The position numbers were made by a program, and so were the translations under genes. Below are positions 1-64,000 of a DNA stretch of 64,000 nt, one piece after another. The notes below the pieces were generated by a model, which saw only the letters and a list, made by a program, of their open reading frames with translations, searched no databases and had not been told where the DNA came from. Numbering within the stretch: position 1 is the stretch's first letter; every line of letters begins with the position of its first letter. This stretch comes from Candidatus Thiovulum imperiosus (GTDB lineage Bacteria > Campylobacterota > Campylobacteria > Campylobacterales > Thiovulaceae): positions 1 to 64,000 of the forward strand of contig JAMJTW010000024.1 in the NCBI GenBank assembly GCA_024281175.1, in the 5' to 3' direction.

Positions 1-56
1 CCAAAATATCGTGGTTTTTGAGAAAATAGAAAACTCGAGAATAGCGAAAGTTTCGG

Positions 57-169
57 GGTTAGCATTTTCCATTTATGGATTGAAATAAGAGAGCAACTAA
101 ACTGTATCGTCTGCCGTATGTGATTGGTTAGCATTTTCCATTTATGGATTGAAATTTATGGATTGAAAC
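57..169 (+). CRISPR. Short CRISPR-like repeat pair (orphan or remnant array)
   Basis: Two identical 30-nt repeats lie at 57-86 and 126-155, separated by a unique 39-nt stretch. A truncated third copy (TTATGGATTGAAAC, 156-169) is fused to the second. The repeat holds a small palindrome (CCATTTATGG) and ends ATTGAAA, the usual 3' end of many type I/III CRISPR repeats, so transcription would run left to right. No repeat is recognisable in bases 1-56, so either that is leader or flank, or the array has decayed. No cas gene is in the window. Only two full repeats make this a tentative call. Confidence 0.45.
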
Positions 170-190
170 TCTTCAAAAATAGTCTTTTGA

Positions 191-376
191 AAATCTGGGA
201 CTGACCAAATATCTGTTCATTTCACCTCGACTGGAGTTTCTCGGAATGGAGAGGTCTCCTTGGAGTATTTCAGAGATAAGAACTACAAATATTTAAGAAG
301 TCTGTTTGTGCTACGAGAGAACAATCAAGAAGCTGACAAATGTTTCAACTTCTTGTCAAAAGAATCTCAATTTTAA
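191..376 (+). pseudogene. Decayed coding fragment after an element-like end
   Basis: The frame 191-376 is open for about 61 codons to a TAA and looks protein-like (translation includes LEYFRDKNYKYLRSLFVLRE), but has no credible start codon or ribosome binding site. It begins at a copy of GGGACTGACCAAATA (197-211), the same end sequence as the miniature elements at 418 and 42009. It may be a remnant of the parental insertion sequence or of a gene cut by one. I do not recognise the protein. The rest of 1-633 holds the CRISPR-like repeats and one complete miniature element. Confidence 0.3.
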
Positions 377-417
377 AAAATAAGCAAGAAGATATTTGTG
401 GATTTAGTCAAGATTTA

Positions 418-592
418 GGGACTGACCAAATAGAGTATTTTTAGGCTTTAACAACTTATATGTCATTTCGAACCCTTTCGGGTGAGAAATCTTTTTTATT
501 ACTTCGATTAAAACGATAAGTTTCCAAGATTTCTCAATCGCTACGCTCATATCGAAATGACAAGAGTGGCAGAAGCCTATTTGGTCACCCCC
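418..592. mobile_element. Miniature inverted-repeat element, copy 1 (175 bp)
   Basis: Left end GGGACTGACCAAATAG (418-433) and right end CTATTTGGTCACCCCC (577-592) are imperfect terminal inverted repeats, 14 of 16 matching. The element is flanked by a perfect 8-bp direct repeat AAGATTTA (410-417 and 593-600), a target-site duplication. Inside is a second inverted pair, TGTCATTTCGA and TCGAAATGACA, so the RNA could fold into a long hairpin. It has no coding capacity, and a 175-bp relative sits at 42009-42183. The 8-bp duplication and GGG-starting ends recall the IS1595 family, but that assignment is inference. Confidence 0.85.
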
Positions 593-633
593 AAGATTTA
601 AATCTTTAAGAGCATCTTTCTGAAAAATATTTT

Positions 634-1803
634 CTATTTGATAATATGTCCAACAAATTTGCTCATATTATCAAGAATATCTCCACCTCTTCTAAAAGCG
701 AGACCACACCCTTCATAAGCGAAAAAGACTCCAGCTTGGTATTTCTCACCATTTTCATCTTTTGGGAACTCTATAAACTCTTGAAAAATAGATTTGAATT
801 CACCATACTCTCCATCAGTCTCTTTTATGATACTTCCAAATTCATCATAAATTTTTGTGTTTGCACCCTCTCGACCAAACATCTTTTTCTCAATATATTT
901 CTTTCCAAAAAGAGGCTCAAAAGAGGTTTCTAAAAGATATGGAGAATCTGGAAATAAATCGTAAAGAATTTTCATAATTCCTTTACTTTGGAACATAAGT
1001 GTATAAGCTGGATTTAAAACTATCGCTCTTCTATCAAGTTCTATTTGCTCTAAAAGAGTTGCAAGGTCAGGCTCTTCAAATCCAATTCCCTCCCAAGGAA
1101 ATAGTTTAAACCAGTATTGAAACTGCTCTTCATCTTTGAAAATTCCCTCTTCTGAAAAACCAACTTTCTGAAGATACTCAAAATCTGTTTTAAAGCCAAT
1201 ATCGGAAGCCATCTTTTGAAGAAGTTTTACAGTCTGTTCCTCTTCAGCACTGCCCTCAAAACTGGAAAAGAGAATTTTCCAACCTTGATAATTTAGATCG
1301 AAATTTTCAAGTTCACCATCTAAAACTATAAGTCTTTTGAAGTTGTCGGAAATAGCTTGATAAACATTGTTAAATTGGGAGTCTGGAAGATTATTATGTT
1401 TTAAAATTGCCCACTGAATTACAGCTGTTTCAAAGAGTCCTGTTGGAGTATCTGAATTGAATTCGATAAGTTTTATCGGCTTCCCATCAACTCCACCAGC
1501 CAAATCAAAACGACCGTAAAGATGCCAGTGCTGGTCAGTCTCCCATGAATTTTTGATGAGGTCTACTAAATTGAATGGAATTCCAAGTTCATGGAAAAGA
1601 TTGTTTTCAATTACAAAATCTCCAGCTTTAACAAACATCTCATAAATCTCATTTACAGCTTCATAATACTCTTCAGCTTCATCTTCAGAAATTACGACTA
1701 TCTCATCAGCAACATAAGAACTACCATCTAAATCTGTATGCCAAGAGAAACCTATCTCTTCTAAAACAGCTTCACTTATCGGCTCTACTTTTTCTATTTT
1801 CAT
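634..1803 (-). CDS. Glutathionylspermidine synthase-like ATP-grasp protein
   Basis: 389 residues resembling the C-terminal synthetase domain of glutathionylspermidine synthase and its YgiC/YjfC relatives, which form an amide bond between a peptide carboxylate and an amine using ATP. Diagnostic segments are the HLYGRFDL stretch near residue 94 and IEFNSDTPTG near 113, with an ATP-grasp core in the second half. There is no amidase domain, as in YgiC/YjfC, whose substrates are poorly known. AGGA lies just upstream of the ATG on the minus strand. It lies 8 bp downstream of the HsdR-N-like gene on the same strand, so the two may be co-transcribed. The family assignment is firm; the substrate is unknown. 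Confidence 0.8.
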   Translation of the reverse strand: MKIEKVEPISEAVLEEIGFSWHTDLDGSSYVADEIVVISEDEAEEYYEAVNEIYEMFVKAGDFVIENNLFHELGIPFNLVDLIKNSWETDQHWHLYGRFDLAGGVDGKPIKLIEFNSDTPTGLFETAVIQWAILKHNNLPDSQFNNVYQAISDNFKRLIVLDGELENFDLNYQGWKILFSSFEGSAEEEQTVKLLQKMASDIGFKTDFEYLQKVGFSEEGIFKDEEQFQYWFKLFPWEGIGFEEPDLATLLEQIELDRRAIVLNPAYTLMFQSKGIMKILYDLFPDSPYLLETSFEPLFGKKYIEKKMFGREGANTKIYDEFGSIIKETDGEYGEFKSIFQEFIEFPKDENGEKYQAGVFFAYEGCGLAFRRGGDILDNMSKFVGHIIK

Positions 1804-1811
1804 TAAAAATC

Positions 1812-2951
1812 CTATTCGAAATTACTTGCTATAAATTTTAGCAGTGATTCTATATTTTTCAATTTTGAGACATTGTTGATATTTGAATTGAAGTAGAGAG
1901 AGTCGGCTATCTGGTCATATTTTGCTGATTGGATATTTCGCTCTCCCTCTTTTGTAATAAAGTCAAAGTTCTCAATACTTCTCTGGTAAAGAGATGGAAA
2001 AGGCTGTATCTCTTGAAAAATGTATCGAAGAATTTTTATAGAGAGTGCTGGAAAATCTTGAGCTCCTAAGATGTGATACTCTCCATTAAGATATATTTTA
2101 GCTTGACTTCTATCTAAAAATTCAAAGAACTCCTTAACTTCACCCTCTTTTTTACTTCGAATTGCCTTAATTTGGAAATCATCTGAACTTTTCTCTTTAG
2201 GTTTCTCTTCTACTTTCTCTATTTTGGGTTTCTCTTCTGCTTCTTCTACTTTGGGTTTCTCTTCTACTTCTTCTACTTTGGGTTTCTCTTCTACTTCTTC
2301 TACTTGGAGCTTCTCTTCTACTTCAGGTGTCTCTTCTATTTTAGGCTTTTTCTCTTCTCTTTTTTTTTCAACTTTAGGTTTCTCTCTTATCTCATTTTCA
2401 AAACTAGAAGTTTCTAAAACTTTTCTACACTCTTTATCACCAAATTGAATGCCCATATTTATATACTCAATATATCTATTAATATCTTCTAAGCTATAAC
2501 GAGATGCAAAGAAAAAGAACTTTTTTAAAATATTCAAATCACAATCTGTAAGTTGGAAGAGATTTAGTTCATGAATTTTTTTCTTTTCAAGTCCCTCTTT
2601 TCTATTGTCAGCTAACCAGTAATCTGAACCGTTTGTGAGAAGTCCGAAATTTATATTATCATCACTATTTATATATAGAGTTAGCTGTTCAAAATCTTTC
2701 ATAGTGAGTTTATGAGAGAACCTTTTTACCTCTATTAGGAAACTGCTATCTTTATTATGAAATGTTATATCGACTCTCTTTTTAGTCGATGTTGTATCTT
2801 CATAAATTACTATATTTTCATTGAAAATGTCCCAACCCAAATATTGAAAAAGAGGAAGAACAACGGATATGAGAGTCTGATTTTCGCTTATGTCTCGCTC
2901 TATGCTATTTATTTTTTTAATAATAGGAATTAGCTTCATACAAAACCCCAA
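1812..2951 (-). CDS. HsdR-N-like nuclease-domain protein with acidic/proline repeats
   Basis: Residues about 15-150 resemble the N-terminal nuclease-like domain of type I restriction R subunits (HSDR_N), including a RVDITFHNKDSSFLIEVKR stretch matching the D...ExK core of PD-(D/E)XK nucleases. Residues about 192-255 are a low-complexity linker with near-perfect nine-residue repeats of the EEKPKVEEV type, encoded by roughly 27-bp DNA repeats. The remaining ~120 residues form a separate domain I do not recognise. No helicase or methylase gene is nearby, so this is not a complete restriction system. Stand-alone HSDR_N proteins are common and mostly uncharacterised. A second ATG at 2939 is an alternative start. 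Confidence 0.6.
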   Translation of the reverse strand: MGFCMKLIPIIKKINSIERDISENQTLISVVLPLFQYLGWDIFNENIVIYEDTTSTKKRVDITFHNKDSSFLIEVKRFSHKLTMKDFEQLTLYINSDDNINFGLLTNGSDYWLADNRKEGLEKKKIHELNLFQLTDCDLNILKKFFFFASRYSLEDINRYIEYINMGIQFGDKECRKVLETSSFENEIREKPKVEKKREEKKPKIEETPEVEEKLQVEEVEEKPKVEEVEEKPKVEEAEEKPKIEKVEEKPKEKSSDDFQIKAIRSKKEGEVKEFFEFLDRSQAKIYLNGEYHILGAQDFPALSIKILRYIFQEIQPFPSLYQRSIENFDFITKEGERNIQSAKYDQIADSLYFNSNINNVSKLKNIESLLKFIASNFE

Positions 2952-3062
2952 AATTGTAACTCCTTGAATTATATCATCTTTAAATTTTTATACTTGACAA
3001 AACAATTTTGGTTCACTTTAGTTTTTAAAAGAGTATTATTTCAAATAAAAAGGGATTATATT

Positions 3063-3683
3063 TTGTCTTTATTAGAGATAGACTCTAAACTAAATAGTCT
3101 ACAAAAGAAAGACCTTATCTACATCTATATCATGATAGTTGGAGGCTCTTTCTTTCTCTCTTACTATTTTCTCTTTGAAAGCTCAGAAAAGAGTCTGGAA
3201 AGTGCGAAAAAAGAGGAGAGAGAGATAAGAAAAGAGATAAGAGAGTATAAGGACTATCTTCTTTTTCATGATGATTTTGAAATTTCAAAATTGGAGAAAG
3301 AGATAGAGGAACTCAAAAGAGAAGTTTCAGAATTTGATATAAGAAAGAATTATATAGAAATTGAAGTTTCAAAGTTGAAGAAAGTAATTTATAATCAAAC
3401 TAGTTGGACTGGATTTATAAATAGTATCTCAAAAGAGGCTGAAAATATTGGAGTTGAAGTTGAGCGAATTGAGAATAGTTATATGAATAGTGGTGAAACT
3501 TTTGCAAATCGACTTAGTGTAGCTCTACAACTAAAAGCGAACTATCTAAACACAATACTTTTTATAGATAAATTAGAGAGAAGTAACCTCATCGTCAATG
3601 TTGAAAATATCGATATGGCTGTTGGAGAAGATGAGAGTGTTTCAACAAAACTTTTTCTTTCTGTGTGGGGGATAAATGGTTAA
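3063..3683 (+). CDS. PilO-like inner-membrane protein
   Basis: A TTG at 3063 preceded by AGGGA (3051-3055) is the best start; the frame stays open upstream to an ATG at 2964 but without a comparable ribosome binding site. From this start the protein has 206 residues: a short cytoplasmic tail, one membrane helix (about 18-38), a coiled coil (about 45-110), then a small alpha/beta domain ending at residue 206. This is the PilO/GspM layout of type IV pilus or type II secretion inner-membrane platform proteins. No pilM, pilN, pilP or pilQ neighbour is present, so the assignment rests on architecture. Its 3' end overlaps the next gene by 8 bp, implying co-translation with the channel. Confidence 0.5.
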   Translation: MSLLEIDSKLNSLQKKDLIYIYIMIVGGSFFLSYYFLFESSEKSLESAKKEEREIRKEIREYKDYLLFHDDFEISKLEKEIEELKREVSEFDIRKNYIEIEVSKLKKVIYNQTSWTGFINSISKEAENIGVEVERIENSYMNSGETFANRLSVALQLKANYLNTILFIDKLERSNLIVNVENIDMAVGEDESVSTKLFLSVWGING

Positions 3684-4452
3684 AGTATTTCATAAAATCA
3701 GTAATAGCAGATGGTTCTCTAATCTTACAGTAACTATTATAATTCTTTACGCATTCATTCTTGGATTTAAAACTCTTGAAGAGGCTGAAAACCAATATGG
3801 AAATCTAATATTTTACATAGACTACTTAGTTACTATCTATTTTGTAATTGAAATATCAATTCGCTTCTTTGCTTATGAAAGAAAGAGAGACTTCTTTAAA
3901 AGTGGCTGGAATATTTTCGATTTCGTAATAGTTTTTATCACAACAGTTCCAATTGAGCAGACAGACTTTGCAGCAATTGCTAGAGTTATGAGAGTCTTCA
4001 GAGTTTTAAGGCTCATCACTGCAAGACCTGAATTGAAAAAGATAATTGATATGCTAATTAAGGCGATACCATCTATTGTAGATATTGTTTTACTGATGTT
4101 CATTATCTTCTATATTTACGCAATCATTGGTAGTTTCATATTTGCTGATTTAAAATCTGGACTTTTTGACAACTTCTTAACAGCGATGCTAACTCTCTTT
4201 AGAATTCTAACTTTTGAAGATTGGACAGATGTTATGTATGAAGCTATGGAGTTGCATCACCTCTCTTGGATATATTTCATCTCTTTTGTAATTATTACCG
4301 CTTTTGTTCTATTCAATTTATTTATAGCTGTAATTATAGATGAGATGCAAAATATGAATAAAAAAGATGATGATGAGGTTTCTAAACTTCGAAATGAGAT
4401 TGCTGAACTAAAATCTATAAATGAGAAAATTTTGAAAGAACTTCAAAAATAG
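3676..4452 (+). CDS. Voltage-gated Nav/Cav-type cation channel
   Basis: 258 residues with the six-helix layout of bacterial NaChBac/NavAb channels. S4 carries R103, R106, R109 and R112 at three-residue spacing ([10 protein letters not shown]), followed by S5, a pore helix, the selectivity filter TFEDWTD (179-185) and S6. A charged coiled coil (about 230-258) fits the C-terminal tetramerisation bundle of this family. Sodium channels have TLESW at the filter; here E181, D182 and D185 add acidic side chains at positions that give calcium selectivity in engineered NaChBac (LDDWAD) and CavAb (TLDDWSD). Calcium permeation is therefore plausible. The start overlaps the PilO-like gene. Confidence 0.88.
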
Positions 4453-4481
4453 TAAAATTTCGTAAAAAAATAGGAGATAGT

Positions 4482-5048
4482 ATGAGTGAAGCTGTTGAAG
4501 AGATATTAGAAGAGACAAAAATGGGAATGGAAGATAGTATTGACGCTTTAAAAAGAAGTTTCAAAACTATTCGAACAGGAAAAGTTAGTACAAATATTTT
4601 AGATGGGATTTTTGTGGACTATTATGGTGCTTCTACAAAACTTTCACAAGTTGCTACTGTCTTAGCGTCTGATGCTACAACAATTACTGTTTCACCATGG
4701 GAAAAGAACCTTTTAGGAGATATAGAGAGAGCTATTCAGAGTGCAAATATTGGTGTAAATCCAAACAATGATGGAGACCAGATAAAACTCTTTTTTCCTC
4801 CAATGACAACTGAACAGAGAGTTGAAAGTGTGAAACAGGCAAAATCGATGGGAGATACGGCAAAAGTCTCAATTAGAAATCATAGAAAAGATGGAAATAA
4901 TAGTATAAAAAAACTTGAAAAAGAGAAAGAGATAACTGGAGATGAGTCAAAATCTTATCAAGATGAGATACAGAAGATAACAGACTCTTTCACAAATTCC
5001 GTAGATGCTCTTTTCAAAAGTAAAGAAGCTGAAGTGATGAAAATTTGA
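4482..5048 (+). CDS. frr: Ribosome recycling factor
   Basis: 188 residues, the usual length for RRF, which with EF-G splits post-termination ribosomes. The N-terminal helix contains the family [10 protein letters not shown] segment (RTGRAs in most species), and the C-terminal helix has the conserved [19 protein letters not shown] region. AGGAG precedes the ATG. Its stop overlaps the TTG start of pyrE by 4 bp, so the two are translationally coupled. Confidence 0.95.
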
Positions 5049-5650
5049 GTTTAGAAGAGATTTATAAAAGAGAAGAAGCACTTCTCGAGGGACATTTTCT
5101 TTTAAGTAGCGGGAACCACTCAAAGTTCTATTTGCAGAGTGCAAAAGTTCTTCAAAATCCGAAAGTTGCCGAAGAGTTGGCAAAAGAGTTGGCAAGTCGG
5201 ATTTTAGAGAGTGGTTTAAAAGTTGATGTTGTCTGCTCTCCTGCTCTTGGTGGTGTTATTGCTGGTTATGAACTTGCAAGAGCTTTGGGAGTTCGCTCTA
5301 TTTTTACTGAACGGAAAGATGGCACCATGACTTTGAGAAGAGGTTTCGAAGTTTCTAAAGATGAAAAGGTTTTGATTTGCGAAGATATTATTACAACAGG
5401 CGGTTCTGCTCTTGAGGCTGCTGATGAGGTTGAAAGTAGAGGCGGTGAAATCGTCGGCTTCTCAGCTCTTGCAAATCGAGGCTTCTGTAAAAGAGTTGGA
5501 ACAGATACGACTCCAGATTTGAAGTGCAAACTTCCTAAAGAGAAACCTCTTTTTGCTTTAGATGATTTCATCTTTGAAATCTACACTCCAGAAAATTGTC
5601 CAATGTGTAAAGAGGGTTCAGAAGCTATCAAACCTGGTTCTCGAAACTAA
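5045..5650 (+). CDS. pyrE: Orotate phosphoribosyltransferase
   Basis: 201 residues. Converts orotate and PRPP to orotidine monophosphate in de novo pyrimidine synthesis. The PRPP-binding loop is [17 protein letters not shown] (about residues 112-128), and the [14 protein letters not shown] start motif is typical of PyrE. Translation begins at a TTG inside the frr stop region. An inverted repeat follows the stop. The frr-pyrE pair is frequent in Campylobacterota. Confidence 0.95.
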
Positions 5651-5655
5651 ATTTT

Positions 5656-5680
5656 TAGTGAGACGATTTAAGTCTCACTA
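5656..5680. terminator. Hairpin after pyrE
   Basis: A perfect 9-bp stem, TAGTGAGAC and GTCTCACTA, with a 7-nt loop directly follows the pyrE stop. It lacks a long T run on the plus strand, so termination efficiency is uncertain. Confidence 0.5.
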
Positions 5681-5721
5681 TTCAGATATATGATAGAGTT
5701 TTGAGAAAAATAGGACAATTT

Positions 5722-7969
5722 TTGATAGAAAGAAAAAAGATTTACAATCCAAATTCCGATGAAACAACTAGCGATAGAAAGGTTGTTGGTGGAGACCCAA
5801 CAGGGATTTTTGAACTCAATGATATTAAATATCAATGGGCTTATAACCTTTGGGAAGTTATGTTAAATAACACTTGGTTTAAATAGAGACCAAGTAAAAC
5901 CCCTTGAATTGCTGGAAACTCTCAAATAGACAATCAGCAGGTAAGTAAATTGGTTTCCAATTTAAAACTTCAACGACTATCGAAAAGGCTTAATTTTTTA
6001 AGGAACTGAGTAGAGTAGGATACAAGCCAATGGTATTCCGAAGCGGGGGGAACTCGAAAGAGTTATGATATAGTCTAATCTATGTAGAAATATGTAGCAG
6101 TTCATAGGAGAACGGGCAAGAAGTTGCGATTTTTGTTGAATATATTGTCCAAGAGAAGTAAACATGTCTGGAGATGTAAAAGATTATGAAAATCTATCTA
6201 ATAGGGAGAAGAGTTCTTACGATAAAGCATTGTCGCAACTTATATTTATGGACTCTCTCCAAACAAATAATGTGATAGATAATATCAATCCTTATGTTAC
6301 AGCTCCAGAAATAAATTTAGTATTGGTTCGTCAGAGCTTCGAGGAGGCATTGCACTGCTATGTCGAGGGAACTGAAGTTCTAACAAAAGATGGTTTTATA
6401 GATTTTAGAGAAGTAAAAGATGATACACAAATTGCAAACTATCATGAAAATGGAGATGTAACTTTTTCTTCTCCAACAGAAATTATTGTTGGGGATTATG
6501 ATGGAGAGATTTTCTCTTTTACAGGTCAGCGATACAATGTTTCTGTTACTCCTAATCATCGAATGGTAAGATGGAATACACGAGAGGGAAATCGATTTGA
6601 AACCCTTTTGGCTGAAGATATTTCACTTCACAATCACAAAGCTCCAGTTAGTGGATATTTGAAATCTGAAAAAGAGTTAGAGTTCTCTCCTTTAGATAGA
6701 CTAAAAGTGGCATTTCAAGCTGATGGAACTGTTACAAATGGTGGAAACTTTACAGAACATGGAGTTATGTATAAATTCTATTTAAAAAAAGATAGAAAGA
6801 TAGAGAGACTTTTACAAATTTTAGAAGATGGGAATTTCAAACACTCTATAAAAGAGGCTGGAGAGTATAAAAATATATATGCATGGTGCAAAGAGGAGTT
6901 AGATAAAGAGTTTGATTGGGTAAAACTAGATGAGATTACACTATCTTGGGGACTCTCTTTTATTGAAGAGCTAACTTATTGGGACGGCTCAAGAAGTGGC
7001 GGACTTTTAAGATACTCAAACACAAATGAGAAAGCCATAAATAAAGCCACCTCTGTTGCTACGGTTTGTGGACTTCGAGTTGGTGTTAATAAAAGTAAAA
7101 CATCTGGTTTTCATGGAGAGGATTTAGGAGAGAGAAGTAGAGACTATTGGACTCTAAATTTTGTGGATACAGATTATGTTTCTGGAAGAAGTATTGAAAA
7201 GAGAAAAGAGAGTTATCAAGGGAAAATTTACTGCGTTACAGTTCCATCATCTTATCTAATTGTGAAACATAGAGATAAGGTAGCTGTTTCTGGAAATTCG
7301 CAATCGTACGCCGTAATGGTCGATAGTATCTCTCAAAAATCTGATGAGATTTACCAACTTTGGCGAAAAGATATGATGTTAAAGTCGAAGAATGATGCTA
7401 TTGCAAAAGTTTATGAAGATTTAGCAAAAAATCCAACAGAGCGGAATTTTTTGAAATCGCTTTTTGCAAATCAGATATTAGAGGGTATCTACTTCTATTC
7501 AGGTTTTGCCTATATTTACGCTCTTGCAAATAGTGGAAAGATGTTGGGAAGTTCTCAAATGATAAAATTTATAAATCGAGATGAACTTACACACCTTACT
7601 CTTTATCAAAACATGATAAAAGATTTGAGAAGAGAGAAACCTGAACTCTTTACAGTCGAACTCATTTCAGAAGTGAAAGAGATGTTTCAGAAAGCAGTAG
7701 AGTTAGAAGTATCTTGGGGAAAATATATTACAGATGGAGAAATTCTTGGTCTCTCAGGAACAGTTTTAGAGAGATATATTCAATATTTGGCAAATGAGAG
7801 ACTTAAAAAAGTTGATATTGCTCCAATTTATCCAGTTGAGAAAAATCCTTTAAAATGGGTTGAAGATTTCGCAAAATTCAACGACACTCGAACAAACTTT
7901 TTTGAAGGAAATGTTACAAACTACTCAAAAGGAAATTTAGAGTTCGAAAATAATTGGGATAAAATTTAA
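5722..7969 (+). CDS. nrdB: Class Ia ribonucleotide reductase beta subunit, with group I intron and intein
   Basis: Small subunit of ribonucleotide reductase, which holds the diiron-tyrosyl cofactor and supplies the radical that lets NrdA make deoxyribonucleotides. The best start is TTG 5722, preceded by AGGA (5712-5715), giving the family N terminus [12 protein letters not shown]. Exon 1 is 5722-5879 and exon 2 is 6148-7969; joining them restores NNTWFPREVNM in frame. Exon 2 encodes the iron-ligand motif EEALH, then an intein, then [10 protein letters not shown]; a second ligand motif is DELTHL. The spliced mRNA encodes 659 residues, and removing the 314-residue intein leaves 345, the usual NrdB size. 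Without RNA splicing, translation stops at TAG 5884-5886. nrdA is not in the window. Confidence 0.92.
5880..6147 (+). mobile_element. Group I self-splicing intron in nrdB (268 nt, no ORF)
   Basis: The conserved core elements occur in order: P/Q region (AATTGCTGGAAA, then GACAATCAGCAGGTAAG) at about 5907-5944, R element TTCAACGACTA (5969-5979) and S element GATATAGTC (6067-6075). R GACTA and S TAGTC pair as P7. P1 forms between the exon end ACTTGGTTT (5872-5880) and AGACCAAGT (5887-5895), with a U-G wobble at U5879/G5888 that marks the 5' splice site. The intron ends with G6147, and exon 2 resumes in frame at 6148. It encodes no homing endonuclease, so it is a minimal ribozyme that may be mobilised only in trans. 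Confidence 0.93.
6356..7297 (+). mobile_element. NrdB intein with DOD-type homing endonuclease domain (314 aa)
   Basis: Starts at Cys (TGC 6356-6358), directly after the EEALH iron-ligand histidine, and ends at Asn (AAT 7295-7297) before the +1 Ser of SQSYAVM. Block A is [14 protein letters not shown]; block B is [10 protein letters not shown] with the TxxH core; block F is [14 protein letters not shown]; the C-terminal junction is SGN|S, with Gly rather than His before the Asn. Between the splicing blocks lies a LAGLIDADG-like segment, [13 protein letters not shown], and a second YWDGSR segment, so a homing endonuclease domain is probably present. It sits in the active-site sequence, a typical intein target. 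Confidence 0.93.
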
Positions 7970-8039
7970 CAGATATTAGGTATATTTATAACTTTCCAGT
8001 AAAATTATATACATTTTTTTTATAATTTAAAGGGAAGTT

Positions 8040-9635
8040 ATGAATATATTGAGTAAGTTTTCAATTAAGAAAACTATTATATTTGCAACAGCTACACTCT
8101 TTTTCTTCGTACTGGTCAATGCTTTTATGACCTATTTAAGCTCTGAAAGAACAAAAAATAATTTTTTAGCTTTAAAAGATGAGTTTCTTCCACAATCATT
8201 CAATTTTATAAATGTAAAAACATTAACTCTTCAATTTGAAAAAATGGTTTTAGAAAATGCTTTAAATAGTAAACAGCTTCAAAATAGTGAAGATGTCTAT
8301 TTTACTATTCTTGGAATAGTTGGTGAAACAAAAAAAGAGAGCCATAAAGCTGGAAATTATGAACTTGTTAAAAAGTTGGAGAAATTGAGTAGAGGTATCA
8401 AAAGACATTATGATTTATCAGAAACTTTTCTAAAGAGAAGAGATTTGAAAAGTTTGAGAGAGTTTCAAACTTTTGGAAAATATATTTCAAAAAACATAGA
8501 TATTTTAATTGCAGAGTATCAAGATATGAGTAGCTCTATTACAGCTAAAACTTTTGATGAGGTTTCAGAACTTCAAAGAATGAATTTACTAAATGCCTTT
8601 CTCTTTCTTCTAATAGTTTCAATAGTTTTTGCTTATATTTTTAAAGTTATGGAGGGTAGTAAAACAATTTTAAAAGCGATAGAGAGTTATAAAAATTTAG
8701 ACTTCTGTGTCAATACTGAGATAGATGGAAATAGTGAAATATCAATTCTTTCAAAAGAGTTACAAACTTTAATTGAGAAGATGAGAGATATATTTATTCA
8801 TGGTAAAGAGATTGATACTCAAGTTTTAAATAGAGGAGAAAAAATCTACTTTGATGTTGAAGACGCTTCTCAAAAATCTAAAGAGCAACTTGATGCAACA
8901 AGAGATGTTGAGAGTGAATTGAATAAGATATATCACTTGGTAGATGGTCAAAGATTTACTTCAAAAGAGGCTGTTCAAAACGGTATTGAGATAGGTAGAA
9001 CCTTTCAAAAAGTTGCAGAAATTGTATCCACTGTAAACAGCACTATAAATCAAAATTCTGAGAAACAGCGAACTCTTTCAAAAGAGCTTATAGAACTCAA
9101 CAATTCAGTAAGAGATATCTTAGAGATACTTGAGAAAGTGGACTATATCTCAAATCAGATAGACCTTTTAGCACTTAATGCAGCAATTGAGGCGAGTCGA
9201 GTTGGTGAATATGGTCGAGGTTTCACAGTTGTTTCAAATGAGATACAGAAACTGGCTGAAGCTACAAATAGTGTTGTCTCTTCAATAGATGTGAAGTTGG
9301 AAAACTTTGTTAAAGATATTGAGATATTATCTAAAGATATAGAGAAAAGTGCTTCAGATATTGAAAATATAAGTTTCAAAATTACAGATTTAGATAAGAC
9401 AACAGCAATTGCAAATACAAAGATGGTTTCAGCAATTTCAAATTCAGAAAGAGGTTTTCAGACAGTTGAAGAGATAAAAACAGCACTCAAGGCTCTTTCT
9501 GAAAACTATAAATTTATCTCTAAAACAGCTATGAATTACAACTTCAATATAAAATCCATTCTCGATTTTTCAAATGATTTTCTCCTTGAAATAAAAGAAC
9601 ACGAAGAAAAATGGAAAGACTTTCATCTGGTATAA
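8040..9635 (+). CDS. Methyl-accepting chemotaxis protein
   Basis: 531 residues. Transmembrane helix 1 is about 13-32 and helix 2 about 183-201, enclosing a ~150-residue helical periplasmic sensor domain that I cannot match to a ligand. A HAMP-like linker follows, then the MCP signalling coiled coil with the conserved tip [20 protein letters not shown] near residues 373-392, which docks CheA/CheW. The ATG has AGGGAAG upstream, and TATAAT lies at 8021-8026. No other chemotaxis gene is adjacent. Confidence 0.92.
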
Positions 9636-9664
9636 TATGAAATATTATAAAACAGGAGTATAGT

Positions 9665-9931
9665 ATGAAACTACTACTTATAGCCTCTCTCCTCACAACT
9701 CTCCTATTTTCATTTGATGTTAAAACAGCTGATGCAGACCAATTTTTGAAATTTAAAGGTATTGGCCCTGTTATTGCTGGAAGAATTATTGTATATCGAC
9801 AAAACCACGGTTTCGAAACGGTGGACGACCTCATCAAAGTAAAAGGTATTGGTCCAAAAAAGTTGGCAAGTATAAAAAGAGAAATTAAGAGTTCCGAAAG
9901 CAGTATCAATGTCTCAAGATATATAAATTAG
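9665..9931 (+). CDS. ComEA-like helix-hairpin-helix DNA-binding protein
   Basis: 88 residues: a hydrophobic signal peptide (about 1-17) followed by one ComEA-type (HhH)2 domain with the two hairpins FKGIGPVIAGRI and VKGIGPKKLASI. Periplasmic ComEA proteins bind incoming double-stranded DNA during natural transformation, and Campylobacterota homologues are this short. AGGAG precedes the ATG. Its presence matters because the window is dense with a candidate uptake octamer (GATGAGGT); one copy lies inside this gene at 9828-9835. Confidence 0.82.
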   Translation: MKLLLIASLLTTLLFSFDVKTADADQFLKFKGIGPVIAGRIIVYRQNHGFETVDDLIKVKGIGPKKLASIKREIKSSESSINVSRYIN

Positions 9932-9979
9932 AAAATCGCTTCTGCTAAACTTCTTATAAAAGTTTAGTAGGAGATTTCT

Positions 9980-10873
9980 ATGAGAGTTCTATTTCGAGCT
10001 GACTCATCAAGTAAAATTGGGGTAGGACATATTATGCGAGACCTTGTTCTTGCAAAAGAGATGATTGAAAATAGCGATGAGGTCTATTTTGCTACAAAGA
10101 ATTTAATAGGTAATATTTCACATAAAATTCCATACCCTGTAACTTTCTTAAAAGATGGTGATATTTCTGAACTACTTGAAATTATCAAAAAACTAAAAAT
10201 AGATTTAGTTGTTTTTGACCATTATGAGATAGATTGGAAATTTGAGTTTGAAACTCGAGACAGAGGTGATGTCAAAATTCTCTCTTTTGATGATACTTAT
10301 GAAAAACACTACTGCGATATTCTCTTAAATCATAACATCTCTGGAAACTCAGAGAGATATAAAAGATTGGACTTGCTACCGCATTTTTGCGAAATTAGAG
10401 CTGGAAAAAAATATACTCTAATTCGAGATGAATTTAAGATTGAGAAAAGAAAAAAGAGAAAAAAAGAAAATATCTCTATTTTTATCGCAATGGGTGGTAG
10501 TGACCCTCAAGGTCTCACTTTAGAAATTTTACAACTTATTCCAAAAGGAGTTTTCGCAAATGTTGTTACAACTTCCGCAAATGCTCACCTGAAAAAATTG
10601 AAGAAATTTTCATTTCAAAATAGATGGGTAAATCTACATATCAATTCAGATAGAGTTGCTGAAATTATGAATAACTCCTCTTTCGCTATTGTTACTCCAA
10701 GCGTTACAGTTCATGAAGTTATCTATATGGGCATTCCCTTTTTAGCTATTAAAACAGCAGACAACCAAAATGATATCTTCAACTATTTAAAAACAAACCG
10801 CTTCAACACTCTAAGCAAATTCACAAAATCTAAATTTAAAATTGCTCTCAAAAACTCTATTTTTAAAACTTAG
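9980..10873 (+). CDS. pseG: UDP-2,4-diacetamido-2,4,6-trideoxy-beta-L-altropyranose hydrolase
   Basis: 297 residues. PseG removes UDP from the activated altrose intermediate in the synthesis of pseudaminic acid, the sugar that decorates flagellin in Campylobacterota. The N terminus MRVLFRADSSSKIGVGHIMR has the GT-B type glycine/histidine motif of the family, followed by VVFDHYEID and the MGGSDPQGLT nucleotide-binding segment. Other pse genes are not in the window, so it is separated from a pathway cluster. A tandem repeat array begins at the base following its stop codon. Confidence 0.85.
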   Translation: MRVLFRADSSSKIGVGHIMRDLVLAKEMIENSDEVYFATKNLIGNISHKIPYPVTFLKDGDISELLEIIKKLKIDLVVFDHYEIDWKFEFETRDRGDVKILSFDDTYEKHYCDILLNHNISGNSERYKRLDLLPHFCEIRAGKKYTLIRDEFKIEKRKKRKKENISIFIAMGGSDPQGLTLEILQLIPKGVFANVVTTSANAHLKKLKKFSFQNRWVNLHINSDRVAEIMNNSSFAIVTPSVTVHEVIYMGIPFLAIKTADNQNDIFNYLKTNRFNTLSKFTKSKFKIALKNSIFKT

Positions 10874-11281
10874 AATCTAAACTCTGATTCCTAAATTCCA
10901 AATTGGGAATCTAAACTCCAATTCCTAAATTCCAAATTGGAAATCTAAACTCCAATTCCTAAATTCCAAATTGGAAATCTAAACTCCAATTCCTAAATTC
11001 CAAATTGGGAATCTAAACTCTGATTCCTAAATTTCAAATTGGGAATCTAAACTCTGATTCCTAAATTTCAAATTGGAAATCTAAACTCTGATTCCTAAAT
11101 TCCAAATTGGAAATCTCAACTCTGATTCCTAAATTCCAAATTGGGAATCTAAACTCCAATTCCTAAATTCCAAATTGGGAATCTAAACTCTGATTCCTAA
11201 ATTTCAAATTGGAAATCTAAACTCTGATTCCTAAATTCCAAATTGGGAATCTAAACTCTGATTCCTAAATTCCAAATTGGG
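10874..11281. repeat. Tandem array: 12 units of 34 bp
   Basis: Exactly twelve 34-bp units run head to tail directly after the pseG stop. Each begins AATCTAAACT and ends CCAAATTGGG or CCAAATTGGA. Units differ at a few positions, mainly CTGATT versus CCAATT in the middle and TTCC versus TTTC. The CCAATT versions can pair with AATTGG within a unit, so the RNA would form a row of small hairpins. 34 bp is not a multiple of three and no frame is preserved, so it is non-coding. With the terminator it fills the 517-bp gap to the next gene. Confidence 0.95.
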
Positions 11282-11325
11282 AATCTAATTTGGAAGTCAA
11301 AGTTTTTGAATTAGATTCTTTTTTT
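11281..11325 (+). terminator. Rho-independent terminator after pseG/tandem array
   Basis: A 10-bp perfect stem, GAATCTAATT (11281-11290) and AATTAGATTC (11309-11318), is followed by seven Ts. The left arm is the start of a thirteenth, truncated repeat unit, so the array runs into the terminator. Confidence 0.8.
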
Positions 11326-11390
11326 AAATTATTAGAAATATATTTTTAACTAATATTTCACTCATAATTTATAATAAGGAGATATTTCTA

Positions 11391-12476
11391 TTGGGAAAAA
11401 TAATTTTATTTGTATCAATACTTTTTTCTTCTGTTTTTGCAGAAGAGAGTATAAAAATAGGTATCAAGCCGAGTGAACCGTGGGTAATGTTTGATAAGAA
11501 CAGTACAGAGAACCCTAGAGGTTTTAGTATCGATTTATGGAATAAGATTTCTGAAGAGTTACAGTTGGAGACTAAATTTGTCTATTACAACAATACAAAA
11601 GAGATAGTTGAAGCTACAAAAAGTGGTGAGATAGATGCTGGAATTACGGCTATCACAATGACAGCAAGTCGAGAAAAAGAGATAGATTTTTCCCACTCCA
11701 TGTATGAACTTGGTCTACAAATTATGGTTTCTGCTGATGAGGTAGACTCAAATCCTCTCAATGTATTTTTAAAAGAGGCTCAAAAACTTTTTAGCATTAC
11801 AGGTTTTCTCTATTTTCTTCTATTTCTATTCATAACTATAAATTTGAGATGGTTTGCAGACAGACGACTTGTTTCAGAAAAGGCATTTGCTGATAACTAT
11901 ATTGTTGGTATTTACGACGCTTTCTGGTGGGCATTAACAATGTTGATAACTTGGGAAACTCCACGAAGCAAAGGTCTTGCAAGAATTATAGATTTAACTT
12001 GGCATGTTATCGGTCTTGTCGGACTTAGTATCTTAACAGCTGTTGTTACAGCATCACTTACAGCAAAAACAATTAGTGGTTCAATTAAAAGTGAAAAAGA
12101 CCTCATCGGCAAATATGTAGCTACTGTTGAAAATGATGCACCACATGAGTATTTAGAGCATCTTAGAGCTAGAGTTGTTCCTGTTAAAACACTAGATGAA
12201 GGAATTGAACTTGTAAAAAGTGGAAAAGTAAAAGCCCTCGTTTATGATGGTCCTCGTCTTGTCTATCTTAAAAATGAGATAAATAAGATAGCTCAAAAGA
12301 AAGTTTTAGAAGTTCTTCCTTTGACTTTTAACCACCAAAATTACGGTATAACTTTCCCAACAAACAGCAATCTTATTGAACCTGTAAATAGAACTCTCTT
12401 AAAACTTAGAGAAGCTGATGGTATTGAAAAGAGCTTCCATGATAAATTAAAAGAGAAGTGGATGTCTCAAAACTAG
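11391..12476 (+). CDS. Ionotropic glutamate receptor-like channel (GluR0 architecture)
   Basis: 361 residues starting at TTG with AAGGAG upstream. A signal peptide (about 1-17) is followed by the first lobe of a periplasmic solute-binding domain (about 20-118, with the ITMTASREKEIDFS motif), membrane helix 1 (137-153), a pore loop (176-191), helix 2 (200-224) and the second lobe (about 230-358). This is the prokaryotic GluR0 arrangement: a ligand-binding domain split by a two-helix channel. The pore segment reads FWWALTMLITWETPRSKG and lacks the TVGYG potassium filter of GluR0. The ligand is probably an amino acid, by family only. Ion selectivity cannot be predicted. Confidence 0.8.
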   Translation: MGKIILFVSILFSSVFAEESIKIGIKPSEPWVMFDKNSTENPRGFSIDLWNKISEELQLETKFVYYNNTKEIVEATKSGEIDAGITAITMTASREKEIDFSHSMYELGLQIMVSADEVDSNPLNVFLKEAQKLFSITGFLYFLLFLFITINLRWFADRRLVSEKAFADNYIVGIYDAFWWALTMLITWETPRSKGLARIIDLTWHVIGLVGLSILTAVVTASLTAKTISGSIKSEKDLIGKYVATVENDAPHEYLEHLRARVVPVKTLDEGIELVKSGKVKALVYDGPRLVYLKNEINKIAQKKVLEVLPLTFNHQNYGITFPTNSNLIEPVNRTLLKLREADGIEKSFHDKLKEKWMSQN

Positions 12477-12483
12477 AAAGAGA

Positions 12484-12498
12484 AGAGTCTTTGACTCT
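12484..12498. terminator. Small hairpin between convergent genes
   Basis: AGAGTC-TTT-GACTCT lies between the stops of the channel gene and the convergent PhoH-family gene. The stem is short and has no strong T run. Confidence 0.35.
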
Positions 12499-12500
12499 CT

Positions 12501-13457
12501 CTAATCATTAAAGATTTCGCTTTCAGCCCACTCTGTAATTTTTCCCCGAACAACTTTATTCAATTCAACAGCATAAACATTTACTGTATCAAACTTCTTA
12601 TCCATTTTAGAGAGTAGTCTTGTGAGTGATGAGGTGTGTTTGTTTAAGTAGATGTTATCTATCTGTCTTAAACTTCCAATAATAACAACTTTACAATCAT
12701 CAGCAACTCTTGTGAGAATTGTTTTCATTGTTTTATCAGAGATGTTTTGAGCTTCATCAATAATTACAAAAGCGTCATGAATTGTTCTACCTCGAAGCTC
12801 TCCAACCCACATTGTTTCAATACCGTACTGCTCTATGATTTCACCCATTCTCTCTTCACTGATTTTAGCTTCACTCTCTTTATTTACACCCTTTCGATTT
12901 GAGTTGCTAACTCGACTCTTCTCTCTTAAAATAAAATCTAAACTATCATAAAGAGGGTGGTTGTAGATTGCGAATTTTTCAGAGTTACCTGAAAGAAAAC
13001 CAACCTCTTCACCCTTATCTAAAGACTCAATAGAGTTTCTTATGTAGACAATTCTGGAGTACTCTTTTCGTTTTACAAGTGAAATTGCTGATGAGAGAGT
13101 AAGTAGAGTTTTTCCAGAGTTATGAGAAGAGATACCATCTAAGTAGTATTGGTGTTTTAATGAGTTTACCTCTAAATCATAAACTTTCTCTTTTCCTAAA
13201 AATCTCTTTTGCAGAAGATAGACAATACCATTTTCTCTTAAAATTGGGATTTTCTCATTTAAATCTTTTGCAAAAACCCAATCTCCATTTAAAGTTTCAA
13301 AAAGGTGATTGTGGGCAACACTTAAAATTGTTCCATCGGCAAAAATCAGTTCATAACTATCTTCATACTTTTCAAAAGTATCTACAACTTCTTGAAGACC
13401 ACTATCTGTAACTATCTTACATCTATATTTGTGAAGTTGTGAAATATCTATTTTCAT
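12501..13457 (-). CDS. PhoH-family ATPase C-terminal half, preceded by an intein C fragment
   Basis: 318 residues. Residues 1-113 are an intein C-terminal segment ending SHN, and residues 114-318 begin SGKTLLTL, the second half of a PhoH Walker A loop, followed by Walker B FVIIDEAQNIS and the IGSLRQIDN motif of PhoH-like ATPases. The Walker A start, and the PIN or other N-terminal part these proteins usually have, are not encoded upstream, where fur ends. The ATG overlaps the fur stop (ATGA) and has AAGGA 7 nt before it, so this is a translated gene and not the tail of a longer frame. Most likely the N-extein is made elsewhere and joined by protein trans-splicing. PhoH-like proteins are poorly understood ATPases linked to RNA metabolism. 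Confidence 0.85.
   Translation of the reverse strand: MKIDISQLHKYRCKIVTDSGLQEVVDTFEKYEDSYELIFADGTILSVAHNHLFETLNGDWVFAKDLNEKIPILRENGIVYLLQKRFLGKEKVYDLEVNSLKHQYYLDGISSHNSGKTLLTLSSAISLVKRKEYSRIVYIRNSIESLDKGEEVGFLSGNSEKFAIYNHPLYDSLDFILREKSRVSNSNRKGVNKESEAKISEERMGEIIEQYGIETMWVGELRGRTIHDAFVIIDEAQNISDKTMKTILTRVADDCKVVIIGSLRQIDNIYLNKHTSSLTRLLSKMDKKFDTVNVYAVELNKVVRGKITEWAESEIFND
13119..13457 (-). mobile_element. Split-intein C fragment (113 aa) in PhoH-family gene
   Basis: Residues 1-113 contain block B-like SVAHNHLFE, block F-like KVYDLEVNSLKHQYYLDG and the C-terminal junction SSHN|S, all needed for C-terminal cleavage and ligation. Block A with the catalytic first Cys or Ser, normally in the first ~25 residues, is missing. 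A short N fragment with a ~110-residue C fragment is the layout of atypically split inteins such as AceL-TerL. No endonuclease domain is present. A decayed, inactive intein remains possible. Confidence 0.8.
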
Positions 13458-13888
13458 AAATTATCCTTTTGACACTCTTTGCAAATTCCAAACATTTGGA
13501 GAGAGTGGTCTGTTATTTTAAAACCAAAAGAAGAGGCTATCTTCTCTTGGAGCATCTCAATTTCTGGATTTAGAAACTCTTCTATTTTTCCACATTTATT
13601 ACAGATAATATGGTCATGATGCTCTTTTGTGAGTTCATACTGTTTAACTCCACTATTTATAAAAGTTGTTACAAAATTTTCACTCTCAAGAAGGGAGAGA
13701 GTTCGATATACAGTTGCAATACCAATTTTAGGATTTTGCAAAGAGTGGTAAAGCTCTTCAGAAGAGATATGACTTTTTGAATTATATATCGCTTCTAAAA
13801 TCTCTTCTCTCTGTTTTGTAAATTTCAGCTCATTTTTTTTCAGTAGTTTCTTAAATTTTTCCAAGATATTTTTGTAACTATTTTCCAT
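13454..13888 (-). CDS. fur: Fur-family metalloregulator
   Basis: 144 residues. Winged-helix DNA-binding domain (about 20-90, with KFTKQREEIL and GIATVYRTLSLLE) and a dimerisation domain with HHDHIICNKCGK and a second CxxC (CKEC, near 136-139) that binds structural zinc. Length and motifs fit Fur; PerR, also present in Campylobacterota, cannot be fully excluded. The stop overlaps the start of the split PhoH gene, so both are probably one transcript. Confidence 0.85.
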   Translation of the reverse strand: MENSYKNILEKFKKLLKKNELKFTKQREEILEAIYNSKSHISSEELYHSLQNPKIGIATVYRTLSLLESENFVTTFINSGVKQYELTKEHHDHIICNKCGKIEEFLNPEIEMLQEKIASSFGFKITDHSLQMFGICKECQKDNL

Positions 13889-13944
13889 GCCTACAATTTT
13901 ACAATATCTATATATATCGATAAAATAATAAGAAAAGGTTCTCT

Positions 13945-14994
13945 TTGAAAATAGATGTCAATTTAAAAAAAAGTGTTGATGACTCTTATAAAATTGAGAT
14001 AGGTGATGAGTTAGAGAAGATTGAGATAAAAGGGAAAGTTGGGATTGTTACAAATCCAAAAGTTGCTGGATTGCATCTAAAAGAGCTTCTTTCTAAATTA
14101 GAGGCTGATGAGGTTCATATTATAACAGTTCCTGATGGAGAAGAGTTCAAAAGTTTAAAAAGTGTGAACTCTATTTTAGAGTCTCTTTTCATTCATCAAT
14201 TTGATAGAAAATCAACACTTATCGGTTTTGGAGGTGGAGTTGTTGGAGATATAACAGGATTTACAGCTTCTATTTTTCAAAGAGGCATAAATTTTATTCA
14301 AGTTCCAACAACACTTCTTTCACAAGTAGACTCTTCTGTTGGCGGAAAAACAGGTGTAAATAGTAGATTTGGAAAGAACCTCATCGGCTCTTTTTATCAA
14401 CCAAAAGCTGTTTTTATAAACACATCTTTTCTAAAAACTTTGCCTGAAAGAGAGATTTCAGCAGGTATTGCTGAAATTATCAAAATGGCAATTATCTTTG
14501 ATGATGAATTTCTTCTCTGGTTAGAAGAGCATGATGTTCGAAAATCTAGTAAAAATCTTCTCTATGCTATTCGACAAAGTATCGAGTTGAAAGCGTGGGT
14601 TGTCTCAAAAGATGAGAAAGAGAAAGGACTTAGAGCATCTCTAAATTATGGTCACACATTTGGACATGTTATTGAAAATGAGGGTAACTATACAAGATAT
14701 CTTCATGGAGAAGCTGTATCTATGGGAATTGTAATGGCTAATAAATTAGCTGTTGAAATTGGAGATTTATCACAAGGAGCTTTTGCAAGAGTTGTTTCTC
14801 TACTTAAGAAATATGGTCTACCAACAAAATATGAAATCCAAGATATAGAGACTTTCTACGACAAATTCTTTTTAGATAAAAAGAGTTCTGGAGGGAAAAT
14901 TAAATTTGTTCTGCCAAATGGAATTGGAAAATTTAAATTTCATGATGATATTGGTGAAGAGACAATCAAAAAAGTTTTAGAGAAATTTATTTGA
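13945..14994 (+). CDS. aroB: 3-dehydroquinate synthase
   Basis: 349 residues from a TTG start. Second step of the shikimate pathway. GGGVVGDITGFTASIFQRG (near 92-110) binds NAD, and HTFGHVIENE holds a zinc ligand histidine. It overlaps mqnA by 4 bp; the next gene uses chorismate, the end product of this pathway, so the pairing is metabolically sensible. Confidence 0.95.
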   Translation: MKIDVNLKKSVDDSYKIEIGDELEKIEIKGKVGIVTNPKVAGLHLKELLSKLEADEVHIITVPDGEEFKSLKSVNSILESLFIHQFDRKSTLIGFGGGVVGDITGFTASIFQRGINFIQVPTTLLSQVDSSVGGKTGVNSRFGKNLIGSFYQPKAVFINTSFLKTLPEREISAGIAEIIKMAIIFDDEFLLWLEEHDVRKSSKNLLYAIRQSIELKAWVVSKDEKEKGLRASLNYGHTFGHVIENEGNYTRYLHGEAVSMGIVMANKLAVEIGDLSQGAFARVVSLLKKYGLPTKYEIQDIETFYDKFFLDKKSSGGKIKFVLPNGIGKFKFHDDIGEETIKKVLEKFI

Positions 14995-15638
14995 TATTTG
15001 GAAAAATAGAGTATTTAAATCTACTTCCTTTTCACACTTTTTTAAAGAGAAGAGTTGGAAGTAGTCGATTTCAGAAATCGATGAATTACTGGCGTGGAGT
15101 TCCTTCAGAAGTAAATAGAGATTTCCATAAAAAAAGAGTCGATTTCGCTTTCATTTCAAGTATAACTTCCAAAAATAGTAAATGCGGAAACTTAGGAATT
15201 ATTGCTCGAGATAAAGTTCTCTCTGTTTTAGTTTTAAATGGAGAGAATAGAAAAGATAGTGCTTCTGAAACTTCAAACCATTTAGCTTCTATCTTAAATA
15301 TATCTGGAAAAGTTGTAATTGGAGATAGAGCCTTACACCACTATTTTCAATCGGGAACTGGCAAAGATTTAGCTCAAATCTGGAAAGAGAGATATAAATC
15401 TCCTTTTGTTTTTGCAAAACTCTGCTTTCACAAAAGAGAGAAAATCTTAAAGAAATTAGAAAATCTCTTCAAAAAAGAGAAAACTCATATCCCACACTAC
15501 ATCTTGAAAAGAGAGATGAACAGAGTTGGTTTAACTCGAAATGAAATCCTATTTTACCTCTCCAAAATAGATTACTTTTGCGATTCTAAAAGTAGAAAAG
15601 GCTTTCGCAAATTCACTTCTTTAGCAAATAGAATTTGA
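14991..15638 (+). CDS. mqnA: Chorismate dehydratase (futalosine pathway)
   Basis: 215 residues, TTG start overlapping the aroB stop. MqnA dehydrates chorismate to 3-enolpyruvylbenzoate, the first committed step of the futalosine route to menaquinone, used by Campylobacterota instead of the Men pathway. The IEYLNLLPF N terminus, the GVPSEVN segment and FAFISSITS match the periplasmic-binding-protein-like fold of MqnA. It is shorter than some homologues but within range. Confidence 0.85.
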   Translation: MIFGKIEYLNLLPFHTFLKRRVGSSRFQKSMNYWRGVPSEVNRDFHKKRVDFAFISSITSKNSKCGNLGIIARDKVLSVLVLNGENRKDSASETSNHLASILNISGKVVIGDRALHHYFQSGTGKDLAQIWKERYKSPFVFAKLCFHKREKILKKLENLFKKEKTHIPHYILKREMNRVGLTRNEILFYLSKIDYFCDSKSRKGFRKFTSLANRI

Positions 15639-15684
15639 AATTCGAAATTTAGACTTTAAAATCTTTAGCTAAAATAGAAATAAA

Positions 15685-17622
15685 GTGGGAAATATGACTT
15701 TACTAAATCTTGTTGAAATCTCAAAGCAGTATGATATAAAAAAGATTTTAGATGGTATAAGTTTTGCGATAAATTCTGAAGACCGAGTTACTATCATTGG
15801 AAAGAATGGTGCTGGAAAGTCTACAATTATGAGAATTGTTTCTGGCGATGAGGTTGCCGACTCTGGAGATAAGATAGAAGCGAATGGTATTCAAATTAAG
15901 ATGTTACCTCAAAATCCAAAATTTCCAGATGGTATCTCTGTAAGAAAAGCGATAGAGTTACAACTTACAGAAATTCAAGAAGTTTTAAGTGAGTATGAAA
16001 AAGTTTCAAAAGAGCTTGAAACAGATTTTGAGAACTCTGAACTTCTTCAGAAACATGCCAAACTTACAACCTATCTTGACCACCACTCTGCTTGGAACTT
16101 GGACGATAGGGTAGAAAGAGTTTTAGGTGAGTTTCGTTTAAAAGAGATGGAAAATCGTAGTGTAAATACTCTTTCAGGTGGTGAAATTCGGAGAGTTGCT
16201 CTTGCAGGACTTCTTCTTCAAAAACCAGATATTCTACTTCTTGATGAGCCGACAAACCATTTAGATGTCTATATGGTTGAGTTTTTGGAAGAGATAATTT
16301 TGAGAGAGAAATTCACTCTACTTTTTATCTCTCATGATAGATATTTTATAGACCGTATTGCTACTCGAACTCTGGAGATTGAAGATGGAAAAATTCGAGA
16401 ATTCAAAGGTGGATACCAGAGTTATATTGAACAGAAAAACCAACTTGTTTTAAATATGCAGAAACAACATGAAAATCTTCTTAAATTTCTAAAACAGGAA
16501 AATGAGTGGTTTGCAAGAGGAGTAAAAGCTAGAGTAAAACGAAATGAAGGACGAAAATCTCGGCTACTTCAACTTCGAGAAGATGCAAAAAGAAATCCAT
16601 CTCTAATTCGGAAAATGCACTTAGAACTTGAGAGGGAGAAGAGTAACTTTCAGAGAGAAAAGAGTGTAAATCGTCAAAAGATGCTTTTTGAGTTGCATGA
16701 AATTTCCAAAAGTTTGGGTGGAAAAACTCTAATTCAAAATTTCACATATCGAATTCTTCAAAGAGATAGAATTGCTGTTGTTGGAAGAAATGGAACTGGA
16801 AAGTCTACTCTGCTTAAACTTCTTTTAGGGAAAATGGAGTTGGATAGTGGAAAGATAGAGCGAGGAGAATTCAAAATTGGATATTTCGACCAACATCGAG
16901 AGATGCTTGATGACTCCAAAAACCTCATCGAAACTTTCTGTCCTTATGGTGGAGATAGAGTTACAGTTCGAGGTAGCTCAATGCATGTTTACGGCTATTT
17001 AAAGCAGTTTCTCTTTCCAAAAGAGTTTTTAGATAAAAAAGTTGGTCTCCTTTCTGGTGGTGAAAAGAACCGTGTGGCTCTAGCCCTCCTTTTTACAAAA
17101 GAGATAGATTGCCTCATTTTAGATGAACCTACTAATGACTTGGATATTGCAACTATAAATATTTTAGAAGAGCAACTTCAAAATTTTCACGGTGCTGTAA
17201 TTTTAGTTTCTCATGATAGATATTTTGTCGATAAAGTTGCCAAGAAACTTCTCATTTTCCAAAATGGAGAGATAGAAGAGTCTTATCAAGAGTATTCAGA
17301 GTATCTTCAAATTGAGAGAGAAATCGAAAATTTAGAGAGTTTTGAAAAAGAGGTGAAATCTGAAAAGGTGGAGAGACCGAAAAGTAGAAAAGCGAAACTC
17401 TCTTATGCTGAAAAGAAGATTTTAGAGGAGTATCCAGAAAAGATAGAGAAATTGGAAACTGAAATTTCAGAATTAGAAACTTGTTTAGGAACTCCAGAGT
17501 GTTATCAGAAAAGAGGAATTTCGGAAGTCTCAAAAGAGTTAGAAGAGAAGAGAGAGTTTTATGAAAAGATGGTTGAAGAGTATCTACAAATTGAAGAGAA
17601 GAGAGAAGAGTTAGAGGGTTAG
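15685..17622 (+). CDS. ABC-F family ATPase (Uup/EttA-like)
   Basis: 645 residues with two ABC cassettes and no membrane helices. Walker A motifs GKNGAGKST and GRNGTGKST, ABC signatures LSGGE in each half, Walker B LLLDEPTNHLD and LILDEPTNDLD, plus a charged linker and a C-terminal coiled coil (about 540-645) as in Uup. ABC-F proteins act on ribosomes or DNA rather than in transport. The GTG at 15685 gives MGNM; the ATG at 15694 (MTLLNL) is an equally likely start. Confidence 0.88.
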   Translation: MGNMTLLNLVEISKQYDIKKILDGISFAINSEDRVTIIGKNGAGKSTIMRIVSGDEVADSGDKIEANGIQIKMLPQNPKFPDGISVRKAIELQLTEIQEVLSEYEKVSKELETDFENSELLQKHAKLTTYLDHHSAWNLDDRVERVLGEFRLKEMENRSVNTLSGGEIRRVALAGLLLQKPDILLLDEPTNHLDVYMVEFLEEIILREKFTLLFISHDRYFIDRIATRTLEIEDGKIREFKGGYQSYIEQKNQLVLNMQKQHENLLKFLKQENEWFARGVKARVKRNEGRKSRLLQLREDAKRNPSLIRKMHLELEREKSNFQREKSVNRQKMLFELHEISKSLGGKTLIQNFTYRILQRDRIAVVGRNGTGKSTLLKLLLGKMELDSGKIERGEFKIGYFDQHREMLDDSKNLIETFCPYGGDRVTVRGSSMHVYGYLKQFLFPKEFLDKKVGLLSGGEKNRVALALLFTKEIDCLILDEPTNDLDIATINILEEQLQNFHGAVILVSHDRYFVDKVAKKLLIFQNGEIEESYQEYSEYLQIEREIENLESFEKEVKSEKVERPKSRKAKLSYAEKKILEEYPEKIEKLETEISELETCLGTPECYQKRGISEVSKELEEKREFYEKMVEEYLQIEEKREELEG

Positions 17623-17644
17623 AATTTTAAGGAGATAGAAATTT

Positions 17645-18634
17645 CTATTCTCCTCCAAATGGAACTAAAGCACTACCCCAAGTTAGACCACCACCAAAAG
17701 CGTCTAAAAGCATCAATTCACCTCTTTTCAATTTTCCACTTTCATATAAGTCATTTATCGCCATCGGTATTGAAGCTGATGAGGTATTTCCATATTTTCC
17801 AACTGTTAAAGCAACTTTCTCTTTTGGCATTTTTAGAGCATCTCCAACAGCTTTAATAATACGATAGTTCGCTTGATGAGGAACAAAATGGTCTATCTCA
17901 TTTGAGTCTATTCCATTCTTCTCTAATATCTCAATCACATCTTTTGTAAGAGTTTTCACTGCCACTTTAAATGTTGCATTTCCTTGCATTTTCATAAAGT
18001 GTCTTCTATTTTTTATAGTCTCAAGAGAAGTTGGTTCAGCACTACCTCCACCTGGTGTAATTAGATAATCTGAATAGTTTGCATCTGCTCCTGTATGAAC
18101 ATCAATTATCGCCTCTTGTTGCATTTCTGTTCTACCAATTACAGCAGCACCTGCGCCATCTCCAAAAAGAATACAAGTTGTTCTATCTTCATAATCCACA
18201 ATAGAGCTAAGTTTTTCTGCTCCAATTATAAGAACATTTTTGAAAGTTCCAGATTGCACAAAAGATTTTGCCATGTTTAAAGCGTATATGAAACCTGTAC
18301 AAGCAGCAGAGATATCAAAAGAGGTAACAGGATTTAAACCAAGTTTATGAGAAATCATATTTGCAGTTGAAGGCATACAGAAGTAATCTGGAGAAATTGT
18401 TGCACAGATAACAGCATCAATCTCATCTTTTCTGAGTCCAGCTCTACTGATTGCTATCTCTCCAGCTTTAACTCCCATATCACTTGTAATTTCATCTTCA
18501 GCAATTCTTCTTTCACGAATTCCTGTCCGTTTCTGTATCCACTCATCAGAAGTATCTACCATCTTTTCAAGGTCTTCATTTGAGAGAATTTTTTCAGGAA
18601 CATAAGCTCCTATCGATTTAAATGAAGCTAACAC
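17645..18634 (-). CDS. fabH: 3-oxoacyl-ACP synthase III
   Basis: 329 residues. Starts fatty acid synthesis by condensing acetyl-CoA with malonyl-ACP. The catalytic Cys is in SAACTGFIYAL, His in FVPHQANYRI and Asn in GKYGNTSSAS. It overlaps plsX by one base in the conserved yceD-rpmF-plsX-fabH operon. Confidence 0.96.
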   Translation of the reverse strand: MLASFKSIGAYVPEKILSNEDLEKMVDTSDEWIQKRTGIRERRIAEDEITSDMGVKAGEIAISRAGLRKDEIDAVICATISPDYFCMPSTANMISHKLGLNPVTSFDISAACTGFIYALNMAKSFVQSGTFKNVLIIGAEKLSSIVDYEDRTTCILFGDGAGAAVIGRTEMQQEAIIDVHTGADANYSDYLITPGGGSAEPTSLETIKNRRHFMKMQGNATFKVAVKTLTKDVIEILEKNGIDSNEIDHFVPHQANYRIIKAVGDALKMPKEKVALTVGKYGNTSSASIPMAINDLYESGKLKRGELMLLDAFGGGLTWGSALVPFGGE

Positions 18635-19629
18635 TATTTCTCCTTTAGAGTTTCCAACTGCTTCTCAATTTCTACTTCAATTCCACCTTCAACATAAGAT
18701 ATTGCTTGGAAAATTGCATTTTTGATAGCTTTTGAATTACTTTTTCCGTGTCCAATAATTACACCTGATTTTAGTCCAAGTAGAGGAGCTCCACCATATT
18801 CAGCATAATCTATCTCTTTTTTCAGAAGTTTAAAGACACCTTTTAAAAGAATTGCTCCAGTCATAGCAATAGGAGAACTTTTAATTTTCTGTTTTAGAAA
18901 GTAATTTATTGTCTCAGCAACACCCTCGCTTGTTTTAAGAACAAGATTGCCCATAAAACCATCACAAACAAGAACATCTACTGAGCCGTCAAAGATATTA
19001 TTTCCCTCAACATTACCTTTGAATGATGGGAGTTTTTTTAGAAGTTTAAAACTCTCTTTGGTGAGTTCATTCCCTTTGCTATCCTCTTCACCATTTGAAA
19101 GAAGACCAACTTTTGGAGATTTGATTTTGAGAGCATGTCTCATATATGCTTCACCCATAACTCCAAATTCAAAGAGATTTTCAGGTTTGCAATCTACATT
19201 TGCTCCAACATCAAGAACTAAACTTCTCTTACCATCTTTTGCTGGCATAAATGTAGCAATTGCTGGACGAGTCACATTTTTAAGTCTACCAATTCGGAGT
19301 GTAGCAAGAGACATTGTAGCTCCACTATGACCAGCTGAAACAACTGCATCAGCTTCACTCTTTTTTACAAGTTCAATCGCTTTATAAATTGAACTCTCTT
19401 TTCTTTTAAAAACATCAGTAGCAGAGTCTTCCATAGCAATTACATCTGGTGCTTCAATAATGGAGACTCTATTTTCAAACTCAGCTGGAAGATAAGGTAA
19501 TATCTCATCTTTTTTTCCAACAAGAGAGAGCTGAAAATCATCTCTCTCTTGTAGAGCTTGAATTGCACCAGTTACAATGGGTTCAGGACCAAAGTCTCCA
19601 CCCATTGCATCGAGGGCTATATCAATCAT
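18634..19629 (-). CDS. plsX: Phosphate acyltransferase
   Basis: 331 residues. Makes acyl-phosphate from acyl-ACP for phospholipid synthesis. The N terminus [18 protein letters not shown] is diagnostic, as is [14 protein letters not shown]. Its start overlaps the rpmF end by 8 bp, giving tight coupling. Confidence 0.96.
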
Positions 19630-19780
19630 CTAATCTATCGTAATGACCTTCTGAATTCATTCTATGAGGCATTCTCCACTCACCACTCTCATCTTTTACA
19701 GGTTTAGCAAGTGTAACTTTATAGTGTGTTCTTCTTTTTGCAGAACGACTTTTACTAACTCTTCTCTTAGGTACTGCCAT
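19622..19780 (-). CDS. rpmF: 50S ribosomal protein L32
   Basis: 52 residues beginning [20 protein letters not shown], the standard L32 N terminus, and ending YDRLDD. The zinc-binding cysteines of some L32 proteins are absent, as in other Campylobacterota. AAGGAG stands upstream of the ATG on the minus strand. Confidence 0.96.
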
Positions 19781-19789
19781 TATTTCTCC

Positions 19790-20170
19790 TTAAAATTCTA
19801 AATCTAATTCTATGTTTTGACAACTTTCGCATTTGTGATAATCCCCACTCTCTAATAGCTCTAACTCTCCAAGAAGTATCTCTTCTAAAGAGACCCCTCC
19901 AAAAATTTCGACTACATCAAACTCGTCGTGGAAACCTTTGTACACTCCATCACTTAGAAGAAACTCAATATCCTCTTCAATTTGAATTGAAACAGTTTCT
20001 AAACATGAGTTACAAGGTATTTTTATAGAGCCTCTTATTTTTAATAGAGAGTGGAGAAGATTTCTATCTTTGATTTGAAATGAGAAGATAGCGTCAATTA
20101 GATACTTGTCATCTTTTTTCTCTACTGTATAGCTATCTTCATTTCCAATTCTACTAAAAGGAATCTTCAT
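19790..20170 (-). CDS. YceD/DUF177 family protein
   Basis: 126 residues. YceD proteins usually sit directly upstream of rpmF, as here, and are associated with 23S rRNA processing or ribosome assembly in other bacteria. The conserved PCNSCLETV and C-terminal CESCQNIELDLEF cysteine pairs are visible. Confidence 0.82.
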   Translation of the reverse strand: MKIPFSRIGNEDSYTVEKKDDKYLIDAIFSFQIKDRNLLHSLLKIRGSIKIPCNSCLETVSIQIEEDIEFLLSDGVYKGFHDEFDVVEIFGGVSLEEILLGELELLESGDYHKCESCQNIELDLEF

Positions 20171-20181
20171 AAATTGAAGAT

Positions 20182-20601
20182 TTAGTGTATCTCTCTTTTA
20201 CTAAAGAAGAACTTTATCTCAATATCTGCGTTTTCAATTGAGTCACTACCATGAACAGCATTTGCATCAATACTATCTGCAAAATCGTGTCTAATAGTTC
20301 CTTTTGCAGCATCTTTTGGATTTGTAGCTCCCATAATAACTCTGTTCTCAACAACAGCATTTTCACCTTCAAGAACCATAATTACAACTGGACCACTTAC
20401 CATAAAATCTACAAGGTCATTGAAAAAAGGTCTCTCTCTATGAATTCCATAAAATTCTCCAGCATCTTCTCGAGAAAGCTGTGATTTCTTCATAGCAGCT
20501 ATTCGAAGCCCCTTGCTCTCAAATCTGTCAATTATCTGCCCGATAACTCCCTTAGATACAGCATCAGGTTTGATTATCGATAGCGTCTGTTCAATAGCCA
20601 A
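20182..20601 (-). CDS. ndk: Nucleoside diphosphate kinase
   Basis: 139 residues. Balances nucleoside triphosphates through a phosphohistidine intermediate; the catalytic histidine is in NAVHGSDS near residue 115. [17 protein letters not shown] is the family N terminus. AAAGGAAG precedes the ATG on the minus strand. Confidence 0.96.
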
Positions 20602-20703
20602 TACACTTCCTTTAAAATTAAAAAACAGTTTTGCGATTATACCAAATATTCAAAAAGAGAAAAACTCTATTACAAGTTTCAAACTTAGGAAAAATAGTAA
20701 TTT

Positions 20704-22068
20704 TTAAACTGTTTTACTAAAGCTCTTTTTAGAATTAGCATATTTGTTCATGTAGCTATCAAAAACCATAGAGATATTCCGTATTATCATACTTCCCGTA
20801 AAGCTAACTTCTAAACTCTCTTTTGAAAGTGTAAGAAGTTCCTCTTTTTGAAAAGGTTGTAGTTCTGTAAGTTCAGATTTGAAATAGTTTTCAAATTTTA
20901 TTCCAAATCTCTTCTCAAACCTTGCAATATCTAATTTGAAATTGCTCATAAGCTCAATAATAACAGCTTTTCGAATTACATCATCTTCAGAAAGTTTAAC
21001 TCCTCTAAAAATTGGAAGTTCATCTCTATCAAGAGCCTCTTCATAAGAATTCATATCTTTAAGATTTTGAATGTAATATTTATCACCCTCTCCAATAGAA
21101 GTGAGTCCAATTCCAACTAAAGTTGCTCCACCTTTTGTTGTGTATCCTTGAAAATTTCGGTGAAGTTCACCCTTTTCAATTGCTAAGAAAAGTTCATCAT
21201 CAGGTTTTGCAAAGTGGTCCATTCCAATCATTTTATACCCATTTTCTGTAAGAAACTCTATTGTCTTTTTCAAGATTTTAACTTTCTCACTCGGTTCTGG
21301 TAGAGTCTTTTCATCAATTTTTCTCATAGTTTTCATAAGCCAAGGAACATGAGCATAATTGAAAATTGCAAAACGGTTTGGTTTCAACTCCACTGCTTTC
21401 TGAAGAGTTTCTGAAAAAGTTTGTAGAGTTTGGTAAGGAAGACCATAGATGAGGTCTACATTTACAGACTCAATTCCATACTCTTTTGCTAAATTGTTGC
21501 TTTTTTGAACAATATCTAAAGGTTGAATTCTATGAACTGCTTCTTGAACTTTATGGTTAAAATCTTGAACTCCAAAAGATATGCGGTTAAAACCGTTTTT
21601 TGTTAAAACTTGTATCTGCTCTTCATTCAGATATCTTGGGTCTACTTCGCAACTGATTTCAGCATCTTTTGAGAAGTTTGGAAAGTGTGAGTAGATAGAA
21701 TTTATAATCTCTTCCAATTCAGGTGCTGTAAAAAAAGTTGGAGTTCCACCCCCAAAATGAAGTTGTATAACTTCTCGAGAAGTGTCCATCTTTTTTGAAA
21801 GAAGTTCCATCTCTTTTTTTAGATATTTGATATATCTCTCTCTTTTACTCTCTTTTGAAGTATAAACAACATTACAGCCACAAAAGTAACAAGCACTTCG
21901 ACAAAATGGAAGGTGGAAATAGAGAGAGAGAGGTTTATCAGAGTTTTGCAACTCCTTGAAATACTCTTCTACCACCTCATCAGACTCTTTAAACTCTAAA
22001 GCTGTTGGGTAACTTGTATATCTAGGTCCAGCTTTAGAAAATTTTCCAATCTTTTCAAAATCTATCAT
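20704..22068 (-). CDS. hemN: Oxygen-independent coproporphyrinogen III oxidase
   Basis: 454 residues. Radical SAM enzyme of heme synthesis. The iron-sulfur cluster motif is CRSACYFCGC, with the extra C of HemN; GGGTPTFF binds SAM. The N terminus GPRYTSYPTA is characteristic of true HemN rather than HemW. It fits an organism living at low oxygen. Confidence 0.95.
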   Translation of the reverse strand: MIDFEKIGKFSKAGPRYTSYPTALEFKESDEVVEEYFKELQNSDKPLSLYFHLPFCRSACYFCGCNVVYTSKESKRERYIKYLKKEMELLSKKMDTSREVIQLHFGGGTPTFFTAPELEEIINSIYSHFPNFSKDAEISCEVDPRYLNEEQIQVLTKNGFNRISFGVQDFNHKVQEAVHRIQPLDIVQKSNNLAKEYGIESVNVDLIYGLPYQTLQTFSETLQKAVELKPNRFAIFNYAHVPWLMKTMRKIDEKTLPEPSEKVKILKKTIEFLTENGYKMIGMDHFAKPDDELFLAIEKGELHRNFQGYTTKGGATLVGIGLTSIGEGDKYYIQNLKDMNSYEEALDRDELPIFRGVKLSEDDVIRKAVIIELMSNFKLDIARFEKRFGIKFENYFKSELTELQPFQKEELLTLSKESLEVSFTGSMIIRNISMVFDSYMNKYANSKKSFSKTV

Positions 22069-22095
22069 TTTTAAACTTTTTCAGAAGTATATCTT

Positions 22096-23973
22096 TTAGC
22101 AGGTGATGACACAATTTCTACCAGATAGTTTTGCCGTATAGAGAGCTTTATCCACTCTGCCAACTATTTCATCTACACTCTCAAACTTTCTATACTCGGT
22201 AATTCCAAAACTTGCTGTTACATGTATATCTTTGAAAAAACGATGACTCTCAACTATAAATCTTAACTTTTCAGCAAGTTTTGTTGCTCCAATCATTCTA
22301 TCCTCAACTAAAACTACAAACTCTTCTCCACCCCATCGATAAACAAAATCACTTCTTCTAACTTTGTTATCAATAACTTCTCCAAACTCTATTAAAATCT
22401 TATCTCCAGCAAGATGTCCATTTACATCATTAATATCTTTAAAGTTGTCTATATCAATTAGAATTAGAGAAAAAATTTTGTTTTTAAAGACATACTCTTT
22501 TATATCTGTTTCAAATTTGTGTTTATTGTACTGATTGGTGAGTTTATCTCTATTTGCCTTATCTTCAATTGCTCTCTTTTCTAACTCGTTTGATGTAATG
22601 TCTGATAGTATCAAAAGATATAAGTTCTGTTCATCTAAATAAGCCACATTTATTGAGAATACCCTTACTATCTTTGTAGAGTTTTCAACTATTTTTACTC
22701 TATGATTTACATCTGGATTCGCTAAAATGTATTTAATAATATGATTATTGTCTTTAAAGTTTTTAAAGATATAGCCTTCTTCTTGAATGAAAAAATCACA
22801 AATACAATCATCAGACTCTAAAAGTTCCTGAAAAGAAACATATCCGAAAAATTCTAAAAGTCTCTGATTTACTTTTATGACTTGTTTGTCATCTTTAACC
22901 ATAATTAGGCTATTTTGATTGTCCAAAATCTTATTTATAAACTTCAATTCCTCTTTTCGAACATGAATAATTACAGCATAAATAAGGAGAAAAATAATAG
23001 CTGTTCCAATAATTGTATAAGCTACAAATTTATTAAATTCGCTACTCAGATATTTATCTTGGCTGTAACTTACAATATATCCAACTTGATTTCCTTCAAT
23101 ATTTTTAATTGGAAGAAAAAGAAGAAGATAGTCTATGTCATCGTAAGAAGTTGTAACTGAAAAACTCTTCATACTTTCAAGTTCAGTAACAATACTCTCT
23201 TTAATTTCTCTATTTATCTTTTCAGAAATATTATAGAACTCTCTATTTTCAAGAATTCTTGAATTGATATATGATTTTTCAACATAGAAATTGCTATTTA
23301 GGGAGCTGACTTTATAATTTTTAGTAGGCATATAAGATTTCTCATCAACTAAATCTTTTCTAATTATAAATGTATATTCATCTTGAAAAATACTTTTAAG
23401 AGTCTCACTAACTTCTTTAAATGAGAAACTAATTTCTACACTACCATAATGTTCTCCCCTATATACTAAAGGATAGACATTTCTAAAACCGTTATAAACT
23501 CTACCTTCTTCAAATCCATGATGACTCTTTATAAGTTTATTTGTTGCAACTACTGAGTATCTTATATCTTCTAAATTGTCATCATAGTAGTCAGAACTAT
23601 GAACTCTTAAAAATGAGAAGTTATCTTTTGTATGAAAGTGAAATTGTCGAACATTTTTTGCTCTCATTCTCTGATATATTGGAGAAAAGTTTTTAACAAG
23701 CTCTTTTCTTATCTCTTCTCTATTTTCTACTGCTTCTATATTTCTCAATTTTTGTAATATATCTTCTCTATTTACAACCTCATCAAAATAGATATCGCTT
23801 CTCTTTTTCAGCTCATTTGAAACTATATTGTATCTATGGGAAAGAAGAGAGAGTTCTTTAGACATATACTCTACACTCTCTTTATAATACACAAAGTATG
23901 AAATCACACCATTAATAATTGTGAAAATAAAAAATAGCATGATATAAAATCTAATTTTCTTCTGATGAGTCAC
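22096..23973 (-). CDS. Membrane diguanylate cyclase with PAS domain
   Basis: 625 residues. TM1 (about 8-27), a large periplasmic sensor domain containing an RQFHFHTKDNFSFLRVH segment typical of double-Cache-like sensors, TM2 (about 310-335), a PAS domain (about 345-460), and a GGDEF domain whose active site reads RWGGEEF near residue 545. It should make cyclic di-GMP. No RxxD inhibitory site is obvious to me. Confidence 0.88.
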   Translation of the reverse strand: MTHQKKIRFYIMLFFIFTIINGVISYFVYYKESVEYMSKELSLLSHRYNIVSNELKKRSDIYFDEVVNREDILQKLRNIEAVENREEIRKELVKNFSPIYQRMRAKNVRQFHFHTKDNFSFLRVHSSDYYDDNLEDIRYSVVATNKLIKSHHGFEEGRVYNGFRNVYPLVYRGEHYGSVEISFSFKEVSETLKSIFQDEYTFIIRKDLVDEKSYMPTKNYKVSSLNSNFYVEKSYINSRILENREFYNISEKINREIKESIVTELESMKSFSVTTSYDDIDYLLLFLPIKNIEGNQVGYIVSYSQDKYLSSEFNKFVAYTIIGTAIIFLLIYAVIIHVRKEELKFINKILDNQNSLIMVKDDKQVIKVNQRLLEFFGYVSFQELLESDDCICDFFIQEEGYIFKNFKDNNHIIKYILANPDVNHRVKIVENSTKIVRVFSINVAYLDEQNLYLLILSDITSNELEKRAIEDKANRDKLTNQYNKHKFETDIKEYVFKNKIFSLILIDIDNFKDINDVNGHLAGDKILIEFGEVIDNKVRRSDFVYRWGGEEFVVLVEDRMIGATKLAEKLRFIVESHRFFKDIHVTASFGITEYRKFESVDEIVGRVDKALYTAKLSGRNCVITC

Positions 23974-24002
23974 ACTACACCCTAATTTTTAAATATAAAT
24001 AT

Positions 24003-25037
24003 CTATTCACTCAAAGCCCACCTTGTAAATTTTATAACTTCTATTACAATATCTTCATATTGAAGTTCTGTTTCAAAATCCATAGTAATGACTATAACAT
24101 TTTTGATTTTTATTTTTTTTAGATTTTTTAAACTTCTGTTCAGATATTTTTCAATATTCTCTTCATCAAAAAATGGTAAAGAAACAAAGGCTCTATCTTT
24201 TATGTAGAAATCAATACTTCTATAATATCTCCCATTATATCCTTTTTTTGAGAGTTCTGATATTACCATATTTTCAAATAGTCGGTGAAATTCACTCTTT
24301 CTACTAAAGCTATTTTTTAAAGCTGAGTCGATGAGGTAGAACCTACTATTTACACTTTTATTAAACTCAGGTACAGATACAATATAGCCATCTCTAATTA
24401 GATTGTCAAAAATTAAATAAAACTTATCTTTTGAAATCTTCATCTCCTGTTTGAGTGATTGAAAGATATTCATCTTACTTCTCGAGACTCCTATATTGTT
24501 CGCTACATCTTTTAGCATAGCTATCTCTTGTTCTGATAATGCAAAGTAGAATACTCTTTTCAAATGTTTAAAAATTAGAGGACTTGAAAGTTTTGCAAAA
24601 ATTGGAAAACCTCCCATTTGAGAATATCGTAAAAGATAGTGTTCTAAATTTTCACTGTTTGGCTTAAATGCAACAAGCTCTTCAAATAATAAAGGATATA
24701 AAACAATTTTCTGAAAACCTGCAATTTCTCTATTTCTCCATGAGATTATAATTATACGACTATCTGGAAGTAGAGGAAGTAGATATAAAAGAGAAAAATT
24801 ATAAGTTTCCAAAACAAGAGTTTTTGGAACACCCTCTTTTCTTAAAATTTTAGGCAATTCTTTAAATTCTTTCTCATTTTCAAAATCGATGTAGAGAAAG
24901 TCATCTTGTAAACTATCCAAAACTAATGAACTCTTTCCACTCTGAGTAATTCCATGAAGATAGATATTTCCCTCTTTTGGAATTTCCAGTTTCCTCACTT
25001 CAAAATGTCTGTCTGGTAACTCTTTTAAAATCTCCAT
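24003..25037 (-). CDS. AAA/archaeal-ATPase-like protein (DUF4143-type layout)
   Basis: 344 residues. Walker A GITQSGKSSL near residues 29-38, a short ATPase core, then a winged-helix-like region (IGVSRSKMNIFQSLKQEMKI) and a C-terminal nuclease-like region. The layout resembles the widespread ATPase-DUF4143 family, whose cellular role is unknown. It is divergent from the lipoprotein gene at 25140. Confidence 0.6.
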   Translation of the reverse strand: MEILKELPDRHFEVRKLEIPKEGNIYLHGITQSGKSSLVLDSLQDDFLYIDFENEKEFKELPKILRKEGVPKTLVLETYNFSLLYLLPLLPDSRIIIISWRNREIAGFQKIVLYPLLFEELVAFKPNSENLEHYLLRYSQMGGFPIFAKLSSPLIFKHLKRVFYFALSEQEIAMLKDVANNIGVSRSKMNIFQSLKQEMKISKDKFYLIFDNLIRDGYIVSVPEFNKSVNSRFYLIDSALKNSFSRKSEFHRLFENMVISELSKKGYNGRYYRSIDFYIKDRAFVSLPFFDEENIEKYLNRSLKNLKKIKIKNVIVITMDFETELQYEDIVIEVIKFTRWALSE

Positions 25038-25139
25038 AAAAATCTTTTTAAATATTGTATTGCAAAATATAAATTTCAGAATTTTAATTCTAAAAAAAGT
25101 GGACGATTTTGAAATTAGATAACTGAAAAGGATTTTAAT

Positions 25140-25742
25140 ATGAAATTAAGAACTCATTTATTAACTCTTTCTACTGCAACTTTAGTTGCTCTTTCTGGTT
25201 GTTCAAACAAAGAGCCTGAAGCTCAACCTGTTGATCAAGATGTAGATAAATGTTATATTGAGCAAAAAGAAGCTCCTAATTGGGTTTGTAACCCTGGTGT
25301 AAATGGTGGAATGGCTGGTGTTGGTTCTGCTGAAAGAATTCCTGGACTTGGTTCTGATATGCAGAGAGTTGAAGCTGAAGCTAGTGCTAGAGATAGCCTT
25401 GCAAAACAGATGGAAGTAAAAGTCCAAAACCTATTCAAAAAACATATTGAAGTAGCAGGTGTTGGAAAAGATACAGCTGTCAATAAACATATTCAAAACA
25501 CTTCAAAACAAGTTGCAAGTAGTGCAATTAAAGGTAGTGTTCCTAAAAATAGATGGGAAACTCCAGCAGGAACTCTGTATGTAAGAGTTGTTATTTCTGA
25601 AGATGCTGCTGATAAATTTAAGAAAGATGCAGTTGATACAATAAAATCTTCTTACAAAAATGAGAATGCTGCATTTCAAAAATTCCTTTCAAAACAAGCA
25701 ATGGAAGAGTTAGATGCAGAAGTTGATAAGGCTTTTGAGTAA
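25140..25742 (+). CDS. LPP20-family lipoprotein
   Basis: 200 residues with a lipoprotein signal ending LSGCS (Cys near 21). The mature part has the LPP20 fold signature: a PNWVCNPG segment, GVGSAERI, then ARDSLAKQMEVKVQNLFKKH and a YVRVVISED strand. LPP20 proteins are outer-membrane lipoproteins of Campylobacterota, often neighbouring others of the same kind. Codons here look highly biased, which suggests good expression. Confidence 0.82.
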   Translation: MKLRTHLLTLSTATLVALSGCSNKEPEAQPVDQDVDKCYIEQKEAPNWVCNPGVNGGMAGVGSAERIPGLGSDMQRVEAEASARDSLAKQMEVKVQNLFKKHIEVAGVGKDTAVNKHIQNTSKQVASSAIKGSVPKNRWETPAGTLYVRVVISEDAADKFKKDAVDTIKSSYKNENAAFQKFLSKQAMEELDAEVDKAFE

Positions 25743-25762
25743 GACTCTATCCCACACAATAC

Positions 25763-25781
25763 AACTCCCTTTACGGGAGTT
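25763..25781 (+). terminator. Hairpin after the LPP20 gene
   Basis: AACTCCC-TTTAC-GGGAGTT gives a 7-bp stem in the gap before the next lipoprotein gene, with only a weak T tract. Likely a terminator or attenuator. Confidence 0.5.
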
Positions 25782-25804
25782 TATCCATTTTACAGGAAAC
25801 TTTT

Positions 25805-26206
25805 ATGAAAAAATTTTTTTTTACACTTTTTATTCCTCTCCTTTTTCTAGGCTGTACTCCTAAAACTCCCAAATCAAATACTCCTCCTTATTGGATAGAT
25901 AATCCTCAAGATCATCCAGAAATTACAGGTAAGAAACATGGTGTTGGCTACTCTGAAGAACATGCTAAGGGAAAAAGAGACCAGAGAATATCTGCAATAG
26001 CTGCTGCAATTGAAGAGATAGCTCGTCAAAAAGGTGTTGTTGTAAACTCTGTGTACGAGAGCTTAAAAACGAGTGGTGGAACACACAGTTCGCAACTACA
26101 CTCTGTTCAAACTACAAATGGTGAGACAGTTGAAGCTCGAATTATAAGGTCTTGGACAAATCACTATACAAAAGAGATTTATATCTTAATGGTGGAAGAG
26201 GAGTAA
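25805..26206 (+). CDS. Second small LPP20-like lipoprotein
   Basis: 133 residues, lipobox LGC near residue 17. After PPYWIDNPQDHPEITGK come GVGYSEEHAKGKRDQRISAIAAAIEEIA and a C-terminal beta strand, the same order of elements as in the gene at 25140 but shorter. It is followed after 3 bp by the lytic transglycosylase gene. Confidence 0.7.
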   Translation: MKKFFFTLFIPLLFLGCTPKTPKSNTPPYWIDNPQDHPEITGKKHGVGYSEEHAKGKRDQRISAIAAAIEEIARQKGVVVNSVYESLKTSGGTHSSQLHSVQTTNGETVEARIIRSWTNHYTKEIYILMVEEE

Positions 26207-26209
26207 GAG

Positions 26210-27406
26210 ATGAAATATCTCACTCTACTTGCATTTCTATCTTCTCTACTTTTTGGTGATTGGCTAAATTTCTTTCAAAATGAAAATAGGAAGTTTGAAG
26301 AGTATAAAGAGAAAGAAGAAAAGGATTTTGAACAATTCAAAAAAGATTTAGAAGAGGATTTTAAAAACTATAAAGAGACTTTTGAAAAAGAGTATGCAAA
26401 TTATAAGAGAGAGTTGAGTCGTTTTTGGGACAAACCGAAAACAAGTACTCCTTATGTTTGGATTGAGTATTCTGAAGATAAGAAAACTCGAAAAATAGTA
26501 GATTTTGACAAAAGAACAATTACAGTTGAAACCATCTCAAAAGCTCCTCAAAAAGAGATTGAAAAAGACCTCATCAGAGAAACATTTTTAACTATCTATG
26601 AGTCACCTTTAAAAGCTCACAAGAACGATGAGGTTGAACAGAGAGTTCAAGAGAAATTTCAAAAAAAAGCAAAAACTCCAGCTTTAAAAAAACATATTGC
26701 TGATACAACTCCTATGTTAAAAGAGGCTGTTTTTCAAAAAAAGATACCTATCAGACAACAGGTTGAAGTTATCAAAAAGAGAAAGAGTCCAACAAAAATT
26801 AGACCTTCCAAACTTACTGGATATAAAGTTTACTCCACTCAAATATCTCTACCAAGAAACTTTCCATATAAAAAAGCACAAGAGTTTTCAGGAGATATAA
26901 GGAAGTATTCGAGAAAATTTAATATTGAGTCGGCTCTTGTTTATGCAATTATGCACTCTGAAAGTAGTTATAATCCAATGGCAAAATCACGTATCCCAGC
27001 TTTTGGTCTCATGCAGATAGTTCCAAGAAGTGCTGGTATTGATGCTTATCTCATGGTTTACAAAAAGAAAAGAGTTCTCCCCGCTTCTTATCTCTACAAC
27101 AGTCAAAATAATATAGAGCTTGGAACAGCTTATCTTCACATATTAGATAGTAGATATCTTAAATCTATCAAAGACCCTCAAAGTAGACTCTACTGTGTAA
27201 TTTCTGCTTACAACACAGGTGCTGGAAATGTTGCAAAAGCATTTACAGGTAAAACAAATATTAGAGAGGCTTCAAAAATTATAAACTCCATGAATTCTGA
27301 TGAGGTTTATCAAAGACTTATCAAGAACCTTCCTTATAAAGAGACTCAACAATATCTAAATAAAGTTTATAAAAGATATACTATCTATAAAAAAGCAAAT
27401 ATGTAA
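26210..27406 (+). CDS. MltC-like lytic murein transglycosylase
   Basis: 398 residues. Signal peptide (about 1-17), a highly charged helical N-terminal region, then a DUF3393-like and SLT domain. The catalytic Glu is in MHSESSYNPMAKSRIPAFG; GLMQIVPRSAG and YNTGAGNVAKAF complete the lysozyme-like site. The domain order fits MltC (murein transglycosylase C). It cleaves peptidoglycan to 1,6-anhydromuropeptides. Confidence 0.85.
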   Translation: MKYLTLLAFLSSLLFGDWLNFFQNENRKFEEYKEKEEKDFEQFKKDLEEDFKNYKETFEKEYANYKRELSRFWDKPKTSTPYVWIEYSEDKKTRKIVDFDKRTITVETISKAPQKEIEKDLIRETFLTIYESPLKAHKNDEVEQRVQEKFQKKAKTPALKKHIADTTPMLKEAVFQKKIPIRQQVEVIKKRKSPTKIRPSKLTGYKVYSTQISLPRNFPYKKAQEFSGDIRKYSRKFNIESALVYAIMHSESSYNPMAKSRIPAFGLMQIVPRSAGIDAYLMVYKKKRVLPASYLYNSQNNIELGTAYLHILDSRYLKSIKDPQSRLYCVISAYNTGAGNVAKAFTGKTNIREASKIINSMNSDEVYQRLIKNLPYKETQQYLNKVYKRYTIYKKANM

Positions 27407-27410
27407 AATA

Positions 27411-27426
27411 GGGGGAAGCTCCCCCC
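27411..27426 (+). terminator. GC-rich hairpin after the transglycosylase gene
   Basis: GGGGG-AAGCT-CCCCCC is a strong stem in a very AT-rich context. No T run follows on the plus strand and the M20 gene starts at 27442, so it may be an attenuator. Confidence 0.4.
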
Positions 27427-27441
27427 TTAAAAAGAATTAGT

Positions 27442-28539
27442 ATGAATTTTAATGAACTCCGTGAAATGATAGAAGTAAACTCCTTTACTAAAAATGTAAG
27501 TGGAGTAAATAAAAATGGAATAGCTTTTCAAGAAAAGATGGCAGAGATTGGTTTTGAAACTAAGACTTTTCAGAGAGAGAGTGTTGGTAATCACCTTCTT
27601 TTTAAATCCAAACAGAGTGAGGGAAAGAAAATACTACTCTTAGGACATCTTGATACAGTTTTTCCAGAAGGTACTTTTGAAGAGTTTAAAGAAGATGATG
27701 AGTGGGTTTACGGTGCTGGAGTCTGCGATATGAAAGGTGGAAATTTTGTAGCACTTCAAATTCTTAGAAACTTACATAAAAAATTTGGAGAGATACGAAA
27801 TATAGATATGTTTCTTGTTTCTGACGAAGAGACAGGTAGTGACGACTCCAAAATTTTCACCAGTAAATTATCTGAAAGTTATGATTACTCTTTTGTTTTT
27901 GAAGCTAGTGGTGAAAATGGAGAACTTGTTGTTGCTCGAAAAGGGGTTGGAACTTTCTTTATTCATATAGATGGAAAACCTGCTCACGCTGGAAATAAGT
28001 ATACCGAAGGTATAAATGCAAATCTTGAAGCCTCTCTAAAGCTTATTGAACTTACCAAACTTACAAACTTAGAGTTAGGAACAACAGTAAATGTTGGTCA
28101 TATAGAAGGAGGTATTGGAGCAAATACAATTTCTCCTTTTGCAGAACTAACTTTTGAAATAAGATACACAAAATCAGAAGAGAGAGATAGAGTTCTAAAA
28201 GAGATAGACAGTATCGTCTCTACAAGTTTTGTCTCAGGAACAATTTCAACTCTTTCAGGAGGTATTCAGAGAGATGTTATGGAAAACTCTGAAGAGAAAG
28301 TAGCTCTTATAAGAAAATTTGAAGATATTTCTGGAAGTGCAATTTCAACTGAAAGCAGAGGAGGAGTTAGTGATGCTAATATTACTTCTTCAGCTGGAGT
28401 TCTTACAATAGATGGTTTTGGTCCTTTTGGAGATGGAGACCACACTAAAAAAGAGAGAGCTTCTAAAAAAAGTTTTGTAGATAAAATAGATTTTGGGACA
28501 GAAATTCTTTCATACTTTATGGAAAATAGGGGCTTCTAA
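27442..28539 (+). CDS. M20-family metallopeptidase (carboxypeptidase G2-like)
   Basis: 365 residues with the zinc ligand motifs of M20: LLGHLDTVFP, YGAGVCDMKGG, SDEETGS and a C-terminal HTKKE. Carboxypeptidase G2 relatives release C-terminal glutamate or cut small peptides. No signal peptide is visible, so it is probably cytoplasmic. Substrate unknown. Confidence 0.82.
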   Translation: MNFNELREMIEVNSFTKNVSGVNKNGIAFQEKMAEIGFETKTFQRESVGNHLLFKSKQSEGKKILLLGHLDTVFPEGTFEEFKEDDEWVYGAGVCDMKGGNFVALQILRNLHKKFGEIRNIDMFLVSDEETGSDDSKIFTSKLSESYDYSFVFEASGENGELVVARKGVGTFFIHIDGKPAHAGNKYTEGINANLEASLKLIELTKLTNLELGTTVNVGHIEGGIGANTISPFAELTFEIRYTKSEERDRVLKEIDSIVSTSFVSGTISTLSGGIQRDVMENSEEKVALIRKFEDISGSAISTESRGGVSDANITSSAGVLTIDGFGPFGDGDHTKKERASKKSFVDKIDFGTEILSYFMENRGF

Positions 28540-28580
28540 TTTCAATTTAGAAGGAGTTTTGAAACTTCTTCTAAAAACAC

Positions 28581-28609
28581 TTGACATTAAAAAAAAAACT
28601 CTCTATAAT
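28581..28609 (+). promoter_or_regulatory. Consensus sigma-70 promoter for the tRNA operon
   Basis: TTGACA (28581-28586) and TATAAT (28604-28609) are separated by 17 bp and lie 35 bp ahead of the first tRNA. Both boxes are perfect, as expected for a highly expressed stable-RNA operon. Confidence 0.85.
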
Positions 28610-28643
28610 TCCGCTACCAATTCAGGAAACGGGTTGGAAAGAG

Positions 28644-28719
28644 GCTGGATTAGCTCAGTTGGTAGAGCAGCTGATTTGTAATCAGCAGGTCGCGGGTTCG
28701 AGTCCCATATCCAGCTCCA
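28644..28719 (+). tRNA. tRNA-Thr (TGT)
   Basis: 76 nt including encoded CCA. Acceptor GCTGGAT pairs with ATCCAGC, the anticodon loop is in GATTTGTAATC with anticodon TGT, and GGTTCGAGTCC forms the T arm. First of four clustered tRNAs ahead of tuf. Confidence 0.95.
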
Positions 28720-28782
28720 CTGTTCTTTTTAGAGTTTTGAAAAATACATTTTGTAGGGCAGTAAATTTTAGTTTTGTCAATT

Positions 28783-28868
<86 letters not shown>

Positions 28869-28873
28869 TTTAT

Positions 28874-28950
<77 letters not shown>

Positions 28951-28996
28951 TTCTACGATATTCCGATAAAAATAGATTTGTCATGAGCTTCAAGAT

Positions 28997-29071
28997 GCCC
29001 ATATAGCTCAGAGGCAGAGCACTTCCTTGGTAAGGAAGAGGTCGGCGGTTCAATTCCGCTTATGGGCTCCA
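28997..29071 (+). tRNA. tRNA-Thr (GGT)
   Basis: 75 nt. Acceptor GCCCATA pairs with TATGGGC, the anticodon is GGT in CTTCCTTGGTAAGGAAG, and CCA is encoded. The Thr-Tyr-Gly-Thr-tuf order matches the thrU-tyrU-glyT-thrT-tufB cluster of Escherichia coli. Confidence 0.95.
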
Positions 29072-29104
29072 GTGTTTACAGGAGCTCAGAAGAGATTAGG
29101 ACTA

Positions 29105-29133
29105 TTGTCTAATTTAGCGGATTATTGTAGAAT
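29105..29133 (+). promoter_or_regulatory. Candidate tuf promoter
   Basis: TTGTCT (29105-29110), a 17-bp spacer and TAGAAT (29128-29133) lie about 43 bp ahead of the tuf ATG, between the last tRNA and tuf. Confidence 0.5.
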
Positions 29134-29175
29134 ACATTTTATAGTTTTTCCATTAATAAAAGGATAAAAAAGAGA

Positions 29176-30375
29176 ATGGCTAAAGAAAAGTTCGAGAGAA
29201 GCAAACCTCACGTAAATATCGGTACTATCGGTCATGTTGACCATGGTAAAACAACATTAACTGCTGCTATCACAGCTGTATTAGCTGTAAAGGGTGGTGC
29301 AGCTCTTATGGATTATGACCAAATCGATAATGCTCCTGAAGAGAGAGAAAGAGGAATTACAATTGCTACTTCTCACGTAGAGTATGAGACAGAAACTAGA
29401 CACTATGCTCACGTTGATTGTCCTGGACACGCCGACTATGTTAAAAATATGATTACTGGTGCTGCTCAAATGGACGGAGCTATTCTTGTTGTTTCTGCAG
29501 CTGATGGACCTATGCCTCAAACAAGAGAACACATTCTTCTTTCAAGACAAGTTGGTGTTCCATATATTGTTGTTTTTATGAACAAAGAAGACTTAGTTGA
29601 TGACGAAGAGCTTCTTGAATTAGTTGAAATGGAAATTAGAGAACTTCTTGACGAGTATGAGTTTCCTGGTGATGACACTCCTATTACAGTTGGTTCAGCT
29701 TTCCAAGCTCTTGAAGAAGCTAAAGGTGGAAATCTTGGTGACTGGTCAGCTAAAATTGTAGCTCTTATGGACTCAGTTGATGAGTATATCCCAACTCCAG
29801 AGAGAGATACTGATAAAGATTTCCTAATGCCTATCGAAGATGTTTTCACAATTCAAGGTAGAGGAACAGTTGTTACAGGTAGAATTGAAAGAGGTGTTCT
29901 TAAACTCAACGAAACAATTGAAATCGTAGGTATTAGAGACACTCAAACAACTACTGTTACTGGTATCGAGATGTTCAGAAAAGAGATGGACGAAGGTCGA
30001 GCTGGTGATAATGCTGGTATTCTTCTTAGAGGTATCAAAAAAGAAGATGTTGAGAGAGGTCAAGTTCTTTGTAAACCAGGAACAATCAATCCACATAAGA
30101 AATTTGAAGCTGAAGTTTATATCTTAAGCAAAGATGAAGGTGGAAGACATACTCCATTCTTTAATGGATATAGACCACAATTCTATGTAAGAACAACAGA
30201 TGTTACAGGTTCTATTTCTCTACCAGAAGGTGTTGAAATGGTTATGCCTGGAGACAACTTAAAAATCAATGCTGAGCTTATCAACTCTATCGCAATGGAA
30301 GAGGGAACAAAATTCGCTATCCGAGAAGGTGGTAGAACTGTTGGAGCAGGTATCGTTACAAAGATTATCGAGTAG
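29176..30375 (+). CDS. tuf: Elongation factor Tu
   Basis: 399 residues. Brings aminoacyl-tRNA to the ribosome. G motifs [19 protein letters not shown] and an NKED-type motif ([10 protein letters not shown]). AAAGGAT precedes the ATG. Codon use is strongly biased. It is the first protein gene of the tuf-rpmG-tRNA-secE-nusG cluster. Confidence 0.98.
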
Positions 30376-30380
30376 TCTAA

Positions 30381-30533
30381 ATGAGAGAGATAATTCACTT
30401 AGCTTGTGAAGAGTGTTCAAGACGAAACTATCACACAACTAAAAACAAGAAAACTCACTCAGCAAAATTTACAACTAGTAAATATTGCAAGTTTTGTAAA
30501 AAACATACAAATCATAAAGAGTCTAAACTTTAA
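30381..30533 (+). CDS. rpmG: 50S ribosomal protein L33
   Basis: 50 residues, [20 protein letters not shown]. Two CxxC pairs (CEEC near 9-12 and CKFC near 36-39) make this the zinc-binding form. It starts 5 bp after tuf. Confidence 0.96.
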
Positions 30534-30544
30534 ACTCTTTTTTG

Positions 30545-30559
30545 GGGGGATCTTCCCCC
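30545..30559 (+). terminator. Hairpin after rpmG
   Basis: GGGGGA-TCT-TCCCCC is followed by TAATTTTTA, just before tRNA-Trp. Probably a partial terminator or a processing signal. Confidence 0.5.
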
Positions 30560-30569
30560 TAATTTTTAT

Positions 30570-30645
30570 AGGTCAGTAGCTCAGTTGGTAGAGTCCCGGT
30601 CTCCAAAACCGGTTGTCGTGGGTTCGAGCCCCTCCTGGCCTGCCA
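30570..30645 (+). tRNA. tRNA-Trp (CCA)
   Basis: 76 nt. Acceptor AGGTCAG pairs with CTGGCCT with one G-T pair, the anticodon is CCA in CCGGTCTCCAAAACCGG, and CCA is encoded at the 3' end. It sits between rpmG and secE, as is common in this phylum. Confidence 0.95.
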
Positions 30646-30666
30646 CTTTTTAAGGAAATCAAAAGC

Positions 30667-30849
30667 ATGAATAAATTAGTAAAAGCATTTAAAGACGCAA
30701 GGGTAGAACTCTCTAAAGTTATTTTTCCTACAGGGTCTCAAGTCAAAAGTGCATTTTTCTCTGTTTTTATTGTTGTTACATTTATTTCACTCTTTTTAGC
30801 TTTAGTAGACCTCATTATGTCATCTTCACTTTCTGCTATTTTAGGGTAG
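30667..30849 (+). CDS. secE: Preprotein translocase subunit SecE
   Basis: 60 residues. ATG 30667 has AAGGA upstream; a longer frame from 30613 runs into the tRNA and is not the start. One membrane helix (about 29-50) follows the conserved amphipathic segment ELSKVIFPTGSQ. Part of SecYEG. Confidence 0.92.
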   Translation: MNKLVKAFKDARVELSKVIFPTGSQVKSAFFSVFIVVTFISLFLALVDLIMSSSLSAILG

Positions 30850-30881
30850 AATTTCGCCCTTATAGAGTTTAGGGAGTAGAA

Positions 30882-31427
30882 ATGAGCGAACAATTTGAAT
30901 GGTATAGCATTCGAACCTACGCTGGAGGTGAACAGTATGTTAAAAAGGCAATTTTAAATCTAATTGAAGAGAATGGATATCAAGATAGAATTAAGGAAGT
31001 TTTAGTTCCTACTGAAGATGTTATAGATAATAAAAATGGTGAAAAGCGTATTACTGAAAGGTCTCTCTATTCAGGATATGTCTTTGCTAATATGCTTTTA
31101 GATAAACAGAACATACTTATATCAGAAATTCAATCTCTTTCAAAAGTAAGTGGATTTGTTGGGGATAAGTTTGGTCCAACTCCCCTATCTGATGCTGATA
31201 TTAAGAAAATTCTTGATAAAGTTGAAAATCGTCCAGCACCTCGTCCAAGAGTTGCATTTGAAGTTGGTGAGATGGTAAGAATTAATGAAGGACCTTTTGC
31301 AAACTTTCAAGCTACGGTTGAAGAGTATGATGTTGATAAAGGTATGTTGAAATTAAATGTTCTAATTTTCGGGAGACCTACTCCTACGGAAATAGAATAT
31401 GCCAAAGTTAGAAAGATAGAGGAGTAA
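30882..31427 (+). CDS. nusG: Transcription termination/antitermination factor NusG
   Basis: 181 residues. The N-terminal NGN domain starts WYSIRTYAGGEQYVKKAI, and the C-terminal KOW motif has VRINEGPFANFQATVEEYD. It binds RNA polymerase, and also Rho and S10. Confidence 0.96.
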   Translation: MSEQFEWYSIRTYAGGEQYVKKAILNLIEENGYQDRIKEVLVPTEDVIDNKNGEKRITERSLYSGYVFANMLLDKQNILISEIQSLSKVSGFVGDKFGPTPLSDADIKKILDKVENRPAPRPRVAFEVGEMVRINEGPFANFQATVEEYDVDKGMLKLNVLIFGRPTPTEIEYAKVRKIEE

Positions 31428-31430
31428 TTT

Positions 31431-31856
31431 ATGGCAAAAAAAGTTAGTGGTTATATCAAATTACAGATAGACGCAGGAAAAGCTAACCCATCTCCTCCAG
31501 TTGGTCCAGCTCTCGGACAGAGAGGTGTCAATATTATGGAGTTTTGTAAAGCTTTCAATGAGAAAACTAAAGATAAAATGGGCTTCAAACTCCCAGTTAT
31601 TATTACAGTTTACCAAGATAAAAGTTTTACATTTGAGACAAAACAGCCTCCTGCAACGGCACTAATTAAACAGGCTGCAGGAATTAAGAGTGGTAGTGAT
31701 AACCCTCTAAAAAATAAAGTTGCAAAATTGACAAAAGCTCAAATCATGGAAATTGTTGATTTGAAAATTGCTGATTTAAACACAACAGACCGAGAACAAG
31801 CTGCTAGAATTATTGAAGGTAGTGCAAGAAGTATCGGTGTTACAGTAGAGGGTTAA
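31431..31856 (+). CDS. rplK: 50S ribosomal protein L11
   Basis: 141 residues, [20 protein letters not shown] followed by [12 protein letters not shown], the standard L11 N terminus. Three bases after nusG. Confidence 0.98.
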
Positions 31857-31919
31857 AATCTCTACTATCTCACCACAAGATAGAAAAGAGTGGTAGGAAA
31901 ATATTTCTGAGGATTAAAA

Positions 31920-32624
31920 ATGGCAAAGAAATTAAGTAAAAGATATAGAGAATTAAGAGAGAAGTTTGATAGAGAGAAATTACACTCTTTAGAAGAGGCT
32001 TCTACTGTCTTAAAAGATTTAAAATCTACAAAGTTTGATGAGACGGTAGAAATCTCAATGAACTTGGGAGTGGACCCTCGACATGCAGACCAGATGATTA
32101 GAGGTTCTGTTGTTCTTCCTCACGGAACTGGAAAGAAAATCAGAGTGGCTGTTTTTGCAAGAGGTGCTAAGGCTGATGAAGCTAAAGCTGCTGGTGCTGA
32201 TATTGTTGGAGCTGAAGATTTAGTAGCTGATATTAAAGCTGGAAAAATCGACTTTGATATTACAGTAGCTACTCCAGATACTATGGGACTTGTTGGGCAA
32301 ATTGGTAGAATTCTTGGACCAAAAGGTTTAATGCCAAACCCAAAAACTGGAACTGTGACTATGGATGTTACAAAAGCGATTGGAAATCTGAAAGCTGGAC
32401 AAGTGAACTTCCGAGTTGATAAAAAAGGAAACATGCATGCAGGAGTTGCTAAAATCTCTTTCTCAAAAGAGCAAATCTTAGAGAATGTAACGGAGTTTTT
32501 AAAAGCAATTAACAAACAGAAACCTGCTTCTGCAAAAGGGAAATATATTAAAAGTGCAACTATTTCTCTAACTATGAGTCCAGCTGTAAAACTTGACTTA
32601 GTAGAAGTTTCTGATATTAAATAG
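31920..32624 (+). CDS. rplA: 50S ribosomal protein L1
   Basis: 234 residues with the L1 signatures [20 protein letters not shown] and [11 protein letters not shown]. In most bacteria rplJ, rplL and rpoB follow; here a convergent ilvC does instead, after a hairpin. Confidence 0.98.
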
Positions 32625-32633
32625 AACTTGAAA

Positions 32634-32651
32634 CTCCTCCATTTGGAGGAG
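32634..32651. terminator. Bidirectional terminator between rplA and ilvC
   Basis: CTCCTCC-ATTT-GGAGGAG is a perfect 7-bp stem between the convergent stops of rplA and ilvC. Confidence 0.65.
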
Positions 32652-32657
32652 AAAACA

Positions 32658-33728
<1,071 letters not shown>

Positions 33729-33766
33729 TTAAAATTTAAGTTAAAATTTTAAAAAAGAGTAATTTT

Positions 33767-34846
33767 ATGAATAGATTTGGAGAAAGATTCTCTTTTACAA
33801 CTTTTGGAGAATCTCACGGAAAAGCAATTGGAGTTATTATTGATGGAACTCCTGCTGGAATAGAGTTGAGTGAAGAGATAGTTCAAGTAGAACTTGATAG
33901 AAGAAAACCTGGTGGAAAATATGCCACAGCACGACAAGAGAGTGATAAAGTTGAAATTTTGAGTGGAGTGTTTGAGGGAAAAACAACAGGAACTTCAATT
34001 GGAATGATTATCTACAATACAAATCAAAAAAGCAAAGATTACTCAAATATTAAAGACCTTTTTAGACCTGGACATGCTGATTTTACATATCATCAAAAAT
34101 ATGGTATTCGAGACTATCGAGGTGGAGGACGGAGTTCTGCTAGAGAGACAGCAATGCGAGTTGCAGTTGGGGCTGTTGCAAAACAGATTTTGAACCTCAT
34201 CGGAATAGAAGTTTTTAGTGGGGTCTCTTTTCTTGGAGGTGTTGGAAGTGAAGATGATTTAGATTTCAATTTTGCAAAAAGTAGTGAAATCTACTCTCTC
34301 TCAAGAAAATTCGAAGAAGAGCAGAAAAGAGCTATTATTCAAGCAAAAGAGTCTCATGACTCACTTGGAGGAACAGCTGTTGTAAAAATCAAAAACTCTC
34401 CTATTGGTCTCGGAGAACCAATCTATTACAAACTTGACTCAATTCTTTCAGAAGCGATGATGAATATCAATGGAACAAAAGGTGTAGAGATAGGTTTGGG
34501 GTATGAAGTAACTAAAAAGAGTGGTTTTGAAAACAATGACCAGATGGATATACACGGATTTAAGTCCAACAACGCTGGAGGAATTTTAGGTGGAATTTCA
34601 AATGGAGAAGATATAGATATCAAAGTTCATTTTAAACCAACTCCATCTATATTTCTATCTCAAGAGACTCAGGATATTTTTGGAACACCAAAAGAGATGC
34701 ACTTAAAAGGTAGACATGATCCTGCAATTGCTGTACGAGGTTCAGTTGTTGCTGAAGCGATGGCAAGAACTGTAATAGCTGATATGCTTCTTCTAAATAT
34801 GGGGAGAAGAGCTGAAGATTTGGAGAAAATTTATGGGAAAAAGTGA
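33767..34846 (+). CDS. aroC: Chorismate synthase
   Basis: 359 residues. Last step of the shikimate pathway, needs reduced FMN. Signatures FTTFGESHGKAIGVIIDG and RPGHADFTY, then RGGGRSSARETA. It overlaps rbfA by 14 bp, so the two are coupled. Confidence 0.97.
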   Translation: MNRFGERFSFTTFGESHGKAIGVIIDGTPAGIELSEEIVQVELDRRKPGGKYATARQESDKVEILSGVFEGKTTGTSIGMIIYNTNQKSKDYSNIKDLFRPGHADFTYHQKYGIRDYRGGGRSSARETAMRVAVGAVAKQILNLIGIEVFSGVSFLGGVGSEDDLDFNFAKSSEIYSLSRKFEEEQKRAIIQAKESHDSLGGTAVVKIKNSPIGLGEPIYYKLDSILSEAMMNINGTKGVEIGLGYEVTKKSGFENNDQMDIHGFKSNNAGGILGGISNGEDIDIKVHFKPTPSIFLSQETQDIFGTPKEMHLKGRHDPAIAVRGSVVAEAMARTVIADMLLLNMGRRAEDLEKIYGKK

Positions 34847-35204
34847 AGCAAAAATTAAATTAGAGAGAACAGAAGCGACTTTAAAAGAGCTAATTCCAGA
34901 AGCTCTAGCCACTCTTAATGATGAAAGAATTAGAGGAATGGCTGTTGTAGATGTAGTCTGCTCAAAAGGACGAGATAACTGTAAAGTCTATCTTGACAGA
35001 GCTTTTATAGAAGAGAGTGAAATTGGTGAAATTCTTTCTCAACTTCGAAAAGCTAAGGGAGTTATAGAGGGATATTGTGCAACTGAACAGGGTTGGTATC
35101 GCTCACCAAAACTATCTTTCCACTTTGACGAACTGCTTCAGCAAGAGAATCGAATGGATAAATTATTTAAAATTGTTGAAAAGGAACTGCATGGAAAAAA
35201 TTGA
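34833..35204 (+). CDS. rbfA: Ribosome-binding factor A
   Basis: 123 residues with the KH-like RbfA fold. Helps mature the 16S rRNA 5' end. It overlaps rimP at its 3' end; Campylobacterota normally carry infB-rbfA-rimP, but here infB is replaced by aroC upstream. Confidence 0.85.
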   Translation: MGKSEAKIKLERTEATLKELIPEALATLNDERIRGMAVVDVVCSKGRDNCKVYLDRAFIEESEIGEILSQLRKAKGVIEGYCATEQGWYRSPKLSFHFDELLQQENRMDKLFKIVEKELHGKN

Positions 35205-35628
35205 AGAGAGTTTGAAAAAGATGATTGAGGCTGAAGGACTTCGTTTTTATGATACTCAAATTGCAAAAGAGTTTGATGAGACAATTTTCAGAGTTCTGAT
35301 TACAAAAGAGAGTGGAGGAGTTTCAATTAATGATTGTGTAAAGATTACTCATATCATCTCTCCTTTTCTTGATGTTGAAGAGCCAATAAAAGGACATTAC
35401 AATTTAGAAGTGAGTTCGGCAGGAGCAGAGAGAAAACTTGAAAAGTTACGACATTATGAACTTTCTGTTGGTGATGAGGTTGAGATATCACTTTTAGATG
35501 GAACTAAATACATTGGAAAACTTAGCAGGGTTTCTGAAGAGAAGATAGAAATTTCTGATAAAAGTGTTGGAGAAGTAGAGATAGATTTCTCTGAAATTAA
35601 AAAGGGAAAGACTCTTTTAAAATGGTAA
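35191..35628 (+). CDS. rimP: Ribosome maturation factor RimP
   Basis: 145 residues from ATG 35191, with AAGGA about 6 nt upstream; a longer open frame from 35077 is inside rbfA. The RVLITKESGGVSINDCVKIT and LEVSSAGAERKL segments are typical of RimP, a 30S assembly factor. Confidence 0.9.
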   Translation: MEKIEESLKKMIEAEGLRFYDTQIAKEFDETIFRVLITKESGGVSINDCVKITHIISPFLDVEEPIKGHYNLEVSSAGAERKLEKLRHYELSVGDEVEISLLDGTKYIGKLSRVSEEKIEISDKSVGEVEIDFSEIKKGKTLLKW

Positions 35629-35632
35629 AAAG

Positions 35633-36094
35633 TTAGAAGTAGTTACAGAGAACTTCCTCTTCTTGAGAGGTGTTCTTTTCTAAAGAGCCGAAAAGCTCTT
35701 TCTCAAAGTTGTCCATCTCTTTTATATCATCACAATAGGATTGAATTTCCAATGTTGTCATTGCAATTATGGTAGCCGTTCCGAGAAATGGTATCGCTTT
35801 TGCTGGAGCAGAAGCTATCTTACTCTTCCCCCTACTAATTAGAGTTTTTGTCATTTTCTGTCTATGGGAAATAACACCAGCTCTAATTCGTTTCTGATTT
35901 TGGGAAAGTTTACTATTTTGACTTGACAACTTTTTATTTTGATGTGCCAATCTTCTATTTTCTCTTTGAAGTTTCTCATATTTTGTAGCAAGAATTTTAA
36001 CATCATCATCTATCTTTGAAATTTGTAAAACTCCAAAAGTAGAAGCTACGGTAAGAACTATGGGAGTGGTAAAACTTGCTATAAATCTAAACAT
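35633..36094 (-). CDS. Small coiled-coil membrane protein, unknown function
   Basis: 153 residues: a membrane segment at the N terminus (about 5-23), a coiled coil (about 27-68, rich in Gln, Lys and Ser), a basic stretch and a second hydrophobic segment (about 100-116). I do not recognise a family. It overlaps the bioD end by 8 bp, so it is probably transcribed with it. Confidence 0.6.
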   Translation of the reverse strand: MFRFIASFTTPIVLTVASTFGVLQISKIDDDVKILATKYEKLQRENRRLAHQNKKLSSQNSKLSQNQKRIRAGVISHRQKMTKTLISRGKSKIASAPAKAIPFLGTATIIAMTTLEIQSYCDDIKEMDNFEKELFGSLEKNTSQEEEVLCNYF

Positions 36095-36731
36095 TTAAAA
36101 TCTCTTTTGCTAACTCTAAGCTATGCTCTTGAAAAATAGGAACTACTCCAAACTTATTTTTGTAAAATGGATAAGTTATCTGATAAAAACTCTCTCTATC
36201 TCTCCATAAATTTAGAGTCCAAGCAAACCTCATCGACCTATTTTGAAGATGTTCCAGAGAGAGAAGAGTATCATTAATAGAACCTAAGTGTGTTGGAGCA
36301 ACAAGAAGTGGTGTAGATTTTAAGTCTGAAATCAAATCAGAAATATAGTAATCTAACTCTATTGGAACTAAGAGACCTCCAGCCCCCTCAATTAGAAGAA
36401 TATCTACAAACTTTTCCATTTTACTTATAGCTTCCTCTATCTTTTCTAACTTCACATTTTCATTCTCCTTTGCCACATAAGGAGAAGCTGGAAGTTTGAA
36501 TTGATATGGAACAACATCTAAAAGAGAGAGAGCAGAGAGAGATGGATTTAACAATTTTGCTACTGAAAAGAGACGATTTCCATCAAGTGGTTTTTCCAAA
36601 ACACCAGTTTCAATTGGTTTAATATACCCAACTCTATATCCCATTTCAGAATAGATACGAAGAAGTTTCTCTGTAATGTATGTTTTTCCAATATCTGTAT
36701 TTGTTGCTGTTATGAAAATTCGTTTAGCCAT
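36087..36731 (-). CDS. bioD: Dethiobiotin synthetase
   Basis: 214 residues. Closes the ureido ring in biotin synthesis, using ATP and CO2. N-terminal P-loop ITATNTDIGKTYITEKLL, and the LLIEGAGGLLVPI segment. birA, the biotin ligase, lies elsewhere in the window at 54680. Confidence 0.93.
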   Translation of the reverse strand: MAKRIFITATNTDIGKTYITEKLLRIYSEMGYRVGYIKPIETGVLEKPLDGNRLFSVAKLLNPSLSALSLLDVVPYQFKLPASPYVAKENENVKLEKIEEAISKMEKFVDILLIEGAGGLLVPIELDYYISDLISDLKSTPLLVAPTHLGSINDTLLSLEHLQNRSMRFAWTLNLWRDRESFYQITYPFYKNKFGVVPIFQEHSLELAKEILNV

Positions 36732-36784
36732 CTCTCTACCTTTTGTTACAATATTTTACACAAATTGTAACAAAAGATTTAAAA

Positions 36785-37912
36785 CTATTTAAGTATATGA
36801 GCTACAAACTCTTTAAAAATATAATTACTCTCATGAGGTCCTGGACTAGCTTCAGGGTGGTGTTGAACAGAAAAGATAGGTTTCTCTTTGTAAATCAGTC
36901 CCTCAACTGTATTATCAAAAAGATTTTTATGAGAGACTTCAGCAATCTCTTCAATCTCTTTTGGAACAGAGTAGTTATGGTTCTGAGAAGTTATCTCAAC
37001 TGCACCTGTTTTCAAATTTTTAACAGGGTGATTTCCCCCATGATGTCCAAACTTCAACTTTTGAGTAGGATACCCATTTGCAATGGAAAGAAGTTGATGA
37101 CCCAAACAGATACCAAACATTGGAATACTCTCTTTAACAAGAGTTTTTATCATTTCAGCTTCAGCTTTAAGTTGAAGTGGGTCTCCTGGACCATTTGACA
37201 AAAAGACTCCACCAATCTCTTTACTAGAATACTTTTCTAAAACCGTATCACTACTTATAGAGCTTGGAACAACTTCAACTTCCAATCCAGCTGAAACTAA
37301 CTCATTTAAAATATTTCTTTTAACTCCAAAATCTATGGCTAAAATCTTCTTTTTACTCTCTTTCTGAATTGAGTATGCAAATTGTGAAATATCGAAAGTT
37401 CCAGTTTTATGAATATAACTCTCTTTTGTAGAGACCTCATCAAGATAATTTATATCTTCAATTCTTGGTGAAGAGTGGAGAATTTCAGAAAGAGTTTCTG
37501 CTGAGTGGTATTCCGTAGAAGCAACCATCATCATTGTTCCCTCTTTTCTTAGAGTCTTTGTAAGAAACCTTGTATCAATTTCCGATATTCCCATGATATT
37601 TTGAGATTTTAAGAAGCTATCTAAATTCTCTTCACCTCTAAAAGATGAGTATCTTTTGTTGTAATTTCGAACTATTACCCCTTTACAATGAGCTTTAGAA
37701 CTCTCCATATCTTGACCATTTACACCAATATTTCCAATCTCTGGAGTTGTAAATGTGATAAATTGTCCTGCATAACTTGGGTCTGTGATTATCTCTTGAT
37801 AACCCGTAATTGATGTATTAAAAACAATCTCTCCAACAGATGTCCCCTCTGCACCAAAACTACTACCTCTAATCACAGTTCCATTTTCCAAATATATTGT
37901 TATATTCTTCAC
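36785..37912 (-). CDS. carA: Carbamoyl-phosphate synthase small subunit
   Basis: 375 residues. Glutaminase that supplies ammonia for carbamoyl phosphate (arginine and pyrimidine synthesis). The catalytic Cys is in FGICLGHQLL and the His/Glu pair in QHHPEASPGPHE. carB is not adjacent. Confidence 0.96.
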   Translation of the reverse strand: MKNITIYLENGTVIRGSSFGAEGTSVGEIVFNTSITGYQEIITDPSYAGQFITFTTPEIGNIGVNGQDMESSKAHCKGVIVRNYNKRYSSFRGEENLDSFLKSQNIMGISEIDTRFLTKTLRKEGTMMMVASTEYHSAETLSEILHSSPRIEDINYLDEVSTKESYIHKTGTFDISQFAYSIQKESKKKILAIDFGVKRNILNELVSAGLEVEVVPSSISSDTVLEKYSSKEIGGVFLSNGPGDPLQLKAEAEMIKTLVKESIPMFGICLGHQLLSIANGYPTQKLKFGHHGGNHPVKNLKTGAVEITSQNHNYSVPKEIEEIAEVSHKNLFDNTVEGLIYKEKPIFSVQHHPEASPGPHESNYIFKEFVAHILK

Positions 37913-38044
37913 AAATCCACTTTTTTATAATCTTATCGTATCCACTCTTTTCTAATTAGTGATGAGGTTTTAGATTGAAATATGAGTTTAAATTCAAAAA
38001 TATAATTTTTTTATATAATAAAAAAAATTAATACAAGGGGTATT

Positions 38045-40366
38045 ATGAGATTTAGTAAGCACATATTTACAGCTTCACTATCACTTCTACTTATCGGTTG
38101 TGGCTCTTCGAGTGATGAAGATAGCAACATTACTACACCAACTTTACTGCCACAAAAGGGAGAGCTGGGATATCAAGAGACTCTTCAAGATGGAACAGTG
38201 AACTATGTTTCTTACACAGGAGAGATGAAAAATGCTGTTAAAACAGTTGCCGAGGCTGAATATCACACAGGAACAGGTTATGGGAATACACTCTTTGATA
38301 GTGCAGATAAAAAGTGTCAAAACTGCCATAATGAACTTTATGACACTTGGAAAGGCTCAATGCATAATCAATCTTGGAGTGATAAAATCTTCCAATCAAA
38401 ATTCCAAGATTTTTTAAGAATACATATTTCAAAAATAGGTGAAGATAAGAGTGGAGCTACTGGTGTTGATGGAGTTACTGGTGTCGAGTATACTGAAGCT
38501 AAATTTCAAGGAGCTTCACAAACTTGTATAAAGTGTCATGCTCCAGGTGCTTACTATACTGGTGATTTCAAAGTAGAATTGGAAGTTCTTGAAGATGTTG
38601 CTACAACTGAAAACTTTACAAATGCGAAAACTACTCAAGAAAATCTTGCTACTTATGTTGATTTTGATATAACAAAACCGAGTAGTGTAGTCTCTGTTGG
38701 AACAAATGGAAAACTCTACAAAGCTACTTATCATATTGGACATGAAGCAAACCGAGAGGGGATAAATTGTGCATTTTGTCATAGTATTGAAACTGTTCGA
38801 ATGATGAAAGAAGATGGTGCTGATATGGGACAATATGTACTTAGAGACCATCTTAGAGCTGGACCACATGGACCTGCAAAAGCGTCAGCAGGAACTATTC
38901 TAACTTATAGTCCAGAAGCAACAGATAGAGATATGAATAAATTCTTTAGGCTTTGGGGACCTGAAAAGTATAGTGATTTTGCAAACACTCCAAAAACTGA
39001 AGGTTTTGATGAAAACAAACTGAAAGATGGTCGCTATACTATGGCAAGTATAGATATAAATGGAACAGATGGAAAAGTTCACTTTACAGGAGGACCATTT
39101 TATGGACCATTTGGTGTAACAGGAGTGAGTAATGAGAATAGTAGTGATGAGACAGAAAGAGTTGTAAATCCAGCTTTTGACATGCATGATAACAACCATT
39201 TCGGAAATCATGGGAAAGCTCTCTGTTTAACTTGCCATCAACGAGCTTCTGGTGCTCCAAATGAGAATGGTGATTTTATGGAACTATGTACAACTTGGAA
39301 CTCTGTAAGTAATGGTAGTGATACAAACTACAACGACTCAACCTCATCGCCAAAATGTCAAAAGTGTCATATGGAGAGAGTTGAAGGTCGAGTTTTACAT
39401 CAGTGGGCTAGACCAGATAAGTTATGGACACTCTCTGACAATCCACATCTTACAGCACACTTTGACCCTGAAGACCCTGAAAACCTTGGAGATGAGAGTC
39501 CAGTTGTTGGAAAATGGTTCAACTCTCACGCATTTTTAGGTGCAAACAAGACTGGATTTAAAGATAGTGTTGGTGCTAAAATTCAAAGTGCTTTTGATGC
39601 AACACTATCAATTTCAGAAGATGGAGAAACTCTTTCTGTAACAACAACTTTCCAAAACAAAACTACTCACATGTTTCCTGGAGCACATCCAATGAGAAGA
39701 GTTCTAACCAGAGTAATTGTTACAGACCAGAATGGAAGTAAAATAGATTTAGTTTCAGCAACAGGAAAATCGACTTTTTCTGATGTGAAGAATTCAGTTG
39801 TAACTTTAAATGAGAATAAAATTCATGAAAGCGGTGAAAGTGAAATTGAAGTTGCTTATGAAGAGGAGCGAGAGATAGATTTCCAAGGTAGAGTTCCAGA
39901 TTTAGATGGTGGTGCTGTTAGTAGTCAGAAATTTTTAAATGAGACTGTTACAATTCCTGGAGCCGATAGCACTATTTCAAACCAAGAAGTTGTTGATGGA
40001 AAACTTCAAGGAACTGTTACAAATGTAACTATTGTAGATAGTGATGATAAAAGCAACTTTACTCGTATTTATGGTCGTGAAACTGGTAAAAAGTATGATG
40101 AGGTTTTTGCTGTTCGTCCAGGTTTTGACTCAAATACTGTAAATATGGACAATCGTCTTATTCCAAATGAGATGGAAACTTATGAGTTGAAATATGATAT
40201 TTCTGGAAAGAGCGGAATTCAAGTTACTTATAAAATCTACTATATGCAAAAGGGTGCAAGTGGTAAGTTCCTAACTGGAGAAGATGGCTTCTTAGATGTA
40301 GAAAGTAGTGATGAAAAGAAACTACTTGTTACTGAAGTCTATTCAAAAACAGAAACTCTAAAATAA
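38045..40366 (+). CDS. Pentaheme c-type cytochrome lipoprotein
   Basis: 773 residues with a lipoprotein signal (LLLIGCGSSS, Cys near 19). Five heme-binding CxxCH motifs are spread over the first half: CQNCH, CIKCH, CAFCH, CLTCH and CQKCH. The C-terminal half is beta-rich and carries no further hemes. I cannot assign a donor or acceptor; it resembles large outer-surface multiheme proteins of sulfur- and metal-metabolising bacteria. An intergenic GATGAGGT is at 37961-37968. No cytochrome assembly gene is nearby. Confidence 0.8.
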   Translation: MRFSKHIFTASLSLLLIGCGSSSDEDSNITTPTLLPQKGELGYQETLQDGTVNYVSYTGEMKNAVKTVAEAEYHTGTGYGNTLFDSADKKCQNCHNELYDTWKGSMHNQSWSDKIFQSKFQDFLRIHISKIGEDKSGATGVDGVTGVEYTEAKFQGASQTCIKCHAPGAYYTGDFKVELEVLEDVATTENFTNAKTTQENLATYVDFDITKPSSVVSVGTNGKLYKATYHIGHEANREGINCAFCHSIETVRMMKEDGADMGQYVLRDHLRAGPHGPAKASAGTILTYSPEATDRDMNKFFRLWGPEKYSDFANTPKTEGFDENKLKDGRYTMASIDINGTDGKVHFTGGPFYGPFGVTGVSNENSSDETERVVNPAFDMHDNNHFGNHGKALCLTCHQRASGAPNENGDFMELCTTWNSVSNGSDTNYNDSTSSPKCQKCHMERVEGRVLHQWARPDKLWTLSDNPHLTAHFDPEDPENLGDESPVVGKWFNSHAFLGANKTGFKDSVGAKIQSAFDATLSISEDGETLSVTTTFQNKTTHMFPGAHPMRRVLTRVIVTDQNGSKIDLVSATGKSTFSDVKNSVVTLNENKIHESGESEIEVAYEEEREIDFQGRVPDLDGGAVSSQKFLNETVTIPGADSTISNQEVVDGKLQGTVTNVTIVDSDDKSNFTRIYGRETGKKYDEVFAVRPGFDSNTVNMDNRLIPNEMETYELKYDISGKSGIQVTYKIYYMQKGASGKFLTGEDGFLDVESSDEKKLLVTEVYSKTETLK

Positions 40367-40388
40367 GAAGTCTCTTCTAGGAGTGACT

Positions 40389-40411
40389 GAAGAGTCTTTC
40401 AAGGACTCTTC
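40389..40411 (+). terminator. Hairpin after the cytochrome gene
   Basis: GAAGAGTC-TTTCAAG-GACTCTTC is a perfect 8-bp stem between the cytochrome stop and the metalloprotease gene. Confidence 0.55.
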
Positions 40412-40489
40412 GCATTCGCTCAGAGAAGAAATCCTACTCTATTTAGCTAACTTCTCTTTCTCTGCTAAAATTTCTAAAAAAGGAGAAAA

Positions 40490-42016
40490 ATGAGACTATT
40501 TCTAATTTTTATTTTGGCACTTCCACTTTTTGGTAGAGAAGCAGAATTACTAGAGAAGCCAGTTTTTGAGAGAAGTTTAGAAAGAACTTCAGAAACCTAT
40601 CCAACTCTTTTGGAAGATAACACCTCATCAGACAACTACAACAGATTTCTGAAATCTGAACATTTTCGAGTTATTTTTGGAAGAGATAGAGATGACGAAG
40701 TTCTTTTAGAAGCTCGAGGAAATCAGATTTTAAAATGGGCTGAAAACTCTTGGGCAGTAGAAGTTAAAGAACTAGGTTTTCAAAATCCAAGAAACACAGA
40801 GAGATACTTTTTAGATATCTATATTGGAAATAGAGATAGCTGGAATGGAGAGAAAGGAGGATATGAGACTATTTCTGGAATGGGTAGAGCATCTACATAT
40901 TCAGATGGAACTGCTTATATGGTATTAAATCCAAAATACACTGATGAAATCTTGCAATCAACTGTGGCTCATGAATTCTTTCATACTATACAGTATAAAT
41001 ATCTTGAAACAAATTTGATGTCAAATGAAGTTTGGTCTTCAAATATCTGGTTTCTTGAAGCGACGGCAATTGCAATGGAAGAGGAAGTAAACTCTACAAA
41101 TGATGACTATATCTCTTTTTTAAACGACTATTTTGATTATACAAATTTGGATTTAGATGACTCAAGAATATCTTATGGAAAAGGTCTACTTTTTAGATTT
41201 TTTGCAGAGAGAGATGGAGATATGGAAGTTGTAAAAGATACTTTGGAAAGAGCAGATACAGAGACTCCTCTTTTAGAAGTTTTAGAAAAGAGGGAGAACT
41301 TTAGAGAAGACCTTACAGAGTTTGGAGTTTGGCTTAAAAATCCAGAAAAGTATTTCCAAGATGGTTCAAAGTATACGGGTGTAAAAACTGGAAACAGTGT
41401 TGCTGGAAAGTATGGATTTCTTTTTCTTGATGGTGATGAGACTTATCTCTACTCTTCAAATCCTCAATACTCTCAAACTACATTCTCTGGAGAAACTGGA
41501 GTTGTAAAAGATTTAGAAAATGGACTTATAGTTTGTAACTTTTCTGATGAGGTTCTAAAATTGGAAACTATAAATAAGAATTTCTTAAAACAGATAGAAC
41601 TTCAAAAAGGGTGGAATATGATAGGAAATCCATTTCAAGAGTATCTCTATTTAGAAGAGTATTTTCCAGATGATTTGGTTTGGATTTGGAGAGATGAAAA
41701 GTATGTTGGATTCTCGAAAAAGTATAGTGCTGAAATTCAGAAATATGCGTATTATACTGCTCATATTTACCCTGGGGAAGGTGCTTGGGTCTACTCTGAA
41801 AATGATAGAAATGTCTCTATTTCAGGAACTGAACTTGCACCTTTTCCAGAATTTTCTGAAGAGTATAAGTTTGTAGCTTTTGGTAGCTCATTTTCAGACA
41901 TGAATGGAACTATTTTTCACTATGAAAATGGTTGGAAAGTTTATGGAGTAGAGACAGAGTTTCCAGAACTTGAAGAGATAGAGCCTATGAAAGGCTATTT
42001 TATAAAAGGGGACTGA
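40490..42016 (+). CDS. Secreted HExxH metalloprotease with C-terminal GWN module
   Basis: 508 residues. Signal peptide (about 1-15, ending FGRE), then a zincin-like domain with VAHEFFHTIQYKY (HEFFH near 161-165) and a downstream WFLEATAIAMEEEV glutamate-rich helix. Residues about 365-450 form a GWNMIGNPF...W.Y module also found twice at the start of the giant protein at 56077. The stop is supplied by the miniature element inserted at 42009: the last codons read IKGD-TGA, and after the element the same 8 bp and GAG-TAG show that the protein probably once ended IKE. Confidence 0.72.
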   Translation: MRLFLIFILALPLFGREAELLEKPVFERSLERTSETYPTLLEDNTSSDNYNRFLKSEHFRVIFGRDRDDEVLLEARGNQILKWAENSWAVEVKELGFQNPRNTERYFLDIYIGNRDSWNGEKGGYETISGMGRASTYSDGTAYMVLNPKYTDEILQSTVAHEFFHTIQYKYLETNLMSNEVWSSNIWFLEATAIAMEEEVNSTNDDYISFLNDYFDYTNLDLDDSRISYGKGLLFRFFAERDGDMEVVKDTLERADTETPLLEVLEKRENFREDLTEFGVWLKNPEKYFQDGSKYTGVKTGNSVAGKYGFLFLDGDETYLYSSNPQYSQTTFSGETGVVKDLENGLIVCNFSDEVLKLETINKNFLKQIELQKGWNMIGNPFQEYLYLEEYFPDDLVWIWRDEKYVGFSKKYSAEIQKYAYYTAHIYPGEGAWVYSENDRNVSISGTELAPFPEFSEEYKFVAFGSSFSDMNGTIFHYENGWKVYGVETEFPELEEIEPMKGYFIKGD

Positions 42017-42183
42017 CCAAATAGAGTATTTTTATGCTTTAATAACCCATATGTCATTTCGAACCCTTCAGGGTGAGAAATCTTTTACATAACTTTAGGT
42101 AAAAGGATAATCTTTCAAGATTTCTCAATCACTTCGTTCATATCGAAATGACAAGAGAGGCAGAAGCCTATTTGGTCACTCCC
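42009..42183. mobile_element. Miniature inverted-repeat element, copy 2 (175 bp)
   Basis: Left end GGGACTGACCAAATAG (42009-42024) and right end CTATTTGGTCACTCCC (42168-42183) are inverted repeats, 15 of 16 matching. Perfect 8-bp target duplication TATAAAAG at 42001-42008 and 42184-42191. Same length as the copy at 418-592 and about four fifths identical by eye, sharing the internal TGTCATTTCGA...TCGAAATGACA palindrome. Inserted over the stop codon of the metalloprotease gene. It fills most of the gap to the next gene. Confidence 0.9.
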
Positions 42184-42258
42184 TATAAAAGAGTAGTTTC
42201 TACTCTTCTCTTATTGCTAAATTTTGCTAGACTTTCCAAAAAATTGAGGAAATAATTT

Positions 42259-43542
42259 TTGCAAATATTTATTATTTTGATATTTTTAACGGAGTTTTTA
42301 ATGAGCAGTTCGCTTTACAAGTTAGAGGTCAAAAATAGAGAAATCCCTTTCATTTTTGAAGAGAGTAACACATTACCTATTGTATCTTTAAAGATAATTT
42401 TTAGAAATAGCGGAGCAAACTTTGACAATAAATCGGGTCTTGCAAATCTTTCAGCTTCTCTACTTCAAGAGGGTACTTTGGAACTTGGTAGTGAAGAGTT
42501 TTCCCTTCTTTTGGAAGAGAGTGCTATAAATTTTAGTGTTGGAGTTGGTCGAGAAACTTTAGTCTTAAATTTAGACTCAATTACAGAGAGTTTTGATAGA
42601 GGTGTTGAACTTCTTATAAAACTCTTAAACTCTCCAAACTTTTCAGAAGAGGCTTTTAATAGAGTTCAAAAGAGAATCTATGGTCAGATTCTTCAAAAGA
42701 AATCCAATTTTGACTTTGTAGCAAAAAGTGAATTAGATAGAGAAGTTTGGAAAGGGACTCCTTTAGAATTTCCAAAAGTTGGAACTGAGGAGAGTTTAGA
42801 AAAGATAAAGTTGGAAGATGTAAAGAATTTTGTTTCAAAACATCTTGTAATTTCAAAAGCGATACCAGTTATTGGTGGAGATTTAAATATCTCTCAAGCT
42901 GAAGAGATTTTAAAAAAGATTCTCTCAAAACTTCCAGAGGGAGAAACTGGAAATTTGGAAAAATACTCTCTTTTTGAAAAGAGAGAGAGCAAGACTATGT
43001 TTAAAGATACAAAACAGGCTTACATCTACTTTTCAGCACCTTTAAATTTAGATTTATCTTCTGAAGATATTTATAAGTCAAAAGTTGCATTTTTCATTTT
43101 AGGCTCTTCTGGATTTGGTAGTAGACTTATGGAAGAGGTACGAGTAAAGCGAGGTTTAGCATACTCTGTTTACGCTTATGGAAAGGTTGAGAAGAGTTAC
43201 TCTATTTTTGGAGGACACCTTCAGACAAAAAATGAAAATCTCCAAGAAGCAAAAACTGTTGTAAAAAGTGTAATAGCAGATTTTATCTCAAATGGTGCTA
43301 ATAGCGAAGAGCTTGAATCTGCAAAGAAATTTATTCTTGGCAGTGAACCTTTAACAAATGAGACTCTTTCTCAAAGAGTTGGTAGAAGTTCAAATGAGTT
43401 TTATAAAGGTTTTGAAATTGGACACTCAAAAAAAGAGTTAAAAAAGATAGAAAAACTCTCTTTAGAAGAGTTGAACTCTTTCATTTCAAAACACAAAGAG
43501 ATTTTAAATTTAACTTTCTCTATTGTTACAAAAGAGAACTAA
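42259..43542 (+). CDS. M16-family (insulinase-like) protein lacking the zinc motif
   Basis: 427 residues from a TTG with AGGAAA upstream, and an N-terminal signal. Two M16 domains. The first reads KSGLANLSASLLQEGT where active members have the zinc motif HxxEH, so it is probably a non-catalytic partner; the second has SGFGSRLMEEVRVKRGLAYSVYAYG, the R/Y pair segment typical of such subunits. An active M16 partner is not in the window. Confidence 0.75.
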   Translation: MQIFIILIFLTEFLMSSSLYKLEVKNREIPFIFEESNTLPIVSLKIIFRNSGANFDNKSGLANLSASLLQEGTLELGSEEFSLLLEESAINFSVGVGRETLVLNLDSITESFDRGVELLIKLLNSPNFSEEAFNRVQKRIYGQILQKKSNFDFVAKSELDREVWKGTPLEFPKVGTEESLEKIKLEDVKNFVSKHLVISKAIPVIGGDLNISQAEEILKKILSKLPEGETGNLEKYSLFEKRESKTMFKDTKQAYIYFSAPLNLDLSSEDIYKSKVAFFILGSSGFGSRLMEEVRVKRGLAYSVYAYGKVEKSYSIFGGHLQTKNENLQEAKTVVKSVIADFISNGANSEELESAKKFILGSEPLTNETLSQRVGRSSNEFYKGFEIGHSKKELKKIEKLSLEELNSFISKHKEILNLTFSIVTKEN

Positions 43543-45311
43543 TTTTCAAGTTTAGAGAGAACCTCATCAGCTATCTCTTTATCTTTTGAGGAGAACCATT
43601 TAAAGGTTTCTCCGCTCTGTTTTTGTCCTTTTGCAATATCTCCACCTTTGCGATTTTCCAAGTCCATTGAAGCGATATCAAATCCATTTAAAGTTTTAGA
43701 AAATTTTTGAAGTCTCTGAATAGAACTCTCTTCTTTAGATTTTGTAAAAATGTAACAGTAACTATCAAGTCCAGTTCGTCCAACTCTACCTCGAAGTTGG
43801 TGAAGTGTGGCAAGTCCAAGTCTTTCACCTCCAACTATTACAATTACCGTAGCTCTTGGCAAGGAAATTCCAACTTCTATTACAGTTGTGGCCAATAGAA
43901 TATCCCCTTTTTCTCGAAACTCTTTTAAAACACTCTCTTTTTCACTATCTTTTCCATGAGTCATATAGACATTTTCAAAATTCTCTTTCCAAAAAGGCAA
44001 ACCTTCTGCCAAACTTTGGTAAGCAATTTTTTCAGACTCCTCGACAAGAGGGTAGATGATAAGAATTTGATGTCTCTTTTCAATTTCACTCTGTATCTTC
44101 TCTAAAAGTCTCGAAAAGTCTTTTGGAAATAGAACTTCAGTTTTGATAGTTTTCTGAAAAGGTATCTCTTCGATTAGAGAAACTTTAATAAAAGTGTTAT
44201 TTATCATCGCTTGAGTTCGAGGAATTGGAGTTGCTGAAAGTTGAATAAAGTGAGGTTTTCTCTCTTCCCGTTTTACAAGAGTCTCTAATTTGTTTCTCTC
44301 TCGAGTTCCAAAACGGTGCTGTTCATCAACTATTACAAGTGGGATTTCTGGAAGTTCTTTATAGAGAATTGCACTTGTTCCAATTAGGATATCGAAATCT
44401 TCCAAATCCACTTTTTTAGAAGTTTTGGAAGTTAAAAGAACCACTTTTCGATTTAGGAATTTCTTAGCTTCCTCAAAAAGTTGTTCAGCAAGAATAGAAG
44501 TTGGTGCCATAAGAACAGATTTATGAGGTGAAGCAATTACCATTGAGGCTAAGATTACCATTGTCTTTCCAGAACCGACATCTCCAACAACAACTCTTCT
44601 CATTGAGGTTTCAGAATTCATATCTTTTGCAATTTCTGAAATTGCTTTTCTCTGGTCTTTTGTGAGTTGGAAAGGTAGAGTTTCTGCCCAACTTTTCCAA
44701 TCTCCTGAAAGTTTTTGAAGTGGAGGAAACTCTTCAATAGAACTTTTTGTATACTTTATATAAAAGTAGAGTTCTACAAATTTCAGAGTTTGGCGATGAG
44801 GTTCTGGAAGTTCTCCAAAAATTTCAAAGTGGGTTACAAGCTCCCTATTTGGATAGCGATGTATCTCCATAAGTTTCTCAATTTTGTCAAGTTCCAACCC
44901 CTCGATTTTCAAATTCTCAAAATTCATATATTTTAAAATAGCCTCTTTGACAGACTTTTTGCTATACACTGTTTCTATCTCATCTTTTGGCTCTTTCAAC
45001 TCTTTCGGATTTACAATTTGAAGTCCAAAATCTCCATCTTTTACTTTTCCTCTGATATAGAGTTTTCGACCCAATTTGAAAACTTTGAGATGAAAAGGGT
45101 AGTATGAAAAGAAGATACCTGAAAGAAGAACTCCAGAAGGTAGTCGGAATTTAAGAACCAAGTTTCTTCCAGAAACTCGAACTCCAATAATTTCTACTTC
45201 TAAATTGTTTGTTCTATCTGGAATTGGTTCTCTAAAAAGAGAGAAATCCCGATACTCTTTTGGAATTTCTGTTATTAGTTGGAGGAGGGAAATTTTCTTT
45301 TTATAACTCAT
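43539..45311 (-). CDS. recG: ATP-dependent DNA helicase RecG
   Basis: 590 residues, shorter than the ~690 of Escherichia coli RecG but normal for Campylobacterota. Branched-DNA helicase that processes stalled forks. Wedge/OB region, then Walker A VVGDVGSGKTMV, DEQHRFG, SATPIPRT and QLRGRVGRTG. The C end overlaps the convergent M16 gene by 4 bp. Confidence 0.93.
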   Translation of the reverse strand: MSYKKKISLLQLITEIPKEYRDFSLFREPIPDRTNNLEVEIIGVRVSGRNLVLKFRLPSGVLLSGIFFSYYPFHLKVFKLGRKLYIRGKVKDGDFGLQIVNPKELKEPKDEIETVYSKKSVKEAILKYMNFENLKIEGLELDKIEKLMEIHRYPNRELVTHFEIFGELPEPHRQTLKFVELYFYIKYTKSSIEEFPPLQKLSGDWKSWAETLPFQLTKDQRKAISEIAKDMNSETSMRRVVVGDVGSGKTMVILASMVIASPHKSVLMAPTSILAEQLFEEAKKFLNRKVVLLTSKTSKKVDLEDFDILIGTSAILYKELPEIPLVIVDEQHRFGTRERNKLETLVKREERKPHFIQLSATPIPRTQAMINNTFIKVSLIEEIPFQKTIKTEVLFPKDFSRLLEKIQSEIEKRHQILIIYPLVEESEKIAYQSLAEGLPFWKENFENVYMTHGKDSEKESVLKEFREKGDILLATTVIEVGISLPRATVIVIVGGERLGLATLHQLRGRVGRTGLDSYCYIFTKSKEESSIQRLQKFSKTLNGFDIASMDLENRKGGDIAKGQKQSGETFKWFSSKDKEIADEVLSKLEN

Positions 45312-46428
45312 TTTTTATGTAATGTTCAAACTTATCAAATTCTACAAGAAAAGCGTCATGACCATAATCACTATCTATCTCTATATGTTTGACAAGTTCT
45401 CCTTTTCTAACTTTTCTGAAGTTCTCTGCTACGATTTCAGACTCTTTTGATTGAAACATCATATCTCCAGAGAAAGAGAGTAGAAGAAGTTCCGATTTGA
45501 GTCTACTGTATGCTTCTTCCATAGAGTCGTAACCACTAGACAAATTAAACATATTTACAGCTTTTGAGAGATATAGATAAGAGAGAGGGTCAAAGTTTTT
45601 TGAAAACTTGTCTCCATTGTATTGAAGATAACTTTCAACTTGATATCTACCATTTATATCAAATTTTCCATCACCTCGAAGATAGTCTCTACCAAATTTT
45701 TTCTGCATAGAACTATGACTAAGATAGCTAATGTGTCCTGCCATTCTACCAATAGCTAGACCATTTAAACCACTCTTCTTAATCTCTTCAATATCATAGT
45801 TTCCATTTTTGAAATCTGGGTCTCTTTTTATAGCTTCTGCTGTAACTTTATTGAAAGCTATTGTCCAAGGTTGAGTAGCCCCAGTAGCAGAGATAGCAAT
45901 TATCTTTTCAGCAAAATTTGGAAAATCTATTCCAAACTGTAAACCTTGCATTCCTCCCATTGAACCACCAACTATCGCTTTTACTCTTCGAATTCCGAAA
46001 GTTTGAAAAAAGATGTGTTGAGCCCTAACTATATCTCGAACTGTTATAACTGGAAATTTATACCGATATAGAGTGGAACTTCCTCTTGTAATTGGTGAAA
46101 TTGGAGAAGTTGAGCCAAAAATACTACCTAAAACATTTGTAACAATTACGAAATATTTCTCTGTATCTATCGCTTTTCCATCTCCAATGAGAGCATCCCA
46201 CCAACCACTGTTGAAAAATCGACTATTCTCACTTTTTACTGGTTCATGACTTCCTGTAAGTGCGTGAGTTACAACTATCACATTGCTCTTATCTGAGTTG
46301 AGTTTTCCATAAGTTGTGTAGGCTATCTCATAAGGCTCTAATATTCGCCCACTCTCAAGATATAACGGTTTTGTAAATTTTCTTGTTCCAGTTTCTATTT
46401 TCAAAAAGGAGTTTCCTCTTTTTTGCAA
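45301..46428 (-). CDS. metX: Homoserine O-acetyltransferase
   Basis: 375 residues. Activates homoserine for methionine synthesis. Alpha/beta hydrolase with VVTHALTGSHEP, nucleophile in GGSMGGMQ, and Asp/His toward the C terminus (SDYGHDAFL). It overlaps the recG start by 11 bp. Confidence 0.92.
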   Translation of the reverse strand: MQKRGNSFLKIETGTRKFTKPLYLESGRILEPYEIAYTTYGKLNSDKSNVIVVTHALTGSHEPVKSENSRFFNSGWWDALIGDGKAIDTEKYFVIVTNVLGSIFGSTSPISPITRGSSTLYRYKFPVITVRDIVRAQHIFFQTFGIRRVKAIVGGSMGGMQGLQFGIDFPNFAEKIIAISATGATQPWTIAFNKVTAEAIKRDPDFKNGNYDIEEIKKSGLNGLAIGRMAGHISYLSHSSMQKKFGRDYLRGDGKFDINGRYQVESYLQYNGDKFSKNFDPLSYLYLSKAVNMFNLSSGYDSMEEAYSRLKSELLLLSFSGDMMFQSKESEIVAENFRKVRKGELVKHIEIDSDYGHDAFLVEFDKFEHYIKNEL

Positions 46429-46509
46429 TTATACATGAGTTTGTAGATATGGTTTTTGAGGAGTTTCCTCCCCCTTTGCAGGAGAGGTGACATTTGGAGA
46501 GGAAGCTAT

Positions 46510-46869
<360 letters not shown>

Positions 46870-46874
46870 CTAGC

Positions 46875-48080
46875 CTATTTAAGGTGTTTAGAGAATTCAG
46901 GGTAAGCCTCAATTCCAGCTTCATGTAAATCGAGTCCATCATACTCTTCTTCATCAGAAACTCGTATTCCCATTGTAATTTTAAGGATATACCAAACTAC
47001 AAAAGATGTTGCAAAAACAAATGCACCAATTACAACTATACCTGTAAGTTGAGACATGAAAGAGACATCATCTTTAAAGATAGCTACTGCAAGAGTTCCC
47101 CAAATACCATTTACAAGGTGAACACTTAAAGCCCCAACTGGGTCATCAATTTTAAATCTGTCAAAGAGTGGAACAGCAAGATATACAAGAACAGCAGCTA
47201 CAATTCCTTCAATAGTAGCAGCAATCATTCCAGCATCTGGACCAGCAGTAACAGCTACAAGTCCACCTAAAGCACCGTTAAGAACCATTGTTAAATCTAT
47301 TCTCTTATTTAGAGTGTATGTAAGAATAACCATTGTTGTTGCACCAACAGCTGCTGCCATATTTGTAGAAGCTACTACAAGAGCGATTGCATCAATATCC
47401 TCTTTTGTTCCCATAGCAAGTTGGCTACCACCGTTAAATCCAAACCAGCCTACCCATAGAATAAATGTTCCAAGTGTAGCTAATGGCATACTTGAACCCG
47501 GAATTGCTCTAACTTTTCCGCCTTTTCCATACTTTCCATTTCTAGCACCTAATAGTAGAACTCCAGCAAGTGCTGCCCAACCACCAACAGAGTGAACAAT
47601 CGTAGAACCAGCAAAGTCAGAAAAACCTGAAAGAAGACCACCAAGTTCGCTACCACCCCAAGTCCAGTGTCCCTGAATTGGATAGATAATACCTGCAAGA
47701 ACTAGTACAAAAATTAGAAAAGGAACAATTTTAATTCTCTCAGCAACTGTACCAGAAATTACAGAAGCAGCTGTTGCTACAAAAACAACTTGAAAAAAGA
47801 AGTCAGCATATAGAGAGTGGTCATCATAAGAGATACCAGAAAGTGAGAAACCACTACCAATAAAAGCGTTTCCATCTCCATACATCAAGTTGTATCCGAT
47901 GAAGTAGTAGACAATTACAGAGATAGAGAAAAGAGCCACATTTTTCAGTAGAACTATCGAGTTATTTTTAGTTCTTGTTAAACCAGCTTCTAACATTGCA
48001 AATCCAGCCGCCATCCACATTACAAATGCAGCCATTATCACCATCAGAAAACTATTTAAGATATATTGAATATCTTCCAA
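46875..48080 (-). CDS. amt: Ammonium transporter
   Basis: 401 residues with eleven expected membrane helices and the Amt signature around VVFVATAASVISGTVAERIK and DFAGSTIVHSVGG. Faces the gene at 48288 across a ~200-bp AT-rich intergenic region that should hold both promoters; I see no clear sigma-54 site in it. Confidence 0.95.
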   Translation of the reverse strand: MEDIQYILNSFLMVIMAAFVMWMAAGFAMLEAGLTRTKNNSIVLLKNVALFSISVIVYYFIGYNLMYGDGNAFIGSGFSLSGISYDDHSLYADFFFQVVFVATAASVISGTVAERIKIVPFLIFVLVLAGIIYPIQGHWTWGGSELGGLLSGFSDFAGSTIVHSVGGWAALAGVLLLGARNGKYGKGGKVRAIPGSSMPLATLGTFILWVGWFGFNGGSQLAMGTKEDIDAIALVVASTNMAAAVGATTMVILTYTLNKRIDLTMVLNGALGGLVAVTAGPDAGMIAATIEGIVAAVLVYLAVPLFDRFKIDDPVGALSVHLVNGIWGTLAVAIFKDDVSFMSQLTGIVVIGAFVFATSFVVWYILKITMGIRVSDEEEYDGLDLHEAGIEAYPEFSKHLK

Positions 48081-48287
48081 TTTGAATTCCTTTTATTTTT
48101 AAACTTAATAAAATTTTAAAATAACTTTTCTTAAATTACAATAAAATCGTAAAATAGGCATACTTGAAATATTTTTTATATAAATTTAAGATTTGAAAAA
48201 ATGTAATTTAAATTTAAATTAAGGGATTAACAAATGTGAATGACTTCTCTCTTCTTTCTTGGCATAATTTCTAAAAAAGGATATAAG

Positions 48288-48665
48288 TTGAAAAAGCTAT
48301 TTTTCTTACCAGCTCTACTCCTCTCTTACGATTTGGAAGTGAAATTTAAAAATCCAGAGAGTGGAGAATTTCGAATTGCTCTTTACAAAACAGAGAAAAA
48401 TTTTAGAAGTACAAAAGAGTATTTTCGTTCAAAAGTTACTTTTAAAAATTCATACACTTTTAGAGGTGTTCCGAGTGGAATTTATGCTGTTGCTCTTTTT
48501 CATGATAAGAATGGAAATGGAGAGTTGGACAAAAATTTCTTTGGAATTCCAACAGAGGACTATGGATTTTCAAATAATCCAAGAGTTCTCTTTTCTGCAC
48601 CAGATTTTGATGAGTGTAAATTTGAACTGTTTGAAAATAGAAGTTTAGATATTGAGGTGAAATGA
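48288..48665 (+). CDS. DUF2141 family secreted protein
   Basis: 125 residues from TTG 48288, with AAAGGAT upstream; a longer frame from 48240 lacks a good site. Signal peptide (about 1-16), then the DUF2141 core GIYAVALFHDKNGNGELDKNFFG and a YGFSNNPR end. Function unknown. It overlaps the CrtI-like gene by 4 bp, a pairing seen in other marine bacteria. Confidence 0.8.
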   Translation: MKKLFFLPALLLSYDLEVKFKNPESGEFRIALYKTEKNFRSTKEYFRSKVTFKNSYTFRGVPSGIYAVALFHDKNGNGELDKNFFGIPTEDYGFSNNPRVLFSAPDFDECKFELFENRSLDIEVK

Positions 48666-49996
48666 AAAAAGTTGTAATTATTGGTGGTGGTCTTGGCGGT
48701 CTTACTGCTGGAGCATTGTTGAGTGAAGAGTTTCAAGTAACTCTTTTAGAACAACACAATATCGTTGGAGGTTGTGCTACAAACTTCAAAAGAAAAGATT
48801 TTACTGTTGAGGTTGGACTTCATGAGATGAATGGAGTCTATATAGATAAAACTATAGTAGAAGTTTTTGAAAAGTTGGAAGTTTATAAAAATGTAGAATT
48901 CGTAAAAGTTCCACAATTTTTTGAAATCAAAACAGAAAATAGAACTTTTAGAATGCCTGATGGAGTTGAGAATGTAAAAAGAGAACTTTTGAAAGAGTTT
49001 CCAAAAGAGAAGCGTGGAATTTTAAAATATCTCAAAACTATTGAAAGGATTTATAAATTTCTTCAAAATAGGAATCTGCTTCAAGTTTTCGAAGTTTTGA
49101 AATATAAAAAAAGTAGTGTTTCTGAAGTTTTTGATTCCCTATTTCAAGATGAAGATTTAAAAAGAGTTTTGAATGCAAATGTACAATACTATAATGATAG
49201 TCCAAAAACTCTAAGTTTCTTGCTTCACGCTGTTGCTCAATACTCCTATTTTCAAGGTGGGGGATATTTCATAAAAGGTGGTAGCGGAAAACTTAGCAAC
49301 TATTTAGCAGATGTAATTAGAAAGAATGGTGGAGAAGTTATCACAAAAGCCACTGTAAAAAAGATTTCAAAAAATAGAGTCTATTTTCGAGATTCCTATA
49401 AGGAAGCTGATTTTATAGTTTCAAATATTTCACCAGAAGATACATATAGACTTATGAATATAGATTTTATAGAGAAGCGGGAGATTGGAAGTTCTCTACT
49501 TACAACTTACATTGGTTTCTCAAAAAATTTGAAAGAGATATATGGAGAGAGAGCATATTCTAAATTTTTATCAGATTTTGTATTTGTAGATTACTCCCAA
49601 ATAGAGTCTGGACTTACAACTTCAGAAAAGTCATTTGGAGTTATCTGTAAAATTGACAATTTGGAGAATTGGGGTAGTGAGTATAAGATGGAGAAAAAAG
49701 AGTTAGAAAAGAGACTTATTTCAGAATTGGAGAAAGAGTATCCAGAGATAGGAAAGTATATTGAGTATATAGAGACAGGAACAGCAAAAACAGTTCAGAG
49801 ATATATCAAAACTCCAAATGGTACAGCTTACGGTTTTAAGCCAACTCCATCACAATTCTTCAAAATTCCAAAAAGCAAATCTAAAAAAGTGAAAAATCTA
49901 TTTTTTGTTGGACAGTGGGTGATAGCAGGAGGATTTGCACCTGCTATCTCAAGTGGATATCTCTGTTACAAAGAGCTAAAATCTAGCCATAATTGA
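48662..49996 (+). CDS. CrtI/phytoene desaturase-like FAD oxidoreductase
   Basis: 444 residues. FAD-binding GGGLGGLTAGALLSEEF at the N terminus and a C-terminal FFVGQWVIAGGFAPAISSGY that closes the FAD site, as in carotenoid desaturases/isomerases and related enzymes. No phytoene synthase is in the window, so a carotenoid role is possible but unproven. The 3' end overlaps convergent ribE by 21 bp. Confidence 0.75.
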   Translation: MKKVVIIGGGLGGLTAGALLSEEFQVTLLEQHNIVGGCATNFKRKDFTVEVGLHEMNGVYIDKTIVEVFEKLEVYKNVEFVKVPQFFEIKTENRTFRMPDGVENVKRELLKEFPKEKRGILKYLKTIERIYKFLQNRNLLQVFEVLKYKKSSVSEVFDSLFQDEDLKRVLNANVQYYNDSPKTLSFLLHAVAQYSYFQGGGYFIKGGSGKLSNYLADVIRKNGGEVITKATVKKISKNRVYFRDSYKEADFIVSNISPEDTYRLMNIDFIEKREIGSSLLTTYIGFSKNLKEIYGERAYSKFLSDFVFVDYSQIESGLTTSEKSFGVICKIDNLENWGSEYKMEKKELEKRLISELEKEYPEIGKYIEYIETGTAKTVQRYIKTPNGTAYGFKPTPSQFFKIPKSKSKKVKNLFFVGQWVIAGGFAPAISSGYLCYKELKSSHN

Positions 49997-50590
49997 GTCT
50001 ACTGAACTCCAAGAGAGACTCTTCTCTTCTCTTTTGGTGATGAGGTTCTCAATATATCTGGCAAACATATCTGTTTCAATATTTACTTTAGTTCCTACTT
50101 TGTATCTTTTGAAAATCGTATTTTTCATTGTGTGAGGAATGATTGTAAGTCGAACCTCATCGCCAACAACTTCATTTATAGTTAAACTAACTCCATCAAC
50201 TGTAATGCTACCTTTTGAAATTGCAAACTTGAGACTCTCTTTTGGTAAAGAGATGAAAATATTGTAGCTATTTCCTAAATTCTCTATTTTTATAATAGTT
50301 CCAACTGCATCAATATGTCCTTGAACAATATGTCCTTCAAACCTATCTCCCATCATCATAGCTGGTTCAAGATGTACCTCATCTCTATAATTCTCTATGG
50401 CAATAACTTCCACTGTTTCTGGAGATAACTCCACTGAAAAACCATCTTTTTGAAGAGATACAACTGTAAGACAAGCACCATTGACAGCAACACTATCTCC
50501 TATTTTGGGAGTGTAGGAACTCTCTACACTCAATAGTGAATTTTGAAAACTTTTCACTTTCCCAACTTCTCTAATTAGACCTGTAAACAC
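49976..50590 (-). CDS. ribE: Riboflavin synthase alpha chain
   Basis: 204 residues. Two Lum-binding repeats; FTGLIREVGKV at the N terminus and VNGACLTVVSL, GSITVDGVSLTINEV. Makes riboflavin from two lumazine molecules. It abuts the small coiled-coil gene. Confidence 0.93.
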   Translation of the reverse strand: MFTGLIREVGKVKSFQNSLLSVESSYTPKIGDSVAVNGACLTVVSLQKDGFSVELSPETVEVIAIENYRDEVHLEPAMMMGDRFEGHIVQGHIDAVGTIIKIENLGNSYNIFISLPKESLKFAISKGSITVDGVSLTINEVVGDEVRLTIIPHTMKNTIFKRYKVGTKVNIETDMFARYIENLITKREEKSLSWSSVDSIMARF

Positions 50591-50923
50591 CTAACTTTCT
50601 AAAGCTCTCTTTCTGTTTTCAAGTGCAACTATCTCTTTTTTGAGCTTCTCATTTCTCTCTTTTAAATAGTTGTGTTCTTTACTCAACTCACTCTGGTCAA
50701 GTTTCATAAACTTCTCTCTCTTTTCTAGTTCTGCTATTTTTTCACTCTTCTCTTTCAGTTCTAAATCTCTTTCAGAGAGAGTTGAAGAAATTCTTATTTT
50801 CAATATACTATTCTCATGTCTCTTATTACCAAGAACTTTATATTGAAAATAGAGTAGAGCTGACAAAATTGCAATTATAAGTATTAAAAATATCTCTATC
50901 ACTTTCGAAGCTCCTCTTGACAA
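50591..50923 (-). CDS. Small membrane coiled-coil protein, unknown function
   Basis: 110 residues: one N-terminal membrane helix (about 10-27) and a long coiled coil (about 30-108). No family recognised. Overlaps the next larger gene by 25 bp and shares its coiled-coil style, so the two may form a complex. Confidence 0.6.
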   Translation of the reverse strand: MSRGASKVIEIFLILIIAILSALLYFQYKVLGNKRHENSILKIRISSTLSERDLELKEKSEKIAELEKREKFMKLDQSELSKEHNYLKERNEKLKKEIVALENRKRALES

Positions 50924-52143
50924 GTTGCAAATTTATCTTTATACCATTTGTATCCAGCAGAAAGTTTATTTCTTTGAATAGTCTCTTTTTGGAAATTATC
51001 TTCACATTTTCCTAAATTATTTGTAAGTGTCAAAATCTGATTTCTTAAATTTTGGGTCTCCTCTTCAAGAAGCTCTTTTTGAAGTTTTTTCTCAAGAGAG
51101 ATAATTGCACTATCTTTACTCTCAACCTCATCTCGTAGTTCTAAGATTTCATCTTCTAAACCTTGAGTTTTTGCCTCAGCTTCCACCATTCGCTTTTCAG
51201 CAATTATCTTATCTTTTCTAAAGCTCTCTCTATCTTCCTGAAGTGTAGCTACAAGAGAACTAAGTTCATCTATTTTACTACTCTGATTTGTGTGGGATAG
51301 AAATAGAGGTATTGTTACAACACCTAAAAATAGTACAGTGAGTATCTCAAATTTATATTGAGAAACAAAACCATTTCCACTAAAACTTTTCTTTGGTTGG
51401 TAAATTGCCCACTCTTCTGTATCTCTTAAAAATATCTCTCTGGCAAACTTATCAAGGTTATTAGCAACAGCTATATAAGGTTTACTTATCTCAATATCAT
51501 GTAATGATAGTTTTGGAGTGTAAAGAAAAAGTATCTCAAACTTATCTGGAAAAACTTCTCCTAAAAGATATCTTTTAACTCTGTTTTCAAAAATAGGATT
51601 TAGAAAATAGTCTGTACTCTCAACTCCATCATCATCAACAACACTTTTTCGAAGAGAAATTTCAGCAAATTTACTAAACTGACTCTCTACAAGAGCATCA
51701 AATTCAAATTTTACTTCATACTCATCAAGATATTTTGAAATACCTTCCATGATTTCAGAAAACTTTACAGTTATACCATAAGCACTATCTCTATTATCAA
51801 CTATCGCTTTATTAATTTCAAAATTTATATCTTCGTAGTTAAAAAGAAAAAGAGTTGCTAATTTTCTTAAAATTATCTCATCTTCCGATATAAAAATTAG
51901 AGAGTTCCTAATTTCTCTTTCAGCAAAATCGTATCTATTGCTTTTTAAATCTGAAGTTAAAAGAAAAAGTTCTCCATTCTCAAATCTTCCAAGTGTTAAA
52001 TCAAACTCATCACTTGGAGGAACTTTTCTTACCTCTTTTCTGTCCCAAAAATTTTCTGATATAGTCAATGTTTCGTCACTATTGACGCTAAACCACTGAT
52101 AATCTTGTTGTTCAAAACCTCTAGTATTTAAATAAATTTGCAT
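50899..52143 (-). CDS. Membrane coiled-coil protein, unknown function
   Basis: 414 residues. N-terminal ~260 residues are globular and look like a cytoplasmic domain with no signal peptide, followed by one membrane helix (about 268-285, FEILTVLFLGVVTIPLFL) and a periplasmic coiled coil (about 290-400). The layout recalls PilM/PilN-type or GspL-type proteins, but I cannot confirm it by motif. Confidence 0.55.
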   Translation of the reverse strand: MQIYLNTRGFEQQDYQWFSVNSDETLTISENFWDRKEVRKVPPSDEFDLTLGRFENGELFLLTSDLKSNRYDFAEREIRNSLIFISEDEIILRKLATLFLFNYEDINFEINKAIVDNRDSAYGITVKFSEIMEGISKYLDEYEVKFEFDALVESQFSKFAEISLRKSVVDDDGVESTDYFLNPIFENRVKRYLLGEVFPDKFEILFLYTPKLSLHDIEISKPYIAVANNLDKFAREIFLRDTEEWAIYQPKKSFSGNGFVSQYKFEILTVLFLGVVTIPLFLSHTNQSSKIDELSSLVATLQEDRESFRKDKIIAEKRMVEAEAKTQGLEDEILELRDEVESKDSAIISLEKKLQKELLEEETQNLRNQILTLTNNLGKCEDNFQKETIQRNKLSAGYKWYKDKFATCQEELRK

Positions 52144-52193
52144 AAGAGCCTCCTAAGGTTATTGAAAGAATTATACTATTAGAACAAATAATT

Positions 52194-52220
52194 CAAAGAG
52201 TCTAAAATATAGACTCTTTG
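52194..52220 (-). terminator. Terminator after lon
   Basis: CAAAGAGTC and GACTCTTTG form a 9-bp stem with a 9-nt loop between the lon stop and the next minus-strand gene. A T-rich tract follows on the minus strand. Confidence 0.6.
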
Positions 52221-52233
52221 TATTTCAGAATTT

Positions 52234-54624
52234 TTAAACTGGTTCGATATCTTCAAGCAACATATGTTGCAGAACTTCTTCTATTCGAGTAACTGAGATG
52301 ATTTTCATACTCTCTTTAACCTCATCAGGAATATCTTCTAAATCTCTTTCATAATTCTTTTTTGGAATTAGAACATAAGAGATACCAGCTTTATGAGCAG
52401 CGATAATTTTCTCTTTTAGACCACCAATTGGCATAACATCACCATGTAGAGAAATCTCTCCAGTCATTGCTGTATCACCCCGAACTTTTCGTTCTGTTAG
52501 CATTGAAGCGATAGCTGTTGTCATTGTAATTCCAGCACTCGGTCCATCTTTTGGAGTTGCTCCATCTGGAATGTGAATGTGTAAATCATATTTTGTATAA
52601 ACACTCTCTTCCTCATAATGTAGAAAGTTTGTATCAAAAAGAGTTTTAACAACACTCATTGCTATCTGTCCAGACTCTTTCATAACTTCACCTAACTTTC
52701 CAGTTAGCTTCAGCATACCCTTTCCTTTAGTCCTAATCACCTCAATTTTCAGAACATCGCCACCAACAGCAGTCCAGGCTAAACCATAAACAATACCAAC
52801 TCTTGGAGTTCCTTCAACTTTCTCAATTTCAAATACACTTTTGTCAAGAAACTCTTTCAAGTTTTTGATGCTTACAGATATTTTTCCAATATCGCTATTT
52901 TGTAACAGTTTCCTAGCACTTTTTCGAGAGATATCAGCAATTCTTCTTCGGAGATTTCTAACTCCAGCTTCTCGAGTGAATGAAGAGATAATCTCCTCTA
53001 AAGCTCTTTTCGAAATTGAAATTTCAGAAGTTTTTAGACCATGTTTTTTCAGTTCTTGAGGAATGAGATACTTTTTTGCAATTTGATACTTCTCTTGAGG
53101 TGTATAACTTGAAATTCTGATAAATTCCATTCGGTCTCGAAGTGGTGCGGGAATTCCAGAAATATCATTTGCTGTTGCAATAAATGTTACTTTTGAAAGG
53201 TCTAAGTTGAAATTTAGGTAGTAGTCTCGGAACTTGGAATTCTGTTCAGGGTCAAGAATTTCTAACATAACAGAAGTTGGGTCTCCTCGATGAGAACGAG
53301 CCACCTTATCTATTTCATCTAAAACTATTACAGGGTTCATCTCTTTCGCTTCAATTAGACCTTGAGTAATTCGTCCTGGCATCGCTCCAACATAAGTTCG
53401 TCGATGTCCTCGAAGTTCATTTACATCATCAAGACCACCAAGTGCAACTCTCACTAAAGCTCTCTTCATCGCTGTAGCTATCGAGTTTGCAAGAGATGTT
53501 TTTCCAACTCCTGGAGGTCCAATAAAACAGAGAATTGCTCCTTTATGTTTTTTCTTATCTTCAGCGATACCTCGAAGTTCCATCAACTCTTTTACTGCAA
53601 AATATTCAAGAATTCTATCTTTCGGCTTTTGTAGAGAGAAATGGTCTTCGTTGAGTTGGGTTTCAACATCTCCAATTGTAAGTTTTTTCTTTGCCTCTTT
53701 TCCAAAAGGAACTTCTAAAACCCACTCAACATAAGTTTGAAGAGTATTTGCATCTGAAGACTCTGGATGCATTCTGGAGAGTCGTTTTAGTTGCTTTTCA
53801 ACCTCTTTAAAAGCGTCTTCTTCCATAAACTCTTTTTTAGCTTCAAGTTTTTGTCGATACTCTTCAATCTCTTCATCTCGCTGAGTATCGATGCCAAGCT
53901 CTTTCTGAATTTGTCGCATCTGCTCTCGTAAAAAATGCTCTCTATTGTTTTTTGCAATTTTGCTTTGAGTTTTGCTTCTGATATCTTTTTGAACTTTGGC
54001 TATTTCAATATCTTCATCAATAAGGTCTATGATGTCGAGCAGTTTATCATCTAAACTCTTTTCTATAAATATTTGATAAGCAACTTCAGTAGAGATATTT
54101 AGAGAACTGGCGATGAGGTCACCTATTCTTTCAGCTTCGGAACTATCATTTATTGTCTGTATCATATCTGCTGGAAATTTCTGATTGTACTTTGATAATT
54201 CAGCTACTTTACTTTTTAAAATATCCAATAGAGCAGTAGTTCTAAGTTGAGAACTCTCTTCAAATTCAAGTGGTACTATTTTTGCAAAAGTTGGAGATGT
54301 GTCCGAAATATGTTTAACTTCAACTTTTCTAACTCCCTGAAATAGAACCTTAATTCTACCATCTGGTAAAGCAACTTTTCTCATCACTGTTCCAAATACA
54401 CCAGCTGGATAAATCTCTTCTAATGGACTACTCTCTTCTTTACCACTTTTTCTCATTGGAACCATGACAACAGGTAGATTGTTTTCTAATGCAAACTCTA
54501 TTGTCTCTATACTAACTTTACTCGATAGAAATATTGGTGAAATCATAAATGGATATAAGAAACTATCCATCTCTGCAACTATTGGAATATCTTCTGGTAA
54601 CTCATTGAAATTTATCGATTGCAT
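52234..54624 (-). CDS. lon: ATP-dependent protease Lon
   Basis: 796 residues: N-terminal substrate domain, AAA module with Walker A IGPPGVGKTSLAN and Walker B PVIVLDEIDK, and a protease domain with catalytic Ser in KDGPSAGITM and Lys in IGGLKEKIIAAH. Full length for the family. Confidence 0.96.
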   Translation of the reverse strand: MQSINFNELPEDIPIVAEMDSFLYPFMISPIFLSSKVSIETIEFALENNLPVVMVPMRKSGKEESSPLEEIYPAGVFGTVMRKVALPDGRIKVLFQGVRKVEVKHISDTSPTFAKIVPLEFEESSQLRTTALLDILKSKVAELSKYNQKFPADMIQTINDSSEAERIGDLIASSLNISTEVAYQIFIEKSLDDKLLDIIDLIDEDIEIAKVQKDIRSKTQSKIAKNNREHFLREQMRQIQKELGIDTQRDEEIEEYRQKLEAKKEFMEEDAFKEVEKQLKRLSRMHPESSDANTLQTYVEWVLEVPFGKEAKKKLTIGDVETQLNEDHFSLQKPKDRILEYFAVKELMELRGIAEDKKKHKGAILCFIGPPGVGKTSLANSIATAMKRALVRVALGGLDDVNELRGHRRTYVGAMPGRITQGLIEAKEMNPVIVLDEIDKVARSHRGDPTSVMLEILDPEQNSKFRDYYLNFNLDLSKVTFIATANDISGIPAPLRDRMEFIRISSYTPQEKYQIAKKYLIPQELKKHGLKTSEISISKRALEEIISSFTREAGVRNLRRRIADISRKSARKLLQNSDIGKISVSIKNLKEFLDKSVFEIEKVEGTPRVGIVYGLAWTAVGGDVLKIEVIRTKGKGMLKLTGKLGEVMKESGQIAMSVVKTLFDTNFLHYEEESVYTKYDLHIHIPDGATPKDGPSAGITMTTAIASMLTERKVRGDTAMTGEISLHGDVMPIGGLKEKIIAAHKAGISYVLIPKKNYERDLEDIPDEVKESMKIISVTRIEEVLQHMLLEDIEPV

Positions 54625-54679
54625 CTATTCACTTTTTACAAATTGTATCAAAATGTGGTTGTATCACTATTTTTACAAT

Positions 54680-55294
54680 TTATCTAAAGTATTTACAATT
54701 TTCTACCGTAACAGAACCGTCAAAATTTAAGATGGCATCTTCTAGAGATATTTTGCTATTTTTTGAATTTATAGAAAATTTTCTACTCTTTTCAAAATCA
54801 AGTTTGAAATCTTCAAAGAGTTCTGCCCAATTAGGAAGCTCTTTTAAATTCTCTGCAAAATGTTCCAGAATTTCGAGATTCTCTATTTCCAAATCCAGCT
54901 TTTCAAAACTCTCTACCTCTTTTCGATTTATCCCAATTCCAACTATTACAAAGTCTTTTGAGATATTTGCAATTACACCACCAAACTTCTTTTGGAGATA
55001 GAAATCATTTGGCCATTTTAAAAAGAGTTTTGAGCCTAAATCTTGTAAAGTTTTTTTGAAAAGAAGAGCAAAATAGAGGGAAAGAGACTGTTTTGGAATC
55101 TCACTAGAAATCTTTTTTGAAAAGGAGAAGAAGAGATTTCCCTTTTCTCCAATCCACTCATTTCCTCGACTTCCGATACCAGCAGTCTGATGTTCTGTCC
55201 AGATAAGAACCTCGTTCGAAAGTTCTCCACTTCTAATTTTTTCCAAGAGAAAAAGTTGTGTAGAACTTAGATTTTGGAAATATTGAATTTCCAA
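54680..55294 (-). CDS. birA: Biotin-protein ligase
   Basis: 204 residues, only the ligase domain with no DNA-binding helix-turn-helix. The biotin loop reads TAGIGSRGN, and the KWPNDFYLQKKFGGVIANI segment matches the family. Adjacent to rplT on the same strand. Confidence 0.85.
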   Translation of the reverse strand: MEIQYFQNLSSTQLFLLEKIRSGELSNEVLIWTEHQTAGIGSRGNEWIGEKGNLFFSFSKKISSEIPKQSLSLYFALLFKKTLQDLGSKLFLKWPNDFYLQKKFGGVIANISKDFVIVGIGINRKEVESFEKLDLEIENLEILEHFAENLKELPNWAELFEDFKLDFEKSRKFSINSKNSKISLEDAILNFDGSVTVENCKYFR

Positions 55295-55296
55295 AT

Positions 55297-55644
55297 TTAG
55301 ATAGCTTTTACTTTATTAACAAGTGCTGTAAATCCAGCTTCGTCATTCATAGCCATATCTGCTAATATTTTTCTATCTAAATCGATGTTTAAAGTTTTAA
55401 GACCGTGCATAAAAACAGAGTAGCTAATATCTTGCAGTCTACAAGCGGCGTTAATTCTAACAATCCACAATTTTCTGAACTCTCTCTTTTTTGTTCTTCT
55501 ATCTCTATAAGCGTAAACAAGACTATGTTCTAACTGCTCTTTAGCTTTTCTAAAGTGTTTTCTTCTACCACTATAAAAACCTTTAGCCTGTTTTAATACT
55601 TTTTTGTGTCTTTTTCGTCTAACGACACCAGTTTTAACTCTCAT
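55297..55644 (-). CDS. rplT: 50S ribosomal protein L20
   Basis: 115 residues, [20 protein letters not shown] start with the standard RNA-binding helices. It follows rpmI in the usual rpmI-rplT order. Confidence 0.97.
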
Positions 55645-55732
55645 ACTTTTCCTTTAACCCAGTGAAATATAATTTTAGGTGCTTGAAATTTTCAAAAATT
55701 TTGAAGTTTTCAAGACTTTTGAATTTGGAGTC

Positions 55733-55924
55733 TTATACTCCTAACATATCTTTAACAGCTCTCTCGTCGCTTTTTGCAACTACTTTAGGAGCTTTAAGAC
55801 CTCTCTTCTCACTTGCAGAATACTTTGTTAAGATGTGGCTTCTGAATGCAGAACCTCTCTTTATAGAATTCTTTTTAGCTTTAAATCTCTTTGCAGCACC
55901 TTTGTGAGTTTTCATCTTTGGCAT
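55733..55924 (-). CDS. rpmI: 50S ribosomal protein L35
   Basis: 63 residues from ATG 55924 ([18 protein letters not shown]), with an AAAGGA-type site upstream; a longer frame from 55993 is not needed. The usual upstream infC is not here: the next gene is divergent. Confidence 0.95.
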
Positions 55925-56076
55925 TACAAATCCTTTTTTTTTGAAAGTTCGAATTGTATCTAAAAGTTTTAAATATCCACTATCTGATTTCAAAAATTAT
56001 TGCCAAAATTTCTATTTAAAATAACTTAAGCAGAAACTCTATTTGGATACAATATCAGCTAAAAAAGGTGTCGCTT

Positions 56077-59000
56077 ATGAAACGGCTTCTCTCTCTATTT
56101 ATAACTATTTCAACATTTCTATCCGCTACAACAGTGGAGTCTGGTTGGAATTTATTAGGGACTCCAGAAGAGATAAATTTAGAGGATAAATTTTCTCAAT
56201 ATAGTGATGTTTCTCTTATCTGGACTTATGAAGATGGAACTTGGAAGGCTTTTGGAAATTCCGAAAGCATGAAGACAAATATTCAAAACTCTGGACTGAC
56301 AGAGACCTCATCAGTATCAGCAAATAGTGGATTTTGGGTAATAAATCTTGGAGACTCTTTTGATATCTCTTTACCAACTGGAGGTGATATAAATTTCACT
56401 TTAGAGAGTGGTTGGAATTTAGCTGGTAGTGGAGTTTCCAGAAACTTGCACTCTCTTCAAAACTATTCTGATGTACCTCTTATCTGGATTTATAAAAATG
56501 GAGCTTGGAGAGTTTTTGGAAATCGAGATGATTATCGTCAACAGATATCTTGGAGTGGTCTTTTAGAGACAGATACAATTTCTGAAAATGATGGTTTCTG
56601 GATTTTAAATAAAGGTGAAGCTGTTTCAATTTTTCAAGACTCAGATGCAAACTCTACTATTTTTGGAACGGTGGTATTACCAGACGGTTTTGGCGATTTA
56701 GAGAAAGTTCAAATCTCTCTGGAAAGTTCTACTGGTAGTGAAATCCTTTCAGAAAATTTAGAAGATAGAAATTTCACTTTTGAGATAGAGCCTTGTGAAA
56801 ACTGTGTTCTAAGAATTTCAGGAGAAAACTATGCTGGTACAGAAGTTGTTGAAACTGAAGTAGAAGTATCCTCTTTTTCAGATGTTGAAATAGAAATTCC
56901 AATGCCTCCAACACCTTTAGATTTATCAAGTTTAGATAACGGTAGACCCGATATTTTACACTCTTACTTAGAAACAGACTCCGATAGAGTATCTCTAAAT
57001 TTACGAGTTGCTGACCCTGAAGGAGATGCCGTTTCTTGTGAAGTAGAGTGGGGAGATGGCGAAATTTCTGAAATTGAGAACTGCTATTCCGAAGAGATTT
57101 CTCACACCTATTCTGAAAATGGTAAGTTTGCTTTAATAGTTCGAGTTTCAGATGAGAAACACTCTTTTGGAGTTGGAAAAATTGTAGACATTTCAGGAGT
57201 AGTAAGTTTAGAAAGAACTCTATCTCGAGAGCTTTCAGTTTCAGAAAGTAATGCACCAAAAATTTTCTTTTTAAGAGACTCTTTAGACCATAGCGATTTT
57301 TCACTCTCTTTCTTAGCTTATGATTTAGATGGTGATGATATAAGTTGCGAATTGGAAATTAAGAATGAGTATTTTCAATATTTTCCAAATTGTGGTGACC
57401 AGAGTGTAGATTTAATTTTCGATACAGCTGGAGAGAAGAATATTACTCTTAGAGTTTCTGATGGAAATTTTACTGATGAGTACTCTTATAAAGTTTATGT
57501 CTCTTCACTTTGGGGCGAAGAGCCAACATTTAATAGTGTTGAGTTAGTTCCAGCATCAAATAGAATTTTAAAAGTTTTGGGAAAACTTTCAGAAGAGGTT
57601 GTAACTCTTTCAATAGATTGGGGTGATGGTACACCAGTTGAGAGTTTTGAAGAGTTTGACTCATTCAATTTAAATATGAGTCATCTTTATGAAATAGATG
57701 GAAATTACACAGTTGGAATTACTGTTTTTGATGAAGCTAATATGAGTTCAGAAGGAAGTCATGAGATAGAGATTTCTCAAAGCTACGCTCCAGAAGTGGA
57801 AATTTCAAATTTTCAAATATCAAATGGTGGTGAACTCTCTTTTGATTATGAAGTTTTTGATAGAGATGGTGATGAGGTTTTAGGAGCAACTCTATTTTGG
57901 GGTGATGGAAATAGTGTAGAGATTTCTGGAAAAGGAAGTTTAGAGTATACCTACACTTCTGTTCCAACTGAAAATATCAGAATAGAGACTTCTGACGATA
58001 GCAAAGATGGAAATATCACTTTTCGAAAAGAGATGAAACCAGCACCAAAAAGTAATATTTCTGAAAGTACATTTAGAGAAACCATAGAACTTTTTGGAAC
58101 AGTTGAGAAGATGTCTGAAGATTTTGATATCAACATCTCTTGGGGTGACGGAAACTGGAGCAACTATGAAGTTTATAGAGACTTCATTCTAAAATCTGAA
58201 GGTTGGGAAAAGATAAATTTAAGATTAACTGATGATGGTTGGAGTAGTGATGAACTAAACCTTTCTATTGCAAGAAGTTCATTAAGCAGTGCACCTTTTG
58301 GAGATAAGATTTATATCTTTGGAGGATATACAGGAAATAGTGGAAATCCATTTAGTAGTGCTGTTGAAGAGTTTCGAGATGAGACACTTTCTCTCTCTTC
58401 TAAAAGAGATATGAATGAAGAGATGGCTTATCTTAGTGCTACAAATTGGGACGAGAAGATATACATTCTTGGAGGTTACGGTGGACAGTGGAATAGAGAA
58501 CTGAATGCCTACACTCCTAAAGAGGACTCTTGGGAAACTATTTCAAATATTCCAACAACAAGACTCTTTTTAGGACTCACTTCTTATGATTGGAAACTAT
58601 ATACAATTGGAGGTTTTGGAGTTAGCAAAAATGAAGTTGAGATTTACGATATAAATTCCTCAACATGGTCTACGGGAACTTCAATGCCAACACCTCGAGG
58701 TGGTCTTTCAGTTGTAACAGTTGGAGAAAAAATTTATGCAATTGGTGGAGAAGCTGAAGATAACACCTCTCTCTCTACTGTTGAAATTTATGATATAGAG
58801 AGTGACTCATGGAGTAGTGCAAACTCTCTTCAAACTCCTCGAGCTTACCACACAAGTTTCTATTTCTACAACAAGATTTATGTTGTTGGTGGTATTGGTA
58901 GTGGAAATGAGTATCTAAACTCTGTTGAGATTTTAGATTTAGATAGTGGAACTTGGAGTTATGGTGAAAGTTTAGACTCTCCAAGAGCTTATGCTACTGG

Positions 59001-62000
59001 CTCTTTAGTCTCAAAAAAAGAGGGTAGAGTTGGAAATTACTATCTTTTCGGAGGTAAAAAGAGTGACACTGATAGAGTTCCAGCAGTTGAACTTTACTCA
59101 CCAGATTACAGCTTTATTGAAGATAACAACACAAATCTAAATTGGGAAGATGGTAATCTCTCTGTCTACTTTTCACACACTTACGAAAGTGAGGGGAATT
59201 ACACAATTCGAGCTAAATTTATAGATAGAAATTTTATGATTAGAAGAGTTGATTTTCCAATTGTAGTTGATACCTCATCAAAACCGAATTTCTCAAATTT
59301 AGAAATAGAGAGAAATAATAGTTTAGAGAAAATTACACTGCTAGGCAGTTTAAGTTTTATCGACACAAATATTACAACTGCTGTTGTAGATTGGGGTAGC
59401 TCTACAATATCTCTTTCAGAATTTGAAGATATAAATTTAAGTAAGTTACTTCCAACTGGTGAAAATGAAGTTAATATCACAATCACTGACCATTATGGAA
59501 ACTCTTTCTCTAAAACTTTACAAATTTGGGTTGAAGATGACCAGCCAGAAATTGTGAGTTTGCCAAATTTAGTTTCAAAAGAGTTGAATGCAACATTTGA
59601 AATTGAGGTTTCAGACGCTAGTTCTGAAGTTTATGCATTTGCTATTGGAGATAATGAAGAGGGTGAAAATCTTATTTGGCACTTTGTAGAACCAGAAGAT
59701 GGAAATATCTCAATTTGGGTAGAGACAAACTCTACTGAAGATACCTATCTTTTTGTTAAAGATTTAGCTGAAAACATCTCTGAAGCCACTCTTTTAGAAG
59801 TTTATGCTGATACTGAAATTCCTGATATTTTCATAACTTTCCCAGATTTCAGAGTAGCTGATGAGTCTGGAATTGTAGCTTTTGAACTGGACGGAAATCG
59901 AACAACAGTTGAAAATAATGACTCTGCTTATCGAAAACCTCTTGATAGAAATGAGACAATTTATGGAACTTTTGAAAATGGTATTTTACAAATTGGAGAT
60001 GATATAAATCTCTCAATAAATATGGAAGAGAATAAGACTCTCAAAATAGAGTTCTTTGATTTTGCTGGAAATTCAGTATCCTATTACTACTTTACAGATG
60101 AAAATGGTGTTTTAACACAAGATAAAACTAAACCTGAACTTCTGGCTGTATCAAAAGATTTCGTTTCGGTTTCAGATAATCTTGCTGGAGTTGGAAAAAT
60201 TATAATTGGTGATGATGAGGTCTCTGTAGAGAGAACAGTTTCTGGAAATATCTCAATACCTTACGATTTTGGAGAAGATGGAGAGAAAAACTTAGTTGTA
60301 CAAGTGGAAGATTTAGCTGAAAATAGCAGTGATTCATTGGATTTGAATTTCACTCTTGATACAACACCACCAACAGCACTCTTCACTCCTTTCCTCTCAA
60401 ATATGAAATTAAAAATTGAGGCGAGTGATGAAAATGGATTAAAGAGTTACTATTTTGGAACTGAAGAGAATCAAAGCAAAAGAACTTATATTTCAAATTC
60501 TGAAGAGATAGTTTTCAAAGATTTCAATTTCACTTATGGAGAAATCTATTATGGAGAAGTTGTAGACAACTATGGAAATTACTTTGAGATAGAGATGGAC
60601 TCAACAGATACAAAATATTTCTTAGATACAACTCCACCAGTTTTTGAAGAGTTGATTCTTCCAACTGAAACAAACCTTTCAAAAATAGAGTTAGAGATAG
60701 TCTCTTCTGATAATTTCTTAGGAATTACATCTTACGCGATTACAAAGAGTTCAGATTTTCCAGAAAAGTGGAGTGTAGAAGATGGAAACCTCATCAGAAC
60801 ATTGAGAACTGAAGATACAAATCAGACTTTCTGGATTTGGTTGAGAGATAGAGGTGGAAACATACATTTTGTTGAGAGAAGAGTTGTTTTTGATACAGAA
60901 GAGCCGTTTGCCACTTTCGAGACAAATTTGACAGATGGTAGTGTAAAAATTCTTGCAACAGACAATCATCTATTGGATAGTTACTATATTGGTATAGAGG
61001 GTGAAGATAGAAACTTTACAAAATTTGATGGAAATTTCTCAGAAATAAATCTTACGATACCTTTCTCTTTCCGAGAAGAGAACAGCTATATTGGAGTTGT
61101 GAAAGATAGAGTTGGATACGAGTATGAAGTGGAAATTACAGATTTTGTTGATGAGGTTGCTCCTGAATTAGAAGTTATATATGATGATGTTTCTCAAGAT
61201 GGAAATATTGAAATTACAATCTCAATTTCTGATAACTTCTCTTCAGCTTCTGAATATAAGATAGATGATGGTAGCTGGACAGATTGGGGTAATGAAGAGA
61301 ATGTAACAGTAACTTATCAGATAACAGTAGATGGTAGTGAGTTCTATACAATAGAGATTTTTGCAAAAGATCTTGCTGGAAACATTGGAGAGAAAAATAT
61401 CACATCATATATAGATACAACAATTCCAACTATCTCTTGGAGAAGAGGCGAAGATATGCCACAAGCAATGAAAAATGTTGGTGTTGTTGAAAGAAATGGC
61501 TCTATCTACCTCATCGGTGGAGAAGACAACTCAAATATTTACAACACAAATTACAGATACTCTCCAGAAACAGACTCTTGGGAAACTTTAGAAGAGATGC
61601 CAACAACAAGAAGAAGTGTTGGAGTTACTGAAAGAGATGGTACTATTTTTGCAGTTGGTGGATATGATGACTTATACCATTTAGAAGTTGTAGAAACTTT
61701 CTCAAACTCTTGGAGTTCAGAAGATGATTTGATTACTCATCGAACTCCCAACTCTGTTTTAGAGATAGATGGTTCTATCTTTGTAATCGGTGGTGAAAAT
61801 AGTGATGCGAATTTAAGTTCTATTGAAAAGTTCATAAACTCTTGGGAAACTCTAAGTTTAGAAACTGATGCAGGTGTTGTTTTAGAGTGGAACTCCTCTT
61901 TCTTAGCTTTTCAAAATGGAGATATAGAGAAAAATAGTTCAAATAGCTCTTGGTCAATAGTTGGAACTTACAGCACTGAACCTGAAAAAGGTCTTCGAAT

Positions 62001-62409
62001 TGGAAGTTCCATCTATCTTTTCGGTTCTGAAATGGAAGAGAACAGTTCTGGAAGTTGGAAAGAGTTCCCAAATTTAGATAGTTCTGAATTTGGAGTTAGT
62101 AGTTATGAAGACACTATCTACCTTTTTGGTGGAGATAGAAATGGAACTATCTTAAATGAGACTCAAATTCTTCAAACAGCAGTTTTCACGCCAAATTGGG
62201 ATACAAATAGTGTAAGAATTGTTTCAGAAGATGAGTATGCTTTAGGGAAGTTCTGGTTTGGAAAAGAGGGTGATGCTGTTGAATATAACACATCTATTTT
62301 TGGAGAACAGAGAGTTGAAATTGAGATAGATTATCCTCTTGAAAGCGATGAGACCTATATAGGAACTATTGTAGATAAAGCTGGAAATGAAAGAAATGAG
62401 AGTTTTTAA
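56077..62409 (+). CDS. Giant secreted protein with PKD and kelch repeats (2110 aa)
   Basis: Start ATG 56077 with AAGG at 56065-56068. Signal peptide (about 1-18), two GWN modules (about 22-112 and 118-185: ESGWNLLG and ESGWNLAG), a carboxypeptidase-like beta domain, several PKD-like domains (EWGDGE, DWGDGT, FWGDGN, SWGDGN motifs), a kelch-repeat propeller (about 740-1010, repeated IYIFGG, IYAIGG, IYVVGG), many Ig-like repeats with DTTPP links, a second kelch set (about 1785-2035) and a last repeat module at the C terminus. Three ~85-residue copies of one module end near 1530, 1690 and the C terminus. There is no visible cell-wall or type I/IX sorting tail. Likely an adhesin-like surface protein; partner unknown. 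Confidence 0.82.
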   Translation: MKRLLSLFITISTFLSATTVESGWNLLGTPEEINLEDKFSQYSDVSLIWTYEDGTWKAFGNSESMKTNIQNSGLTETSSVSANSGFWVINLGDSFDISLPTGGDINFTLESGWNLAGSGVSRNLHSLQNYSDVPLIWIYKNGAWRVFGNRDDYRQQISWSGLLETDTISENDGFWILNKGEAVSIFQDSDANSTIFGTVVLPDGFGDLEKVQISLESSTGSEILSENLEDRNFTFEIEPCENCVLRISGENYAGTEVVETEVEVSSFSDVEIEIPMPPTPLDLSSLDNGRPDILHSYLETDSDRVSLNLRVADPEGDAVSCEVEWGDGEISEIENCYSEEISHTYSENGKFALIVRVSDEKHSFGVGKIVDISGVVSLERTLSRELSVSESNAPKIFFLRDSLDHSDFSLSFLAYDLDGDDISCELEIKNEYFQYFPNCGDQSVDLIFDTAGEKNITLRVSDGNFTDEYSYKVYVSSLWGEEPTFNSVELVPASNRILKVLGKLSEEVVTLSIDWGDGTPVESFEEFDSFNLNMSHLYEIDGNYTVGITVFDEANMSSEGSHEIEISQSYAPEVEISNFQISNGGELSFDYEVFDRDGDEVLGATLFWGDGNSVEISGKGSLEYTYTSVPTENIRIETSDDSKDGNITFRKEMKPAPKSNISESTFRETIELFGTVEKMSEDFDINISWGDGNWSNYEVYRDFILKSEGWEKINLRLTDDGWSSDELNLSIARSSLSSAPFGDKIYIFGGYTGNSGNPFSSAVEEFRDETLSLSSKRDMNEEMAYLSATNWDEKIYILGGYGGQWNRELNAYTPKEDSWETISNIPTTRLFLGLTSYDWKLYTIGGFGVSKNEVEIYDINSSTWSTGTSMPTPRGGLSVVTVGEKIYAIGGEAEDNTSLSTVEIYDIESDSWSSANSLQTPRAYHTSFYFYNKIYVVGGIGSGNEYLNSVEILDLDSGTWSYGESLDSPRAYATGSLVSKKEGRVGNYYLFGGKKSDTDRVPAVELYSPDYSFIEDNNTNLNWEDGNLSVYFSHTYESEGNYTIRAKFIDRNFMIRRVDFPIVVDTSSKPNFSNLEIERNNSLEKITLLGSLSFIDTNITTAVVDWGSSTISLSEFEDINLSKLLPTGENEVNITITDHYGNSFSKTLQIWVEDDQPEIVSLPNLVSKELNATFEIEVSDASSEVYAFAIGDNEEGENLIWHFVEPEDGNISIWVETNSTEDTYLFVKDLAENISEATLLEVYADTEIPDIFITFPDFRVADESGIVAFELDGNRTTVENNDSAYRKPLDRNETIYGTFENGILQIGDDINLSINMEENKTLKIEFFDFAGNSVSYYYFTDENGVLTQDKTKPELLAVSKDFVSVSDNLAGVGKIIIGDDEVSVERTVSGNISIPYDFGEDGEKNLVVQVEDLAENSSDSLDLNFTLDTTPPTALFTPFLSNMKLKIEASDENGLKSYYFGTEENQSKRTYISNSEEIVFKDFNFTYGEIYYGEVVDNYGNYFEIEMDSTDTKYFLDTTPPVFEELILPTETNLSKIELEIVSSDNFLGITSYAITKSSDFPEKWSVEDGNLIRTLRTEDTNQTFWIWLRDRGGNIHFVERRVVFDTEEPFATFETNLTDGSVKILATDNHLLDSYYIGIEGEDRNFTKFDGNFSEINLTIPFSFREENSYIGVVKDRVGYEYEVEITDFVDEVAPELEVIYDDVSQDGNIEITISISDNFSSASEYKIDDGSWTDWGNEENVTVTYQITVDGSEFYTIEIFAKDLAGNIGEKNITSYIDTTIPTISWRRGEDMPQAMKNVGVVERNGSIYLIGGEDNSNIYNTNYRYSPETDSWETLEEMPTTRRSVGVTERDGTIFAVGGYDDLYHLEVVETFSNSWSSEDDLITHRTPNSVLEIDGSIFVIGGENSDANLSSIEKFINSWETLSLETDAGVVLEWNSSFLAFQNGDIEKNSSNSSWSIVGTYSTEPEKGLRIGSSIYLFGSEMEENSSGSWKEFPNLDSSEFGVSSYEDTIYLFGGDRNGTILNETQILQTAVFTPNWDTNSVRIVSEDEYALGKFWFGKEGDAVEYNTSIFGEQRVEIEIDYPLESDETYIGTIVDKAGNERNESF

Positions 62410-63232
62410 AACATTCTTTCTTCCTATCTTCTCTTACATTTTAGGCATAGGAACTTTTTATGCTTACTCAAATCAAGAGGAGGATTTTATAGAAATTCCT
62501 ACAAACAGAGTTCAAATAGTTGAAAAAGAGGTCTGTTCAGAAGAGAACTCTATACCTGAACTTTTTATGAAGATAATTCCAGAAGATAATTACAAAAAAT
62601 TAAAAGAGAGATATGGAGAGAGAGAAGAGAGTATAGATATCTCTTCTCTCTCAATTTCTGAAAAGAAAGAGAGGTTTATAGAGATAGTTCTACCCGCAAT
62701 TTTAGAGAGCAGAAATAAGATTTTAATCGCTTACAGAAATGTGCTAGATGCAAAAATGGGTGATAAGAAACTTACCATACATGATGAGGAGTATTTGACT
62801 CTACTTTATGAGCAGTACAATATAAAAGATAGAGATATCGATAAATTACTTGTTTCTTTAAACCCACACCCAATTAGTATAGTTTTGGCACAAGCAGCTA
62901 TTGCTAGTGGCTGGGGAACTTCCCGCTTTTTTACCCAAGGAAACAATATCTTTTCACTAATTTCTATTGATAAAAATGATGATAGAATAAAGGTAACTAA
63001 TGGAGATGTATATGTGAAAAGATATGACTCACTTGTTGAAAGTGTTGATGACTATATGATACTTTTAGGTAGAGGTGATGCTTATAAGAGATTTAGGGAT
63101 ACAAGAGCAGTTTCTGATGACCCTTATGAACTTATTAAATATTTGGCACCCTATTCTCAACTTAGAGAAAAGTATGTTGAACAACTCAAAGATACAATAA
63201 AATATAATTATTTTCAACAATATGATAAATAG
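62387..63232 (+). CDS. Bax-like glucosaminidase-domain protein
   Basis: 281 residues. One N-terminal membrane anchor (about 6-27), a helical linker, and a C-terminal glucosaminidase domain with NPHPISIVLAQAAIASGWGT and FFTQGNNIFSL, as in Bax. Such enzymes cut peptidoglycan glycan strands; Glu is replaced by Ala-Ser around AAIASGW, where active members have E in ASLESGW-type motifs, so activity should be checked. Its start overlaps the giant gene end by 23 bp. Confidence 0.78.
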   Translation: MKEMRVFKTFFLPIFSYILGIGTFYAYSNQEEDFIEIPTNRVQIVEKEVCSEENSIPELFMKIIPEDNYKKLKERYGEREESIDISSLSISEKKERFIEIVLPAILESRNKILIAYRNVLDAKMGDKKLTIHDEEYLTLLYEQYNIKDRDIDKLLVSLNPHPISIVLAQAAIASGWGTSRFFTQGNNIFSLISIDKNDDRIKVTNGDVYVKRYDSLVESVDDYMILLGRGDAYKRFRDTRAVSDDPYELIKYLAPYSQLREKYVEQLKDTIKYNYFQQYDK

Positions 63233-63285
63233 TTTTAAAAATAGGGTATATTTACATATTCGAAACCCTAAAGAGAGATAGAAGA

Positions 63286-64000
63286 TTGGCTTATACAAAA
63301 GAAGAGATAGATAGGATAGTAGAGGAAAATATTCTTCTAAAACAGGTAGGTAATATCTCTGATGAATTTTTAATTATTTCTAAAACAGATAAAAATGGTG
63401 TTATTACTTATGTTAATAGGTCTTTTGAAACTATAAGTGGATTTACAAAAGAAGAGCTAATAGGAAAGCCTCATAATATAGTTAGACACCCTTCCATTCC
63501 AAAAGAGTTTTTCAGAATAGTTTGGAACAGACTTTCTGAAAAGAGAGAGCCTTGGCGTGGTGTAATGAAAAATATGAAAAAGAGTGGTGAGACATACTAT
63601 ATGGACTCAATGATAACTCCAATTTTCAATAAAGATGGGGAAGTAAGTGAGTACATCTCTGTTAGAAAAGATATTACCAAAAGAATTAGAAAAGAGAAAG
63701 ATTTAAAACAGGAGACAAAATTTATTCAAGATGTTCTTGATAATCAAGACTCTATTATCATCTTAACAGACGAAGAACAGGGAATGTTAGATGTCAATCA
63801 GAAATTTTTTGAATATGTTGAATTTGATACAATTGGGGAATTTAAAGAGCATTTTAACTGTATTGGAGACCTTTTTATTCCTGAACAGGAGATGATTTAT
63901 AGCTGTGCCATAGATTGGATAGAGGCGATATATAATACTCCTGATGAGGTTCACAAAGCAAAATTTATTGGAAAAGATGGAAAACTTCACTTTTTTACAA
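63286..64000 (+). CDS. PAS-domain sensor, 5' part (runs off the window)
   Basis: Open frame from TTG 63286 with AGAGAGA upstream to the last base, 238 codons without stop. The first PAS domain is of the Aer type: NGVITYVNRSFETISGFT, then IGKPHNIVRHPSIPKEFF and PWRGVMKNMKKSGETYYMDS. A second PAS begins near residue 150. The output domain lies beyond the window, so GGDEF, kinase or MCP output cannot be told apart. Confidence 0.8.
   Translation, partial: MAYTKEEIDRIVEENILLKQVGNISDEFLIISKTDKNGVITYVNRSFETISGFTKEELIGKPHNIVRHPSIPKEFFRIVWNRLSEKREPWRGVMKNMKKSGETYYMDSMITPIFNKDGEVSEYISVRKDITKRIRKEKDLKQETKFIQDVLDNQDSIIILTDEEQGMLDVNQKFFEYVEFDTIGEFKEHFNCIGDLFIPEQEMIYSCAIDWIEAIYNTPDEVHKAKFIGKDGKLHFFT

What the first reader, a model, noticed from the sequence alone, without database searches (positions are those of the whole stretch)
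12501..13457. PhoH-family ATPase split inside its Walker A loop by a trans-splicing intein
The gene begins with 113 residues of intein C-terminal sequence ending SHN|SGKT, has its own ribosome binding site and overlaps fur by ATGA, and has no N-extein upstream. Active ATPase requires joining to a partner carrying the first half of the P-loop and an intein N fragment of roughly 25 residues. This is the atypical split-intein layout known mainly from phage and metagenomic genes (AceL-TerL). Only C fragment and C-extein are visible in this window.
Basis: partly seen in the sequence, partly recalled or inferred. Interest (0 to 1): 0.9.

Follow-up and report, generated by a model that had tools for sequence, protein, structure and literature searches.

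The report
Bacterial PhoH split by trans-splicing intein
A bacterium of the Campylobacterota encodes its only PhoH2-type ATPase/nuclease as two genes far apart on its chromosome, each ending or beginning inside the ATP-binding loop with one part of a split intein, so the working protein can only be made by ligating two separately made halves; a phage-type contig carries the same split gene with the halves still side by side.

Summary
The window gene (12501-13457, -) is 113 aa of intein C-fragment ending SHN, then a PhoH ATPase half starting SGKT. The genome holds no other PhoH, but contig C7:11394-12764 encodes the missing half: 259 aa of PIN domain plus linker ending NAKAG, then Cys1 of a short intein N-fragment (CSMAGSSVEIEP...), then a ~180 aa tail. 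Joined, the halves give NAKAG|SGKT, colinear with intact relatives; 80 of 80 are uninterrupted here. A T4-like viral contig (L031) has the same split gene in tandem (Int-C 51% identical); there the N-half tail ends in a Vsr-like homing endonuclease whose catalytic region is lost in the bacterium. Phage LR756500 has PhoH cut at the same point with a free-standing Vsr-like nuclease between the halves; PA5oct-like phages have UvsX split at the equivalent position. Best explanation: an atypically split (VidaL-like) class-1 intein of phage 'fractured gene' origin, now dispersed to two chromosomal loci (at least ~24 kb apart), its endonuclease decayed, with PhoH2 dependent on protein trans-splicing. 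Splicing itself is inferred, not shown. New variant of a known kind.

The parts
12501..13457 (-). phoH2 C-half gene: intein C-fragment + C-extein, 318 aa
13119..13457 (-). intein C-fragment (Int-C), 113 aa: starts MKIDISQLHKYRCKIVTDSG, block B NHLF (His51), block F VYDLEV..KHQYY, block G SHN (His112, Asn113)
12501..13118 (-). C-extein: PhoH ATPase from the second half of Walker A (SGKT, Ser+1) through Walker B (VIIDEAQN) to the stop codon
13461..13470 (-). ribosome binding site AAAAGGATAA of the C-half; its start codon overlaps the fur stop (ATGA, 13454-13457)
13454..13888 (-). fur-family regulator gene, upstream of and overlapping the C-half
12483..12499 (-). weak terminator-like hairpin directly after the C-half
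   Evidence: 2 found in the region, 0.7 expected

Best explanation
The window gene is one of two unlinked chromosomal genes that together encode a single PhoH2 (PIN-PhoH) protein. The N-half (own contig C7:11394-12764, outside the window) makes the PIN domain up to NAKAG of the Walker A loop, followed by a short class-1 Int-N (Cys1). The window gene makes Int-C (113 aa, ending His-Asn) followed by SGKT (Ser+1) and the rest of the ATPase. After translation the fragments bind; N-to-S acyl shift at Cys1, transesterification to Ser+1 and Asn cyclisation join NAKAG to SGKT and restore the P-loop; without splicing neither half has an intact ATP site. The split probably arose in phages as a 'fractured gene' made by a Vsr-like homing endonuclease (still fused to the N-half in the L031 virus), entered the bacterial lineage, and the halves were then separated while the endonuclease decayed. 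Shown by sequence: both halves, exact junction, conserved catalytic residues, no second PhoH, loss of the nuclease motif, tandem viral relative. Inferred: expression, splicing, dependence of the ATPase on splicing, direction of transfer.
For: Partner gene with PIN domain and NAKAG|CSMAGSS found in the own genome; joined sequence colinear with intact relatives; 80 of 80 bacterial relatives uninterrupted at exactly this point; Int-C matches the split intein VidaL in the PDB; the same split in tandem on viral contig L031, N-extein of equal length, 51% Int-C identity with all splice residues kept; same P-loop cut in LR756500 PhoH and PA5oct UvsX; nuclease remnant scores above all 1000 shuffles but lacks the IE[FY]xG..xH core; only one PhoH in the genome; both contigs carry the same repeat family, so belong to one genome.
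Against: No splicing, expression or protein data. Only one cellular genome has it, so selection on the pair could not be measured. The genome is a 36-contig draft, so the distance between the halves is only a lower bound. No clear promoter of the N-half, and its ribosome binding site is weak. Structure models were of low confidence.
Confidence: 0.88

Rival explanations
1. Dead remnant: a fractured phage phoH2 was captured and split by rearrangement, and both fragments are decaying pseudogenes that no longer splice.
For: The other four genomes of the family lack PhoH2 altogether, so the protein is dispensable in the clade; the endonuclease part has clearly decayed.
Against: Both reading frames are intact over 259+205 extein residues; the intein catalytic residues (Cys1, block B His, block G His-Asn, Ser+1), Walker B (VIIDEAQN) and the PIN start IDTN are all kept at about 50% divergence from the viral copy; decay is confined to the nuclease.
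Confidence: 0.08
2. Assembly artefact: the real gene is contiguous or tandem, and mis-assembly placed the halves on two contigs.
For: Draft genome; a 165-bp repeat with more than 40 copies lies 53 bp upstream of the N-half.
Against: The C-half overlaps fur by ATGA on one side and abuts a transporter-like gene on the other, with no repeat copy near it (nearest at C24:420-584 and 42011-42175); the N-half stop abuts yraN. Neither flank leaves room for the other half, and each half carries its own intein fragment.
Confidence: 0.02
3. The halves work by non-covalent association, or the C-intein only cleaves itself off, giving a two-chain PhoH.
For: Split enzymes without ligation exist; not excluded by sequence alone. 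No tool result supports it.
Against: The break lies inside the Walker A loop between G and S of AGSGKT, where two chains are unlikely to form an ATP site; conservation of Cys1, Asn113 and Ser+1 fits full splicing.
Confidence: 0.02

Closest known systems
Phage 'fractured genes' with split intein and Vsr-like (EDxHD) homing endonuclease (Dassa et al. 2009, cited in PMC8899391; here LR756500 PhoH, PA5oct UvsX, PTm1 DNA polymerase)
   Same: Gene cut at an intein site, Vsr-like endonuclease, short Int-N and long Int-C; same P-loop site in LR756500 PhoH and the equivalent one in PA5oct UvsX
   Different: In the phages the pieces are adjacent and the nuclease is free-standing and looks complete; here the halves are at separate chromosomal loci and the nuclease is a remnant fused behind Int-N
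Atypically split inteins (VidaL, AceL TerL, PolB16 OarG; PMC10189870, PMC11923092)
   Same: [quoted passage not shown] best PDB match is VidaL
   Different: Described ones come, as far as I know, from phage or metagenome contigs; Int-N here is followed by a ~180 aa tail; splicing not tested
PhoH2 of IMG/VR contig 3300026484_000346 (L031)
   Same: Same extein family, same cut, same Int-C (51%), same Int-N and helical tail
   Different: Tandem halves overlapping by ATGA, and a complete-looking nuclease with IIEFNGCAWH
Cyanobacterial split DnaE (own knowledge)
   Same: Two unlinked chromosomal genes whose products are joined by a naturally split intein
   Different: DnaE has a canonical split (about 100+36 aa), no endonuclease remnant and another host protein; here the split is atypical and phage-like
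PhoH inteins of Campylobacter phages vB_CcoM-IBB_35 (PMC3322345) and CPt10
   Same: PhoH2 exteins are close relatives (58-60%) and also invaded by an intein
   Different: The site is Walker B (VIVDE|CLHED...), not Walker A; contiguous in IBB_35, apparently split in CPt10

Membership tests
Class 1 split intein | Int-N starts with Cys/Ser directly after the N-extein | tested here: met
   NAKAG|CSMAGSS in the C7 gene
Class 1 split intein | Block B His, block F, terminal His-Asn and Ser/Thr/Cys +1 in the C-fragment | tested here: met
   NHLF, YDLEV..KHQYY, SHN|S aligned with VidaL, gp41-1, L031, SCTP-2
Class 1 split intein | Joins the exteins in trans | not testable with these tools
   needs coexpression of both halves
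Atypically split intein | Split close to the N-end: Int-N about 15-25 aa, Int-C more than 100 aa | tested here: met
   Int-C is 113 aa; Int-N block A CSMAGSSVEIEP is followed by a tail without intein blocks; the contiguous SCTP-2 intein shows the same two parts. The exact end of Int-N is not defined
Fractured-gene arrangement | Homing endonuclease gene between adjacent gene halves | tested here: not met
   Halves lie on contigs C7 and C24; only a nuclease remnant follows Int-N. Met in LR756500 and, with a fused nuclease, in L031
Vsr-like (EDxHD) endonuclease | YDF...IE[FY]xG..xH catalytic region | tested here: not met
   The bacterial tail keeps YDFAIPEKK but has LYLCRG and no WH; viral L031 has IIEFNGCAWH. 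The Pfam Vsr match of L031 itself is only E=0.14
PhoH2 (PIN-PhoH) | N-terminal PIN domain and C-terminal PhoH ATPase in one protein | tested here: met
   Met after joining: PF13638 E=3e-19 in the N-half, PF02562 E=2e-44 in the C-half; the joined sequence aligns with intact PIN-PhoH proteins

The most novel reading that the evidence does not exclude
A cellular genome has domesticated a phage fractured gene: a homing endonuclease split phoH2 inside Walker A, the halves then moved to unlinked loci under different control (one behind fur, one behind a mobile repeat), the nuclease died, and PhoH2 activity now depends on two expression inputs that must coincide, a post-translational AND gate.
Probability: 0.4. 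Interest if true: 0.88.

Novelty: new variant of a known kind. Interest (0 to 1): 0.77.

Why it matters
Naturally dispersed split-intein genes in cellular chromosomes are very rare; the well-known bacterial case is cyanobacterial dnaE. This one has relatives at each stage: intact gene (80 relatives), tandem split with an active-looking endonuclease (L031), three-gene fractured form (LR756500), and dispersed halves with a decayed endonuclease (here). That makes the route from homing element to an obligatory trans-spliced bacterial protein directly testable. It also offers a new short-Int-N split intein for protein chemistry.

Tried and rejected
L003 (C2:4007, weak PF02562 match) was set aside as a weak ATPase-like match and L027 (C18, PIN inside an Hsp70-like protein) rejected as partner: no P-loop half plus Cys. 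Searches of 397 class genomes with the N-tail and 397 phylum genomes with the Int-C profile found no second case (L030 and L151 are weak matches). A genome-contig scan with the Int-C end found nothing. Viral scans for the split intein found only L031 (L033 is a different, contiguous intein). AlphaFold of the L031 tail (pLDDT 36) and of the window protein (pLDDT 52) was too poor for a fold search and was not used. Tree placement of the extein is on long branches; sisterhood with L031 is neither shown nor rejected.

Full report
Observation. The ORF at 12501-13457 on the minus strand is real: 318 aa, ATG start, overlapping the stop of a fur-family gene by ATGA and preceded by AAGGAT. Residues 98-311 match PhoH (PF02562, E=2e-44). 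Residues 1-113 match inteins of known structure, best of all VidaL (6vgv, E=2e-7) and gp41-1 (6qaz, E=1e-5), with block B His, block F and the terminal SHN aligned. Pfam and NCBIfam intein models score only weakly.

Partner. The window's genome (G000, 36 contigs, 98.4% complete) has a single PhoH over the family cut-off, the window gene itself. A search for PIN_4 gave two places. One, C7:11394-12764, is a 456 aa protein: 259 aa of PIN domain and linker that end ...VVISNAKAG, then CSMAGSSVEIEPIPEW... and a tail. Joining residues 1-259 to the window's SGKT... gives a sequence colinear over its whole length with intact PIN-PhoH proteins. In 80 of 80 bacterial relatives the P-loop is uninterrupted at exactly this point, mostly as A[KR]AG|SGKT.

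Where the halves lie. N-half: contig C7, between a transaldolase gene (leuS further up) and a YraN-like gene, with rlmN, thiE, fliM, fliA and flhF nearby. C-half: contig C24, behind fur and near aroB, pseG, fabH and plsX. Neither is in a prophage-like setting. If the two contigs abutted at their nearest ends the halves would still be about 24 kb apart. A 165-bp repeat with more than 40 copies lies on many contigs, including C7 and C24, which ties both contigs to one genome; one copy ends 53 bp upstream of the N-half start. Mis-assembly cannot bring the halves together, because fur overlaps the C-half and YraN abuts the N-half.

Viral relatives. One IMG/VR contig (L031, with a T4-type head-closure protein nearby) carries the same split PhoH2 in tandem: N-half 670 aa with AEAKAG|CSLPGSNVDIE..., then, overlapping by ATGA, a C-half MKIDVCNLDKYQGKI...FSSHN|SGKTLL. 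N-exteins are both 259 aa; Int-C is 51% and C-extein about 53% identical. In the GenBank phages, LR756500 has PhoH cut at the same place, with a free-standing Vsr-like nuclease between the pieces, and PA5oct-like phages have UvsX cut at GESG|SGKS, with gp276 = N-extein plus a 17 aa Int-N, gp275 a Vsr-like nuclease and gp274 the C-half. Salicola phage SCTP-2 has the contiguous form of that intein in UvsX, which shows that the two fragments here add up to one whole Hint domain. The PhoH2 C-extein itself is, among annotated phages, closest to Campylobacter Firehammerviruses (60%), which are uninterrupted at this site.

The N-half tail. Its first ~125 residues align to the viral tail with a score of 226 (best of 1000 shuffles 74). 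The last ~70 align to the viral nuclease with 72 (best shuffle 63). Between them roughly 150-200 residues, with repeats that look DNA-binding, are missing, and the catalytic stretch IIEFNGCAWH of L031 (present in similar form in the other Vsr-like phage nucleases aligned, except F379) is replaced by LYLCRGKEG. The endonuclease is most likely dead; the splicing residues are not.

Mechanism. Cys1, block B His, His112-Asn113 and Ser+1 predict ordinary class-1 trans-splicing. The break is inside the nucleotide-binding loop, so unspliced halves should lack ATPase activity. This step, and the expression of both genes, is inference. The origin is most simply a phage fractured gene: phage relatives show adjacent pieces with complete-looking nucleases, the bacterium shows dispersed pieces with a decayed one. 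The protein tree puts the window sequence on a long branch among Campylobacter phages, L031 and Arcobacteraceae, without firm sisterhood; L031 as sister is not rejected (p-AU 0.229). The direction of transfer is thus not proved.

How rare. No second split case in 397 class genomes (N-tail), 397 phylum genomes (Int-C profile), the four other genomes of the family (which gave no PhoH match), or the contig scan of 84,980 species with the Int-C end. The last scan used short exact patterns and would miss distant ones. Among 80 viral PhoH loci inspected none was split here (that list was truncated and did not contain L031).

Known kinds. Atypically split inteins with 15-25 aa Int-N are described (PMC10189870, PMC11923092); a fractured-gene layout with an endonuclease between split-intein halves is described (PMC7891396, and Dassa et al. 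2009, which is not held here). An intein in phage PhoH was noted for IBB_35 (PMC3322345); it lies at Walker B. The dispersed layout on a bacterial chromosome recalls cyanobacterial DnaE (own knowledge). I found no report of a split intein in a bacterial PhoH, but the library holds only part of the literature.

Verdict. Real and well supported; a new variant of a known kind; the biochemical step is untested.

Noticed in passing
window 6356-7297 (+), inside nrdB 6164-7969: The ribonucleotide reductase beta gene carries a contiguous 314 aa intein ([13 protein letters not shown]...[10 protein letters not shown]), large enough for an endonuclease domain.
   Followed up: partly
G000 C34:33697-34896, C34:60049-61164, C13:5685-5933 (L152, L155, L154): Further apparent contiguous inteins in a DnaB-like helicase, a GyrA/ParC-like topoisomerase and an NrdA-type reductase: an intein-rich genome.
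   Followed up: partly
window 420-584 and 42011-42175; more than 40 copies in G000: About 165-bp MITE-like repeat with inverted ends CCAAATAG...CTATTTGG; one copy sits directly upstream of the N-half on C7.
   Followed up: partly
L065:2248-5241 (Campylobacter phage CPt10); also L063 (CP21), L060 (IBB_35): PhoH annotated as a disrupted pseudogene in CPt10 looks like a second split intein, at Walker B (VIVDE|CLHED...LSKN|CQNIS), with an endonuclease between the halves; IBB_35 has the contiguous form.
   Followed up: partly
L035:1575-4846 (LR756500.1): Unannotated split PhoH with a free-standing Vsr-like nuclease at the same Walker A cut.
   Followed up: yes
L036:2209-5215 (Pseudomonas phage PA5oct): UvsX is in two genes with a split intein: gp276 (annotated hypothetical) is the N-half with a 17 aa Int-N, gp274 the C-half.
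   Followed up: partly
L169 around 4001 (IMGVR_UViG_3300033485_000006): 803 aa PhoH ORF with an intein-like end (YIVTHN|SDEKF) at yet another site of PhoH.
   Followed up: no
G000 C18, L027:190-2166 (-): Hsp70-like protein with a PIN_4 domain apparently inserted in its ATPase domain.
   Followed up: no
G000 C7, L048:823-4014 (+): 1063 aa protein with an EACC1-associated caspase-like domain near its end, below the curated cut-off.
   Followed up: no
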